The translations under genes were made by a program, and so were the position numbers. 64,000 nucleotides of DNA from Tsuneonella troitsensis (GTDB lineage: Bacteria > Pseudomonadota > Alphaproteobacteria > Sphingomonadales > Sphingomonadaceae). The notes under the pieces were generated by a model. It saw only the letters and a program-made list of their open reading frames with translations. It was not told where the DNA came from and did not search any database. Below, piece by piece: positions 1 through 64,000 of the stretch (position 1 is the stretch's first letter; each line of letters starts with the position of its first letter). Location of the stretch: positions 124,001 to 188,000 of the forward strand of contig NZ_LMAU01000002.1 of assembly GCF_001441535.1 (NCBI RefSeq). The letters run 5' to 3'.

Positions 1-8
1 TACCAGTC

Positions 9-773
9 ATGGCCTTGCGGCCCTATATCGTCGGCAATTGGAAAATGAACGGCACGCGGTCGATGCTCGCCGAAGCGCGCGCGATCGACCGTTCGGCACA
101 GCGTTTGATGAAGGTCGAGGTGGCGCTCGCCCCTCCATTCACGCTGATTCACGCGGTCCACAAGGAAGCCGAGCAGATCGGCGTGGGCGCGCAGGATTGC
201 AGCGCCGAGCTGGACGGTGCCTTCACCGGAGACGTGTCCGCAGCGATGATCGCGGATGCCGGTGCCAAGTTCGTCATCCTGGGACACAGCGAGCGCAGGC
301 AAGGGCACGGCGAAAGCGATGCCCTGATCCGCGCGAAGACCGAAGCCGCTTTGGCCGTCGGGCTGAAGCTGATCGTCTGTTGCGGCGAGACCGAGCAGAC
401 TCGCGATGCCGGTCAGGCCGAACAGTTCGTGGTCGATCAGCTGGCCGCTTCGCTTCCGGAATTGCTGGATGGTGCGAGCGAGCGCCTTTCGGTTGCTTAC
501 GAGCCGATCTGGGCGATCGGGACCGGGCGAACCGCAAGCGTTGCCGATGTGGCCGCCATGCACAGGGCGATCCGCGCGCTTCTTGTCGACCGGTACGGCG
601 ACGAGGAAGGCGGTTCGGTCCGCATTCTCTATGGCGGATCGGTCAAGCCCGACAACGCGCGCGACCTGCTCGGTGCGGACGAAGTGGGCGGGGCGCTCGT
701 CGGAGGCGCCAGCCTGACCGCGGAAAGCTTCCTCGGCATCGTCATGGCCGCGGTGGACCTTCAGGACGCCTGA
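9..773 (+). CDS. tpiA: Triosephosphate isomerase
   Basis: Cytoplasmic glycolytic and gluconeogenic enzyme that interconverts dihydroxyacetone phosphate and glyceraldehyde 3-phosphate. The 254-residue protein has the usual family length. Visible active-site elements are the substrate lysine in GNWKMNG (K12), the electrophilic histidine in LGHSERR (H93), the catalytic glutamate in YEPIWAIGTG (E165), and the phosphate-gripping YGGSVKP near residue 210. The start lies at the left edge of the window, so its promoter is not visible. secG follows on the same strand after an 86-nt gap that contains a strong hairpin. Confidence 0.97.
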   Translation: MALRPYIVGNWKMNGTRSMLAEARAIDRSAQRLMKVEVALAPPFTLIHAVHKEAEQIGVGAQDCSAELDGAFTGDVSAAMIADAGAKFVILGHSERRQGHGESDALIRAKTEAALAVGLKLIVCCGETEQTRDAGQAEQFVVDQLAASLPELLDGASERLSVAYEPIWAIGTGRTASVADVAAMHRAIRALLVDRYGDEEGGSVRILYGGSVKPDNARDLLGADEVGGALVGGASLTAESFLGIVMAAVDLQDA

Positions 774-806
774 GTCGGGACGCCTGAGCGCGCCGCTTGC
801 CCAATG

Positions 807-832
807 GGCCGCGCATCCCTAAATGCGCGGCC
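807..832 (+). other. Perfect 10-bp hairpin between tpiA and secG
   Basis: GGCCGCGCAT at 807-816 and its exact inverse ATGCGCGGCC at 823-832 flank a six-base loop. No T-tract follows, so it is not a textbook intrinsic terminator. It could partly attenuate transcription or protect the tpiA mRNA 3' end. The function is inferred from structure alone. Confidence 0.5.
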
Positions 833-859
833 ACACCCGAACGCGAGAATCCTTGTCCC

Positions 860-1207
860 ATGTCGCTTTTCCTATTTCTGCTCGTCGTCCAGGCGGTCGT
901 TGCCGCAGCGCTCGTGGGCGTCATCCTGATGCAGCGATCGGAAGGCGGCGGCCTGGGAATCGGCGGTAGCCCCAGCGGGATGATGAGCGCGCGCGGTGCG
1001 GCGGACTTCCTTTCGCGCTCCACGCGCTGGCTCGCGATCCTGTTCGTCGGTCTTTCGATCGTTCTCGCGGCGCTGGCGGCGAGCACTTCGAACAGCGGCG
1101 TCTCGGTCGAATCGACCCTCGACCGTACGGCTCCGGCTGGTCCGGCGCCCGCGCAGCCGGCACAGGCTCCGCCGGCCGACGATCCCCTCGCCGACCTCAC
1201 TCAGTAA
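860..1207 (+). CDS. secG: Preprotein translocase subunit SecG
   Basis: Small inner-membrane subunit of the SecYEG protein-export channel. The 115-residue protein has an N-terminal membrane helix (about residues 3-22), the conserved loop LMQRSEGGGLG, a second helix (about 52-75), and an Ala/Pro-rich C-terminal tail, as is common in alphaproteobacteria. ATG 860 was chosen because it begins directly at the first membrane helix; an upstream in-frame start would add an implausible Pro/Arg-rich leader that crosses the tpiA-secG hairpin. The order tpiA-secG-pyrG is common in this group. Confidence 0.93.
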   Translation: MSLFLFLLVVQAVVAAALVGVILMQRSEGGGLGIGGSPSGMMSARGAADFLSRSTRWLAILFVGLSIVLAALAASTSNSGVSVESTLDRTAPAGPAPAQPAQAPPADDPLADLTQ

Positions 1208-1298
1208 CTCGTTTCGACCAGCCGGTTGTGGATTGCGGCACATTGCCGTGCCAACCTGCTTGCGCGCAGCCCCCACACACGCTTAAGGCTCGTCTCCC

Positions 1299-2930
1299 AT
1301 GGCGCGGTATATATTTATCACCGGCGGCGTGGTCTCCTCGCTCGGCAAAGGTCTCATGGCGGCGAGCCTCGCGGCTCTCCTGCAGGCGCGCGGTTTCCGC
1401 GTGCGCATTCGCAAGTTCGATCCGTATCTGAACGTCGATCCGGGCACGATGAGCCCGTACCAACACGGCGAAGTCTATGTGACCGACGATGGTGCGGAGA
1501 CCGATCTGGACCTCGGCCACTACGAGCGGTTCACCGGCGTTTCGGCGCACCAGGGCGACAATATTACGTCCGGCCGCGTCTATCGCGACATCATAGCCAA
1601 GGAGCGGCGCGGCGATTACCTTGGGGCGACGGTTCAAGTGATCCCGCACGTGACCGACGCGATCAAGGCGTTCGCGCAGGCCGACACCGCGGATCTCGAC
1701 TTCGTATTGTGCGAGATCGGCGGCACGGTTGGCGATATCGAGAGTCTTCCGTTCATCGAGGCGCTGCGCCAGTTGCGGAACGAGCTGGGGCGCGAGAACA
1801 CCTGTTCGGTCCACGTGACCCTGGTGCCCTACATAGCCGCGGCGGGGGAGCTGAAGACCAAGCCGACTCAGCACTCGGTCCGCGAGATGACCGGTCTGGG
1901 CATCCAGCCAGACATCCTCCTGTGTCGCTGCGAAAAGCCGCTGCCCGACGGCGAGCGCGCCAAGATCGCGCTGTTCTGCAACGTCCGCAAGGAAGCGGTC
2001 ATCCCCGCGCTCGACGCGACGAGCATCTACGCGGTGCCGCTGCAGTATCACCGCGAAGGCCTCGACAACGAGGTATTGCGCCACTTCGGCATGACCGCAC
2101 CCGCACCCGATCTTGCCAGGTGGGACGATATTCTCGACCGGTTCGAGCATCCCGAGGGCGAGGTGACGATCGGTGTGGTCGGCAAGTACGTCGGCCTGCC
2201 GGACGCGTACAAGTCGCTCAACGAGGCGCTGGTGCACGGGGGCATGGCCAACCGGGTCAAGGTCAACATTCGCTGGATCGACGCCGAACTGTTCGAACAG
2301 GACGACGACGAAATCGCCGCGCGTCTTGAACCCCTGCACGGTATCCTCGTGCCCGGCGGCTTCGGCGAGCGCGGCAGCGAGGGCAAGATCGCCTCGGTGC
2401 GCTTCGCCAAAGAGCGCAAGGTGCCGTTCCTGGGCATCTGTCTCGGCATGCAGATGGCCTGCATCGAAGGCGCGCGTTCGGCCGGCACCGAGCGCGCCAG
2501 CTCGACCGAGTTCGGGCCGACTGACGAACCGGTCGTCGGCATCATTACCGAATGGATGAGCAAGGAAGGCCTGCAACAGCGCAGCGCCGAGGGCGACCTT
2601 GGCGGGACGATGCGGCTTGGTGCGTACGATGCCAGGCTATCGGGCAATAGCCACGTCAGCGCGATCTACGGCGGTGCGACGACGATCAGCGAGCGTCACC
2701 GGCATCGCTACGAAGTGAACTCGGCGTACAAGGATTCGCTCGAGCGAGACGGCCTCGTCTTCTCGGGAATGTCGCCGGACGGATTGCTGCCGGAAATCGT
2801 GGAACGGCCGGACCACCCCTGGTTCATCGGAGTGCAGTTCCACCCCGAGCTGAAAAGCAAACCGTTCGACCCGCATCCGCTCTTCGCTGGCTTTATCAAA
2901 GCTGCGCTACAGCAGGCGCGTCTCGTTTGA
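1299..2930 (+). CDS. pyrG: CTP synthase (glutamine-hydrolysing)
   Basis: Converts UTP, ATP and glutamine to CTP in pyrimidine nucleotide synthesis. The 543-residue protein has the family length. The N-terminal synthase domain (1-270) opens with the P-loop-like [11 protein letters not shown]. The C-terminal class I glutamine amidotransferase domain (about 300-540) has the nucleophile in GICLGMQMA and the His-Glu pair in VQFHPE. The start follows an 91-nt gap after secG. A 14-bp palindrome begins two bases after the stop codon. Confidence 0.97.
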
Positions 2931-2931
2931 A

Positions 2932-2945
2932 AATTTCGCGAAATT
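2932..2945. repeat. 14-bp perfect palindrome after pyrG
   Basis: AATTTCGCGAAATT at 2932-2945 is fully self-complementary and begins just after the pyrG stop codon. It is AT-rich at both ends, in contrast with its surroundings. It could be a short 3' mRNA hairpin or a protein-binding site. The rest of the 2931-3222 gap holds a smaller TTATCA/TGATAA inverted pair at 3045-3058, the hairpin at 3171-3198, and no gene. Confidence 0.4.
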
Positions 2946-3170
2946 GCACTTCGGTGGTCAATTTCTACAATCCGTCTTGATGGAGGACCGATAGGTGTTG
3001 CTCAGGTGCATCTTCGCATCTAGGGGCAAGGGTGTTCGCTCAAGTTATCATTTGATAATGCGCGTGCATACGTGAACACGTGCTGCTAAGCGTAAAAAAG
3101 CTTGGAGCGGATTTGATCGTCTTCTGCGACCCGGACGGTCAGATTCGCCCGAGACGGCGTTCACTCGTCG

Positions 3171-3198
3171 TGGGGGCGGGCCGCAAGGCCCGCCCCCA
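3171..3198 (-). terminator. Strong GC hairpin downstream of hsp20 (terminator-like)
   Basis: GGGGGCGGGCC at 3172-3182 and GGCCCGCCCCC at 3187-3197 form an 11-bp perfect stem around a four-base loop (GCAA read on plus), and T3171/A3198 extend it to 12 bp. It lies 25 bases beyond the hsp20 stop and between convergent pyrG and hsp20. No clear U-tract follows on either strand, so it may act as a bidirectional block or mRNA stabiliser rather than a canonical terminator. Confidence 0.55.
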
Positions 3199-3222
3199 AA
3201 TCGTTCCGAGGCGAGGCCGGCT

Positions 3223-3693
3223 TTAGGCCGCGTTCGCTTCGTCTCCGTCGTCCTTGACGACCTCGAGCGTCGGCTGACCACCCACGATGATCTTTTTGGG
3301 CCGCATCGCCTCCGGCACTTCGCGCACGAGGTCGATCGTCAGCAGGCCGTCGGCAAGGTCGGCGTTTTCGACCCGCACGAAATCGGCGAGTTCGAAGCGG
3401 CGCTCGAAGCCCCGATTGGCGATTCCGACATGGAGCATTTCGCCCTGACCGCCTTCGGGACGCTTCTTGCCCTGGACGACGAGCAGGTTCTGCTGCGCGG
3501 TTATGTCGAGATCGCCCGGGCGAAAGCCTGCGACCGCGATCGTGATGCGGTATTCGTCCTCGCCCTTCCGCTCGATGTTGAACGGCGGATAGTTGTCCCC
3601 GCCGTTGGAGCGGGCTTGGCTTTCGAGAAGGTCGAACAGACGATCGAAGCCGACGGTCGAACGGCGGTAAGGGGTAAAGTCGAGACGTGACAT
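3223..3693 (-). CDS. Small heat-shock protein, Hsp20/alpha-crystallin family
   Basis: ATP-independent holdase chaperone of the class A (IbpA-like) small heat-shock proteins; oligomeric and cytosolic. The 156-residue protein begins MSRLDFTPYRRSTVGFDRLF, typical of the family N-arm. It then has the alpha-crystallin domain (about 35-130) with YRITIAVAGFRPGDLDI and the conserved GIANRGFERRFEL region, and a short acidic tail after KKIIVG. ATG 3693 was chosen because a strong GGAGGA Shine-Dalgarno lies just upstream. That same sequence is masked by a ROSE-type hairpin, so translation is probably heat-induced. The gene is divergent from grxC. Confidence 0.93.
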   Translation of the reverse strand: MSRLDFTPYRRSTVGFDRLFDLLESQARSNGGDNYPPFNIERKGEDEYRITIAVAGFRPGDLDITAQQNLLVVQGKKRPEGGQGEMLHVGIANRGFERRFELADFVRVENADLADGLLTIDLVREVPEAMRPKKIIVGGQPTLEVVKDDGDEANAA

Positions 3694-3795
3694 GAAACAA
3701 ATCCTCCAATGAGCAATTTGATAGCCAAGGCGGATCGCGTTCGCGGCACCCACCGGTGTTTGCATTCCCGCCCGCGTTGCGGCACGAAAAGCCCG
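3694..3795 (-). promoter_or_regulatory. ROSE-type RNA thermometer in the hsp20 leader
   Basis: The last leader bases on the minus strand read TTGCTCATTGGAGGATTTG before the start codon. TTGCTC facing GGAGGA across a short loop is the signature 3' hairpin of ROSE elements, which hide the ribosome-binding site of alphaproteobacterial small heat-shock genes at low temperature. The leader of about 100 nt between the candidate promoter and the start codon also fits. The upstream stems were not folded, so the 5' boundary is approximate. Confidence 0.7.
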
Positions 3796-3800
3796 TTCGA

Positions 3801-3827
3801 GATAATATCGGCGCGCGTCGTGTCAAG
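3801..3827 (-). promoter_or_regulatory. Candidate hsp20 promoter
   Basis: On the minus strand CTTGACA (3827-3821) is followed by an AT-rich ATATTATC element (3808-3801). The short spacing is not ideal for sigma-70, and the CTTGAC box resembles an RpoH-type -35 element. Transcription from here would give a leader of about 100 nt that contains the ROSE hairpin. This is by-eye matching only. Confidence 0.4.
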
Positions 3828-3861
3828 GCTTGGTAAAATACTGAAAAATGAAGGAAATTTG

Positions 3862-4128
3862 ATGCATCAACCGAAAGTCGTCATTTACACCAAGTTCGGC
3901 TGCGGGTTCTGCTATCGCGCCAAGCGCCTGCTCGATGACAAGGGGGTTTCCTACACCGAGCACGATATCACGATGGGCGGTCCAAAGCGCGACGAGATGA
4001 TGGCCAAGGCTCCGATGGCACGAACTGTCCCGCAGATCTTCATCGGCGACACCCATGTAGGCGGTTCTGACGATCTCGCGGCACTCGAACGGGCAGGTAA
4101 GCTCGACGCAATGCTCGCCTCGGCATGA
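3862..4128 (+). CDS. grxC: Glutaredoxin 3 (GrxC-type)
   Basis: Glutathione-dependent dithiol oxidoreductase of 88 residues with a thioredoxin fold. The redox motif is CGFC (C14-C17) rather than the classical CPYC. The cis-proline motif TVPQIFI and the GGSDDL glutathione-binding turn are present. ATG 3862 follows the purine-rich AAGGAAATTTG and gives the family length; earlier starts would extend into the divergent promoter region. The stop overlaps the start of the nitrilase-like gene by 4 nt (ATGA), so the two are probably translationally coupled. DUF1178 follows, a gene order common in alphaproteobacteria. Confidence 0.93.
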   Translation: MHQPKVVIYTKFGCGFCYRAKRLLDDKGVSYTEHDITMGGPKRDEMMAKAPMARTVPQIFIGDTHVGGSDDLAALERAGKLDAMLASA

Positions 4129-4943
4129 CGCGCATTGCGCTGTTGCAGATGACCGCCGGCATTGAGCCCAACGAGAATGCCGACAGCATCAGCGATGCGA
4201 TCGAGCAGGCAGCGTCCGGCGGTGCCGCAATGCTGTTCACCCCGGAAATGAGCGGATTGCTCGATCGGGATCGCATCCGGGCAGCTCGCCACATCGTACC
4301 CGAAGAGGATAATCCCGTTCTCGCCGCGACGCGCCAGGCCGCGGCGGCGCATGGACTGTGGGTGGCTCTCGGTTCCCTCGCCGTCATGGGCGATGGCGGG
4401 CGATGGGCCAATCGCTCGCTGGTGATCGATCCTGCTGGGGCGATCGTCGCAAGGTACGACAAGATTCACATGTTCGATGTCGATCTTGCCAGCGGGGAGA
4501 GCTGGCGGGAATCGAATGCCTTCGAGCCGGGGAAGTCGGTCGTTGCCGTCGAGGACACCCCGATTGGGCGGATTGGGCTCACCGTTTGCTACGACATCCG
4601 CTTTCCCGCACTTTTCGAACAGCTTGGGCGTCGTACTTGCGATGCCCTCGCAATTCCCGCCGCGTTCACTGTTCCAACGGGTGCTGCCCACTGGCACCTG
4701 CTCCAACGCGCCCGCGCCGTCGAAGCCAGCGCTTGGGTGATCGCCGCGGCACAAGTCGGCGAACATACGGACGGCAGGCGGACCTACGGTCACAGTCTGG
4801 TGGTGGATCCGTGGGGCGAAGTCGTCCTCGACATGGGGGGCGAGAATTCAGGTGTCGGTTTTGCTGAATTCGACACCGCGCGCACCGACGAAATTCGTCG
4901 CCAACTGCCGAGCCTTGCCAACAAGCGCAATATCCCCAACTAG
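4125..4943 (+). CDS. Carbon-nitrogen hydrolase (Nit/omega-amidase-like)
   Basis: Nitrilase-superfamily amidase of 272 residues. The Glu-Lys-Cys catalytic triad is visible: Glu in FTPEMSG, Lys in YDKIHMFDVDL, and Cys in LTVCYDIRFP. The last two motifs are those of the Nit1/Nit2 branch, whose characterised members hydrolyse deaminated glutathione or alpha-ketoglutaramate. That would fit with its coupling to grxC, but the substrate here is inference. The start overlaps the grxC stop by 4 nt. Confidence 0.9.
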   Translation: MTRIALLQMTAGIEPNENADSISDAIEQAASGGAAMLFTPEMSGLLDRDRIRAARHIVPEEDNPVLAATRQAAAAHGLWVALGSLAVMGDGGRWANRSLVIDPAGAIVARYDKIHMFDVDLASGESWRESNAFEPGKSVVAVEDTPIGRIGLTVCYDIRFPALFEQLGRRTCDALAIPAAFTVPTGAAHWHLLQRARAVEASAWVIAAAQVGEHTDGRRTYGHSLVVDPWGEVVLDMGGENSGVGFAEFDTARTDEIRRQLPSLANKRNIPN

Positions 4944-4951
4944 CCCAGCTC

Positions 4952-5404
4952 ATGATCGTTTTCGACCTGTCTTGCCCGGATGGCCACCGCTTCGAAGCGT
5001 GGTTCGGATCGTCGGGTGCGTTCGACGAGCAGCGCAAACGCGGCTTGGTCGAGTGTCCGCAGTGCGGTTCGAACGTGGTTGACAAGGCGCCGATGGCGCC
5101 GGCAGTCCCGGTGAAAAGCAACGCCCGCCAGACCAATGCAACCCGGCCGCTGACCAACGAAATGCCTCCTGAAATTGCCTCGGCGATCCGCGCACTTGCC
5201 GAAGCGCAGGCGATGGCACTCCAGAGCAGCAAGTGGGTCGGCGGTGAGTTCGCCGAACAGTCGCGCGCCATGCACTACGGTGAGCGCGAGCACGCCACGA
5301 TCCATGGGCAAGCAACTCCCGATGAAGCCAGGGCGCTGGTGGACGAGGGCGTACCGATCGCCCCGCTGCCGTTTCCTGTCGCACCGCCCGACGAACTCAA
5401 CTGA
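4952..5404 (+). CDS. DUF1178 family protein
   Basis: A 150-residue protein of the conserved DUF1178 family (function unknown). It opens MIVFDLSCPDGHRFEAWFGS and has a CPQCGS half of a zinc-ribbon-like element at about residues 36-41, with an upstream Cys at residue 8. It ends with the conserved EARALVDEGVPIAPLPFP. It sits 8 nt after the nitrilase-like gene and is probably the last gene of the grxC operon. Zinc binding is inferred from the Cys pattern only. Confidence 0.88.
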   Translation: MIVFDLSCPDGHRFEAWFGSSGAFDEQRKRGLVECPQCGSNVVDKAPMAPAVPVKSNARQTNATRPLTNEMPPEIASAIRALAEAQAMALQSSKWVGGEFAEQSRAMHYGEREHATIHGQATPDEARALVDEGVPIAPLPFPVAPPDELN

Positions 5405-5443
5405 TTGCCAGCGCAATTCCCGCGCTTTACAGCCGCCCCCGGC

Positions 5444-5520
5444 GCGCCCGTAGCTCAGCAGGATAGAGCATCAGATTCCTAATCTGGGGGCCACAGGTTC
5501 GAATCCTGTCGGGCGCACCA
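5444..5520 (+). tRNA. tRNA-Arg (anticodon CCT)
   Basis: A full cloverleaf can be drawn. The acceptor GCGCCCG pairs with CGGGCGC, the D-stem is GCTC/GAGC, the anticodon arm is TCAGA-TTCCTAA-TCTGG, the T-arm is ACAGG-TTCGAAT-CCTGT, and ACCA is encoded at the 3' end. The length is 77 nt. The anticodon CCT reads the AGG arginine codon, which is rare in such a GC-rich genome. Confidence 0.97.
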
Positions 5521-5543
5521 TTCCTAGAATGGCAGGGCGGGGC

Positions 5544-6701
5544 ATGAACGAGCGCGAAGACCTTTCGGAAATCCGCCGCGCAGTGCGCGCGCTGTGCGAG
5601 GAGTTCTCCGGGGAATACTGGCGCACGAAGGACCGCGATCGCGCCTATCCGGCGGAATTCGTCGACGCCCTGACCCGAGCGGGCTTCCTCGCCGCTTTGA
5701 TCCCAGAAGAGTTCGGCGGCAGCGGCCTGAAGCTCGATGCGGCCGCGGTCATCATGGAGGAGATCCAGGCTGCCGGCTGCAACGGCGCAAGCGCCCACGC
5801 GCAGATGTATATCATGAATACGCTTCTCAAGTATGGCAGCGCCGACCAGAAAGCAGCTTATCTTCCCGGTATCGCCAGCGGCGAACTGCGCCTTCAGGCG
5901 TTCGGTGTATCGGAGCCGACCAGCGGCACGGATACGCTATCTCTCAAGACGCGAGCCTTGCGCGACGGAGATGACTACGTCGTCAACGGTCAGAAGATCT
6001 GGACGAGCCGTGCGGAACATTCGGACCTGATGTTGCTGCTCGCGCGGACCACGCCGCGGGAAGACGTAGCTAAGCGTACCGAAGGGTTGAGTATCTTCCT
6101 CGTCGATATGCGAGCAGCCGTCGGCAAAGGGTTGACGATCAAGCCCATCCTTACCTTGATGAACCATTCGACCACCGAGGTGTTCTTCGACGATCTCCGG
6201 ATTCCCGCTTCTGCTCTGATCGGTGAGGAAGGGCAGGGGTTCCGCTACATATTGTCCGGCATGAACGCCGAGCGGATCCTGATCGCCGCCGAATGCGTCG
6301 GCGACGCCAAGTGGTTCATCGAGAAAGCAACCGGTTACGCCAAGGACCGACAGGTTTTCGGCCGTCCCATCGGCCAGAATCAGGGTGTCCAGTTCCCGAT
6401 CGCACGAGCCTATGCCCAGATGCGCGCGGCGGAACTCATGGTCCACCATGCCGCGCAAGCCTACGATGCCGGGGGCAATCCAGGCGCGGAAGCGAACATG
6501 GCAAAGCTGCTCGCCAGCGAGGCCAGCTGGGCGGCGGCGGATATGTGCGTCCAGACGTTCGGCGGCTTCGGCTTTGCCGAGGAGTACGACGTCGAACGCA
6601 AGTTTCGCGAGGCGCGGCTCTACACCGTTGCGCCGATCAGCACGAACCTGATCTTGAGCTATCTTGCCGAACACGTGCTCGGCTTGCCGCGCTCTTATTG
6701 A
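5544..6701 (+). CDS. Acyl-CoA dehydrogenase
   Basis: FAD-dependent alpha,beta-dehydrogenation of an acyl-CoA thioester. The 385-residue protein shows an N-terminal helical domain, a middle beta domain with the flavin-binding FGVSEPTSGTDTLSLKT and WTSRAEHSD, and a C-terminal helical domain with RQVFGRPIGQNQGVQF and the QTFGGFGFAEEYDVERKFREAR signature. Chain-length specificity cannot be read from the sequence. ATG 5544 is preferred because a purine-rich stretch precedes it; an in-frame ATG at 5529 almost abuts the tRNA. The 3' end overlaps the convergent neighbour by 7 nt. Confidence 0.9.
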   Translation: MNEREDLSEIRRAVRALCEEFSGEYWRTKDRDRAYPAEFVDALTRAGFLAALIPEEFGGSGLKLDAAAVIMEEIQAAGCNGASAHAQMYIMNTLLKYGSADQKAAYLPGIASGELRLQAFGVSEPTSGTDTLSLKTRALRDGDDYVVNGQKIWTSRAEHSDLMLLLARTTPREDVAKRTEGLSIFLVDMRAAVGKGLTIKPILTLMNHSTTEVFFDDLRIPASALIGEEGQGFRYILSGMNAERILIAAECVGDAKWFIEKATGYAKDRQVFGRPIGQNQGVQFPIARAYAQMRAAELMVHHAAQAYDAGGNPGAEANMAKLLASEASWAAADMCVQTFGGFGFAEEYDVERKFREARLYTVAPISTNLILSYLAEHVLGLPRSY

Positions 6702-7201
6702 GGTTTCCAGCCGCGCGCCTTCGCCGACCGTTCCTGCGGCGCATCGAGCGCCGAACCTGCCGCAATTCCATTCGCCCCAACGATGACCGCTTGTTCGACT
6801 GCCTCGGCCTGGCCACTGTCTCCCGATGCCACATTGACGCCATTTCGTTGAATGCGCAGGTGCCAGCCATCATCCATGCGACAGGCGATTCCCGATAGGT
6901 CCGCCCGCACGAACCCGCGGCACAGGTTGCCGGTCTCATCGGCAAAGGTCATCAAAATCCGAGTTTCGCCTCCCAACCGCTGTTCGGCAACCAATTGTCT
7001 GTCGAGCGCCTTGGCCAAGTCCCCAGAGGCAAAGGTCAGGCCATCGCGAATCTCGGTCTGGCCGTCCCACAGAGACGGCCAGAGCAGGATTGCAGCCATC
7101 GCCACCGAAGCTGCCGGAAGCAGCCAGCGGCGCGACTTGCGATGGCTGCCATGCGTTGCAGGACACCGCTTTTTAGCCGCCAATCCATCCCAATCGATCA
7201 T
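6695..7201 (-). CDS. Hypothetical single-pass membrane protein, anti-sigma-like
   Basis: A 168-residue protein with a basic N-terminus, one membrane segment (about 26-44, LLPAASVAMAAILLWPSLW) and a periplasmic domain. The layout resembles the C-terminal half of anti-sigma factors, but no N-terminal zinc-binding anti-sigma domain and no adjacent ECF sigma gene are visible, so that role is not supported. It overlaps the convergent acyl-CoA dehydrogenase by 7 nt and is divergent from ftsB. Family not recognised. Confidence 0.6.
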   Translation of the reverse strand: MIDWDGLAAKKRCPATHGSHRKSRRWLLPAASVAMAAILLWPSLWDGQTEIRDGLTFASGDLAKALDRQLVAEQRLGGETRILMTFADETGNLCRGFVRADLSGIACRMDDGWHLRIQRNGVNVASGDSGQAEAVEQAVIVGANGIAAGSALDAPQERSAKARGWKPQ

Positions 7202-7264
7202 TGCGTCGCAAAACCTGTCTCAAAGCGCTTGAATCGGTTCGTTAACTGTGATTCTGTCGCCTTC

Positions 7265-7591
7265 GTGACACGGGAAGGCCATCGAATCCAATCGCCGCGT
7301 GATCGGCTGACGCAAGGGGTGGCTCTCGTCGCCCTTCTGTTGCTGGGTGGACTGGCGATTCTTGGACCGAGCGGTCTGCTTGCGTGGGGCGACAATCTTC
7401 GCCTGCTTGACCAGCGCCGCGCGCAGATCGCCACGCTCTCGCACGAGCGCAACGAGCTCAAGATGCAGGTCGATGCTCTCAACCCGAACAAGGCCGATCC
7501 GGACTTCGTTGGGGAACTTATCCGCAAGGACCTGAATGTAGTCCACCCCGACGAAGTGGTCATCCTTCTCGAACCTTCGGAAAGCCGCTAG
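7265..7591 (+). CDS. ftsB: Septum formation initiator FtsB/DivIC family
   Basis: Cell-division protein that bridges the divisome between FtsQ and FtsL. The 108-residue protein has a basic cytoplasmic stub, one membrane helix (about 17-37, ALVALLLLGGLAILGPSGLL) and a short periplasmic coiled coil (LLDQRRAQIATLSHERNELK). It ends with the family motif PDFVGELIRKDLNVVHPDE. The GTG at 7265 gives the normal family length; the only longer reading runs back through the divergent hypothetical gene. It lies upstream of pdhA, a frequent alphaproteobacterial arrangement. Confidence 0.9.
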   Translation: MTREGHRIQSPRDRLTQGVALVALLLLGGLAILGPSGLLAWGDNLRLLDQRRAQIATLSHERNELKMQVDALNPNKADPDFVGELIRKDLNVVHPDEVVILLEPSESR

Positions 7592-7706
7592 GCCCTAGCG
7601 TCAGGCGGGTTTTCGTATGCACGCGGATTGCACCCGCGACGGGCTTGCGCCATAGGCTCAAGGCATCTCGCCACCTCCCCGGCAGACGATATCCGAGGAC
7701 CTGAAA

Positions 7707-8822
7707 TTGGCCAAACCAGCCGTCGGGGGCAAAGCCCCGAAGCCCGCAACTGTCCCGAGCGATGCCAAGTTGGCCACGCCTAAGCACAATCGCGAGGAGG
7801 CCGAGTTCGTTCTCCATTCCTTGCAAGATGAGCACGAGAAATCGTTGCGATACAAGGCGACGGACGAAGAACTTCTGAACATGTATGAGCAGATGCTGCT
7901 CATCCGCCGATTCGAAGAGCGCGCCGGACAGCTGTACGGACTTGGGCTGATCGGTGGATTCTGTCACCTCTACATTGGACAGGAGGCCGTGGCTGTCGGA
8001 CTGCAATCCGCGCTCACCGAAGGTCTCGACAGCGTGATAACCGGATACCGCGATCACGGTCACATGCTGGCCTATGGCATCGACCCCAACGTCATCATGG
8101 CCGAACTGACCGGGCGCGAGGCCGGCATCAGCAAGGGCAAGGGTGGGTCGATGCACATGTTCTCGACCGAGCATCGCTTTTACGGCGGTCACGGGATCGT
8201 CGGTGCACAGGTTGCACTGGGTGGCGGCCTAGCGCTCGCGCACCAGTACCGGGGCGACGGCGGATTGTGCCTGGCATATTTCGGCGACGGCGCCGCGAAC
8301 CAGGGGCAGGTCTACGAGACGATGAACATGGCCAGCCTGTGGAAGCTCCCGATGGTGTTCGCGATCGAGAACAACCAGTACGCGATGGGCACCAGCACTG
8401 CGCGCTCGAGCGCTGAGACCGAATTCTACCGCCGCGGCACGGCGTTCCGTGTTCCGGGCATGGATGTGAACGGGATGGACGTCCTCGAAGTGCGCCAGGC
8501 GGCCGAGGTCGCATTCGCCCATGTGCGCGCAGGCAAGGGGCCGGTGCTCATGGAGCTCAACACCTATCGCTATCGCGGACACTCGATGTCGGACCCGGCC
8601 AAGTACCGCACTCGCGAGGAAGTTCAGGACCAGCGCGAGCACAACGATCCAATCGAGCGCGCGAAGAAGGAACTTCTCGAGCGGGGCGTATCGGAAGACG
8701 CGCTGAAGGATACCGACAAGCGCATCCGGACGACCGTGTCGGCCAGCGCCGACTTTGCCGAGAATTCGCCCGAGCCACCGCCGAGCGACCTGTACACCGA
8801 CGTGTTGGTGGAGAGCTACTGA
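7707..8822 (+). CDS. pdhA: Pyruvate dehydrogenase E1 component, alpha subunit
   Basis: Thiamine-diphosphate-dependent decarboxylation of pyruvate as an alpha2beta2 E1 with PdhB. The 371-residue protein has an Ala/Lys/Pro-rich N-terminal arm. It then has [20 protein letters not shown], the TPP motif [17 protein letters not shown] ending at ENNQYAMGT, and the phosphoserine-loop region [16 protein letters not shown]. The start is TTG 7707, preceded by GAGGAC. The stop overlaps the pdhB start by 1 nt (TGATG), giving coupling. Confidence 0.96.
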
Positions 8823-10195
8823 TGGCGCTCGAACTGAAGATGCCCGCTCTTTCGCCGACGATGGAAGAGGGCACGCTGGCCAAGTGGCTGGTGAAGGAAG
8901 GCGATACCGTGTCCGCCGGTGATATCCTGGCAGAGATCGAGACCGACAAGGCCACGATGGAATTCGAGGCTGTCGACGAAGGCACGATCGGAAGGATTAT
9001 CGTCCCCGAAGGGACCGAAAACGTGAAGGTGGGCGAAGTGATCGCGACTATGGCCGGCGACGACGCCGACCAGACCGACGCCGAGCCTCCAGCCGAATCC
9101 GCACCGGCAAAGGCTGACGCTTCTCCCGCTGCCGCATCCAAAGGCGATGCGGCCCAGCCTGCTGCCGTGGCCAAGCCGTCACGCGATCCAGATCTTCCCG
9201 AAGGGACTACGACGACCACCGTCACCGTTCGCGAAGCGCTGCGTGATGCGATGGCAGAGGAAATGCGTCGCGACGATCGCGTGTTCGTAATGGGCGAGGA
9301 AGTCGCGCAGTATCAGGGGGCCTACAAGGTAACCCAGGGTCTGCTCGACGAGTTCGGTCCGAAGCGGGTGATCGACACTCCGATCACGGAATACGGTTTT
9401 GCCGGGATCGGCAGCGGGGCGGCGATGGGCGGCCTCAGACCGATCGTCGAGTTCATGACGTTCAACTTCGCCATGCAGGCGATCGACCACATTATCAATT
9501 CCGCCGCCAAGACGAACTACATGTCGGGCGGGCAGATGCGCTGTCCGGTCGTGTTCCGCGGACCCAACGGTGCGGCAAGCCGCGTCGGTGCTCAGCATAG
9601 TCAGAACTTTGGGCCGTGGTATGCAAGCGTCCCCGGTCTGATCGTCATCGCTCCATACGACGCCGCGGATGCGAAGGGTCTGCTCAAGGCGGCGATCCGC
9701 AGCGAGGATCCGGTCGTCTTCCTGGAAAACGAGCTGGTCTATGGTCGAAGCTTCGAAGTGCCCGACCTCGACGACCATGTCCTGCCGATCGGCAAGGCGC
9801 GGATCGTGCGTGAGGGCAAGGACGTGACTATCGTGAGCTACTCGATCGGCGTGGGACTCTCGCTAGAGGCCGCCGAAACGCTCGCGAGCGAGGGCATCGA
9901 TGCCGAGGTGATCGACCTGCGGACTCTGCGCCCGCTTGACAGGGAAACCGTGCTTACCTCGTTGGCCAAGACCAACCGCCTGATCATCGCGGAAGAAGGT
10001 TGGCCGACCTGTTCGATCGCATCGGAAGTCATGGCAATCTGCATGGAAGACGGCTTCGACCATCTCGACGCCCCGGTTCTGCGGGTCTGCGATGAAGACG
10101 TGCCGTTGCCCTATGCGGCCAACCTCGAGAAACTGGCACTGATCGATGCACCCCGGATCGTGGAAGCCGCTCGCAAGGTTTGCTACCGAGGCTGA
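8822..10195 (+). CDS. pdhB: Pyruvate dehydrogenase E1 beta subunit with N-terminal lipoyl domain
   Basis: Beta half of the E1 heterotetramer. The 457-residue protein starts with a lipoyl domain (about 1-78) whose lipoylated lysine sits in ETDKATMEF. An Ala/Pro-rich linker (about 80-125) follows, then the transketolase-like E1 beta domain with [20 protein letters not shown] and the C-terminal transketolase domain with [14 protein letters not shown] lipoyl domain on E1 beta is a known alphaproteobacterial feature. The genes for E2 and E3 are not in this window. lipA, which makes the cofactor, lies 12 kb downstream. Confidence 0.96.
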
Positions 10196-10210
10196 GGCGT
10201 CGTCGGTGGG

Positions 10211-10648
10211 TCAGATCGCGACGAAAACCGCTCGGGTGTAGGTGAGTTCGGGGCCGTCGACCCCGGCGAAGCTGAGGAAAGACGGCAACTGGTGCGTCAT
10301 CGTCAGCACCATCTTGCGCGTTCCTGGAATGGTCTGGGCTGGAGGACCGTCCTTGTCGACGAAGACCTTGGTGTCTTCGAGATCCAGCATGTATGGGGTC
10401 GTCGAGGCGATACCCAAACCGAAGTCCTGAATCTGCGAGTTCGTTAGACGGTTGTCGGTCTGGAATTCGACCGACACGTTGCGTCCGGTCTCGGTCATCG
10501 AATTGCGCATGGCGTTATATGACTGCATCCACAGGCCAACCTGGAAGACGCCGAGCAGCATCATCAGGAACGCAGGTGCGATCAGGCCGAACTCGATCAC
10601 GGCCGAGCCGGTTTCATCCTTCAGCAATGCTCGATCGGGGTTCTTCAT
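10211..10648 (-). CDS. TadE-like pseudopilin family protein
   Basis: A 145-residue protein with the TadE signature: a short basic leader (MKNPDRALLKDETG), then SAVIEFGLIAPAFLMMLLGVF, in which the Glu five residues into the hydrophobic helix is typical of pseudopilins. A periplasmic domain follows. TadE-like proteins are minor components of Flp/Tad pili. ATG 10648 gives the typical leader and overlaps the upstream stop by 1 nt. It is last in a three-gene minus-strand operon. Confidence 0.85.
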   Translation of the reverse strand: MKNPDRALLKDETGSAVIEFGLIAPAFLMMLLGVFQVGLWMQSYNAMRNSMTETGRNVSVEFQTDNRLTNSQIQDFGLGIASTTPYMLDLEDTKVFVDKDGPPAQTIPGTRKMVLTMTHQLPSFLSFAGVDGPELTYTRAVFVAI

Positions 10649-11103
10649 CACGAAACCTGGACAGTTCGCTGGACGTCGTATTCGAAGGCGCTGCCGATTC
10701 CCCACTGGCTCCACACCGGCTCGTACCAATCGGTCAGCGCAATGTGTAGGTAAGTGGCCAGTTCCTCTTCCTCGCATCCGGAAGGGAGGGTTTCCGACAG
10801 GGCTTCTTCGCCACAGCGGTATCGGAAAGTTACCTGGATGGTGCCGGTCGATGGTAGGGACCCCGACAATTCGCTTTCAACCGCAAGACGCTCCGTTTCC
10901 GTGTCAGGCGTGGAGACCATGGCAATCTCGGTTGCCAGTTCGGCGGTCGATTGCAGTCTGCTCTGCTTTTCCACCATCGTGGCGACTTCGAAGCCGCCGA
11001 TGCACATGACGATCAGGGTCGGCGCGACGATGGCGGTTTCGATCAGCGCGGTACCCTGGCTGTCGTCACACAAGCGCTCGAGAAGGGACTTGAGCTTTTT
11101 CAC
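10648..11103 (-). CDS. TadE/TadF-like pilus assembly protein
   Basis: A 151-residue protein with the leader MKKLKSLLERLCDDSQG, then TALIETAIVAPTLIVMCIGGFEVATMV, a class III pseudopilin-type N-terminal helix. The periplasmic part contains two cysteines (CGEE and SGCEEEE) that could form a disulfide. GTG 11103 overlaps the upstream tadG-like stop by 4 nt (GTGA), which decides the start. It belongs to the same operon as its neighbours. Confidence 0.83.
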   Translation of the reverse strand: MKKLKSLLERLCDDSQGTALIETAIVAPTLIVMCIGGFEVATMVEKQSRLQSTAELATEIAMVSTPDTETERLAVESELSGSLPSTGTIQVTFRYRCGEEALSETLPSGCEEEELATYLHIALTDWYEPVWSQWGIGSAFEYDVQRTVQVS

Positions 11104-12695
11104 GATACCAGCCTCACCCTGTTCTTCGTACTGAGGACCTCGGTGTCCTCGCTCAATCCGGAAGGACAGAAGCTCGTCATTTCCATGTTGCCGGTCAGGG
11201 TAATCGTGGAAGCGACTAGCATGAGGCACTGGCTCGTCACGCCTGCGGAACCCGCGATGTCGAGGTTGCTGACGGGTAGATAAACCGTGCCGTTGAGAAC
11301 GGTCGAAGAATTACCGTTCATCTTGTTGCCGGTGTTGCCGGGCGAATTACGGTCTTCGAAGATCAGCATCCCCGCAAGCTTAATCGCCTGGTCCGAAGAT
11401 ACTCCCGCTGCCTCGAGCTGGGATACCGACATCCCGGTCAAGGCCACATCCGCGCCGCCGTTGATGCGGATTCCCGCACCGTTCTTGAGAACGAACAGCA
11501 CGCCAGGTCCGGTTACGTTGTACTGGGAATTGATGACCAGGTCGCCGCCATCGATCACGTAGATTCCAGTATTGAATACGGTGTCGCATTTGAGCGTTAG
11601 GTCCGGATAGGTTCCTGGCAGAAGGACAGCCGGGCTCCCCTTGCCCTCAATCGTGACCTCGCGAGCATTGACGTATGTGCGCGTGACCGTAGTGGTCGGC
11701 TGTTCGTAAATCCTACTGTTCCCGCTCCCCGAGACAACCGTATAGCCGCCGACCGTCGGGCCGGTAACTTGAGGGTTCGTCGTGGGAAGTGCAGATAGCG
11801 CAATATTCGTCAAAGATTCTGTTCTGTCCACCGCAGGTTTTGCGCCGGAGAACGACTGGCTTGTATAGTTGTTGCCGTTCTTTTTGTAATACGCGTACGT
11901 GATCTGTGTCCGGGTATTTACCTCATCTGCCAGATAAGATGTCGACGCCTTGCCACTCGGACAGGAGTATACGCGAGGCGTATCGTTGGTCGGCGGCGTA
12001 AGTCCCGCGAACGGATCGGTTAGGCCATCCTGGTTCTCGAGGATGGTGTCGTCCGTGTTGTCCTTGAACCACTGGTCGATACCGCCCGCTGCAATCAGCC
12101 AACCGGCGTCGATCGTCGGGCTGCCGTTGACCTTGATCGCCAGGGGATCGTCCGAAAGTGCAGCGATGCCGCAACCGGCGATGAACTCGGCGCTACCGCC
12201 GATGGTCACCGCGCCTTCGGCATCCTCATCGACCGCGATCAGGCAACTCGTGAAGTTGACACCCTCTTCGAATGCCGCCTGGGCGCTCACCGCTACGGTC
12301 GTTGCCGATCCGGTCAGGAAGCTGGAGAAAGGTAACGACTTTGTGGCCGATGCCGTCACGATAACGCTGTTCTCGGTCCCGGTAGCCCAGTTGGCGAGAG
12401 AGACCTCCGGATCGGAGGCGAACTCTGACGTCTTCGATAGGTTGGCCGTGTATTCCTGCGTCGCGCGATTTTCGTAGGTGTCTTCGGTTTCTTCGTTCGC
12501 ACGGGCGTAGGCCCCCGCGATCGCGGCCTGGTCGACCGCGAACTGAAGCTCGGACTTCCACATATACCACTGGGTCACGTCGACGGCGAAGCCGGCACCC
12601 CCGATGAGTGCTGGCATGCCCGCCGCGACGAGCATCATAGCGTTGCCGCTGGTGTTGCTCCGCAAGCGTCCGAAGAAGTCGGCGATCGCTCCCAT
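11100..12695 (-). CDS. TadG-like pilus assembly protein
   Basis: A 531-residue protein with the Tad N-terminal domain: a short cytoplasmic part, then NAMMLVAAGMPALIGGAGFAVD and WYMWKSELQFAVDQAAIAGA, typical of TadG-like (DUF2134-type) proteins. A long periplasmic region follows, rich in Thr/Ser/Gly with beta-repeat-like character and several cysteines. No MIDAS DxSxS motif of a von Willebrand domain was seen. First gene of the operon; no TadA ATPase, TadB/C platform or Flp pilin gene is near, so this cluster must rely on a machine encoded elsewhere or act independently. Confidence 0.85.
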   Translation of the reverse strand: MGAIADFFGRLRSNTSGNAMMLVAAGMPALIGGAGFAVDVTQWYMWKSELQFAVDQAAIAGAYARANEETEDTYENRATQEYTANLSKTSEFASDPEVSLANWATGTENSVIVTASATKSLPFSSFLTGSATTVAVSAQAAFEEGVNFTSCLIAVDEDAEGAVTIGGSAEFIAGCGIAALSDDPLAIKVNGSPTIDAGWLIAAGGIDQWFKDNTDDTILENQDGLTDPFAGLTPPTNDTPRVYSCPSGKASTSYLADEVNTRTQITYAYYKKNGNNYTSQSFSGAKPAVDRTESLTNIALSALPTTNPQVTGPTVGGYTVVSGSGNSRIYEQPTTTVTRTYVNAREVTIEGKGSPAVLLPGTYPDLTLKCDTVFNTGIYVIDGGDLVINSQYNVTGPGVLFVLKNGAGIRINGGADVALTGMSVSQLEAAGVSSDQAIKLAGMLIFEDRNSPGNTGNKMNGNSSTVLNGTVYLPVSNLDIAGSAGVTSQCLMLVASTITLTGNMEMTSFCPSGLSEDTEVLSTKNRVRLVS

Positions 12696-12843
12696 GGGTC
12701 AGGCATCCTCGTGATTGATACGGCCGGTCATAGTGCGCCATAGCTTGCTCAAGGTAAGCGCTTTGCCAAACGACAGGGTTAACAGGTTATTGCGCCCCAC
12801 CGAGGTGCTTGACAGGTGCAAGCCGCGGGCCGGAAAGAGGGCG

Positions 12844-13494
12844 GTGACGTCCGTCGAACCCATCGATCCTGTGCTGGACCTGGCGCTGGCCTGGCAGCCA
12901 TCCAAGGGCAGGTCCGCTTTCGCGACATTGCTGGAATTCGACGCGCGCCTTGGCAGTGTGTTGGTGCGGGCAAGGGAGCCGATGCTTGCCCAGCTCAGGT
13001 TCGCCTGGTGGCGCGATCGACTTGCCGAACCCGTATCGCAGCGCCCCGCAGGAGAAGCGATGCTGGCGCGGTTGACGCGGGATTGGGAGGGATCAGAGGC
13101 CGTTCTGACCGCTCTTGTCGACGGGTGGGAGGAGCTAATCGGCGAAGCGCCCCTTCCTGCGGAAGCAATCAACCGCTTCGCCGGAGCCCGGGGTGCAGCA
13201 CTTGGCGAGTTCGCCTCTCGCTCAGGACAAGCGGAAAGCCGTGACCCCGTTGAAGCAGCAGGTCGCCGATGGGCGCTTGCCGACTTCGCGCTCCGGACTT
13301 CCAATTCTAACGAGCAGGAGACGGCACTTTCGATTGCACGGGCAATGAAGCCTGCATCGAAACTTCCCCGCGCCGTTCGCGGTATCGCCGTACTCTCAGC
13401 TTTGGCGGATCGCGCGATCAGGTCGGGCGAGCCGTTGGGGGCGGGTAGAGGGGCGGCGCTCACGGCTCTTCGGGTTGGCTTAATCGGGCGATAG
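12844..13494 (+). CDS. Squalene/phytoene synthase family protein (short)
   Basis: A 216-residue protein with the family motif LAQLRFAWWRDRLAEP near residue 45, as in the NDUFAF6-like branch of the trans-isoprenyl diphosphate synthases. It is shorter than true synthases (about 280-350 residues). The aspartate-rich DxxxD metal-binding motifs are not evident, so catalytic activity is doubtful. GTG 12844 was chosen for its GGAAAGAGGG ribosome-binding site. It is divergent from the Tad operon and 38 nt upstream of the EF-hand gene. Confidence 0.7.
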   Translation: MTSVEPIDPVLDLALAWQPSKGRSAFATLLEFDARLGSVLVRAREPMLAQLRFAWWRDRLAEPVSQRPAGEAMLARLTRDWEGSEAVLTALVDGWEELIGEAPLPAEAINRFAGARGAALGEFASRSGQAESRDPVEAAGRRWALADFALRTSNSNEQETALSIARAMKPASKLPRAVRGIAVLSALADRAIRSGEPLGAGRGAALTALRVGLIGR

Positions 13495-13532
13495 CTTATG
13501 TATCGTCGCACTGGGTGTCGCAGGGGTCGCGA

Positions 13533-13994
13533 ATGAACAAGTTGGTGCTGGGCGGCGTGCTGATGCTCGTGCTGGTCGGGATTGGCCTGTTCTGGTGGCA
13601 GGGCAGGGCAGCGGTGGAGAAGGCTGCTCCGCCCCCTACGTTGCAACCCGAATTGCCCGCGCCGGACGCCCTGCCGATTGTCGATCCGGGGGAGTTGAAG
13701 GGGCCGGCCCCGCCCGAAGCGACAGAGTTGACCCGCGAAGAACAGCGCTTCTTTCGCTACGATCGTAATCGCGACCGACGCGTTACGCGCAATGAAATGC
13801 TGTCCACCCGCAGCGCCGCGTTCCGCAAGCTGGACAAGGACGGCAACAACTTGCTCGATTTCGAGGAGTGGGCGGTCGCCACGGTGAACCGCTTCGAATC
13901 CGCCGATGCCGACGGCGATAACGAACTCGATCTGGTCGAATTTGCCCGCACGGCGCCCAAGCCTGCGCGACGTAGTCCTGCCTGTCGCTGTTAG
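13533..13994 (+). CDS. Membrane-anchored EF-hand protein
   Basis: A 153-residue protein with an N-terminal signal anchor (about 3-21, [19 protein letters not shown]), a Pro-rich linker, and three EF-hand-like loops: [12 protein letters not shown] (degenerate), [12 protein letters not shown] and [12 protein letters not shown] (both near canonical DxDxDG). It probably binds Ca2+ on the periplasmic side; partner unknown. ATG 13533 follows CAGGGGTCGCG. The 3' end overlaps the convergent trmFO by 4 nt. Confidence 0.85.
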
Positions 13995-15340
13995 GCCGGG
14001 ACCGGAGTGCGATGTGCCATCCACTCCCCGAGGTCGGCCTTGGCACGATCGGTGTAGGCTTCTTTTCGCGCCTTCTTGCTGACTTCGGGAAGGGGCGGGA
14101 AAAGCCCGAAATTGATGTTCATCGGCTGATAGGTTTCAGCCTCGGCATCGCCGGTGATGTGCGCCAACAGCGCGCCCATCGCGGTTGTGCGTGGCGGGGA
14201 ATTCCAGGTTTCGCCTGCCAGCTCGCTTGCTGCCATCATACCGGCCATCAAACCGACGGCCGCGCTTTCGACGTAGCCTTCACAACCGGTAATCTGGCCC
14301 GCGAACCGCACATGCTCGCCGCCGCGAAGCCGAAGCTGGCGATCGAGCACGAGCGGTGAGTTGAGGAAGGTATTGCGATGCAGGCCGCCCAGCCGGGCGA
14401 ATTCGGCATTCTCCAGCCCCGGGATCGTGCGGAACAGGCGAACCTGTTCGGCGTGCTTCAGTTTTGTCTGGAACCCGACCATGTTCCATAACGTGCCGAG
14501 CTTGTTGTCTTGGCGGAGTTGGACGACGGCGTAAGGCCAGCGACCATTGGGATGCTCGGGCGTCGCAGCGTGCGGATTGTCCAGGCCGACGGGCTTCATC
14601 GGTCCGAAGCGCAGCGTTTCAGGACCTCGTTCAGCCATCACCTCGATCGGCATACAGCCTTCGAAGTACGGCGTGTTTGCCTCCCACTCGCGGAAAGTGG
14701 TCTTGTCGCCGTCCACCAAGCCCTGGACGAAAGCCACGTATTGGTCCCGGTCCATCGGGCAGTTGATGTAGTCTTTCCCGCCCTTGTCCCAGCGGGCCGC
14801 CTTCCACGCGATGCTCATGTCGATCGTGTCGTGGTGGACGATGGGCGCGATGGCATCGAAGAAGGCGAGGCTGTCCTGACCGGTGGCCGAGGCGATGCTC
14901 GATGCGAGCGATGCGGCCGTCAGTGGGCCAGTCGCGACGATTGTAGGACCCGAAGAGGGCAGGGCATCGACCCTCTCGCGCACGATCTCGATGTTGGGAA
15001 GCGCGCCCAGTTCGCGTTCGACGGCCGCGGAGAAGACATCGCGGTCGACCGCCATGGCAGAGCCTGCCGGAACCCGCGCCTCTTCACCCGCGCGCATGAC
15101 GATACTGTCCAGGCGCCGCATCTCGTGGTGGAGCAAGCCGACCGCGTTCTTCTCGTCGTCGTCGGAGCGAAAGCTGTTCGAACATACGAGTTCGGCGAGT
15201 CCGTCGCCCTGATGCGCGGGGGTCATGTCTCCGCCGCCGCGCATTTCCGACAGCCGGACGCGAATCCCGCGTCGGCCTAGTTGCCAAGCCGCTTCGCTTC
15301 CGGCGAGCCCGCCGCCGATGATGTGGATGTCATGCGCCAT
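13991..15340 (-). CDS. trmFO: tRNA (uracil-54-C5)-methyltransferase, folate/FAD-dependent
   Basis: Forms ribothymidine at position 54 of tRNA using methylenetetrahydrofolate and FAD. The 449-residue protein has the FAD-binding [14 protein letters not shown] at the N-terminus, the conserved CSNSFRSDD cysteine motif, the [13 protein letters not shown] region, and the C-terminal [18 protein letters not shown], all characteristic of TrmFO. It is convergent with the EF-hand gene (4-nt overlap) and divergent from the YhhN-like gene. Confidence 0.95.
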
Positions 15341-15405
15341 GCCAGCCGCCTAGAGCTTGCACGGGGTGCAGTTCAAGGGCAGTCAGCGCTCCAACGAGGG
15401 GGGGA

Positions 15406-16059
15406 ATGGAAATGCCGCGGGGCGCACTGATCGATCATCGGCCGTGGCTGGCTGCCGGCATCGCGATGGCGCTGGCGTTCTGGGTGCTGAGCGATAGCGC
15501 GCTCGGCGGCGTTTACCTGATGGCCCTTAAAGGCGGGTCGGTTGCCGTCCTGGCAGCCTACGCGCTTGCCAGATCCAGTGGCCGCAACGCCCGCCTGATC
15601 GCATTAGTTATGGCGATCGGGGCTGCAGGGGACGTGGGGATCGAACTCAGGACCGAACTCGGTGGCGGCCTGTTCCTGATTTCCCATCTCGTGGCGATCG
15701 CGCTTTATCTCTCCAATCGCCGGGCGCAGACCAGCGGATCGCAGAAGGGGGCGGCGGTCGCCCTGCTTGTGGGCGTCCCTCTGCTCGCGTGGCTGCTCTC
15801 GCGCGATCCGCTCGCGGTAACCTATGCCGCTGCGCTCGCGGCGATGGCGGCGACGGCTTGGCTGAGCCGGTTCAGCCGCTATCACGTGGGAATCGGAGCG
15901 CTGCTGTTTGTGGCGAGCGACCTGCTGATCTTCGCGCGGCTCGGCAACGCCTTGGAGTACAGGATTGCCGAATGGCTAATCTGGCCGCTCTATTACGCCG
16001 GGCAATTCCTGATCGTTACCGGAGTGGTCCGCACGCTGAGGACCGATCACCAGGCCTGA
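15406..16059 (+). CDS. YhhN-type lysoplasmalogenase family membrane protein
   Basis: A 217-residue polytopic inner-membrane protein with about seven or eight hydrophobic helices. Family-like elements are the KGGSVAVLAAYALARS helix, GAAGDVGIEL and the C-terminal LIWPLYYAGQFLIVTG. Relatives (YhhN/TMEM86) hydrolyse the vinyl-ether bond of lysoplasmalogens, but the bacterial substrate is uncertain. A second in-frame ATG at 15412 has slightly better spacing from the G-rich ribosome-binding site, so the start may be 6 nt later. Confidence 0.8.
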   Translation: MEMPRGALIDHRPWLAAGIAMALAFWVLSDSALGGVYLMALKGGSVAVLAAYALARSSGRNARLIALVMAIGAAGDVGIELRTELGGGLFLISHLVAIALYLSNRRAQTSGSQKGAAVALLVGVPLLAWLLSRDPLAVTYAAALAAMAATAWLSRFSRYHVGIGALLFVASDLLIFARLGNALEYRIAEWLIWPLYYAGQFLIVTGVVRTLRTDHQA

Positions 16060-16100
16060 CGTGAGGCGGCACCGCAGCGAGCGGCGCCGCCCATTCAATG

Positions 16101-18932
<2,832 letters not shown>

Positions 18933-19230
18933 GGTACTGCCGTTTCGGTGGCGCGCGCAAAGGCGCAGCGGGCTGATATTCGCCTAGGGCAAGGGGGCGG
19001 AAACCGCCAGTTTGCGAGGGCCTGTTGGCACCTCATCGAGGCCGTTTTCCACATAAGAGTGAAGGACAGTGGGTGCAACCGCTGTCGGCGGCCTGAAATC
19101 GCCGTTCAAAGGGCGTTCACGGCCGCAAAGGTAGGTGGATTGCATTGTCGGACACGATTGGCCACTAGCGCGTTTTCGTATCGGCAGGAGGCCCTCAGCG
19201 GGGCCGAGTCCACTCATGGGAGACCACTCG

Positions 19231-20520
19231 ATGCCAAAGATTCGTCCGGCCGCCTCGCGGCTCGCTTTCGCTGTCGCACTCGCGACAACTGCCGCCGTCG
19301 GCATGACGGCTGCGGCCACCCCCGCGTTCGCCCAGAAGAAGGGCAAGGAGCAGGAAGCGCCGAAGGCAAATTATTCTAAGGCGTTCATCGCCGCCTACCA
19401 GCCCGTGTCGAAGATCGTCACCGACGGTACCGATCTCGCCGCCGCCAAGGCGCAACTGCCGGCCGTGACGGCGGCAGCCGAAACCCCCGACGACAAGTTC
19501 GCTGCGGGACAGTTGACGTTCAACGTCGGCGCCAAGTCGAGCGACGTTCCTCTGCAGCGCCAGGGTCTCGACATGATGCTCGACAGTGGCAAGACTCCTG
19601 CGGGAGACCTTGCGCGCAACAGCTTTGCCGCTGCACAGCTCGCCTACAATGCCAAGGATTGGGCCGCCGCTCGCACGCGCGCCGAACAGGCAGTCGCTGC
19701 TGGTTATCAAGGCGATGCCGAGCTGTTGATTGCCGAAACCTATTTCGCACAAGATCAGGCAGGTGTCGGTCTCGACGCGCTGGATAAGGCGATCGCACGC
19801 AAGACGGCAGCGGGAGAGAAAATTCCCGACACCTGGCTGAAGCGTGGCCTGTCGCAAGCGTATCAGGGCAAGCTCGAGCCGCAATCGCTCAAGTATTCGG
19901 CGCTGTACGCTCAAAACTACCCTTCGAAAGCAAGCTGGGGCGATGCGATTGCCATCCAGCGTAACTTCCGCAACTACGAAGGGCAGGAACTCCTCGACCT
20001 TATGCGTCTTGCCATGCGCGCCGATGCGATGCGGACCGAGCGGGACTATGTCGACTACATCGAAGCGTCCGATGCTCGCCGGTTTCCGGGCGAGACCCAG
20101 CGCGTAATCGAGGCCGGTACGGCAGCAGGAATGCTCAAGTCGGGCGACGTTTTCGTCAACGAAGCGCGCACCATTGCTTCAAATCGGGTCAAAGCCGACA
20201 TGGCCGAACTCCCGGCGCTGGAGCGCGACGCGCGCGCCGCCTCCTCCACTGCCGCAACGGCCATGTCGGCGGGTGATGTCTTCCTCAGCTATAACCAGCC
20301 GGCAAAGGCCGAGGAGTTCTACCAGATGGCGCTGGGCAAGACCGGTGTGGACACGGCGCGCGTCCTCACCCGGCTAGGCATCGCTCAGGTCGACCAAGGT
20401 AAGCTGGCTGAGGCGCAGGCGACCTTTGCGAAGGTTCAGGGCGAGCGTCAGCCGATTGCACAGCTTTGGAGCGTCTATGCAGCGCAGAAGGCTGGTACGG
20501 CGGTAGCCGCCGCTTCCTGA
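19231..20520 (+). CDS. Exported TPR-like repeat protein, function unknown
   Basis: A 429-residue protein with a cleavable signal peptide (about 1-34, ending ATPAFAQ). It then has Ala-rich helical repeats of TPR type, for example AQLAYNAKDWAAARTRAEQA, QPAKAEEFYQMALGK and KLAEAQATFAKVQ. It is probably a periplasmic scaffold. ATG 19231 is preferred over 19216 because GGGAGA lies at the right spacing. An intrinsic terminator follows directly. No specific family recognised. Confidence 0.8.
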   Translation: MPKIRPAASRLAFAVALATTAAVGMTAAATPAFAQKKGKEQEAPKANYSKAFIAAYQPVSKIVTDGTDLAAAKAQLPAVTAAAETPDDKFAAGQLTFNVGAKSSDVPLQRQGLDMMLDSGKTPAGDLARNSFAAAQLAYNAKDWAAARTRAEQAVAAGYQGDAELLIAETYFAQDQAGVGLDALDKAIARKTAAGEKIPDTWLKRGLSQAYQGKLEPQSLKYSALYAQNYPSKASWGDAIAIQRNFRNYEGQELLDLMRLAMRADAMRTERDYVDYIEASDARRFPGETQRVIEAGTAAGMLKSGDVFVNEARTIASNRVKADMAELPALERDARAASSTAATAMSAGDVFLSYNQPAKAEEFYQMALGKTGVDTARVLTRLGIAQVDQGKLAEAQATFAKVQGERQPIAQLWSVYAAQKAGTAVAAAS

Positions 20521-20540
20521 TCTCTCGCGAAAACTACAGT

Positions 20541-20574
20541 CGGGCGCGGGTCTTAGCTTACTCGCGCCCGTTTT
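20541..20574 (+). terminator. Rho-independent terminator after the TPR gene
   Basis: CGGGCGCGGGT at 20541-20551 pairs with ACTCGCGCCCG at 20560-20570 (one G-T wobble) around an eight-base loop, followed by TTTTCGTTT. It lies 20 nt after the TPR-gene stop. It may also serve the convergent NYN gene, whose stop is at 20581. Confidence 0.85.
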
Positions 20575-20580
20575 CGTTTG

Positions 20581-21303
20581 TCAGCGCAGCCGCTTCACCC
20601 ATAGCTGACCATCGTCGCGGCGCTCGACCTTGAAATTGCCGAGGCTGCGGAACATCGCAGACAGGCTGTTGAAGCCATAGTTTCGTACGTCGAAGCTGGA
20701 TCGGTTGCCGGCGATCTGGCCGACCTGCTGGACCTTTGCCCAGCCTTCGTCGTCGCGCTTCGATTCCTTGTAGGCCGCACCGATCAACTCCATGAGCTCG
20801 GTGTCCGCTGCAACCGTCTGCGCGGAATCGGGCGCCGAATTGCCTTCGGTCGCCGCAGTCTTGATCAGCTGGTCGATGTCGATGAAGCGTGTGCAGACCG
20901 ACTTGAACGACTGCGGTGTCTTGCCGCTTCCGAATCCGTAAACGACAATGCCGTCCTGCCTGAGGCGAGTAACGAGCGGGGTGAAGTCGCTGTCGGAACT
21001 CATGATCCCGAAGCCATCGACCTTGCCTTGGTAAAGCAGGTCGATCGCGTCGATCGTCATTGCCATGTCCGTGGCGTTCTTGCCCTTCGACACGTCGAAC
21101 TGTTGCTGCGGCCTGATCCCGAACCGATTTGTTATCGTGTCCCATTTGGCCAGATTGCCCTTGGCAAAATTGCCATATGCGCGGCGGATGTTGACCTGGC
21201 CCAGTTCGGCCATGACGGTCAGCACCGGATCGATCGCAGCGGGTTGGGTGTTGTCCGCGTCGATCAGCAAAGCGATGTTCTTCAAGTTGTCGTTCGTATC
21301 CAT
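20581..21303 (-). CDS. NYN-domain (PIN-like) protein with C-terminal OST-HTH/LOTUS domain
   Basis: A 240-residue protein. Residues 8-150 form an NYN domain of the LabA/DUF88 type, with the acidic motifs ALLIDADNTQ and GIMSSDSDFTPL expected of a metal-dependent PIN-like RNase fold. Residues about 170-240 (DTELMELIGAAYKESKRDDE onward, ending with GNFKVERRDDGQLWVKRL) match an OST-HTH/LOTUS RNA-binding domain. Together they suggest RNA binding with possible nuclease activity; the target is unknown. ATG 21303 starts at MDTNDNLKN, immediately before the domain. Confidence 0.85.
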   Translation of the reverse strand: MDTNDNLKNIALLIDADNTQPAAIDPVLTVMAELGQVNIRRAYGNFAKGNLAKWDTITNRFGIRPQQQFDVSKGKNATDMAMTIDAIDLLYQGKVDGFGIMSSDSDFTPLVTRLRQDGIVVYGFGSGKTPQSFKSVCTRFIDIDQLIKTAATEGNSAPDSAQTVAADTELMELIGAAYKESKRDDEGWAKVQQVGQIAGNRSSFDVRNYGFNSLSAMFRSLGNFKVERRDDGQLWVKRLR

Positions 21304-21344
21304 CCGCCGATCAATGGGCCTGCGCCCGCTATTACGCAACAGGC

Positions 21345-21998
21345 CTAGGCCACGGGCGAGAAGTCGCCCGTGCCTTCGTCGAGCAGGTGAAGCACACCGT
21401 CGGTTATGGCGAAAAAGGTACCGCGAAGGCGCAACTTGCCGCGCGATTCCAGTTCCGAAACGCACGGGAATGTCCGCAGGTTGGCGAGGCTGACTTTTAC
21501 CCCAGCCAGCTCCATCGCGCGTTCGGCGTCGCGGCCCTCGGTGCCGTGTTTGGCGACCACTTCGGCACGGGCATCATCGAGCAGGTCGATCCAGTCGGCG
21601 ATGAACCCGCCTTTGCCCGGCTCGGTGCCGTGCATCGACTGGGTCAAAGCCGCCTTGCAGCCACCGCACAGACCATGGCCCATCACGACGATTTCGCGGA
21701 CCTTGAGAAATTGAACCGCGAACTCGAGCGCGGCCGAAACGCCGTGGTGGCCAGGTGTAGTCTCGAAAGGCGGAACCATCGCCGCGACGTTGCGGACGAC
21801 GAATATCGTACCCGGATCGACGTCGAATATCTGTGCTGGATCGACCCGGCTGTCGGAGCACGCGATGACCATGACGCGCGGTTCCTGTCCCGTGCCGAGC
21901 GCGGCCCAGCGTTCGCGGCGGGGATTCCAGCCCGTCTCGCGGAAGCGGCGGTAGCCTTCGATAAGGCCGGCAAGTTCTATCGATGGAGACGTAGTCAT
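21345..21998 (-). CDS. Beta-class carbonic anhydrase
   Basis: Zinc enzyme that interconverts CO2 and bicarbonate. The 217-residue protein has CSDSRVDP (first zinc Cys plus the Asp-Arg dyad), [12 protein letters not shown], and HGLCGGCKA with the His and second Cys ligands, all standard for the beta class. It lies 41 nt upstream of the NYN gene on the same strand and is divergent from lipA. Confidence 0.94.
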
Positions 21999-22057
21999 GG
22001 TCCTGCCGATGCCTCACGGCATTGCACCTGACAAGTCCCGCGCCTAAGTGGCGGGCC

Positions 22058-22996
22058 ATGAACGACCTCGCGTCCGCCCCGCAGATGCCCGCGCGTCCCG
22101 AACGCCAGCGCAAGCCCGACTGGATCCGCGTAAAGGCGCCGGTGAGCAAGGGCTATCACGAAACGCGCCAACTCATGCGCGATCTTTCGCTCAATACCGT
22201 GTGCGAAGAAGCCGCGTGCCCGAACATCGGCGAATGCTGGACGAAGAAGCACGCCACGGTGATGATCCTCGGCGATGTGTGCACGCGGGCCTGCGCGTTC
22301 TGCAACGTCAAGACGGGGATGCCGCGCACGGTCGATCCGCTCGAGCCGGCGCATGTGGCTGTCGCCGCCGCCAAGCTGGGACTGACCCACATCGTCGTAA
22401 CCAGCGTCGATCGCGATGATCTTCCCGATGGCGGAGCCGGCCAGTTCGTCAAGGTTATCGAGGCGCTGCGCCGCGAGACGCCGGATACCACGATCGAAAT
22501 CCTGACCCCGGACTTCCGCAACAAGATGCGCCCCGCTGTCGAGGCGATTTGCGAAGCCGGGCCGGACGTTTACAACCACAACCTCGAAACCGTGCCGCGT
22601 CTCTATCCCACGATCCGCCCCGGTGCGCGATATTACGCTTCGCTCCGCCTTCTCGAGGAAGTGAAGGCCCACGATCCGCGCATTTTCACGAAGAGCGGCA
22701 TCATGCTGGGGCTGGGCGAGCAGCGGCTCGAGGTTCATCAAGTGATGGATGATATGCGTTCTGCCGACGTAGATTTCATCACAATGGGCCAGTATCTCCA
22801 GCCGACTCCCCGTCATGCCAAGGTCGAAGAGTTCGTCACGCCGAAGGCATTTGGAGCATACGGAGCGATCGCGCGCGCCAAGGGCTTCCTGCAGGTCGCA
22901 GCCAGCCCGCTGACCCGGTCCAGCTATCACGCCGGCGACGATTTCGCGGCGATGCGTGCCGCTCGCGAGGAGAAGCTTGTGCGGCAGCTGCGCTGA
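22058..22996 (+). CDS. lipA: Lipoyl synthase
   Basis: Radical-SAM enzyme that inserts two sulfurs into protein-bound octanoyl groups. The 312-residue protein has both clusters: the auxiliary [12 protein letters not shown] (Cx4Cx5C) and the radical-SAM CTRACAFC (Cx3Cx2C). The C-terminal serine ligand for the auxiliary cluster is expected in [13 protein letters not shown] 22058 gives the usual length; a TTG 36 nt earlier is possible but unlikely. The stop overlaps the next start by 1 nt. The product would modify the lipoyl domain of PdhB. Confidence 0.96.
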
Positions 22997-23457
22997 TGCC
23001 GGGAATCCACAACGTCCACACGCTACCCTATTCGGCCGAACAGATGTTCGACCTGGTGGCGGATGTTGCCCGCTATCAGGAATTCCTGCCGTGGGTCGTG
23101 GCCACCCGGGTGCGGTCCGACAGCGAAACCGAGATGGTCGCCGACATGCTCGTCGGCTTCAAGCAGTTGCGCGAGAAGTTCACGTCGCGGGTCGTCAAAC
23201 AGCGACCCGACCGGATCGAGGTGCATTATCTCGACGGCCCCATGAAGGATCTCGACAACCGGTGGCTGTTCCGCCCCCTTCCGGACGGCGGCTGCGAGGT
23301 CGATTTCTGTGTCGAGTTCACGTTCCGCAACGCCGTGTTCGAAGCGCTGGCGGGCCAATACTTCGACCGTGCCTTCCGAAAGATGGTGGCCGCGTTCGAA
23401 ACGCGGGCGCACGCGCTTTACGGCAGCAGCAGTTCCAGCGCGGCCAGCGTCGCCTGA
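22996..23457 (+). CDS. COQ10/RatA-type START-domain protein
   Basis: A 153-residue protein of the polyketide cyclase/START superfamily, most like the COQ10/RatA branch: [24 protein letters not shown], then RYQEFLPWV and the C-terminal FDRAFRKMVAAFETRA. Mitochondrial COQ10 binds ubiquinone and supports respiration. The name RatA comes from a proposed ribosome-association toxin in E. coli. Coupling to lipA is typical of alphaproteobacteria and favours the respiratory role. Its last 40 nt overlap the convergent pncC-like gene. Confidence 0.88.
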   Translation: MPGIHNVHTLPYSAEQMFDLVADVARYQEFLPWVVATRVRSDSETEMVADMLVGFKQLREKFTSRVVKQRPDRIEVHYLDGPMKDLDNRWLFRPLPDGGCEVDFCVEFTFRNAVFEALAGQYFDRAFRKMVAAFETRAHALYGSSSSSAASVA

Positions 23458-23915
23458 CGACGGATTTCCGAACGCGATCCGCCGTCAAGTTGACGTAGCT
23501 CGCCGTCCGGTTCGGCGCCGCCTTCGCGCGTGGCACGGGCAAAGACGACCGTACCTACCGGCTTAAGCGGAGTTCCGCCGTCCGGCCCCGCAACCCCGCT
23601 TATCGCCACTGCAACATCGGCGTTGGAATGCTTGAGCGCGCCCTGCGCCATGGCCCAGACACACGCGATCGAGACCGCGCCGAAAGTCTCGATTATCTCG
23701 CTGGAGACCGACAGGTCCTCTTGCTTGGCCTCGTTGGAATACGTCACGAAACCCCGGTCGAGTACCGCCGAGGAGCCCGGAATTTCGGTGAGCGCTGCGG
23801 CGACCAGTCCCCCGGTGCAGCTTTCGGCAAGCGCGACCCGGCGCCCGATCTTGGCGTTTTCCTCAATCACACGCCGGGCGAGCGCCACGATGTCCGAAGG
23901 CAGTAGATAGCTCAC
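23418..23915 (-). CDS. pncC: CinA C-terminal domain family / nicotinamide-nucleotide amidase
   Basis: A 165-residue single-domain CinA-C protein, which deamidates nicotinamide mononucleotide to nicotinic acid mononucleotide in NAD recycling. The family motifs AESCTGGLVAAALTEIPGSS and ISGVAGPDGGTPLKPVGTV are present. The N-terminal molybdopterin-binding-like domain of long CinA proteins is absent, as is usual for this type. It overlaps the upstream hypothetical gene by 4 nt, and its 3' end overlaps the COQ10-like gene by 40 nt in opposite orientation. Confidence 0.9.
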   Translation of the reverse strand: MSYLLPSDIVALARRVIEENAKIGRRVALAESCTGGLVAAALTEIPGSSAVLDRGFVTYSNEAKQEDLSVSSEIIETFGAVSIACVWAMAQGALKHSNADVAVAISGVAGPDGGTPLKPVGTVVFARATREGGAEPDGELRQLDGGSRSEIRRQATLAALELLLP

Positions 23916-24454
23916 GATCTGGCCGGACAGATCGGGGAGTTCTTGGGTTTGGCCACGGCCATGACGAACGCGATCATCGCGCCGCTGTCACGCGGGTTCA
24001 TGACCGAAGCGAGTTGCATACCCCGCTCGACGTTGGCGCAATGACTGGGCTTCACCGAATCCCCCACCTTCTGGGCGATCATGGCATCGACCATCGGGCG
24101 CACGGCCTCGTCCGGCAGAGAGGCGAACATCGCGACCGGGTCGTTCGAATTCGCCTGGCTCGATGCTCCGCCGACAAACTTCAACAACGCCGACTTGGCG
24201 ACCGGCCACGTCTCGTTTTGCAGGGCGGCATACTTCTGCGCGAATGAATCCCCGCGGGTGGCGAGGAAGCCGCTCGAGGAAAGCCGCGCAGAACATTTCT
24301 GCCGAACCCCGCTGACCAACGATGGCACAGAATAGATCGCCATTTGCGCGACCTCTCGTTCCGTCAGGCAGGTTCGGGCGGCCTGAGCCTGGGCCGGGGC
24401 TGGAAGCAAAGCGGCGATTGCGGCGGCGGCGATCAGGGTGTGGCAGCGGTTCAC
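23912..24454 (-). CDS. Exported hypothetical protein
   Basis: A 180-residue protein with a signal peptide (VNRCHTLIAAAAIAALLPAPAQAQA, cleavage about residue 23), then a mature helical domain with four cysteines (TCLTE, QKCSA, SHCAN, ICPA), suggesting two disulfides in the periplasm. GTG 24454 has a GAGGA ribosome-binding site; an in-frame GTG at 24466 overlapping the ispDF stop is the alternative. It lies between ispDF and pncC in one operon. Family not recognised. Confidence 0.75.
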   Translation of the reverse strand: MNRCHTLIAAAAIAALLPAPAQAQAARTCLTEREVAQMAIYSVPSLVSGVRQKCSARLSSSGFLATRGDSFAQKYAALQNETWPVAKSALLKFVGGASSQANSNDPVAMFASLPDEAVRPMVDAMIAQKVGDSVKPSHCANVERGMQLASVMNPRDSGAMIAFVMAVAKPKNSPICPARS

Positions 24455-24462
24455 GAAAGTCC

Positions 24463-25596
24463 TCACGAATTGGCGATGACGGTGGCGACGGCCTGTGCGG
24501 CTATTCCTTCGCCGCGACCGGCGAAGCCGAGCCGCTCGGTCGTAGTAGCCTTCACATTTACCGCGCCTGCATCGATGCCGGCAAGCAGGGCAAGGCGGTC
24601 GCGCATGGCATCGCGGTGGGGGCCGATTTTGGGCGCTTCGCAGATGAGTGTCACGTCGATGTTGCCGACCCTGTAGCCGGCTTCGCCCACCAACTTGGTG
24701 GCATGCTGAAGGAAGCGCGCGGAATCCGCTCCCTTCCATTGCGGATCGCTGGGCGGAAAATGCTGACCGATATCCCCTGCGCCAATCGCGCCCAGCAGCG
24801 CATCGACGAGGGCGTGGATGCCGACATCGGCGTCGCTGTGCCCGGCCAGGCCGAATTCGTGTTCGATGCGGACCCCACAGAGCCAAAGCTCTTCGCCGGG
24901 AGCGAGACGATGCACATCGAAACCGGTGCCGATGCGGACGGGCAAGACTTGGTCCACGAAATCTCCTGCGAACGTCAGTTTGGCGAGCGCCTCGTCACCC
25001 TCGACCAGCGCGACGGTGCCGCCTGCCGCGCGCAGCACCTGCGCATCGTCTCCCGCGGTCGGCTCGCCGGTCCAGGCGCGATGCGCCGACAGGATATCCG
25101 CGAAGCGGAAAGCCTGCGGAGTTTGTACCCGTCGCAAGGTCGACCGGTCGGCAGAGCCGCTCATCACGCCGCCAAGATCGACTGCCAAACTGTCGACAAC
25201 GGGGAGCACCGGGATGGCGCCCGGGTACTTATCGAGAGCTCGAAGCAGTCGCTCGATGACGGGTCGGGAGAGGGACGGGCGAGCGGCATCGTGGATCAGG
25301 ACGCGGTCCGTCGCTCCGATCGCTTCGAGCGCCCGCTGCACGGATTCCTGCCGTGTCGCGCCACCCGTGGCGAGCGCCACGTCGAGCCCGGACAGGGCAG
25401 CGATCGCCATGTCGTCCGCACCCCCGGGTATCGCTACGACCACCTGCTTCGCACCTGCGTTCAGCAGCGCCTCGACCGAATGCCTGACCACGGGCTTGCC
25501 GCGCCAGTTGGCGAACTGCTTGGGCACGGGCTGTCCTGCACGAAGCCCTTGGCCGGCCGCGACCACGACGGCTGCGAAAGAGGGAAGGGTGCCCAT
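24463..25596 (-). CDS. ispDF: Bifunctional MEP-pathway enzyme IspD/IspF
   Basis: A fusion that carries out two MEP isoprenoid steps: MEP cytidylyltransferase (IspD) and MEcPP synthase (IspF). The 377-residue protein has IspD at 1-215 ([19 protein letters not shown], then [13 protein letters not shown]) and IspF at about 220-377 ([21 protein letters not shown], then [22 protein letters not shown]). This fusion is well known in alphaproteobacteria. ATG 25596 lies directly before the IspD nucleotide-binding loop. The intermediate step, IspE, is not encoded nearby. It is divergent from dusB. Confidence 0.96.
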
Positions 25597-25673
25597 TGCT
25601 CCCCGTGCGCTACCTCCTTGCACGCGGTCCTTCAATCCACTATGCGCTGCCCAAATTTTAGGCATTCCTTCCA

Positions 25674-26690
25674 ATGAGCGCGCTTCCTCTTCCTCCGCCC
25701 GTGCGGCCGATCCGGGTTGGTCCGATGGAAATTGACATGCCCGTCGTGCTCGCGCCGATGACCGGGGTGACGGACCTTCCGTTCCGGACACTCGTCCGTC
25801 GCTACGGCTCGGGCCTCAACGTGACCGAAATGATCGCCAGCGAGGCGGCGATCCGCGAAACGCGGCAGTCGATCCAGAAAGCCGCATGGGCACCGATCGA
25901 GGATCCGGTTTCGATGCAGCTCGTCGGTTGCGATCCGGTTTCGATGGGGGAGGCCGCAAAGCTGGCAGCGGATCGCGGCGCCGCGATCATCGACATCAAC
26001 TTCGGATGCCCGGTTCGCAAGGTCGTCGGCCAACTTGCCGGTAGCGCGCTGATGCGTGAGGTGCCGCTGGCGGTCCGCCTCATGGAAGCGACGGTTAAAG
26101 CCGTCGATGTGCCGGTTACTGTCAAGATGCGGATGGGGTGGGACCACGACAGCCTCAACGCCCCCGAATTGTCGCGCATCGCCGAGGATCTCGGCGTGCA
26201 GATGATCACGGTGCACGGCCGGACCCGCAATCAGATGTACAAGGGCGAGGCCGACTGGGCATTCGTCCGCAAGGTTAGGGACGCGGTCTCGATCCCGGTA
26301 ATCGTGAACGGCGACATCTGCTCGATCCCCGACGCGGCGAAGGCGCTCGAGCAATCCGGCGCGGACGGCCTCATGATCGGTCGTGGCGCCTATGGACGGC
26401 CATGGCTGCTTGGGCAGGTGATGCACTGGTGGCGCACGGGCGAGGCGCTGGCCGACCCCTCGCTCGACGAGCAGCATGCCACGATGGTCGAGCATTACCG
26501 CGCGATGCTGGATCACTATGGAACCGACACGGGCGTGAAGATGGCCCGCAAGCATATCGGGTGGTATACCAAGGGCCTCCACGGTTCCGCAGAGTTCCGC
26601 AACAAGGTCAACTTCGTCGACGATCCGGCGCAAGTCCTCGGAGAGATCGATCGCTTCTACGAACCGCTGTTGCTGCGGAAGGCGGCGTGA
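25674..26690 (+). CDS. dusB: tRNA-dihydrouridine synthase (DusB/NifR3)
   Basis: FMN enzyme that reduces uridines in the tRNA D-loop. The 338-residue protein has [16 protein letters not shown], the catalytic cysteine in [11 protein letters not shown], and [11 protein letters not shown], typical of DusB. It was named NifR3 in Rhodobacter because it precedes ntrBC there. The stop overlaps the ntrB start by 4 nt (GTGA), giving translational coupling to the nitrogen regulators. Confidence 0.95.
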
Positions 26691-27769
26691 CCGAAGCGGG
26701 CGCGATGCCCGAGGAAACGCCATCCCCGCGCGAGCAGGTGGCGGGACTGGTCTTCTCCGTTCTTCTGCTCGATCCCGACATGACCATCGTGGAGGCGAAT
26801 CCGGCGAGCGAAGAAATGCTGGGGCGCAGCGCCCATAGAATGATCGGTTCGCCGCTTTTCGATGTGGTGAAGATCGATGATCCGCGTGTGGCCGCCCATT
26901 CCCGAGAGGATTCAGCGCCGCTCGTTGCGCGAGGAGTGATCATCCGCGCGGGCGAGACGGACCGCCGGGTGAACTTTTCGGTATCCCCGCTCGCCGCGCA
27001 CCCTGGTTGGCGTGTCGTTACCCTGTCCGATGCCGGCCAGGACGAGATGGGTGACGAAGCCAGCGCAGGCAGCCTGAGCGCCCCTGCGGTCCTTGCTCAC
27101 GAAATCAAGAACCCGCTCGCTGCAATCCGGGGCGCGGGACAGCTTATCGCGCGCAAGCTGGACGCGAAGGACAGGCCGCTGGCTGACCTGATCGCCACCG
27201 AAGTCTCGCGGATAGCTTCGCTGATCGATCGCATGCAGCGCATCGGCGCGCGCGGTGCCGAACCGAATGCGCCCCTCAACCTGCACGAGGCGGTGCGCCG
27301 CGCCATCGGCACGGTTCGTGGGGGCGGGCTGAAAGGCGTGGAGCTGGAAGAGGAGTTCGATCCGTCGCTTCCCTCCGTTCTGGGAAACGAGGGCGCCCTC
27401 GAACAGGTCGTCATAAATCTGCTGGCCAACGCGCGCGATGCTTGCGCCGACAAGCCCGGCTCTCGGATCACCGTCCGCACACGTTACGTCAGCGGACTGA
27501 TCTTCAACGCGATCCGGCCGGGGCGTTCGGTGCGATTGCCGATCGAACTGACGGTCAGCGACAACGGTCCCGGCATAGACCCCGAATTGCGAGGGCACGT
27601 ATTCGAACCCTTCGTCAGCAGCAAGAAAAGCGGGCAGGGACTCGGCCTCGCGCTCGTTCGTCGACTTGTTCAGGATATGGACGGGCGTATCGCTCACGAG
27701 CGGGATGAAAAGGCCGGCCTGACGCACTTCAGGATCCACCTGCCGGTGGCGAAACGGACGATAGGGTAG
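26687..27769 (+). CDS. ntrB: Nitrogen regulation sensor histidine kinase NtrB
   Basis: Cytoplasmic kinase/phosphatase for NtrC, usually controlled by PII. The 360-residue protein has a PAS domain (about 20-120, [20 protein letters not shown]), the phosphorylated histidine in [16 protein letters not shown], and an HATPase domain with [13 protein letters not shown] and [21 protein letters not shown] 26687 overlaps the dusB stop. ntrC follows after 5 nt. Confidence 0.95.
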
Positions 27770-27774
27770 GGCAG

Positions 27775-29193
27775 ATGGCGGGCAAAATCCTGTTGGTCGA
27801 AGACGATCCGGGGATCGCGACCGTGATCGTCACCGCGCTGGGGGACGAGAGCTTCGACGTCGACTGCGTCGATTCGATCGCTTCGCGCGACGCTCGACTG
27901 GCGGACACGTCTTACTCGGTCATGCTGACGGACGTCGTGCTTGTCGACGGAGACGGCCTTGCCAGCCTGGGCGCCGTGCGCGAGCGGCATCCTGCGATGC
28001 CGGTCATCGTGCTGTCCGCGCAGAACACGCTCGATACGGCGGTCCGGGCGACCGAACTGTCGGCCTTCGAATACTTCCCCAAGCCCTTCGATCTCGACGA
28101 ACTCGTTCGAGCTGTGGTTCAGGCAGCCGGGCAGCGTGGCAGCGAGGTCGCTCCGACAATCGACGAGAGCGGGGAGGGCTTGCCTCTCGTCGGCCGCAGC
28201 CGCGCGATGCAGGGCGTCTATCGGATGATCACGCGGGTCCTCCGCAACGACCTGACCGTCCTGATCCTCGGCGAATCCGGTACGGGCAAGGAACTGGTCG
28301 CTGAGGCTATCCACCAGCTGGGGCACCGCAAGTCGGGCCCATTCGTGGCCGTCAACGCCGCCGCCATTCCGCACGACCTGATCGAAAGCGAACTGTTCGG
28401 ACACGAGAAGGGGGCCTTTACCGGCGCGATCGCGCAGGCGATCGGAAAGTTCGAACAGGCCAATGGCGGCACCCTGTTCCTGGACGAGATCGGGGACATG
28501 CCTATCGAGGCGCAGACGCGTCTTCTGAGAGCACTGCAGTCGGGACGGATCAGGCGGGTCGGTGGGCGTCAGGAGATCGCCGTCGATGTCCGCATCGTGG
28601 CCGCGACCAACCGCAACCTTGGCCCGATGATCGCCGCCGGCACTTTCCGCGAGGACCTGTTCTATCGCCTGAGCGTCGTTCCGATCGAGCTTCCCCCCCT
28701 GCGCGACCGGCGCGACGATATCGCGGCCCTGGCGCGCCATTTCCTGGGACTTGCCGTATCCGAAGGACTGCCGCGCAGAAGGATCGACGATCCGGCGATC
28801 GCCGCGCTGGAAGGTTTTCCGTGGCGCGGAAACGTGCGCGAATTGCGCAATGCGATGTATCGCCTCGCCCTGATGGCGCGCGACGAGACGATCGACGTCG
28901 AAACGGTCGAAGCGGTGCTTGGTACCCCACCGGAGGCGATTTCGGAGCGAGGCGCCGAGATCGGCTTCGCAGGCGCATTGGAATCGTGGCTGAAGATCGC
29001 ACCCGTCCGTCAGGGGCATTTGTACGAGGATGCCCTGGCCGAATTCGAGCGCCCTCTGATCGTGCACGCCCTGACGCAGACCGGCGGCAACCAGCTTCGC
29101 GCGGCCCGCCTGCTCGGGATCAACCGCAACACCTTGCGCAAGCGGCTGACCGACTTGTCGATCGATCCCGACGCATGCGGACGGTCCGCCTGA
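27775..29193 (+). CDS. ntrC: Nitrogen regulation response regulator NtrC
   Basis: Sigma-54-dependent activator. The 472-residue protein has a receiver domain (phospho-Asp D53), an AAA+ domain with Walker A GESGTGKE at about 167-174, an intact sigma-54-contact GAFTGA at 213-218 and the Walker B-like GGTLFLDEIGDM, and a Fis-type helix-turn-helix near the end (GGNQLRAARLLGINRNTLRKRL). It should activate nitrogen-assimilation genes when phosphorylated by NtrB. Confidence 0.96.
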   Translation: MAGKILLVEDDPGIATVIVTALGDESFDVDCVDSIASRDARLADTSYSVMLTDVVLVDGDGLASLGAVRERHPAMPVIVLSAQNTLDTAVRATELSAFEYFPKPFDLDELVRAVVQAAGQRGSEVAPTIDESGEGLPLVGRSRAMQGVYRMITRVLRNDLTVLILGESGTGKELVAEAIHQLGHRKSGPFVAVNAAAIPHDLIESELFGHEKGAFTGAIAQAIGKFEQANGGTLFLDEIGDMPIEAQTRLLRALQSGRIRRVGGRQEIAVDVRIVAATNRNLGPMIAAGTFREDLFYRLSVVPIELPPLRDRRDDIAALARHFLGLAVSEGLPRRRIDDPAIAALEGFPWRGNVRELRNAMYRLALMARDETIDVETVEAVLGTPPEAISERGAEIGFAGALESWLKIAPVRQGHLYEDALAEFERPLIVHALTQTGGNQLRAARLLGINRNTLRKRLTDLSIDPDACGRSA

Positions 29194-29250
29194 CCGGATT
29201 GCCGAAAAGCACTTGCATATTGGCAACAGTGCCGTTGTAACCTGGCAACG

Positions 29251-31485
29251 ATGGCAGTTGCCGATCATTATTCTCCCTCTGGAGCAGCGCATCGCATCCC
29301 GCGGTGGAGGCGCCGCTTCATAGTCGCGAGCCGTCGTGCCAACCTGTTTGCAGTTCTGACCGTCGGGGCGGCGGTGGCCTTTGCCTTCATGGCCTGGACG
29401 ACCTGGTACACTTTCACGAGTGCGCCTCCCACCGGACAGCTGCTGCCATCACGCAAGGTTGCGGGTCTTCTGATCGGCACTCTCGTGCCTGCAATGGCAC
29501 TCATAGTGCTGTTCGGTCGCTGGCTTGCCTTGAGGAGAGCGGAAGGAACCACGGCTCGCCTCCACGTGCGCCTGGTATTCTTCTTTTCGCTGGTTGCCGC
29601 AGTGCCGACCCTGCTCGTCGCCGCGTCCGCAGCTTTCCTGTTCCAGTCGGGAGTGGATTTCTGGTTCTCGGACAATTCGCGCGGCGTGATGCAGAATGCG
29701 AACAATCTTGCGCAGGGGTATTACGAGCAGAACCAGCTCCAGGTGAGCCAGCAAAGCATCTCGATGGCAAGCGACATTGGATACTATCTTGGCAACATGG
29801 ACTTGAGCGATCCGCTTTTTACGGACGTCTACAGCCAGCAAATGCTCTCTCGTGATATCAATGAGTCGGCGATATTGCAGCGATTGGACAATGCCACTCT
29901 TCGCACTGCGGCAGTCGCCAACCTTCAGATCGATAACGAGCCGCTGAGGTTTGCCCAACGAGCCATTCCAATTCTCATGGAAGGAGAGCCGGTCTTTGCC
30001 AGCGGCAATCCGACGCGCATCGAAGCACTAGTTCCGATCGATTCCGAGGCGGGTGTCTACTTATACACGGCACGAAATACGGAATCGTCAGGCTTCAGCC
30101 AATGGCGAAACGCTCTCGCAGTGGCGAGCGGTTACGACCAACTGACAAATCGCGCCCGTGAGATACAGCTTCGCTTCAACCTCGCGCTTTTCTTCGTCAG
30201 TCTTCTTCTCGTTGGCCTTGCGGTATGGTTTGCGCTGCGATTTGCCGATCGGCAGGTCGAGCCTCTGGCTCAACTCGTCGGGGCGGCGCGCAGGATAGGG
30301 GCTGGCGATTTCGTGCGGGTCGAAGGGCGGACCGGTTCTGACGAGATCGGAATGCTCAATCGCGCGTTCAATCGCATGGTCGGCCAGATCGAGCAGCAGA
30401 CCGCGGCTCTGCTTGGCGCGAACCGACAGCTCGAAGAGCGGCGCGCGTTCATCGAGGCGGTGATCGAATCCATCTCCGCCGGGATCGTGACGCTCGATCG
30501 GGAGGGACGCGTTCTGTTGATGAACAGTTCGGCACAGGAACTGCTCTTGGGCGACAAGGGGCCGGTCCCGTCCGCCGTCCCGCTGGCCGATGTCGCACCG
30601 CAGCTCGCGACACTCGCCGATGCGCGGCTTTCGAGCGGCATCGTCAACTGGACCAAGGGCGGTGAACTGCTCACCCTTGCGGTCAAGGTGGCCGATGCGC
30701 CCGATGGTCGGGTGATCACGTTCGAGGACATTACCCGGCAGATTCTCGATCAGCGACAGGCCGCCTGGTCCGACGTGGCACGCCGCATCGCTCACGAAAT
30801 CAAGAACCCGCTGACTCCGATCCAGCTCGCTACCGAGCGCCTCAAGCGGCGGTACCGCAAGCAGATCGATACCGACGGTGAACTGTTCGACGAACTCACC
30901 AATACGATCGTGCGGCAGGTGGGCGATCTCAGGAAGATGGTGGACGAATTTTCCAGCTTTGCGCGTTTGCCCAAGCCGGTCTTTCGCCCCGAAGACGCGC
31001 AGGACCTCGTCAAGCAGGCGCTGTTCCTGCAGGAAGTCGCCCATCCTCACATCGACTTTGCTTTCGAGCCGGGATCGGAGGCCGCGGTCACGATGGCCTG
31101 CGACCGCCATCAGGTCGGCCAGGCCATGACCAACGTCCTCAAGAATGCGGTGGAGGCGATCGAAGCGCGCGCGCGGAACGCGGAACCCGATTATCGCGGG
31201 AAGATCGCGGTTGCGCTCTCGTCGACCGACGAATTCGTTTCCGTTAGCGTCGACGACAACGGCGTAGGCCTTCCGCAAGATCGCGAACGCATAGTCGAGC
31301 CTTACGTGACGACGCGCGAAAAGGGCACGGGCCTTGGCCTCGCGATCGTCAACAAGATCGTCGAGGAGCACGGCGGCGACATGACCTTTGCCAATGCGGC
31401 GGACGGAGCGCGTGGAGGCACGCGCGTAACCTTGCGCTTCGCCCGTGATCCGCTTGCCGAACGCGGCACGGTGGCAGCCGAATGA
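29251..31485 (+). CDS. ntrY: Sensor histidine kinase NtrY
   Basis: Transmembrane kinase of the NtrYX pair, implicated in nitrogen, redox and envelope control in alphaproteobacteria. The 744-residue protein has three N-terminal membrane helices (within 30-135), a periplasmic sensor region (about 135-310), a fourth helix (about 315-335), HAMP, PAS (EAVIESISAGIVTLDREG), the phosphorylated histidine in [19 protein letters not shown] (about H514), and HATPase with DDNGVGLPQDRERIVEPY. It is 57 nt after ntrC and 16 nt before ntrX. Confidence 0.95.
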   Translation: MAVADHYSPSGAAHRIPRWRRRFIVASRRANLFAVLTVGAAVAFAFMAWTTWYTFTSAPPTGQLLPSRKVAGLLIGTLVPAMALIVLFGRWLALRRAEGTTARLHVRLVFFFSLVAAVPTLLVAASAAFLFQSGVDFWFSDNSRGVMQNANNLAQGYYEQNQLQVSQQSISMASDIGYYLGNMDLSDPLFTDVYSQQMLSRDINESAILQRLDNATLRTAAVANLQIDNEPLRFAQRAIPILMEGEPVFASGNPTRIEALVPIDSEAGVYLYTARNTESSGFSQWRNALAVASGYDQLTNRAREIQLRFNLALFFVSLLLVGLAVWFALRFADRQVEPLAQLVGAARRIGAGDFVRVEGRTGSDEIGMLNRAFNRMVGQIEQQTAALLGANRQLEERRAFIEAVIESISAGIVTLDREGRVLLMNSSAQELLLGDKGPVPSAVPLADVAPQLATLADARLSSGIVNWTKGGELLTLAVKVADAPDGRVITFEDITRQILDQRQAAWSDVARRIAHEIKNPLTPIQLATERLKRRYRKQIDTDGELFDELTNTIVRQVGDLRKMVDEFSSFARLPKPVFRPEDAQDLVKQALFLQEVAHPHIDFAFEPGSEAAVTMACDRHQVGQAMTNVLKNAVEAIEARARNAEPDYRGKIAVALSSTDEFVSVSVDDNGVGLPQDRERIVEPYVTTREKGTGLGLAIVNKIVEEHGGDMTFANAADGARGGTRVTLRFARDPLAERGTVAAE

Positions 31486-31501
31486 CCAGTCTGGAGGACC
31501 A

Positions 31502-32878
31502 ATGGCGCTTGATATCCTGATCGTCGACGACGAACGCGACATTCGCGAGCTCGTCGCCGGCGTTCTCAGCGACGAAGGTTACGAATGTCGAACGGCCGGG
31601 GACAGTACGACTGCGTTGGCCGCGGTCGACGAGCGCCGGCCAAGCCTCGTCCTGCTCGACGTCTGGTTGCACGGCAGCCCGATGGATGGGCTGGAGGTGC
31701 TCGACGAAATCAAGAAGCGCGAACCGGAACTGCCGGTCATCATCTTCTCCGGGCACGGTAACATCGACACCGCCGTCAGCGCCGTCAGCCGCGGCGCGAT
31801 GGACTTTATCGAGAAGCCGTTCGAAGCGGAAAAGCTGCTGTTGCTGGTCCAGCGGGCAACCGAGACCGAACGTCTTCGCCGCGAGAACACGCGCCTTCGT
31901 GAAGGGTTCGCAAGAGGCGAGGAATTCACCGGCAACTCGGCCGCGATCAATGCCGTGCGCGCCACATTGAAGCGGGTGGCCAGCACGGGAAGCCGCGTCC
32001 TGATAAGCGGGCCGGCGGGGGCGGGCAAGGAAGTCGCGGCACGGTTGCTTCACTCCTGGAGTCCGCGCGCCGACAATGCCTTCGTAATCGTCAATTCCGC
32101 GCGCATCACGCCCGAACGGTTCGAACAGGAGCTGTTCGGCGAGGAGGCCGAGGGCAAGCTGGTCAGGCCCGGACTGCTCGAAATGGCGGACGGGGGAACG
32201 CTGTATCTCGACGAAGTGGCCGATATGCCGCTGTCCACGCAGGCGCGCATCCTGCGCGTGCTCACGGAGCAGAGCTTCGTCCGCGTCGGCGGCAATCGGC
32301 AGGTCGGCGTCGATGTCAGGGTGGTGTCGTCCAGTTCGCGCGATCTAGCGCGGGAAATGGAAGAGAAGCGCTTTCGCGAAGACCTGTTCTACCGGCTCAA
32401 CGTGGTGCCGGTCGCCATCCCGTCGCTGGCCGAACGCCGCGACGACATACCTGCGTTGGCCGAGCACTTCTTTACCCGATACGCTGCGGAACAGGGCATC
32501 CCGCCGCCCTTGGTCAGCCAGGAAGCGGTCGCCGCGCTTCAGGCCTACGACTGGCCCGGCAACGTCCGCCAGATGCGCAACGTCGTAGAAAGAACGATCA
32601 TCCTCACTCCGCGGGAGCGACTCGAGACGATCGAGGCGGACATGCTTCCTGGCGAAGTGACGGGAAGCAGACTGGGCGGGGGCGGCGCAGTTTCGTCGTT
32701 GATGGGTGTCCCGTTACGCGAAGCGCGCGAGAGTTTCGAACGCGAATATCTGAACATCCAGATCCGCCGGTTTTCGGGAAATATCTCGAAAACGGCGAGC
32801 TTTATCGGGATGGAACGCTCCGCCCTTCATCGCAAGCTGAAGCTGCTGGGAATGGGCGATCGCCGCGACGAGGACTAG
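31502..32878 (+). CDS. ntrX: Response regulator NtrX (lacks GAFTGA)
   Basis: Cognate regulator of NtrY. The 458-residue protein has a receiver domain (D53 in LLDVWLHGS), an AAA+ domain with Walker A SGPAGAGKE and GGTLYLDEVADM, and a C-terminal Fis-like helix-turn-helix (FSGNISKTASFIGMERSALHRKL). Where NtrC has GAFTGA, NtrX reads LFGEEAEGKLVRPGLLE, so it should not remodel sigma-54 holoenzyme. This agrees with other alphaproteobacterial NtrX proteins that work with sigma-70 or as repressors. ATG 31502 has a strong GGAGG. Confidence 0.95.
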   Translation: MALDILIVDDERDIRELVAGVLSDEGYECRTAGDSTTALAAVDERRPSLVLLDVWLHGSPMDGLEVLDEIKKREPELPVIIFSGHGNIDTAVSAVSRGAMDFIEKPFEAEKLLLLVQRATETERLRRENTRLREGFARGEEFTGNSAAINAVRATLKRVASTGSRVLISGPAGAGKEVAARLLHSWSPRADNAFVIVNSARITPERFEQELFGEEAEGKLVRPGLLEMADGGTLYLDEVADMPLSTQARILRVLTEQSFVRVGGNRQVGVDVRVVSSSSRDLAREMEEKRFREDLFYRLNVVPVAIPSLAERRDDIPALAEHFFTRYAAEQGIPPPLVSQEAVAALQAYDWPGNVRQMRNVVERTIILTPRERLETIEADMLPGEVTGSRLGGGGAVSSLMGVPLREARESFEREYLNIQIRRFSGNISKTASFIGMERSALHRKLKLLGMGDRRDED

Positions 32879-33031
32879 CCAAGATTTTCTTCTGGAACGC
32901 AGGTGCAGCAAAAGCATTTGCGAATTGAGGCGGGCGCGCCATACTCGGCAGCGATTTCGGCGGGGGTTCGAAAGAATTCTCGCCTGATTGCGGACCGCAG
33001 AAGCGGCCGCCAACAACAGGAGACGTTTCAA

Positions 33032-33589
33032 GTGTCCAGTTCCCGCACGTTGTCCGCGCGTCCGAAGCCTCCGAAGGAGGACGATCAGGAAGCCGCTTCT
33101 CCGCCTTCGAGTGGCAAGCAGCAGGCCCTTCAGGATGCGTTCCTGAACCTCTTGCGCAAGAACAAGACCCCGGTCACGATGTTCCTCGTTAAGGGGGTAA
33201 AGCTCCAGGGTATCGTCACCTGGTTCGACAACTTCTCGATCCTGCTACGCCGCGATGGGCAGTCGCAACTCGTGTACAAGCATGCCGTCTCGACGATCAT
33301 GCCGGCCAATCCGCTGGATGCGGCGCAGTTCGCCAGCCAGGGATCGGGCGCGAAGCAGCGCTTGCTGCAGGACGTGTTCCTGAGCCGCGTTCGCGAGGCG
33401 GGCGTTCAAGTGACCATGTTCCTCGTCAACGGGGTCATGCTTCAGGGCAAGATCGCCGCTTATGACCTGTTCTGCACGTTGCTGGAACGCGACGGATACG
33501 TGCAGCTTGCGTACAAGCACGCGGTATCGACGATCCAGCCGGCGACGGCGGTCGATTTGTCCGACGAATTCGAAGGCGACAGCGACTGA
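33032..33589 (+). CDS. hfq: RNA chaperone Hfq with two tandem Sm domains
   Basis: Post-transcriptional regulator that pairs small RNAs with mRNAs. Instead of one Sm domain of about 70 residues, this 185-residue protein has two: about 29-95 ([11 protein letters not shown] to the YKHA motif at 82-85) and about 108-172 ([11 protein letters not shown] to YKHA at 161-164). Both keep the proximal-face KH pair; both have Phe where E. coli Hfq has Y25. The basic rim patch is weaker in copy two. Three such chains would complete a six-lobed ring. GTG 33032 follows ACAGGAGACG. hflX follows, as in most proteobacteria. Confidence 0.93.
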
Positions 33590-33606
33590 GTTTCGACGAA
33601 AACCTG

Positions 33607-34905
33607 ATGGGAGAGGTCTCGCGCGGCGCGCGGGCCCTTGTCGTTTGTCCCGACGTGCGTGGACGTCACCATGATCTTGAGCCCGAGGCTCGGCTTGAGG
33701 AGGCGTGCGGCCTTGCGCTTGCCATCGGCATCGTGGTCGCCGATGCGTCCGTCTTGCCGATCAGGCAGGTTCGGCCCGGCACTCTGTTCGGCGCCGGCCA
33801 GGTCGACAACATCCGTATCGCCTGCGAGCAACATGAGGCCGAACTGGTCGTCATCGACGGTGCGCTGACACCGATCCAGCAGCGTAATCTCGAAGACGCC
33901 CTGAAGCGCAAGGTCATTGATCGCACCGGCCTGATCCTCGAAATTTTCGGCGAGCGAGCAGCGACCGCCGAAGGCCGGCTGCAGGTCGAATTAGCGCACC
34001 TCGATTACCAGCAGAGCCGCCTCGTTCGGTCATGGACGCACTTGGAGCGTCAGCGCGGCGGATTCGGCTTTCTCGGCGGACCCGGCGAAACCCAGATCGA
34101 GGCCGACCGACGGATGATCCGCCAGCGGATGGCGCGCCTTCGCAAGGAACTCGAAAGCGTGCGGAAAACCCGCGCACTCCACCGCGAACGGCGCGGGCGT
34201 GCGCCTTGGCCGATCATCGCGCTGGTGGGCTACACGAATGCGGGCAAGTCGACCCTGTTCAACCGCCTGACCGGGGCGGAGGTGATGGCTGAGGATTTGC
34301 TGTTCGCCACACTCGACCCGACGATGCGATCGATCGCGCTTCCCGGCGTGGAGAAGGCGATCATTTCGGACACGGTAGGCTTTATCTCCGACTTGCCGAC
34401 CCAACTCGTGGCCGCATTCCGCGCGACGCTGGAAGAGGTAACCGGGGCGGACCTGATTCTCCATGTGCGGGACATCGCAAACCCGTCGACACAGGCGCAA
34501 AAGGCTCAGGTTCTCGAGGTGCTCGGCGATCTCGGCGTGATCGAGGGGGAGGGGGGCGCAAACATCCCGATCATCGAAGTCTGGAACAAGATCGATCTCC
34601 TGTCTGCGGAAGCGTCGGAAGATGTGACGGCTGCAGCTTCATCCGACGATATGACGGTCGCCATCTCCGCCGTATCGGGGCAGGGGGTGGACGATTTGCT
34701 TGCCCGCCTCGGCGAACAGCTCACGCAAGGCGCAAGGGTTCACGAATTCGTCCTGCCTGCCAGCGCCGGACGACAGATCGCATGGCTCCACGCACATGGC
34801 GACGTGGTGGAAGAGGGTGAGGCGGGTACTGGACCCGAAGGCCCGTTGCGCAGGCTCGCGGTTCGACTCAACCCAAAGGAGCTTGGGCAGTTCGAGACGC
34901 TATGA
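33607..34905 (+). CDS. hflX: Ribosome-associated GTPase HflX
   Basis: A 432-residue GTPase that splits stalled or stress-damaged ribosomes. It has the N-terminal HflX domain with the conserved RPGTLFGAGQ and IDRTGLILEIFGERA, then the Gly-rich RGGFGFLGGPGETQIEADRR, and a GTPase domain with G1 GYTNAGKSTLFNRL, G3 DTVGFISDLP and G4 NKID. It follows hfq by 17 nt. The 3' end overlaps convergent mazG by 6 nt. It is the last plus-strand gene before the dif-like site. Confidence 0.95.
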   Translation: MGEVSRGARALVVCPDVRGRHHDLEPEARLEEACGLALAIGIVVADASVLPIRQVRPGTLFGAGQVDNIRIACEQHEAELVVIDGALTPIQQRNLEDALKRKVIDRTGLILEIFGERAATAEGRLQVELAHLDYQQSRLVRSWTHLERQRGGFGFLGGPGETQIEADRRMIRQRMARLRKELESVRKTRALHRERRGRAPWPIIALVGYTNAGKSTLFNRLTGAEVMAEDLLFATLDPTMRSIALPGVEKAIISDTVGFISDLPTQLVAAFRATLEEVTGADLILHVRDIANPSTQAQKAQVLEVLGDLGVIEGEGGANIPIIEVWNKIDLLSAEASEDVTAAASSDDMTVAISAVSGQGVDDLLARLGEQLTQGARVHEFVLPASAGRQIAWLHAHGDVVEEGEAGTGPEGPLRRLAVRLNPKELGQFETL

Positions 34906-35661
34906 CCGTTCGGATGCCTTGACCGCCTGCCAGAGTTTCTCCAGCTCTTCGAGCGAACGGTCGGCGAAATTTCCGTCCGCCATCCGTTCCATGGCGCGAA
35001 AGCGGCGCTCGAATTTCGCGTTCGCAGCGCGCAGCGCGTCTTCGGGTGCGATGCCATGAGCCCGCACCAGGTTGACCGCTGCGAACAGAAGGTCTCCCGC
35101 CTCCTCCATGCGGCCGGCCTCATCGCTTTCGGCTAGTTCACGCATTTCCTCGACGAGCTTTTCGGCCGGACCTTCGGTGTCCGGCCAATCGAAGCCCACC
35201 CTGGCTGCGCGCTTTTGAAGCTTGTCCGCCCGCATCAGTGCCGGGAGTGCCATCGCAACTCCGTCGAGCGCGCTGGTTGCGCCCTTGGCGTCCCTTTCGG
35301 CGGCCTTGAGTGCTTCCCAGCGCGCGTCACGGGCTTCCCCCGGCGGTGGGGCGTCGCCAAAGATGTGGGGATGGCGAGCTTCCAGTTTGTCGGCAATCGA
35401 GCGCGCGACATCGTCGAATGCAAACGCACCGTCTTCCTCGGCTATCCGCGCCTGGAAGACGACTTGGAACAGCAAGTCGCCAAGTTCATCCCGGATGTCG
35501 GCAAGATCGCCGCGAGAAACCGCGTCGGCAACTTCGTATGCTTCCTCGATCGTGTGCGGGACGATGGTCTCGAATCGCTGCGCACGATCCCAATCGCAAC
35601 CACTCACCGGGTCGCGCAAGGTCGCCATGATGCGGAGGAGGCGGTCTAGCTGCTCGGACAT
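34900..35661 (-). CDS. mazG: Nucleoside triphosphate pyrophosphohydrolase MazG
   Basis: Hydrolyses NTPs to NMP and pyrophosphate, a house-cleaning and (p)ppGpp-related role. The 253-residue protein has two MazG repeats: the first with CDWDRAQRFETIVPHTIEEAYE and DELGDLLFQVVF, the second with EEAGDLLFAAVNLVRAHG. ATG 35661 (MSEQLDRLLRIM) matches the family N-terminus. The start codon lies two bases from the dif-like site, so its leader and promoter must overlap or read through the XerCD-binding sequence. Confidence 0.95.
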   Translation of the reverse strand: MSEQLDRLLRIMATLRDPVSGCDWDRAQRFETIVPHTIEEAYEVADAVSRGDLADIRDELGDLLFQVVFQARIAEEDGAFAFDDVARSIADKLEARHPHIFGDAPPPGEARDARWEALKAAERDAKGATSALDGVAMALPALMRADKLQKRAARVGFDWPDTEGPAEKLVEEMRELAESDEAGRMEEAGDLLFAAVNLVRAHGIAPEDALRAANAKFERRFRAMERMADGNFADRSLEELEKLWQAVKASERS

Positions 35662-35663
35662 GC

Positions 35664-35691
35664 TGCGATGATAATATATATTATGTTAAAT
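35664..35691 (+). other. dif: Chromosome dimer resolution site dif (XerCD site)
   Basis: A 28-bp AT-rich site in a GC-rich chromosome: left (XerC) arm TGCGATGATAA, 6-bp spacer TATATA, right (XerD) arm TTATGTTAAAT. The right arm is identical to that of E. coli dif, and 22 of 28 positions agree overall, comparing with the E. coli sequence from memory. GGGNAGGG octamers flip strand at this point: plus-strand copies to the left begin at 6231, 13601, 14087, 14957, 25582, 27632, 27764, 28171, 34546 and 34678; minus-strand copies to the right begin at 37199, 38556, 40247, 40394, 40536, 46242, 49824, 56612, 56683, 61925 and 62739. The long plus-strand gene run ends here and a minus-strand run begins. 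XerC/XerD binding is inferred. Confidence 0.88.
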
Positions 35692-35716
35692 CGAATTCGG
35701 CTGGAGAGGTTCATTC

Positions 35717-35887
35717 TCACCCCATCGCCATGCTGAAGATCAAAAACACCGCTACGAAAATGCCTCCCCAGATCAGACCGATGCGAACGCCTTCCTTCCA
35801 ACCGAGCCGATAGGATGCGACCGCGCTTCCGGCCAAGATCAGCCACGCAAAAAGTGCGATCAACTGGACAGCGCCGAATTCGCTCAC
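35717..35887 (-). CDS. Small membrane protein, unknown
   Basis: A 56-residue protein with two hydrophobic helices (about 7-25, IALFAWLILAGSAVASY, and 37-54, GLIWGGIFVAVFLIFSM) joined by a short basic loop (RLGWKEGVR). GTG 35887 overlaps the MBL-hydrolase stop by 4 nt (GTGA), which supports it as a real coupled gene at the end of the metG-tatD operon. No family recognised. Its stop is 25 nt from the dif-like site. Confidence 0.65.
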   Translation of the reverse strand: MSEFGAVQLIALFAWLILAGSAVASYRLGWKEGVRIGLIWGGIFVAVFLIFSMAMG

Positions 35888-36651
35888 AGCACGATCTCCA
35901 AGCCGTCGTAGCCGACTTCGACGCCCTTGGGCACTTCGGCAGCCAGCGTGCGATAATCCATCGACTTGTCGAGATGCGTCAAGACGGTCCGTCCTGCAGC
36001 GCACTTTCGCGATAGTTCCAGCGCCATGTCGAGATGCGCGTGCGTAGGATGCGGCCGCCGGCGCAGGCAGTCGACAACCAGTAAGTCGACGCGCTGAAAA
36101 AGCTCGACCAATGCCGGAACGATCTCGCTGAAGTCCGTGGCATAACCGATTGATTTCCCGTCGGCATCGAAGCGAAATGCCGTGGACCTGGCCGGCCCGT
36201 GAGGCATTTGGCAATGACCGATGCCGAACCCGGCGAATATCCGTAGGCGTTCCAGCGTATTGAGTTCGCAGATCGTCGGATACCCATGCTCACCGGCAAA
36301 GATGTAACCGAAGCGAGCGCGCAATCGCCTGGCGGTTTCGTTCGCTGCAAAAGCAGGCAGCGGCCCCGACCGATCGTATCGCATCACGCGCAAGTCATCG
36401 ATACCGTGACAATGATCGGCATGATCGTGCGTCCAGAAAACGCCGTCGACCTTGTCTATCCCGTTGGCGAGCAGCTGGTGGCGAAGATCTGTCGAAGTAT
36501 CGACAAGCAACCGGCGGCCCTCGGCGTTTTCGACCATGATCGATACCCGGGTCCGCCGGTTCCGGGGCTCCGAGGGATCGCATTCACCCCAGTCGTCACC
36601 GATGCGCGGCACACCCGTCGACGTGCCGGACCCAAGCATGAGGAGCTTCAT
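35884..36651 (-). CDS. MBL-fold metallohydrolase, PhnP-like
   Basis: A 255-residue metallo-beta-lactamase-fold phosphodiesterase-like hydrolase. It opens MKLLMLGSGTSTGVPRIG, has the metal-binding THDHADHCHG, and ends with conserved HAHLDMALELSRK and LTHLDKSMDYRTL regions like PhnP, a cyclic-phosphate phosphodiesterase. The substrate is unknown; there are no phn genes nearby. The start overlaps the tatD stop by 4 nt. Confidence 0.88.
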   Translation of the reverse strand: MKLLMLGSGTSTGVPRIGDDWGECDPSEPRNRRTRVSIMVENAEGRRLLVDTSTDLRHQLLANGIDKVDGVFWTHDHADHCHGIDDLRVMRYDRSGPLPAFAANETARRLRARFGYIFAGEHGYPTICELNTLERLRIFAGFGIGHCQMPHGPARSTAFRFDADGKSIGYATDFSEIVPALVELFQRVDLLVVDCLRRRPHPTHAHLDMALELSRKCAAGRTVLTHLDKSMDYRTLAAEVPKGVEVGYDGLEIVL

Positions 36652-37427
36652 GCAGCCGCTTTTCCGAACAAACGGAAGAAGTTGTCGCTCGTTTCGTTCG
36701 CCAGGTGTTCGAGTTCCGTGCCACGCAAATCCGCGACGAACGCGGCGGTGTCGCGCACGAATGCAGGTTCGCACGGCCTGCCGCGATGCGGGATCGGGGC
36801 AAGGAACGGGCTATCGGTTTCGACCAGCATCTTCTCGATGGGAAGTTCTCTCGCGATTTCCTGAAGTTCCTTCGCATTCTTGAACGTAACTATTCCCGAT
36901 AGGGATATCGAGAGGCCAAGGTCGAGGACGGTACGGGCAAATCCGCGCGAGGCGGTAAAGCAGTGGATCAGGGCCGGGAATGCGCCCTTCTCCCTCTCGT
37001 CGGACAGGATAGCCGCCGTGTCTTCTTCCGCATCGCGAGTGTGGATGATGATCGGCAGGCCAGTTTCGCGCGCCACGCCGATATGCATCCGGAACAGATC
37101 GCGCTGCACGGACCGATCCGACTTGTCATAATAATAATCGAGGCCGCTTTCCCCGATGCTGATCACCTTTGGGTGTGAGGCGGCTTCGAGCAATGCGTCC
37201 CTGCCCAGGTCGGCATGGCCATCGGCTTCGTGCGGGTGAATGCCCACGCTGGCCCAGATATCCGAGTTGTCCGCCGCGGTACCGATGACCGCATCCCATT
37301 CGCTCCGACGGGTCGAGATGTTGAGCATACCGGTCACACCGGCCGCGCGGGCGCGATCGAGCACACCGCTCCGGTCCTCGACGACGCCCTCGTATTCGAG
37401 GTGGCAATGGCTGTCGATCAGCCTCAC
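36648..37427 (-). CDS. tatD: TatD family metal-dependent hydrolase
   Basis: A 259-residue TIM-barrel hydrolase, probably a 3'-5' DNA exonuclease or D-aminoacyl/DNA repair-related enzyme as in E. coli TatD. Metal-binding and family motifs: DSHCHLEY at the start, GIHPHEA, GESGLDYYYDKS, IHTRDAEEDT and VETDSPFLAP. GTG 37427 overlaps the metG stop by 4 nt and gives the normal length. Confidence 0.93.
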   Translation of the reverse strand: MRLIDSHCHLEYEGVVEDRSGVLDRARAAGVTGMLNISTRRSEWDAVIGTAADNSDIWASVGIHPHEADGHADLGRDALLEAASHPKVISIGESGLDYYYDKSDRSVQRDLFRMHIGVARETGLPIIIHTRDAEEDTAAILSDEREKGAFPALIHCFTASRGFARTVLDLGLSISLSGIVTFKNAKELQEIARELPIEKMLVETDSPFLAPIPHRGRPCEPAFVRDTAAFVADLRGTELEHLANETSDNFFRLFGKAAA

Positions 37428-38986
37428 GCAGCCTCTTCGGCAGCGAGTTCGAGGCGTGGAAAGACCCCGACCGGTTGTTCGATCCGGCCGCCATTCGACG
37501 CGAGCTTCGACAGCCAATCCTTGTCTTGAAGTGCTGCAAAGTCCCGTGCGTCGACCGCAATTCCCATCTGGTCGAGCAGTGAATCGACGCTGCCCGGTAC
37601 CACCGGGCGGATGGCGATCGCCAGGTCGCGGACCTGCCGAACCAGCGTCATCAATACTGCCGCCATTCGATCTGGATCGGTCTTGCGCAACGCCCACGGA
37701 GCCTGGTCGTCGACATAGGCGTTGCAGGCGAATACGGCGCGCATCCAAGCCTCGATCCCTTCGCTGAAGGCGAGGGCGTGGAAGCGTTCCTGCATCGTGG
37801 CGAGCTCCCCTGCCACCACCGCGGACAATTCCGCATCGGCCGGGGATAAAGGGAGATCGCCCGTGAGTCTGCCTTCCAGGTTCTTGAAAACCATCGACAA
37901 AACCCGTTGTGCCAGATTTCCGAAGCTGTTCGCGAGTTCGGCATTGCAGCGTGTCACGATCGCTTCATCCGAGAAGCTGCCGTCTTTCCCGAACGGCACT
38001 TCCGCGAGCAGAAAATACCGCAACTGATCGGTCCCGTATCGCTCCGCCAGTTCGATCGGGTCGACCACGTTGCCTGTGGACTTCGACATCTTTTCCCCGC
38101 GGTGGAGGAGAAAGCCGTGGCCGAAGATCGCCTTGGGAGCCGGGAGGCCCGCGCTTTTCAGGAACGCCGGCCAGTAGACGGCGTGGAAACGGACGATGTC
38201 CTTGCCGATCAGGTGCAGGTCGGCGGGCCAGAACCGGTCGAACTCCCCTTCTTGCTCCGGAAAACCTATTCCGGTCAGATATGTCGTCAGAGCGTCGACC
38301 CACACATACATCACGTGGCCAGGGCTGCCCGGCACGGGCACACCCCAGTCGAAACTGGTGCGGCTTACCGACAGGTCGCGAAGGTCGTTCCCCTTCAGAA
38401 ACGCGAGCACTTCGTTACGCCGGCTCTCGGGCTCGAGGAAACCCGGGGTCTCGTTCAGCTCGATCAGATAGTCGCGATACTTCGACAGCCGGAAAAACCA
38501 GCTCTCCTCGACCTGCCATTCCACAGGGGTACCTTGGGGTGAAAGCTTCGTACCCCCCTCCCCGTCGACCAGTTCGCCTTCGCCGTAGAAGGCCTCGTCG
38601 CGCACCGAATACCATCCTTCGTAGCGATCGAGATAAAGGTCGCCGGCGTCTGCCATCGCTTGCCACAAGGCTTGGCTCGCCGCGTGGTGCTGCGCTTCGG
38701 TGGTCCGCCGAAACGCGCTGTAGCCGATGCCAAGTGTGGCGCACATCTGCCGGAAATATCCGGACATTTCGTCCGCGAACTCGAGCGTGTCACGCCCTGC
38801 AGCGCGCGCGGTCTTGTCCATTTTCAGCCCGTGCTCATCCGTCCCGGTCACAAGGCGAACGTCGAAACCTTGCGCCTTTTTGACCCGAGCGATCACATCG
38901 GCAGCGATTGCTTCGTAGGCATGGCCGATATGCGGCTTGCCGTTGGGGTAGTTGATCGCGGTGGTGAGATAATAAGGGTCAGGCAT
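37424..38986 (-). CDS. metG: Methionyl-tRNA synthetase
   Basis: Class I synthetase that charges tRNA-Met. The 520-residue protein has the HIGH signature in YPNGKPHIGHAYE and KMSKS in GEKMSKSTGNVV. The connective-peptide region (EGWYSVRDEAFY to WQVEESWFFRLS) contains no cysteine, so the zinc knuckles of the E. coli type are missing. It ends without the extra C-terminal tRNA-binding (EMAP-like) domain. It overlaps holB by 8 nt. Confidence 0.96.
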   Translation of the reverse strand: MPDPYYLTTAINYPNGKPHIGHAYEAIAADVIARVKKAQGFDVRLVTGTDEHGLKMDKTARAAGRDTLEFADEMSGYFRQMCATLGIGYSAFRRTTEAQHHAASQALWQAMADAGDLYLDRYEGWYSVRDEAFYGEGELVDGEGGTKLSPQGTPVEWQVEESWFFRLSKYRDYLIELNETPGFLEPESRRNEVLAFLKGNDLRDLSVSRTSFDWGVPVPGSPGHVMYVWVDALTTYLTGIGFPEQEGEFDRFWPADLHLIGKDIVRFHAVYWPAFLKSAGLPAPKAIFGHGFLLHRGEKMSKSTGNVVDPIELAERYGTDQLRYFLLAEVPFGKDGSFSDEAIVTRCNAELANSFGNLAQRVLSMVFKNLEGRLTGDLPLSPADAELSAVVAGELATMQERFHALAFSEGIEAWMRAVFACNAYVDDQAPWALRKTDPDRMAAVLMTLVRQVRDLAIAIRPVVPGSVDSLLDQMGIAVDARDFAALQDKDWLSKLASNGGRIEQPVGVFPRLELAAEEAA

Positions 38987-39941
38987 CGGTCAGGCTGCTA
39001 GCGGCGGCTGCCGAGGCGAGCAAGCCACCGATCTGCATGACCAGAATGCCCGGGTCGAAGTTGTGGGTGGGAGCCTGCGCCGAAAGGCGGACCACGTCTG
39101 CATGCGCATCGACGATCGCGGGCAAGGCGGCTCGGGGTGCCGTGGCCGCCATTCGAGACAATGTAGCGCGAGCGAGATCGAGCACGGCGGCCATGCGTTC
39201 GCGGTCCGGTCGCGCACCGATTTCGCCTGCGAGCTTGCCGCGCAACTCGAAGTCCGGATCGCCGGCACGCGCGATCTCGCGCATCAGCGAGTCGACCGGA
39301 CCGAGGTCTTGCGACACGAATTCGATCGCTGCTCCCGGCGATCCGGCCGCCGCCGCGACGGCGGCTGCGCGGGTTGCGCCATCCGTTTCGGGCGCGTGGT
39401 CCGCAACCACCCGCGCAATTGCCGCGTCGTCCAGGGTGGGAAATCGCAGGAGCCGGCAGCGCGACCGGATGGTGGGAAGCAGCCGCGCCGGTCGATGCGC
39501 GACGAGGAGGAAAAATGTGCCCGCAGGAGGCTCTTCCAGGCTCTTGAGAAGAGCGTTGGATGATCCCGTTTCCATATCGTCGGCCGGATCGACGATTACT
39601 ACGCGTCGGCTGCCGAGCGTTGGCCGCGTCGTCAGGCGCCGCTGCATTTCGCGAATTTGCGCGATCTTGATGTTTCGCGCCAGTTCGAACGACTTGCCGT
39701 CGTCGCGCTTCTTCTCTTCCTTGTCGTCTTTGGGAAGGTTCGTGAGAACAAGGATATCGGGATGCTGACCTACCGGCTGCGGCACTCCCGTTTCGGCTAC
39801 GAGTTCGCGAGCAGCCGCGAGCGCGAAATGCATTTTACCGAGGCCCTTCTTGCCGGCCAGCAGCCAGGCATGATGCATCCTCTCACCGGCGAGGCCTTCA
39901 CGCCACTCGCGCCAGGCTGCATCGTGACCGATCAAGGTCAT
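38979..39941 (-). CDS. holB: DNA polymerase III subunit delta'
   Basis: Clamp-loader subunit of the replicative polymerase. The 320-residue AAA+ protein starts MTLIGHDAAWREWREGL and has a P-loop-like LAGKKGLGKMHFALAAA, IVDPADDMETGSSNALLKSLEEPP (Walker B and sensor region), and the SRC motif RSRCRLLRF. No zinc-binding cysteines are seen between Walker A and B. Placement between tmk and metG is the classic tmk-holB-(metG)-tatD order. Confidence 0.93.
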   Translation of the reverse strand: MTLIGHDAAWREWREGLAGERMHHAWLLAGKKGLGKMHFALAAARELVAETGVPQPVGQHPDILVLTNLPKDDKEEKKRDDGKSFELARNIKIAQIREMQRRLTTRPTLGSRRVVIVDPADDMETGSSNALLKSLEEPPAGTFFLLVAHRPARLLPTIRSRCRLLRFPTLDDAAIARVVADHAPETDGATRAAAVAAAAGSPGAAIEFVSQDLGPVDSLMREIARAGDPDFELRGKLAGEIGARPDRERMAAVLDLARATLSRMAATAPRAALPAIVDAHADVVRLSAQAPTHNFDPGILVMQIGGLLASAAAASSLTDA

Positions 39942-40576
39942 GCCGCTTCCGCAATAAACGGTGCGATTGCGCGCATGATCGCCTGATGGACCGTTTCCGG
40001 CGCTTCACCGCCCGGAATGATCGCAAAGTCCGATGGGCTTTCTCCGGCCAATCGTGCGAACGTATCGCTGACGGCACGGTGGTAGGGTGCATCCCGATTC
40101 CCGATCGCATCGCCCACGTCGCCATCGCGCAAGCGCGTGCGCTCCAGGGCCGTTTCAGCGTCGACGGTCAAAATAATCGTCAGATCGGGGCGAAGGCCGT
40201 CGCTGCCGATTGCATGAAGCGCCTGCACGACTTCGTCACCGATGCCCCCTGCCCCACCCTGATATGCGCGGCTCGAATCGACGAAACGATCCGATACGAC
40301 CCAGCGTCCCTCTTCGATCGCCGGACGAATCAGCCGGGCGACGTGATCGGCGCGGGCCGCCGCGAACAACAACGCCTCGGCCTGCGGGCCCCACCCTTCC
40401 CCAGGCGGATCCAGCAGAAGGCGCCTGATCGCCTCGGCGCCCGGCGTTCCTCCGGGCTCGCGAGTGAGTTCGACTGCGATGCCCCGGTGTCGCAGCGCGT
40501 CCACGAGCAGTCGTGCTTGGGTGGACTTCCCGCAACCCTCCCCGCCCTCGAGCGCGATGAACCGACCGCGGGCCAT
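39938..40576 (-). CDS. tmk: Thymidylate kinase
   Basis: Phosphorylates dTMP to dTDP. The 212-residue protein has the P-loop ALEGGEGCGKSTQARLL, the DRF-type motif VVSDRFVDSSRAYQGG, and a lid region around ETALERTRLRDGDVG. The start overlaps the upstream carboxypeptidase stop by 1 nt and its stop overlaps holB by 4 nt. Confidence 0.96.
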   Translation of the reverse strand: MARGRFIALEGGEGCGKSTQARLLVDALRHRGIAVELTREPGGTPGAEAIRRLLLDPPGEGWGPQAEALLFAAARADHVARLIRPAIEEGRWVVSDRFVDSSRAYQGGAGGIGDEVVQALHAIGSDGLRPDLTIILTVDAETALERTRLRDGDVGDAIGNRDAPYHRAVSDTFARLAGESPSDFAIIPGGEAPETVHQAIMRAIAPFIAEAA

Positions 40577-41754
40577 CAGAACAAGCCGGCCACGCCGTTC
40601 ACCAGTCTTTCGGCGATGTTGGCCTCCTCGATCGGCTGCGCCGCGACGAGCGGTACACGCGATGGGCGAAGGCCTTCGACCGCTATCTCGAGTTCGGCAA
40701 CCTGTTCACCCTGCGCAATGGGCGCGCGGAGCGGGCCTTCGTAGCGGATCGATAGAGTGACCTTGGCGGTCTGACCGACCGGAAGGTCGTAACCGATCGG
40801 GCGCTGGGCGATGAGCGGCACGGTTCTGGCAGATCCTCCCTGTACGCGCGCTTCCCCCACAACTTCACCCTGGTCGAACAGCGGATGACCCTCGAAGGAT
40901 CGGAACCCCCACTCGAGGAAAGCGCGCGAGGCGGCCTTCTGCATTCGCCCGGTCGGCGATCCGGCCACGATCGAGACGAGCCTCCGACCATCGCGCTCCG
41001 CGCTCCCCAGAAACCCAAACCCTGCCTGGTTGGTGAAGCCCGACTTTATCCCGTCCGCGCCCTCCACCACTCCGGTCACGGGATCGTGATTGCGCTGTTC
41101 GATATTGTTGAACTTCAAACGACGGTTGCCGAAGTATCGCTCGTAGAGAGCCGGGTGCCGCGTGATCATCGCCTCCGCCAATGTGGCGAGATCGCGGGCC
41201 GTCGTGAAAGTACGCCCTTCGTCCATCCATCCGTTCGGCGTGGAGAAGTGGCTGTCGCGCATCCCGATCGAACGCGCTGTCGCATTCATGCGCTCGCTCC
41301 ACGCCGGGAGCGATCCGGCCAGCCCATGCGCGAGCACGGCGGCACCGTCATTGGCTGAAACGGTGGTGATTCCGTACAGGAGGGCATCGACGGTGACGCG
41401 CTGCCGGTTTGCCAGGAACATGGTCGATCCGACGCCATGCCAGTCCGACCATATCTCGTCATTGACGAGCAACTGCTGCTCGGGCGAAATCTTTCCGGCC
41501 GCGATCATTTCGAAGACGGTGAAGGCCGTCATCACTTTGGTGATCGACGCCGGCATGAAACGGCGATCCGGTTCGCGGGCGTACAGCGTCTGGCCCGAAG
41601 ACAGATCCACCAGCAGAGCGATAGGCACCTCCAATGGAGGAGGAGCCGCCGGCTCGATCTTCGGGAGATCGGCGCTTGCGGCGCCGCTGCCGGCGACCAG
41701 CGCAACGCAAGTAAGCAGAAACTTTGCGGTTGTCGTCAACGATACTCCCGCCAC
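40576..41754 (-). CDS. D-alanyl-D-alanine carboxypeptidase (PBP5/6 family)
   Basis: Periplasmic low-molecular-weight penicillin-binding protein that trims pentapeptide stems. The 392-residue protein has a signal peptide (about 1-28, FLLTCVALVAGSGAASA). It has the three active-site motifs: SxxK in PASITKVM, SxN in VSANDGAA and KSG in GIKSGFTN. The C-terminal PBP5_C domain is followed by an amphipathic tail (IEEANIAERLVNGVAGLF) that should anchor it to the membrane. It is first in the tight run dac-tmk-holB-metG-tatD. Confidence 0.94.
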   Translation of the reverse strand: MAGVSLTTTAKFLLTCVALVAGSGAASADLPKIEPAAPPPLEVPIALLVDLSSGQTLYAREPDRRFMPASITKVMTAFTVFEMIAAGKISPEQQLLVNDEIWSDWHGVGSTMFLANRQRVTVDALLYGITTVSANDGAAVLAHGLAGSLPAWSERMNATARSIGMRDSHFSTPNGWMDEGRTFTTARDLATLAEAMITRHPALYERYFGNRRLKFNNIEQRNHDPVTGVVEGADGIKSGFTNQAGFGFLGSAERDGRRLVSIVAGSPTGRMQKAASRAFLEWGFRSFEGHPLFDQGEVVGEARVQGGSARTVPLIAQRPIGYDLPVGQTAKVTLSIRYEGPLRAPIAQGEQVAELEIAVEGLRPSRVPLVAAQPIEEANIAERLVNGVAGLF

Positions 41755-41866
41755 CGGTGATGCCGACAGCTCAATCTGCGATATGGACTCGCCGATCGCT
41801 ATATCCAGCGCCCCTTAGCTTGGCGAGCGCCGCATCCGCCTGTCCCCGGCTAGACGTGCGATAGAT

Positions 41867-42886
41867 TTAGCGGGCGATCTCATCCGCGAGCAGGCCCACG
41901 CTCATCGCATAGTAGTTCGAACAGTTGTATTCGAGGATGACCCGGTAATTCGCGGTCAACAGCCACGCGCGCGTGCCCGGCCCGTCTGGCTGGAATAGCG
42001 ACGCCGTGACGGTATCGTCCAGATTGGCGAGTGGCTGTACGCCCATGCGCTTCCACTCTCCGACACTCATCCAGCGACTGTGGCGCTGGTGAACGCTGTT
42101 GCAGACCGGCGAGTTCATCGGCGACCGGAGCGCGTTCCAGTCCAATCCCGACGGTACGCTAGCCTGAACGCCCCAAGGCTGGCCGCGGCGCCAGCCGGCG
42201 TCGCGGAAGTAGTTGGCGATCGATGCCAGCGTGTCGGACCGGTTGGTCCAGATATCGCGTCGTCCGTCGCCGTCGCCGTCCTGTGCCAGGCGGAGATAGA
42301 TGCTGGGCAGGAACTGCGGATATCCGAATGCGCCTGCCCAGCTTCCCTTGAGAGTCGACCGGTTCACGCCCAGATCGGCGACCTTCAGCAGGTCGACGAA
42401 CTCGGTCGCGAACAGGTCCCGGCGCCGGCCTTCCCAGGCGAGGGTCGCCAAGCTGCGTGCCAGGTCGAAATCCCCGGTGTAACTACCGTAGTTCGTTTCA
42501 TGCCCCCAGATCGCGATCAGCATCTTGGCCGGCACACCGTAACGGGCCTCCAGTTGCGAGGCGAGAGGGCCGAGTGCCTGATAATTGCGACGCCCGCCAT
42601 TGATCCGGGAAGCATCGACGTGCCGATCGAGATAGGTCTGCAGGCGCGGAAAGCTGCCGCTCGACGAAGGCGTGCCCGGCTGCGCGCGATCGAGTTCGAT
42701 CACCCGGCTGTTGGGTGTCAGGTCATACGTCATCCGCTGGATCGTGGGCTCGCTGACCCCTTCGGCGCGGGCCCGGGCGATAAGGACCTGAAGATACGCG
42801 TCGAACGACATGTCCTGCGCGGTCGATGGGGCAGGCGAACAGGCGACGGCCAGCGACGCCGAAATTGCAAGGAGAGTCAAACGCAT
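41867..42886 (-). CDS. Lytic murein transglycosylase (MltB-type, SLT_2)
   Basis: Cleaves the MurNAc-GlcNAc bond of peptidoglycan to form 1,6-anhydro ends. The 339-residue protein starts with a lipoprotein-like signal (LTLLAISASLAVAC, Cys about residue 16). The catalytic glutamate is in IWGHETNYGSYTG, followed by family motifs GSWAGAFGYPQFLPS and LRLAQDGDGDGRRDIW. ATG 42886 begins the signal peptide; a longer reading would run backwards through tRNA-Ser and is artefactual. It lies 112 nt upstream of the carboxypeptidase gene. Confidence 0.92.
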   Translation of the reverse strand: MRLTLLAISASLAVACSPAPSTAQDMSFDAYLQVLIARARAEGVSEPTIQRMTYDLTPNSRVIELDRAQPGTPSSSGSFPRLQTYLDRHVDASRINGGRRNYQALGPLASQLEARYGVPAKMLIAIWGHETNYGSYTGDFDLARSLATLAWEGRRRDLFATEFVDLLKVADLGVNRSTLKGSWAGAFGYPQFLPSIYLRLAQDGDGDGRRDIWTNRSDTLASIANYFRDAGWRRGQPWGVQASVPSGLDWNALRSPMNSPVCNSVHQRHSRWMSVGEWKRMGVQPLANLDDTVTASLFQPDGPGTRAWLLTANYRVILEYNCSNYYAMSVGLLADEIAR

Positions 42887-42974
42887 CAGGCTTTGTCGCA
42901 CAGGGGGTACAACGGCGCAAACCACAATCGGTTCGTGACAATCGCAATCCGTCTCGCTAACCGCTCGCTTTGTC

Positions 42975-43064
42975 GGACAGGTGGCCGAGTGGTTTAAGGC
43001 AGCGGTCTTGAAAACCGCCGTGGGTGCAAGCTCACCGTGGGTTCGAATCCCACCCTGTCCGCCA
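42975..43064 (+). tRNA. tRNA-Ser (anticodon TGA)
   Basis: A 90-nt class II tRNA. The acceptor GGACAGG pairs with CCTGTCC. The anticodon arm GCGGT-CTTGAAA-ACCGC places TGA at the anticodon. A long variable arm (GTGGGTGCAAGCTCACCG region) precedes the T-arm TGGG-TTCGAAT-CCCA, and GCCA is encoded at the 3' end. It is divergent from the transglycosylase gene. Confidence 0.97.
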
Positions 43065-43090
43065 CACCCACGGCGAAAATTCGGCAACGT

Positions 43091-43399
43091 TCAGCGCGGC
43101 TGACGCCTATCCTCGCGGCAGGTCATCGGAGCCATTCGGCCGACCGTATATGTGACCTCCTCACCTTTGCCGCGCAGCGAGTGAGTCGGTGATTCATACC
43201 AGAACCCGGAACCCGTCTCTCGCTGCTGCAGGACGATCGGCTTTCCCACCGTGGCCATGATCCGTGCCGTTTCACCCGTATAAAGCACGTCGAGCGCCGT
43301 TCCGCTCTCGCAGACATAAGCCACGCGGCGAACCGGACCGATCGTCGCACATCCAGCCAGTGCAGCGGTCAGAAGAACCGCTCCAAACACCTTTTTCAT
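43091..43399 (-). CDS. MliC-like C-type lysozyme inhibitor lipoprotein
   Basis: A 102-residue protein with a lipobox signal (KKVFGAVLLTAALAGCAT; lipidated Cys about 17). The mature domain has VAYVCESGTALDVLYTGETARI and ends TYTVGRMAPMTCRED, matching the MliC/PliC fold with a conserved disulfide. Known members sit in the outer membrane and inhibit C-type lysozyme. ATG 43399 follows GGGGAAAGACC. Confidence 0.82.
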   Translation of the reverse strand: MKKVFGAVLLTAALAGCATIGPVRRVAYVCESGTALDVLYTGETARIMATVGKPIVLQQRETGSGFWYESPTHSLRGKGEEVTYTVGRMAPMTCREDRRQPR

Positions 43400-43413
43400 G
43401 GTCTTTCCCCTTT

Positions 43414-44226
43414 TCAACGCGCGCGGGTGCAGAGCACGTCGGAAAGGTAAACCCGGCCGCCGACGGTCTCCATCAGTTCATGCTTGGAAGTGGTCCAGCC
43501 TTGGCTGACGCAGAACCGATCGGCGGTCTGGGATGCACATGCGCCGGTCGCGTTCGAACGGTTGCACGCCAGAACCCGGCCGCGGAAATCGGACGGTTGC
43601 GGGAATTAAGCCGACGCCATCCCACGCAGCGACGACTGGTTCGCGGGAGGAAGCGGTGTGGCGCCACCCGCCGGACGGGCAGAACCGACGACCCACGCGA
43701 CGTTGCCCTGATCCTCGCTCACGGTATTGCAGCGGCCGCGATAGTCGGTGCTGGTGCAGATTTCCCAGGTCCCGCCCCCGGTCATGCGGGCGCTCCGGGC
43801 CGTGAAGGGAATGCGGATGGACGTGCGCGGACCCGTTACGGTGTAGCTTTGCCCGCGAAACCCGATCTGACTGTAGAGCGTCAATTCCGAAGAGCCTGGC
43901 TGGGGCGTGGGCAGCGTTCCTGCCGCAGGTCGAACGGAGCCGACGATCCAGGCCACGTTGCCCTGATCCTCGTTCACCAGGTTGCAGCGGCCCCGGTACG
44001 AATTATCCGTGCAGACTTCCCACGTTTCGCCCCGCGCGAGTCGCGCGCTGCGGACGGTGAAAGGAATGCGGACATTCTCGCGCGGGCCGGTGACCGTGTA
44101 CGTCTGTCCGCCGAATCCGATCTGGCTGTAGAATGTCATCTAGCCGCGCGATTGCGAAGCAGCGTGCATAGGCAACACGAGCGCGCCAACGGCGAGTATC
44201 TTCAGTAAGTTTCTGGATATTGACAT
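43414..44226 (-). pseudogene. Beta/gamma-crystallin-like exported protein interrupted by two in-frame stops
   Basis: One continuous frame of 271 codons can be read. It opens with a signal peptide MSISRNLLKILAVGALVLPM at 44226 behind GGGAGCACATAT, and is cut by TAG at 44142-44140, directly before ATG 44139. Two beta/gamma-crystallin-like repeats of about 90 residues follow (FYSQIGFGGQTYTVTGP and LYSQIGFRGQSYTVTGP). TAA at 43608-43606 then precedes a 63-residue Cys-rich C-terminal domain (FRGRVLACNRSNATGACASQ onward) ending with TGA at 43416-43414. No frameshift is seen anywhere. Two single-base nonsense changes explain it best. The open middle part (44139-43606, 177 residues) could be translated alone but would lack export. 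Confidence 0.75.
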
Positions 44227-44247
44227 ATATGTGCTCCCGAACAGATG

Positions 44248-44259
44248 TTGCCTAGGCAA
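44248..44259. promoter_or_regulatory. 12-bp palindrome, possible operator
   Basis: TTGCCTAGGCAA is perfectly self-complementary and lies 22 bp upstream of the crystallin-like start and 209 bp upstream of ribH. The rest of the 242-bp divergent gap has no recognisable riboswitch; in particular the conserved FMN-riboswitch core was not seen. Regulator unknown. Confidence 0.3.
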
Positions 44260-44468
44260 ACGTTTCGTACGACCACAGTTTTTCGTTGACGCGACAACCC
44301 GGTACGCAACTTTATGCTCTTCCCGGTCGCAAGACAGCGCAAATCGGTAACTGGCGCAAGCGCTACATTCACGGCCAAGCGATCGACCGGGTAGCTTGAC
44401 CCCGCGACCCGACTGCTTCCAAGGAAAACGGGCCCAAATCCTTTGGGTGAGATTCTCTGGAGATACAG

Positions 44469-44888
44469 GTGGCCAAATTCCTGATCGTCGAAGCGCGGTT
44501 CTACGACCACCTCAACGACATGCTCGTCGCCGGTGCTCGCGCGGAGCTTGAGCGCAGCGACCATTCCTTCGAGGTCATGACCGTTCCCGGCGCCCTGGAA
44601 ATTCCAGGCGCCATTGCGATGGCCGCCGAAAGCGACCGGTACGATGGTTTCGTCGCGATCGGAGTGGTTATCCGGGGCGAAACCTATCACTTCGAGATCG
44701 TGGCAGGCGAGAGCGCGCGCGGCATCATGGCCTTGACAATGGACGGCGTGCCCATCGGCAATGGCATCCTGACGGTCGAGAACGAAGCGCAGGCTCTGGT
44801 CCGCGCGGATCCCGCCCAGAAGGATAAGGGCGGCGAAGCAGCCAAGGCCGCAATGGCCTTGCTGACGGTGAGCGAGCAGTTCGCATGA
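44469..44888 (+). CDS. ribH: 6,7-dimethyl-8-ribityllumazine synthase
   Basis: Penultimate riboflavin-pathway enzyme; condenses the ribityl-aminouracil with a four-carbon phosphate. The 139-residue protein has [11 protein letters not shown] and [22 protein letters not shown], with the catalytic histidine in TYHFE and the phosphate-binding arginine region downstream. The start is GTG 44469 with CTGGAG upstream. It stands apart from other rib genes and overlaps the aldo/keto reductase by 4 nt. Confidence 0.95.
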
Positions 44889-45814
44889 GCGCGCATGGCT
44901 TTGTTTCCGGCATTCCGCTGGTGCTCGGCGGAAACGTGTTCGGCTTCACGTCGAAGGGCGACGAGGCCTTCGCGGTGCTCGACGCCTTCTACGAGGCCGG
45001 CGGCCGGATGATCGACACGGCCGATGTTTATTCGGCCTGGGTGCCGGGCCACCAGGGGGGCGAATCGGAAACCGTCCTTGGCGAATGGCTCGAAAGCCGC
45101 GGCGTCCGTGACGACATGCGCCTGCACACCAAGACGGGAATGCTTGGCGGAAGCGAGTTGTACGAACCTGCCCGTGTAATCCAATCGCTCGATGCATCCC
45201 TCGAACGCCTGCGGACCGATCGGGTCGACCTCTATTACGCGCACAAGGACTATCCCGAGCTGCCGATCGAGCAGATCGTCGAGGCGTTCGATGGCGCGGT
45301 TCGCAGCGGCAAGGTGCTCAGCCTGGGTGCTTCGAACTTCGACGAGCATCGCCTTCTCGCCGCGCTGGACCATGCCGCAGCGAGCGGAGCGGCATCGTTC
45401 GAGGCGCTTCAGAACGAATACAATCTCGTCTCACGGGACGCCTATGGGCCTGCGCTGCAAGGTGTCGTGGTCGATCGGGGGCTGGTCATGCTTCCGTTCT
45501 TCGGGCTGGCATCGGGTTACCTGACCGGAAAGTATCGTACCGATGCCGACTTTGCGAAGTCGGTCCGCGGCGACCGCGCGAGGCAGCTGGCCGGCGCCAA
45601 CGGCCCGCAAGTGCTCGCGGCCCTCGACGAAGTGGCCGCGGAAACGGGCGCAAGTCTCGCCGCAATCGCGCTGGCGTGGCTAGTTCGCCAGCCGGGCATA
45701 CCCGCGCCGATCGCCAGCGCCCGCACGGCGGAGCAGCTTCACGAGTTGCTCGAATTCACCCGCGTGGACTTGAGCGACGATCAGATTGCAAGGCTGAGCG
45801 CCGCAGCGGGCTGA
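44885..45814 (+). CDS. Aldo/keto reductase
   Basis: NADPH-dependent oxidoreductase of 309 residues with a TIM-barrel fold. The catalytic tetrad is visible: Asp and Tyr in DTADVYSAW, Lys in HTKTGML, His in YYAHKDYPE. The coenzyme-binding end reads [15 protein letters not shown]. It resembles the YajO/Tas-like (AKR11/12) branch; substrate unknown. It overlaps ribH by 4 nt (ATGA), so the two are co-transcribed. Confidence 0.9.
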
Positions 45815-45820
45815 TTACCC

Positions 45821-45845
45821 GGAACGCCTGTCCTCCCCCTCGGTT
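45821..45845 (+). promoter_or_regulatory. Possible EcfG-type promoter (one mismatch)
   Basis: GGAAC at 45821-45825 is followed after 16 bases by GGTT at 45842-45845; the EcfG consensus is GGAAC-N16/17-CGTT. It lies 35 nt upstream of a small two-helix membrane protein, a plausible general-stress target. One mismatch in the -10 element makes it only a candidate. Confidence 0.35.
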
Positions 45846-45879
45846 GGTGTCGAGCCAAACCGAAGACAGGAGCGCGCGA

Positions 45880-46191
45880 ATGAACGGACCCCTCGAGTGG
45901 ATCGCGGCCATCGGAACGATGGTGGCCGCGGCTCTGATCGCTCTCGATCTCGGTCGAAGGGCGACCGGTTGGGGGTTCGTGCTTTTCTGCCTCGTTTCGA
46001 TCACCTGGATCGCATCCGGCATGACCAGCGGCGCGGTGCCGATCGCGGCGATGAATGCCATCCTGCTGCTGATAAATGCCTGGGGCGTGTGGCAATACCT
46101 CCTCAGCCCGAAGAACAAGAAGGTTATGGACCGCCTGGAGCCGGTCGCAGAGCGGATCGAGCGCGAGGTGGAAGCGGAGGAGAAGGCGTAA
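45880..46191 (+). CDS. Small two-helix membrane protein, unknown
   Basis: A 103-residue protein with membrane helices at about 7-24 (IAAIGTMVAAALIALDL) and 31-68, and a charged C-terminal helix (MDRLEPVAERIEREVEAEEKA) on the cytoplasmic side. ATG 45880 has AGGAG upstream. It is convergent with eno, 24 nt apart. Similar small proteins occur in sphingomonads, but no function is known to me. Confidence 0.7.
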   Translation: MNGPLEWIAAIGTMVAAALIALDLGRRATGWGFVLFCLVSITWIASGMTSGAVPIAAMNAILLLINAWGVWQYLLSPKNKKVMDRLEPVAERIEREVEAEEKA

Positions 46192-46215
46192 CTTCGGCCG
46201 CTTTGCGGGTTCGAC

Positions 46216-47568
<1,353 letters not shown>

Positions 47569-47577
47569 CTATGCGGC

Positions 47578-47602
47578 GGAACAATGCGGCGCAAGTTGCG
47601 TT
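47578..47602 (+). promoter_or_regulatory. EcfG (general stress response) promoter
   Basis: GGAAC at 47578-47582 and CGTT at 47599-47602 are separated by exactly 16 bases, a full match to the sigma-EcfG consensus of alphaproteobacteria. Transcription would start about 7 nt downstream and give a leader of about 65 nt to the first Yqj-like gene at 47674. No other perfect match was found in the intergenic regions. Confidence 0.75.
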
Positions 47603-47673
47603 GCAGCATTGAGCCGTTCGACGACCCCCGGACGCGCGATGAATTGGTATTCGAGGGCAAGAAGGAAGCGAAC

Positions 47674-48273
47674 ATGGCAGAAGCCACCACCCCCAAGCCG
47701 AAGACCACTCGCAAGGCGGCTGCCAAGCCCGCCGCCAAGGTTTCCGGCACCGCCGCAGCAGCGAATTCGGGCTCTTCGACGACAGGCCAGCCGAAGAATA
47801 CCGAACTTGCGAAGAGCAAGTTCAATGCCGCGCTTGAGGAAGCCAAGGCTGGTGCAGCCGCGCTTCGAACCGAAGCGGGCGAACGCGCCGCAGCTTATCG
47901 CAACCAGGCTCGCTCGCAGAGCGAAGATTGGGTTGCAGAGGCCAAGACCTATGGCGTCCAGGCCAAGGACAAGGCCGGTGAACTTGCGGTCGAGGGCAAG
48001 GGCAAGGTTGCCGAGGCGCTCCTTGCGCTCGGTCGGGCCGTGTTCGATACTGCGCCGACCGTCGATGAAAAGCTCGGCGCGAAGTATGGCGACTATGCCC
48101 GCACCGCGTCTCGCTCGCTGCAGGAAGCTTCGGCCAAGATCGACGCCAAGAGCGTTGACGAGATCGGCGAGGACGCGCGCGAGTTCGTCCGCAAGAGCCC
48201 GGGCCTTGCGATCGGCATCGCGGCAGTTGGCGGCTTCCTGTTGGCACGCTTGTTCCGTAGTTCTAACGACTGA
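47674..48273 (+). CDS. YqjD/ElaB-like (DUF883-type) membrane-anchored protein
   Basis: A 199-residue protein with a Lys/Ala/Pro-rich disordered N-terminus (KPKTTRKAAAKPAAKV) and a long charged amphipathic helical region (about 50-160). A C-terminal tail anchor, RKSPGLAIGIAAVGGFLLARL, follows; the Arg/Lys-SP-GLA-IG pattern is typical of YqjD/ElaB. E. coli YqjD is a stationary-phase protein that binds ribosomes at the membrane. ATG 47674 follows AAGAAGGAAGCG. First gene behind the EcfG promoter. Confidence 0.75.
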   Translation: MAEATTPKPKTTRKAAAKPAAKVSGTAAAANSGSSTTGQPKNTELAKSKFNAALEEAKAGAAALRTEAGERAAAYRNQARSQSEDWVAEAKTYGVQAKDKAGELAVEGKGKVAEALLALGRAVFDTAPTVDEKLGAKYGDYARTASRSLQEASAKIDAKSVDEIGEDAREFVRKSPGLAIGIAAVGGFLLARLFRSSND

Positions 48274-48297
48274 TCCTTCCTGACCGGAGGGAACGGT

Positions 48298-48702
48298 TTG
48301 AACTCACACGATCCGCAATTTGACGCATCCGTCGACGATCCGTCGTCGACGGATGACGTCGCGTCCGATGGGCGCTCGCTGACCGACGACATCGTCGCGT
48401 TGATCGATGATGGGCGCACGCTGGTCGAGGCGGAAGTCCAGTTCCAGAAGACCCGCGCGGCCTTCGCTTTCGATCGCGGCAAGGCTGGCGCGGCTTACGG
48501 CATTGTCGCGGCTGCATTGATCCACCTTGCGCTGGTGGCGTTGGTGGTCGGCGCGGTCATCGGACTTACGCCGATGATCGGAGCTTGGCTGGCGACTTTT
48601 GTTGTGGTCGGGGCGCTGGTCGTCGTCGGGGCATTTTTCGCCTTTGCGGCCAAGCGCAAGTTCGCTCGCCTGGCAGCGGTATATGCGGAGACGCGCGAAT
48701 GA
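48298..48702 (+). CDS. YqjE-like / phage-holin-family membrane protein
   Basis: A 134-residue protein with an acidic N-terminus, a short charged helix (LIDDGRTLVEAEVQFQKTRA) and two membrane helices (about 66-90 and 95-117). The layout fits the actinobacterial-type phage holin family III (DUF1469) that includes YqjE. TTG 48298 has a strong GGAGG. It is coupled by a 4-nt overlap to the next gene. Confidence 0.78.
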   Translation: MNSHDPQFDASVDDPSSTDDVASDGRSLTDDIVALIDDGRTLVEAEVQFQKTRAAFAFDRGKAGAAYGIVAAALIHLALVALVVGAVIGLTPMIGAWLATFVVVGALVVVGAFFAFAAKRKFARLAAVYAETRE

Positions 48703-49019
48703 GTGAGGAACTCGAGCTCCGGCTGCGAGAGGACCGTGCCATGCGCAACGCCGCCCATGCCATCTTCTCTGCCGACCTTGCCCACTTGCGCGCGAGCCTT
48801 GCCGGAAAGAGCATTTCCAGCCGCATCGTCGACCGGATCGGCGAAGGCGCTTCCGAAGTGCTCGACGAGGCTATGGAGGTTGCGGACAACAACAAGGGCG
48901 TCATCGCCACGTTGATTGCCGCGATCCTGCTCTGGTTCGCGCGGCACCCGATTATCGACCTGTTTTCTTCCAGCGACGATGAAACCGACGCGGAACGGAA
49001 CTGCGAAGATACCCGTTGA
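48699..49019 (+). CDS. YqjK-position membrane protein, unknown
   Basis: A 106-residue protein with a charged helical N-terminal half (MSEELELRLREDRAMRNAAH), a helix resembling a DUF883-type core (SRIVDRIGEGASEVLDEAME), one membrane helix (GVIATLIAAILLWFA, about 67-81) and an acidic tail. It sits where E. coli has yqjK in the yqjDEK order, but sequence similarity to YqjK is not claimed. ATG 48699 overlaps the previous stop (ATGA). Confidence 0.7.
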   Translation: MSEELELRLREDRAMRNAAHAIFSADLAHLRASLAGKSISSRIVDRIGEGASEVLDEAMEVADNNKGVIATLIAAILLWFARHPIIDLFSSSDDETDAERNCEDTR

Positions 49020-49050
49020 CAGTGCAACGCATCATTCAAGGGATCTGCAC

Positions 49051-49491
49051 ATGACCACCAACACCAAGACGTCGGCCAAGAAGCGGACCGAACTTAAGCA
49101 GAAGATCGAAGCGGCCGAGAAGCGCAATGCCGATCGCTCGTTCGGCGATTATGCCCGCGGCGCGCGTGACGGAGCGACCTCGTTCGTCAAGGAGCATCCC
49201 ATCGCGACGGTGGCCGGCGGCCTCGTCCTGGGTGCAATCGTTGCTTCGTTTCTCCCCGGCAAGGGCCGCAAGCTTCGCAAGAAGGCGTCGGCTCGCAGCG
49301 CATTGATGGCCGGCGCTCTGGCCGATCTTGCCATCACTTACGGAACGCAGTTCCTGAGTGGTGCGGAAAAGGCGGCCAAGGCCGGACAGGATCGCGCTTC
49401 GGATCTGGGCGATACGCTCGGCGACGGCGTGCGCTCTGCGGGCAAGACGGCCAGCCGTACGATCAGCGATCTGCGTTCGCGCTTCCACTGA
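49051..49491 (+). CDS. Second YqjD/DUF883-like membrane protein
   Basis: A 146-residue protein: a basic helical N-terminus (AKKRTELKQKIEAAEKRNAD), a membrane segment (HPIATVAGGLVLGAIVASFL, about 48-67) followed by the basic PGKGRKLRKKASAR. A second weakly hydrophobic stretch (ALMAGALADLAITYG) and an amphipathic C-terminal helix follow. The EHPIATVAGG element is a variant of the DUF883 anchor. It ends the cluster; an intrinsic terminator follows 18 nt later. Confidence 0.75.
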   Translation: MTTNTKTSAKKRTELKQKIEAAEKRNADRSFGDYARGARDGATSFVKEHPIATVAGGLVLGAIVASFLPGKGRKLRKKASARSALMAGALADLAITYGTQFLSGAEKAAKAGQDRASDLGDTLGDGVRSAGKTASRTISDLRSRFH

Positions 49492-49509
49492 TCGAACGAA
49501 GTTAAGGCT

Positions 49510-49550
49510 AAAGCGGCGCGGCGGGGTTCCCCTGTCGCGCCGCTTTGCTT
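49510..49550 (+). terminator. Rho-independent terminator of the Yqj-like cluster
   Basis: AAAGCGGCGCG at 49510-49520 pairs perfectly with CGCGCCGCTTT at 49536-49546; an inner GGGG/CCCC pair shortens the loop. The T-run of the stem continues into TTTGCTT. It follows the last cluster gene by 18 nt. Confidence 0.8.
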
Positions 49551-49585
49551 ATGGGGCGCGCCAATTCCTCCCCAAGGACCCCGAT

Positions 49586-49822
49586 ATGACCCAGCCCAAG
49601 AAGCAACTGATGCACCTCGTCATGGGTGGCCGCGTGACCGACCCGATGACGATGGAATTCGAGAACCTATCCGAAATCGACATGGTCGGGGTGTTCCCCG
49701 ACTACGCCAGCGCGCTCGACGCATGGCGCGGCGCGGCACAGCGCACGGTCGACGATGCAGCGATGAAGTACGTCATCGTCCACCTGCACAAGCTGCTCGA
49801 TCCCGGAGCGCACGGCCAGTAA
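49586..49822 (+). CDS. DUF4170 family protein
   Basis: A 78-residue protein of unknown function, MTQPKKQLMHLVMGGRVTDP then IDMVGVFPDYASALDAWRGAAQ and a C-terminal YVIVHLHKLLDP, as in the DUF4170 family of alphaproteobacteria. ATG 49586 follows AAGGACCCCG. It is convergent with greA, 27 nt apart. Confidence 0.82.
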   Translation: MTQPKKQLMHLVMGGRVTDPMTMEFENLSEIDMVGVFPDYASALDAWRGAAQRTVDDAAMKYVIVHLHKLLDPGAHGQ

Positions 49823-49849
49823 GCCCTGCCCTTCCGGGATGCGCAGAAA

Positions 49850-50326
49850 TCAGATGAATTCGATCTTCTTGACGAGGTAGAACTTGTCGCCCGAAGGAAC
49901 GGTGACTTCGATCTCGTCACCGACCTTCTTGGTGATCAGCGCCCGGCCGAGCGGCGAATTGTAGCTGATCCGGCCGACCTTGGCGTCAGCCTCGGTCTGG
50001 CCGACGATCTGATACTTCACCGGCTTGTCGTTTTCGTCCAGCAACGTGACCGTGGCACCGAACACGATCCGGTCGCCCGAAAGCGAGGCGGGATCAATGA
50101 TCTGCGCGCGGCTGATGCGGTCTTCCAGATCGGCGATCTGCGCCTCTACCTGGCCCTGGCGTTCCTTCGCGGCGTGATATTCGGCGTTTTCCGAAAGGTC
50201 GCCGTGCGCGCGCGCTTCCTCGATCGCATCGACGATCTTCGGACGTTCGGCGCGCAGGACCTTGAGGTCGGCGGCAATCCGCTCGTACCCTTCGGCCAGC
50301 ATCGGCACCTTTTCCATCGTAGCCAT
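49850..50326 (-). CDS. greA: Transcription elongation factor GreA
   Basis: Rescues backtracked RNA polymerase by stimulating transcript cleavage. The 158-residue protein has the N-terminal coiled coil with the acidic tip [23 protein letters not shown] and the C-terminal FKBP-like domain ending [27 protein letters not shown] 50326 ([10 protein letters not shown]) is the family start. It lies 108 nt downstream of carB on the same strand and is probably co-transcribed with the car genes. Confidence 0.96.
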
Positions 50327-50434
50327 CCCGTGTTCTTTCTGTAGGTACGCGTCCACCGGGACAATTCGAGACCCCGCCGCGCGATTGAACGGCTGATTAC
50401 GGGTCGCGATGTCGGGAAGAACGCGGCGTGTCTT

Positions 50435-53757
<3,323 letters not shown>

Positions 53758-53758
<1 letters not shown>

Positions 53759-54235
53759 TAGTTCGACAGTCCCAGGATAAACTGAATCAAGCTGAGCGCA
53801 GCAAGTGAGGCGGTGACTGCTGGGTGATTGAGAAGATTCACGACCTCTCGCCATGGCACATTTGGCGCTTCGAGCAGCACAAGCGCCGCCTCGACTCGCT
53901 TGCAAGCATCGGCTCTAGTTTCAATATCGCCATCTGACTGGATGATGGTCTGTAGTAGTTCGTTTGCTCGAAGCCGAATGACAGCTGATTTTTGAGCACT
54001 TATTGCCTTCCCGAGCCCAGTCCAGTTAGCACTGTCGACGGCTCGTTGGATCTTTTCAGGATCAAACTCTCCGCTCGTATCAACCCTGGAGGCAGAATTG
54101 GCGTTGTCGATTAGAGCTTGAATTGCGTGCTCTGCGCCTGCTTTCGAAGAGTAGCCTTCAGTCGAAAACAGCACTTGCCCGTCATGTTTGAATCGAGCCC
54201 TGAATTCTCCCGCTCGGTCCTTATACAACTCCATT

Positions 54236-54246
<11 letters not shown>
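53758..54246 (-). CDS. DUF1508 (YegP-type) protein with C-terminal membrane tail, inserted between carA and carB
   Basis: A 162-residue protein. Residues about 5-50 match DUF1508/YegP ([20 protein letters not shown], then [19 protein letters not shown]). A helical region and a hydrophobic C-terminal segment ([23 protein letters not shown]) suggest a tail anchor. Local GC is about 50 percent by eye, against well over 60 percent in both flanking genes, pointing to recent acquisition. It is exactly fitted: it overlaps the carA stop (start at 54246, or ATG 54234 one base after it) and overlaps the carB start by 1 nt. Function unknown; a link to carbamoyl phosphate is not shown. Confidence 0.8.
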
Positions 54247-55405
<1,159 letters not shown>

Positions 55406-55525
55406 GGGGCTCTCCGAGTCAGGGGTTTTCCGGCGATGTCGCTAAGTCCCAGCCGCTAGGGCCGGTTCCCTGCCTCGTCAAGCCGCGCTAGGGACCTGTG
55501 CATACTTATCCGAAAGGCTTTCCCC

Positions 55526-55978
55526 ATGATCCGCGACACCATCAAGCAGGCCCAGATCGACGCGATGAAGGGCGGCGACAAGGAGCGGCTCGCCGCGGTT
55601 CGCCTGATCCTCGCCAAGATCAAGGACCGCGATATCGAGCTGCGCACCGCCACGCAAAAGCCCGACGACGACGCGATGGTCGTCGAGACCTTGCAAAAAA
55701 TGGCGAAGCAGCGCCGCGAGTCGATAACCATGTACGTTGACGGCAATCGCGAGGAACTGGCCGAGCAGGAGCGCAAGGAACTCAAGGTTATCGAGGAGTT
55801 CCTGCCGCAGCAGCTTTCCGAAGACGAGACGCGCGCCGCCATCGCCGACATCAAGGCAACCCTTGGCGCTGAATCCATTAAGGATATGGGTCGCGTGATG
55901 GCGGAACTAAAGGCGCGCCACGCCGCTGTGCTCGACATGCAGACCGCCAGCAGGCTGGTCAAAGACGCATTGTCTTGA
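55526..55978 (+). CDS. yqeY: GatB/YqeY domain protein
   Basis: A 150-residue YqeY-type protein, related to the C-terminal tRNA-binding domain of GatB; its role may be in tRNA or aminoacyl-tRNA handling. It opens MIRDTIKQAQIDAMKGGDKE and has the motif VIEEFLPQQLSEDETRAAI and MGRVMAELKARHAAVLD. It is located upstream of dnaG-rpoD, as in many alphaproteobacteria, and 11 nt before the lipoprotein gene. Confidence 0.93.
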   Translation: MIRDTIKQAQIDAMKGGDKERLAAVRLILAKIKDRDIELRTATQKPDDDAMVVETLQKMAKQRRESITMYVDGNREELAEQERKELKVIEEFLPQQLSEDETRAAIADIKATLGAESIKDMGRVMAELKARHAAVLDMQTASRLVKDALS

Positions 55979-55989
55979 GGGGAAATTCG

Positions 55990-56727
55990 ATGAGGACCAT
56001 TCTTGCCGTATCCGCGCTGGCGCTGTCGCTGACGGCCTGTTCTGGCGAACCGACACCCGCCGAAGTGCAGGACCGGGACGTCACCGACCTCAACACCGCC
56101 AACACAGATGGCAAGGTCGAGGCGCAGGCCAAGGCGCTGTCCGCCGGCGATTTCGCCGAACTGCAGCTTGGCGGTAAGGTCAAGGGACCACAGGGGTTCG
56201 AGGTGACCGGCGCGATGGCGAACGACGCGGGCAGCTTTGCCGACCTGCGCGCCTATGTCGCCTGCCCAAGGGGAACGATCGTCTGCGATCCGAAGACCCA
56301 GCCCGAAGGCACCGTCTACACTTATGTCTTCGTCGTCTATCCCGGTGGCGACAACAATCCCGATAGCGGGATCGGCGCCAACAATACCGCCAGCGACATC
56401 GAACGCGCGACCGCGTTCCGCATGGTCATGCCGGCGCACGGTTTCACCGGAAACGCCGGCTACGCCAAATCGGAAGCGCTGGCTGCCATTGGCGCCAAGG
56501 CGGACGTAGTGGTGAGTTGCGACAACGGCGGACTGGTCTGGACCGTCAGCGCGGGCGACGGCGGCAACCAGTGGGAGCAGAAGGAACCGCTGACGTTCTA
56601 CTGGCAGAGCACCCTGCCCCCCGCGGGACCCGCCAAAGCCTATGTGTTCGATGCCGACAGCACCTTCTCGACCGGCAGCGGCCCCTACCCGGCGGAGAAG
56701 GAAGGCGCGCAGAACGCCTGCGCCTGA
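55990..56727 (+). CDS. Hypothetical lipoprotein
   Basis: A 245-residue protein with a lipobox signal (MRTILAVSALALSLTACSG, lipidated Cys about 17). A mature domain follows with three other cysteines (YVACPRG, IVCDPK, VSCDNGG) and a C-terminal NACA. ATG 55990 follows TGAGGGGAAATTCG. It lies between yqeY and dnaG and is probably in the same transcript. No family recognised. Confidence 0.75.
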   Translation: MRTILAVSALALSLTACSGEPTPAEVQDRDVTDLNTANTDGKVEAQAKALSAGDFAELQLGGKVKGPQGFEVTGAMANDAGSFADLRAYVACPRGTIVCDPKTQPEGTVYTYVFVVYPGGDNNPDSGIGANNTASDIERATAFRMVMPAHGFTGNAGYAKSEALAAIGAKADVVVSCDNGGLVWTVSAGDGGNQWEQKEPLTFYWQSTLPPAGPAKAYVFDADSTFSTGSGPYPAEKEGAQNACA

Positions 56728-56765
56728 CCTTGCAAAGCGCGCCGATTCGCCCGCATTGAGGGGGC

Positions 56766-58652
56766 ATGGCGCTCTCCCCGCAATGGCTCGACGAACTGCG
56801 TGCGCGCCTGACGCTGAGCAGCGTGGTCATGCGCACCACGAAGCTGCAGCGCGCGGGGCGCGAGTGGAAGGCGTGCTGCCCGTTCCATGACGAGAAATCG
56901 CCGAGCTTCACGGTCAGCGACGAGAAGGGCTTCTATCACTGCTTCGGGTGCGGCGCGCACGGAGACGTGATCCGCTGGATGACCGACCAGCGCGGCCTGT
57001 CGTTCATGGACGCGGTCAAGGAACTGGCGTCCGAAGCGGGTCTGGAAGTGCCCGCCGCCGATCCGCGCGCGGCGCAGGCGGCCGAGCAGCGCGCGGGCCT
57101 GCACGACGTGCTGCAAGCGGCGCAGGACTTCTACCGCGCCAGCCTGTCCACCCCGGCCGGCGCGAAGGCCCGCGACTACCTCGCCTCGCGCCGGTTCGAC
57201 GCCCATACGATGGAGCGGTTCGGGTTCGGCTATGCCCCCGCCGCCCGACAGGCGCTGAAGGCCGCGCTCGCCCAGTTCGACGAGGCGATGATGATCGAGG
57301 CGGGCCTGCGCATCGCCGTCGACGACAAGGAACCCTACGACCGGTTCCGCGATCGGCTGACGATGCCGATCCACGACGCGCGCGGGCGGGTGATCGGGTT
57401 CGCCGCGCGTATCCTGGACGCGGACAAGAAGGACGCACCCAAATACATCAATTCTCCCGATACGCTCGTGTTCGACAAGGGGCGCACCCTGTTCAACCTC
57501 CACCGCGCCGGCCCGGCATCGCGCAAGAGCGGCCGGTTGGTGGTGGTCGAAGGTCAGATGGACGTGGTCGCGATGGCTGCTGCCGGGTTCGAGGACGCGG
57601 TCGCGCCAATGGGCACCGCGCTCACCGAACGCCAACTCGAGATGTTGTGGCGGTTGGTAGACGCGCCGATCCTCTGCTTAGATGGCGATAACGCGGGCCA
57701 GCGAGCCGCGATGCGGGCGATCGGTCGCGCGCTGCCAATGCTCGCACCCGGCAAGACGCTCAGCATCGTCCGGCTGCCGACCGGACTCGATCCCGATGAC
57801 CTTATCAAGCAGAGCGGCCCTGCCGCGATGGATGCATTGCTGGCCGAACCGGGCAGCCTGCTCGATACGCTGTGGGAGTTCGAGAAGGCGTCCTCACCCC
57901 TGCACACGCCGGAGGACAAGGCTGGCCTGAAGGCGCGGCTGATCGAGCATTGCGAGGCGATCCAGCACCCCGATATCCGCTCGCTATATCGGCGCGACCT
58001 GCTCGAGAAGTTTTCCGCCTTCGCCTTTCCCCCTCGCCCGCCGCGCGAGCGGCGCGAATGGAAAAGTGGATTCGCCAAACCTGCCTCTCCCCCGCTTTCG
58101 CCCGAATCCGCCGGCAGGTTGCGCAAGGCAAACGGGGTCAATCGCGATGCGTTGGCGAGCGCGGTGGTGGCCGGATTGTTGCGTTTTCCCGACCAGATTC
58201 TTGCCCATGCCGAGTTGCTGGGACAATTCGCGAGCCAGGACGGGCGGGTGGGCCCGGCGCTCGAATCGCTGATCGAGGCGGCCGAACTGCTTGAACCGGG
58301 AGCGGAAACGCCCATATCGGTCCCACAGGGTTTCGCCCCGCCGCCGGACAATAGCCGCTTTACCTTCCTCGACGAAGGTGCCGATCCGCGAGCCGCGCGC
58401 GAAGACCTGGCCGAAGCCGTGGCGCTGCTGGTCGAGCGGCCCGCGCTGGAAGCCGCGCTTGCGGCGGCCACCGCGCGCTTTGCGACCGATCCCGAGGCCG
58501 CTTTCGCGGAGCAGCAACGGCTGCTTAAACGAAAGCTGGCATTCGAGAAACGACTCGGGCTAATGGCGAGCCGCAGGGCCGCACTCGCGGCCCAAACCGA
58601 TTCAGACTCTCCGTCGGCACCGTCCGGCGCCACGGACGAGGACAGCGAATGA
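56766..58652 (+). CDS. dnaG: DNA primase
   Basis: Synthesises RNA primers at the replication fork. The 628-residue protein has the CHC2 zinc finger ([11 protein letters not shown] to [10 protein letters not shown], about residues 38-65), the catalytic core with [20 protein letters not shown], and the Toprim domain with [16 protein letters not shown] and [14 protein letters not shown] variable C-terminal helicase-binding domain follows. The stop overlaps the rpoD start by 4 nt (ATGA). Confidence 0.97.
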
Positions 58653-60715
58653 CACGAGACGAAATGGCGACCCAGGAAGACACCGACGGCAAGGACGACG
58701 CGCCGCTCATCGATCTCAACGAAGCGACCATCAAGAAGCTGATCACCAAGGCCAAGCGCCGGGGCTATGTCACCGTGGACGAGCTCAACGAAGCGCTGCC
58801 GCAGGACGAGCTGTCCAGCGAGCAGATCGAGGACGTGATGTCCGCGATCAGCGAGATGGGCGTGAACATCGTCGAGAACGACGAGGACGCCGAGGCCGAA
58901 TCCGACAGCGACGAGGACGACGTCGACGAGTTGAGTCCCGACGACGAGGACGGCGACGACGAAGGCGCGTCCAACAAGCCCGCCAAGCCTGCCGCCGCGG
59001 CCAAGAAGAAAGAAACCGTCGAGCGTACCGACGATCCGGTGCGGATGTACCTGCGCGAGATGGGCGCGGTCGAGCTGCTGAGCCGCGAGGGCGAGATCGC
59101 CATCGCCAAGCGGATCGAAGCGGGCCGCGACATGATGATCATGGGCCTGTGCGAAAGCCCGATCACCTTCCACGCGATCATTCTCTGGTCCGAAGCCCTC
59201 AACAACGAGGAAATGCAGCTTCGCGAGATCCTCGATCTCGACGCCATGCTGTCGAAGGAACCGCCGGTCGACAAGATGACCGACGATGCCGAGGACGACG
59301 ACGACGACGGCGAAATCTCCGAGGCGACTGCCGGCCCTTCCTACAAGGAAGAGGACGAGGTCGAGGAGGAAGAAGCCGAGACCGACGAGGACGACGAAGA
59401 CGGCGAGAAGTCGCCGCGCCGCCGCGAGGAAGAAGAGGAAGAGGACAACACCCTCAGCCTCGCCCAGATGGAAGCCGCGCTGAAGCCCGAGGCGCTGGAA
59501 ACCTTTGCGCGCATCACCTCGCTCTTCAAGAAGTTCGAGAAGCTCCAGCTCGAGCGGGTCGAGACTCTCGGCGCCGGGCTCGATTATCCGTCGGCCAAGG
59601 AAAAGAAGTACGAGGCCCTGCGCGAAGAGCTGACGGCCGAGGTCGAAAGCGTGCAGTTCCACGCGACCAAGATCGAATTCCTGGTCGACAACCTTTATGC
59701 ATTCAACCGCCGCCTGACCGCGCTGGGCGGCCAGATGCTGCGCCTTGCCGAACGGCACAAGGTGAAGCGGGCCGATTTCCTGAACGCCTACATCGGCAAC
59801 GAGCTCGACGACACCTGGCTCACCGACAACGCCAAGAAGGACAAGAAGTGGGCCGCCTTCGCCGAGAAGGAAGCCGACGCGGTCGAGCGCATTCGTGCCG
59901 AGATCGCCGACATCGCTTCGGCGACCGGCATGTCGCTTCCCGAGTTCCGCCGCATCGTCAACATGGTCCAGAAGGGCGAGCGCGAGGCGCGCATCGCCAA
60001 GAAGGAAATGGTCGAGGCGAACCTGCGACTGGTGATCTCGATAGCTAAAAAGTATACGAACCGCGGCTTGCAATTCCTTGATCTCATTCAGGAAGGCAAT
60101 ATCGGCCTGATGAAGGCGGTCGACAAGTTCGAGTACCGTCGCGGCTACAAGTTCAGCACCTACGCCACCTGGTGGATCCGGCAGGCGATCACCCGTTCGA
60201 TCGCCGATCAGGCGCGCACGATCCGCATTCCGGTCCACATGATCGAGACGATCAACAAGCTCGTCCGCACCAGCCGCCAATTCCTGCACGAACAGGGCCG
60301 CGAACCGACCCCGGAAGAGATGGCCGAGCGCCTCTCGATGCCGCTGGAGAAGGTGCGCAAGGTGATGAAGATCGCCAAGGAGCCGATCAGTCTCGAGACG
60401 CCGATCGGCGACGAGGAGGATTCGCATCTCGGAGACTTCATCGAGGACAAGAACGCGATCATCCCGGTCGATGCGGCGATTCAGTCGAACCTCAAGGAAA
60501 CGGTCACCCGCGTCCTTGCGAGCCTTACCCCTCGCGAGGAGCGCGTCCTGCGGATGCGGTTCGGTATCGGCATGAACACCGATCATACCCTCGAGGAGGT
60601 CGGTCAGCAGTTCTCGGTCACCCGCGAACGTATCCGTCAGATCGAAGCGAAGGCGCTGCGCAAGCTCAAGCACCCGAGCCGCAGCCGAAAAATGCGGTCT
60701 TTCCTCGATCAGTAG
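58649..60715 (+). CDS. rpoD: RNA polymerase primary sigma factor (sigma-70/RpoD)
   Basis: Housekeeping sigma factor of 688 residues. It has sigma region 1.1 ([21 protein letters not shown]), an Asp/Glu-rich stretch, region 1.2 ([21 protein letters not shown]), and a long acidic non-conserved region (about 200-270). Region 2 follows with [28 protein letters not shown], then region 3, and region 4.2 with [20 protein letters not shown]. The start is ATG 58649 overlapping dnaG, or ATG 58664 (MATQED). The dnaG-rpoD pairing is the macromolecular-synthesis arrangement. Confidence 0.97.
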
Positions 60716-60794
60716 GGATACTTTTCGCGGATAGGGAGTTTGACCCATCGAAGATGGGCGGTCCGATAAGTCATGATAATGCGGCACCAACGCC

Positions 60795-62243
60795 GTGAGC
60801 GGCGTTGAGCAGGTCGACTTCGAGAAGCTGTTCTCGAAGTCGCCCAATCCCTATGTCCTGCTCGATCGCGATTTCAAGATCGCATGGATGAACGAGGCGT
60901 ACCTGGCCGCGACGATGCGGTCGCGAGACGATCTTCTGGATGTCGGTATGTTCGAGGCCTTCCCCAGCGATCCCCAGAGCGAGAGTTTCACGCTCCTCAA
61001 CGATTCGCTGCACCGGGTCTTGGGCACTGGGATGGCTGACGAGATCGCCCTCATACGGTACGACATCGCCGGTCCCGACGGGACGATGAACGAGATGTAC
61101 TGGAGCGCGACGCACACTCCCGTCCTTGACGATCGCGGCGAGACTGCATTCATCCTGCAGCACACAGTGGACGTGACCGAACTTCACTCGCTACGCCGCG
61201 CCCGGGATGAGATGTATCTCGTCCAGCGCGCGGATGCCGTCCAGGCCCGCAACGCAGGACTCCGGCAGGAAAGCGCGCAGCTTAAGGCCCTGTTCGAACA
61301 GGCTCCCGGTTTTGTGGCGGTGGTCGAGGGTCCCCGGCACGTCTTCCGGATGGCGAATGCTTCGTACCGGCGCCTGGTTGCCGAGCGCGATATCGTCGGT
61401 CACTCCGTCGAGGAGGCCATACCCGAAGTCGTCGATCAGGGCTTCGTTTCGGTGCTCGATGCGGTGCGGCAGGACGGACGCGCATATGTGGGCCAGCGAG
61501 AGCGCGTGATGTTGAAGAGGGAAGGCGGCGACGACGTGGAGCTTCGCTACCTCAACTTCATTTTTCAACCGATCCATCAGGACGGGTCCGTAACGGGCAT
61601 CATCATCCAGGGGTATGACGTTACCGATCAGGTGGAGGCGTCCGAGGCGCAGCGTTTGCTGATCGACGAGCTCAATCACCGGGTGAAGAACACGCTGGCC
61701 ATCGTCCAGGGTTTGGCCGCGCAGTCCTTTCGCGATCTCGAAGGCGCGGAAACGGCGCGTCGGGCTTTCGACGCACGCTTGAATGCCCTCGCGGCGGCAC
61801 ACAGCCTGCTCACCGCGCGGAATTGGGAATCGGCCGTTGTGGCCGACATTGTGTCGGGCGCGGTAACGGCGGCTGCGGGCGACGACGTATCCCGCGTGGA
61901 CCTGACGGGGCCCCATTTGCCGCTCCCTCCCCAGGTCGGCGTCTCGTTGTCGATGATGGTCCACGAATTGACGACCAACGCGATCAAGTACGGGGCGCTC
62001 GCTTCAGATACGGGCCGGGTATCGGTCGATTGGAAGGTCGAAAATGTCGAGGACCACCGCACTTTGACACTCGATTGGCGCGAGAGCGGCGGTCCGCCGG
62101 TCGTTTCGCCCGAGCGGCTGGGCTTCGGCTCTAGGCTGATCCAACGCGGCCTTTCCGCGGACGGTGGGGGTCACGTGGACATGATATTCGACCCGCGAGG
62201 ATTGCATTGCCGCGTCGTGGCGCGCCTTGGAGCAACCGCGTGA
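60795..62243 (+). CDS. PAS-PAS HWE-family sensor histidine kinase
   Basis: A 482-residue soluble kinase. It has two PAS domains (about 12-130 and 163-282, with RYLNFIFQPIHQDGSVTGII closing the second), then the HWE dimerisation region with the phosphorylated histidine in DELNHRVKNTLAIVQGLA (H295). The ATPase domain has HELTTNAIKYGAL and the HWE marker DWRESGGPPV. No membrane segment is visible. HWE kinases commonly feed the general stress response in sphingomonads; that role here is inference. GTG start 60795; a GTGA overlap couples it to the receiver gene. Confidence 0.92.
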   Translation: MSGVEQVDFEKLFSKSPNPYVLLDRDFKIAWMNEAYLAATMRSRDDLLDVGMFEAFPSDPQSESFTLLNDSLHRVLGTGMADEIALIRYDIAGPDGTMNEMYWSATHTPVLDDRGETAFILQHTVDVTELHSLRRARDEMYLVQRADAVQARNAGLRQESAQLKALFEQAPGFVAVVEGPRHVFRMANASYRRLVAERDIVGHSVEEAIPEVVDQGFVSVLDAVRQDGRAYVGQRERVMLKREGGDDVELRYLNFIFQPIHQDGSVTGIIIQGYDVTDQVEASEAQRLLIDELNHRVKNTLAIVQGLAAQSFRDLEGAETARRAFDARLNALAAAHSLLTARNWESAVVADIVSGAVTAAAGDDVSRVDLTGPHLPLPPQVGVSLSMMVHELTTNAIKYGALASDTGRVSVDWKVENVEDHRTLTLDWRESGGPPVVSPERLGFGSRLIQRGLSADGGGHVDMIFDPRGLHCRVVARLGATA

Positions 62244-62590
62244 CCGGCCTTGATGGACTGTCCATTCTGGTGGTCGAGGATGAAGTGATCATCGCCATGG
62301 CACTGGAAGACGGCCTGATAGCCGCTGGAGCCGATCCGGTCAGCGCCAGCACGATCGAGCAGGCGAACGAAATCATCCATTCCGGGCGACGGATCGACGC
62401 CGCGATCCTCGACGTCAACGTGCACGGACGCAACAGCTACGAAATCGCTAGCCTGCTGGAAGAGCGCGGCATCCGGTTCGTTTTCGCCTCGGGGTATGGG
62501 AATACTGCAGCGCCGCCCGAACTGGCGCATGTCAGGGTCTTCACGAAGCCCTACGACGTCAACGCGATCGGCGCGGCGCTCCTGGCCTGA
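62240..62590 (+). CDS. Single-domain response regulator, FAT-GUY-like
   Basis: A 116-residue receiver with no output domain. Phospho-acceptor D58 lies in AILDVNVHGRNSYEIA, the acidic pair is E13/D14 in VVEDEV, and the conserved lysine is K103 in FTKPYD. The segment FVFASGYGN (82-88) matches the FAT-GUY signature of single-domain regulators that relay phosphate in the alphaproteobacterial general stress response. GTG 62240 overlaps the kinase stop by 4 nt, so the pair is surely cognate. Confidence 0.9.
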   Translation: MTGLDGLSILVVEDEVIIAMALEDGLIAAGADPVSASTIEQANEIIHSGRRIDAAILDVNVHGRNSYEIASLLEERGIRFVFASGYGNTAAPPELAHVRVFTKPYDVNAIGAALLA

Positions 62591-62608
62591 CCGGCGTGTC
62601 CGCGCGCG

Positions 62609-63913
62609 TCAGGCCCGCAGGCGTACTTCGGGTTCGCTGCCGTTCGGCACTGGATCTGCAACCTCCTCGGTCGTTCCGGCGACACCCATCAGATGGTGAG
62701 CAGCCGCCACCACGGGCATGGGCCGCGCAAAGTAATATCCCTGCCCATAGCTGACACCCAGATCGCGAAGCACGGAGGCTTCCTCCGCGCACTCGACACC
62801 CTCTGCGATCAGCTTCGCTCCGATCGACTTCGCGAAGCTCACCATCGCCGAAGCCAGTGCCCGGCGAGCGACATCGCGATGAATATCGCGCGTCAGGCTC
62901 ATGTCCAGCTTGAGCAGATCGGGCGCCAGATCGACCAGCTGCCGCATTCCGGCATAGCCGGCGCCCACGTCATCGATCGCGATCCGTGCGTGGCGTCGCA
63001 GCTCGGCCAACGCAGCCTGCATGCGCGAAAAGTCGGCGACTTCCTGGTGCTCGGTCAGTTCGATCACCAGATTGCGTCCGCTATGGGATTCGAGAGCTTC
63101 CAGCACCTGGCCGGAAAGCACCGCCTCGGGCGAAGCGTTGATGGACAGATAGCAGGTGCTTGGAACGTGGGCAGCGGTGGCAAGCGCGTTGCGGAAGGCG
63201 AGCATCTCGAGTTCGATACCGAGGCCGACCTGAGCCGCTTCATTGAACCACTGGTCCGGTCCGCGCACGCTCGAATCTGCGAAACGCGCAAGGCATTCGG
63301 CTCCGACCGGCAGGCTTGTTTCGAGTGCATGAATCGGCTGATGCAGGATCGTCAGCCCATTGGCCGTGATTACGCCTTGAATCGCGCCACGCAGCGCTTC
63401 GTCCTTCGTATCGCGTTCCAGGGTGCGCTCGATCTGCTCCACCGCAAGAGCGGCGAACGCACGCAACACGCCTACGTCCCTCTCGGTCATGGTGCGATCG
63501 GGCGTGGGGCTCAGGCAGCAAAAGCTGCCGTAAACGGTACCATCGGACAGCCTGAGCGGTGTGTTGAGGTGGCACCCCACTGGCAGAAATTCCGTTATGG
63601 GCATCGCCATGGCGAACGGATGATCGGCCGGGTCCTGGATCAGTTCGGGCAGGCGACCTTCGGCGATATGCCAGCAATAGCTGTTCTCGCGCGGATCGAC
63701 GAAGCCGGGTCCCATCGGCAGGTCGAGATCGGAGTTGACGTGGGTAAGCTGCTTCATGCCGCCGTCGAGATAGCGGGATACGAAGGCAATCTCGGTTCCG
63801 AGATGGTCGCGCACCGCGCTCAGGATACGATCGATCGAATCGTTCTGGACCGGTGCCTGGGACAAATTCGGCGCGATGAGAGGCTCGAAGGCCTGCTGGG
63901 CAAGTGCGATCAT
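62609..63913 (-). CDS. GAF-EAL domain protein (cyclic-di-GMP phosphodiesterase)
   Basis: A 434-residue soluble protein. An N-terminal GAF domain (about 25-165) contains NSYCWHIAEGRLPELIQDP and VYGSFCCLSP. A C-terminal EAL domain (about 175-415) has GAECLARF in place of the classical EAL, INASPE, ELTEHQE, IDDVGAGYAG (DDFG position), LLKLDMSL and AEGVECAEE. The metal- and base-related Glu, Asn, Glu, Asp-Asp, Lys and Glu positions all appear intact, so hydrolysis of c-di-GMP is likely. It is convergent with the receiver gene, 18 nt apart. The 87 bases beyond its start show no further gene. Confidence 0.9.
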   Translation of the reverse strand: MIALAQQAFEPLIAPNLSQAPVQNDSIDRILSAVRDHLGTEIAFVSRYLDGGMKQLTHVNSDLDLPMGPGFVDPRENSYCWHIAEGRLPELIQDPADHPFAMAMPITEFLPVGCHLNTPLRLSDGTVYGSFCCLSPTPDRTMTERDVGVLRAFAALAVEQIERTLERDTKDEALRGAIQGVITANGLTILHQPIHALETSLPVGAECLARFADSSVRGPDQWFNEAAQVGLGIELEMLAFRNALATAAHVPSTCYLSINASPEAVLSGQVLEALESHSGRNLVIELTEHQEVADFSRMQAALAELRRHARIAIDDVGAGYAGMRQLVDLAPDLLKLDMSLTRDIHRDVARRALASAMVSFAKSIGAKLIAEGVECAEEASVLRDLGVSYGQGYYFARPMPVVAAAHHLMGVAGTTEEVADPVPNGSEPEVRLRA

Positions 63914-64000
63914 GCAGGTGTCGTAGCCCGCAGTTCTTAAGCGACTGGAAAAACCTTCAGAAAATAGAGCGCTTGAACCTGCGCGATGCGGGCTGGAGAG

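Follow-up and report, generated by a model that had tools for sequence, protein, structure and literature searches.

A probable chromosomal dif site in Tsuneonella troitsensis and its recurrent gene address beside mazG in Alphaproteobacteria

The 28-bp sequence at positions 35664-35691 of a 64,000-nucleotide stretch of the Tsuneonella troitsensis genome (this whole stretch is called the window below) is very probably the chromosomal dif site. Taken whole, the evidence is best explained by a single chromosomal dif site for dimer resolution by XerCD and FtsK, an explanation that we hold to be close to certain. As a dif site the 28-mer is ordinary and textbook. The junction in which it lies, with mazG on one side and the genes for an MBL-fold metallohydrolase (MBL), tatD, metG, holB and tmk on the other, appears to have been inherited from an early alphaproteobacterial ancestor.

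Results

Sequence and uniqueness of the site

The site has two 11-bp arms around a 6-bp centre, a layout that fits an XerCD-type dif. Read on the plus strand, the XerC-side arm TGCGATGATAA (35664-35674) has GATAA at its inner end, the central hexamer TATATA (35675-35680) has six bases, as in E. coli dif, and the XerD-side arm TTATGTTAAAT (35681-35691) is identical to the E. coli arm. The initial annotation of this DNA, which described a dif-like 28-mer with these three parts and agreement with E. coli dif at 22 of 28 positions, was right as to both sequence and place. The runner-up in the 64-kb window agrees at 17 positions, and the best scores in ten simulated 2.88-Mb genomes with the dinucleotide statistics of the window were 18-20; all of these scores were computed against what we take to be the E. 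coli dif sequence. Searches for further dif matches in the 2.9-Mb genome, a draft in nine contigs, returned only this site: the XerD 11-mer occurs in a single copy, and the 22-mer GATAATNTATATTATGTTAAAT has a single match genome-wide with up to 3 mismatches allowed. The 28-mer is intergenic and has a lower GC content than the chromosome, as is expected of dif, and the AT-rich island reported around it is real, with 36% GC at 35650-35699 versus about 62% in the surroundings.

The resemblance to E. coli dif and its XerCD-FtsK system extends to the 28-bp 11-6-11 layout, the XerD arm, the uniqueness of the site, the FtsK-orienting octamers (KOPS, GGGNAGGG) that point at it and its position at the terminus. 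Unlike E. coli dif, the site has an XerC arm that ends in GATAA, not CGCATAA, it lies 2 bp upstream of mazG, and its KOPS are predicted. The putative dif of Novosphingobium aromaticivorans, a member of the same taxonomic order, shares GATAAT in the inner XerC arm and TTATG in the inner XerD arm, but differs from the Tsuneonella site in its centre and outer XerD arm; it is listed as intergenic, at a distance of 17.8 kb from the maximum of GC skew (Carnoy and Roten 2009, Table 1, PMC2731167). The dif of Dinoroseobacter shibae, likewise alphaproteobacterial and at the terminus, is known from an experimental setting, being reported as the peak of vesicle-enriched DNA (PMC7901474).

Gene neighbourhood

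On the left of the site, a plus-strand run of dusB, ntrB-like, ntrC-like, histidine kinase, ntrX, hfq and hflX genes ends convergently against mazG. The histidine kinase occupies the place of ntrY and was named from position. ntrX (31445-32878) matches NF051870 with 746 bits; hfq (32903-33589), which encodes two Hfq stretches (a tandem Hfq), matches NF010691 with 295.6 bits; and hflX (33607-34905) matches TIGR03156 with 447 bits. mazG, encoding a nucleoside triphosphate pyrophosphohydrolase, follows on the minus strand (34900-35661; NF007113, 302.8 bits, cut-off 208), with dif upstream of it and a gap of 2 bp between its start codon and the site.

All genes to the right of dif are on the minus strand. 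A small ORF of 56 amino acids, probably a membrane protein, lies between dif and the MBL gene (35717-35887); it has matches (E <= 0.01) at 34 of 82 related dif loci (50 from the family, 12 from the order and 20 from the class), and all 34 belong to the family of the window. It is followed by MBL (35884-36651; NF038231, 222 bits, under the cut-off of 360), a tatD-family exonuclease gene (36648-37424; TIGR00010, 265.8 bits), for both of which the start was set by eye, and metG, encoding methionine-tRNA ligase (37424-38986; TIGR00398, 461.7 bits). Beyond these lie holB for the DNA polymerase III delta' subunit (38979-39941; NF005677, 179.7 bits, and TIGR00678, 163.5 bits, both under cut-off), tmk for dTMP kinase (39938-40576; TIGR00041, 152.5 bits), a dacA-like D-Ala-D-Ala carboxypeptidase gene (40576-41754; best match NF008489, 180.4 bits, under cut-off) and an mltB-like gene.

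The initial annotation had the plus-strand run end at the 28-mer and a nine-gene minus-strand run begin just past it. This is not the case: the actual switch is about 760 bp to the left, where hflX meets mazG. Since the genes beyond dif are also on the minus strand, the site is embedded in a co-directional run, immediately upstream of mazG, the last gene of that run, and is off the convergent switch.

The genes gyrA, carA, carB, dnaG and rpoD, which had been named as notable company for a terminus, are all present in the window. Among 13 Sphingomonadales genomes, that of T. troitsensis included, 11 have gyrA (16101-18932 in the window) at a distance of 14-43 kb from dif; the exceptions are G046 (166 kb) and G048 (1.6 Mb). 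Three genomes elsewhere in the class have it 83 kb, 100 kb and 853 kb from dif, and a gyrA close to the terminus seems to be a feature of chromosome layout in the order Sphingomonadales.

KOPS polarity, GC skew and parS

KOPS polarity, which inverts at dif according to a published account (PMC13342612), was read from the strand of the octamers on either side of the site. On the left of dif 10/10 KOPS in the window are on the plus strand and on the right 12/12 are on the minus strand, so that all 22 point at dif. The orientation flips between the last plus-strand octamer (34678-34685) and the first minus-strand one (37199-37206), a 2.5-kb interval between 34678 and 37199 that contains dif. In 17 further stretches sampled from the same contig, 17/17 KOPS on the left are plus and 43/44 on the right are minus (60/61 toward dif). 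The complete relatives G002 and G009 likewise have the KOPS switch and dif in one interval, with the bounding KOPS 3.7 kb and 1.1 kb apart. The claim that the window spans the terminus is therefore supported by a polarity switch at the site in the window and in two complete relatives.

We relied on KOPS polarity because GC skew is too weak here to serve as the main test of the terminus: it stays within about ±0.06 in 2-kb windows and about ±0.05 in 20-kb samples, and resolves only to tens of kilobases. Along the contig the skew goes from positive to negative, but to the right of dif the 195-215 kb sample keeps a small positive value, and among the sampled stretches clearly negative values first appear in one that begins about 65 kb to the right of dif; with the sign change off the site, skew alone does not pin dif. 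In G002 and G009 the skew changes sign, weakly, in the same part of the chromosome as dif.

parS lies 41-50% of the chromosome away from dif, taking the shorter way round, in all 12 of the single-contig relatives examined. The KOPS switch in the window and the opposite position of parS in these 12 relatives both place dif at the terminus. One of the 12, G048, has parS-like sites elsewhere too, and its position was taken from its cluster of three; of its seven parS-like sites, four are dispersed away from this main cluster. dnaA was tried as a marker of the origin and rejected, being 16-37% of the chromosome from dif in four complete genomes of the same genus. Its distance from parS is 0.47-1.1 Mb in the same-genus genomes G002, G003, G004 and G009 and 0.13-0.44 Mb in eight other complete genomes of the order, and the GC skew changes sign around parS in two genomes sampled every 130-150 kb or so. 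Judged by parS distance and skew, dnaA is not at the origin in Tsuneonella.

Relatives in the family and order

A 21-mer of dif, searched with up to 2 mismatches in 98 genomes (that of T. troitsensis included), matched in 83, and 76 of these contain one match only; the remaining 15 of the 98 had no match at 2 mismatches. Within the family, 52 of 59 searched genomes have a match, and setting aside T. troitsensis itself and two genomes with the site on short contigs (G028 and G035) leaves 49 relatives. At least one flank of the junction is kept in 49/49 of these and both flanks, mazG together with genes of the opposite MBL-tatD-metG-holB-tmk side, in 37. Three loci have only mazG and nine have only the right-hand side; two of these nine (L273 and L280) are at a contig edge and in a third (L286) mazG overlaps the edge of the site, which leaves six mazG-less loci that speak clearly. 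In 24 of the 49 relatives an estimated <=30 bp separate dif from the start of mazG, and the site takes up the mazG 5' region or leader in about half of the family.

KOPS near these sites, counted in loci of 10 kb (20 kb for two) and mostly within about 5 kb of dif, point toward dif in 243/250 cases at 50 family loci, including a second site in G037, and in 38/42 at 12 loci from other families of the order. At three of these 12 loci (G059, G065 and G068) mazG and the right-hand genes are found together within 10 kb; the other nine have one side or none within that distance. G057 has two KOPS toward dif and two away from it. In G081, which has a 3-mismatch match, 0/3 KOPS point toward the site, so this match is probably not the dif of that genome. 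The second dif-like site of G037, CGGTCCGATAATATATCTTATGTTAAAT, is on a 131-kb contig (L276) and was excluded from the address count; 3/3 nearby KOPS point toward it, it has none of the usual dif neighbours, and it perhaps belongs to a chromid or plasmid.

Over the 50 family sites the inner XerC arm, GATAA, is nearly invariant and the outer six positions vary. Position 7 of this arm is G in 49/50 of them. The CGCATAA form of the arm is found at 9/12 sites from other families of the order and 15/20 class sites. The specificity of XerC may have changed alongside the GATAA arm of the family.

The address across the class

From 77 alphaproteobacterial genomes drawn evenly, 51 have mazG over the family cut-off, and the other 26 were left out of the dif-mazG counts. 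A dif match at <=2 mismatches is present in 40 of the 51; the 11 dropped genomes comprise 10 with only 3-mismatch matches, some of them near mazG and uncounted, and one without any match. Entering only the best dif match of each genome, we found dif within 1 kb of mazG in 18 of the 40, within 5 kb in 26 and within 30 kb in 33; it is farther away in one and on another contig in six. Without T. troitsensis and G106, which belong to the family of the window, the corresponding counts are 16, 24 and 31 of 38.

In all 33 genomes linked within 30 kb, dif is upstream of mazG, and 32 of them share one relative orientation of the two. In the remaining genome, G140, dif is almost palindromic and its orientation ambiguous, and it was read on the plus strand with 3 mismatches; the count of KOPS toward or away from it is unaffected. 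dif lies between mazG and metG in 26 of the 28 genomes with all three on one contig (24 of 26 without the two family members), although in G127, counted among the 26, mazG and metG are 252 kb apart and "between" therefore says little.

Twenty class loci, picked by hand from 19 of the 33 linked genomes plus G157, were read over up to 20 kb; MBL was sought in the class sample at these 20 loci. KOPS point toward dif in 106/111 cases. At 16 of the 19 linked loci dif separates hflX and mazG from tatD, holB and other members of the cluster; G108 and G127 have the left side only, and G116 has no hflX within the stretch read. The recurrent block runs on past the strand switch between hflX and mazG and takes in hfq and, at most loci, ntrX. 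In G157 dif is a good match and has a KOPS switch, yet mazG is 223 kb from it.

At least 120 loci (of <=8 kb) in named genomes contain the exact dif 21-mer. Among the matches listed, mazG is nearby in 26 of 31 loci with an alphaproteobacterial title and also at L158, outside that set. It is nearby in 0/88 loci (<=8 kb) without such a title among the matches listed, where the class was taken from record titles and some of the 88 may be chance matches. Three gammaproteobacterial-titled loci (L151, L155 and L161) carry the same 21-mer with tatD nearby, and L151 also has holB and tmk, so that the right-hand flank may predate the class or have arisen twice. The screen that gave these neighbours also took in the 3-kb loci of the 98-genome search (L003-L032), which were used in no other count.

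Recombinases and FtsK

The genome encodes an FtsK gamma domain (PF09397, 77.5 bits, cut-off 30.6) and two recombinase stretches, which were scored as matched stretches rather than whole ORFs. One is nearest XerD (270 bits, cut-off 329.6) and exceeds the threshold of the tyrosine recombinase model NF001399 (287 bits, cut-off 279), and the other is nearest XerC (253 bits, cut-off 335); both fall short of the curated XerC and XerD cut-offs. In E. coli, FtsK is guided to dif by KOPS and activates XerD through its gamma domain, and XerC and XerD resolve dimers. What the DNA shows is the site and its uniqueness, the KOPS switch, the opposition of parS in relatives, and genes for XerC-like, XerD-like and FtsK proteins. 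Binding of XerCD, their activation and recombination at dif would follow by analogy with the E. coli system. Homologous recombination would leave the sister chromosomes joined as a dimer; FtsK, loaded on oriented KOPS, would pump along both arms to dif at the closing septum, where its gamma domain would activate XerD; and XerD and XerC would then exchange strands at the 28-mer and split the dimer. The KOPS switch, the distance of parS and the presence of FtsK gamma and recombinase genes thus support the reading first given to this site, that of a chromosomal dif at the terminus, and the tests of polarity, uniqueness and replicon are all in its favour.

Discussion

Other identities for the 28-mer can be weighed against this reading. 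It could mainly be the promoter of mazG, with its AT-rich hexamers acting as a -10 box and its likeness to dif a by-product. Here 2 bp separate dif from the mazG start codon, the two are similarly close in the 24 family relatives with a gap of <=30 bp, and in such genomes there is hardly any space for another promoter. Nevertheless, the match to dif spans both arms and the 6-bp centre, other families can keep the 28-mer even with mazG kilobases away, and KOPS converge on it. A scan of 35500-36000 gave four weak sigma-70-like pairs versus a shuffle mean of 0.1; none on the minus strand overlaps the site, and the two pairs that do overlap dif are on the plus strand and point away from mazG. A mainly promoter role is in our view highly improbable. 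We give practically no credence to the 28-mer being the attachment site of a phage or integrative element that exploits Xer, and not a working dif. About a quarter of proteobacterial dif sites adjoin mobility genes (Carnoy and Roten, PMC2731167), but this one has a single genome copy, is flanked on both sides by core genes that recur across the class, and coincides with the KOPS switch; no repeated site flanking an insert, the mark of an Xer attachment site, is found around this single-copy sequence and its core-gene flanks. The draft state of the genome, in nine contigs, might suggest that the contig represents a chromid, a secondary replicon carrying a separate dif, a case that the initial annotation had itself raised. 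This is very unlikely, to the point of being negligible: the site is the only dif match of the genome and adjoins core genes, the same site and neighbours lie on the single contig of the complete relatives G002, G003, G004 and G009, and the window carries gyrA, rpoD, dnaG and metG.

A more difficult matter is why the address of this chromosomal dif recurs. The likeliest reason would be that an ancestral junction was inherited and protected by the constraint of KOPS: dif may have stayed put because nearby rearrangements would misorient KOPS or shift dif off the polarity switch. A serious rival is that the address is an old operon, dacA-tmk-holB-metG-tatD-MBL-mazG, in which dif is a mere passenger and does not hold its position. 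These genes are all co-directional with mazG last, and among the 28 genomes where one contig carries dif, mazG and metG, 10 have a mazG-metG span of only 3.2-4.1 kb. However, the recurrent block extends past the point where hflX and mazG converge, to hfq and in most cases ntrX, and dif is still at the junction in genomes with kilobases of extra DNA there. In addition, dif stays with the right-hand genes at the nine of 49 family loci where mazG was not found on the left, six of which are clear, and it falls outside the mazG-metG interval in just two of the 28 genomes, which have 682 kb and 26 kb between mazG and metG. We consider the passenger explanation a real possibility, though we lean against it. 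Proximity to mazG could also be functional, in that occupancy of dif by XerCD and FtsK late in the cell cycle could gate mazG transcription and so link processing of the terminus to nucleotide-pool cleaning before division; we regard this as improbable.

In the earlier literature, proteobacterial dif sites are stated to have no apparent specific genetic environment, and the terminus to be prone to DNA mobility (Carnoy and Roten 2009, PMC2731167). Our counts for Alphaproteobacteria differ from the former statement. The main text of Kono et al. (2011, PMC3025954) does not contain the terms "neighbor", "flanking genes" or "intergenic". We found no description of a class-wide mazG-dif address in the open-licence literature, and it may be described outside that literature.

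Identification of dif marks the terminus in Tsuneonella. It is the address and not the site itself that is the interesting part, and it deserves a systematic survey: that dif can be recognised by its neighbours in many alphaproteobacterial families means more order around it than older literature suggested. The mazG / MBL-tatD-metG-holB-tmk address makes it possible to locate dif in genomes with too noisy a sequence or skew signal, and it raises the testable question of why a mobility-prone terminus has kept the mazG-dif-MBL junction for so long.
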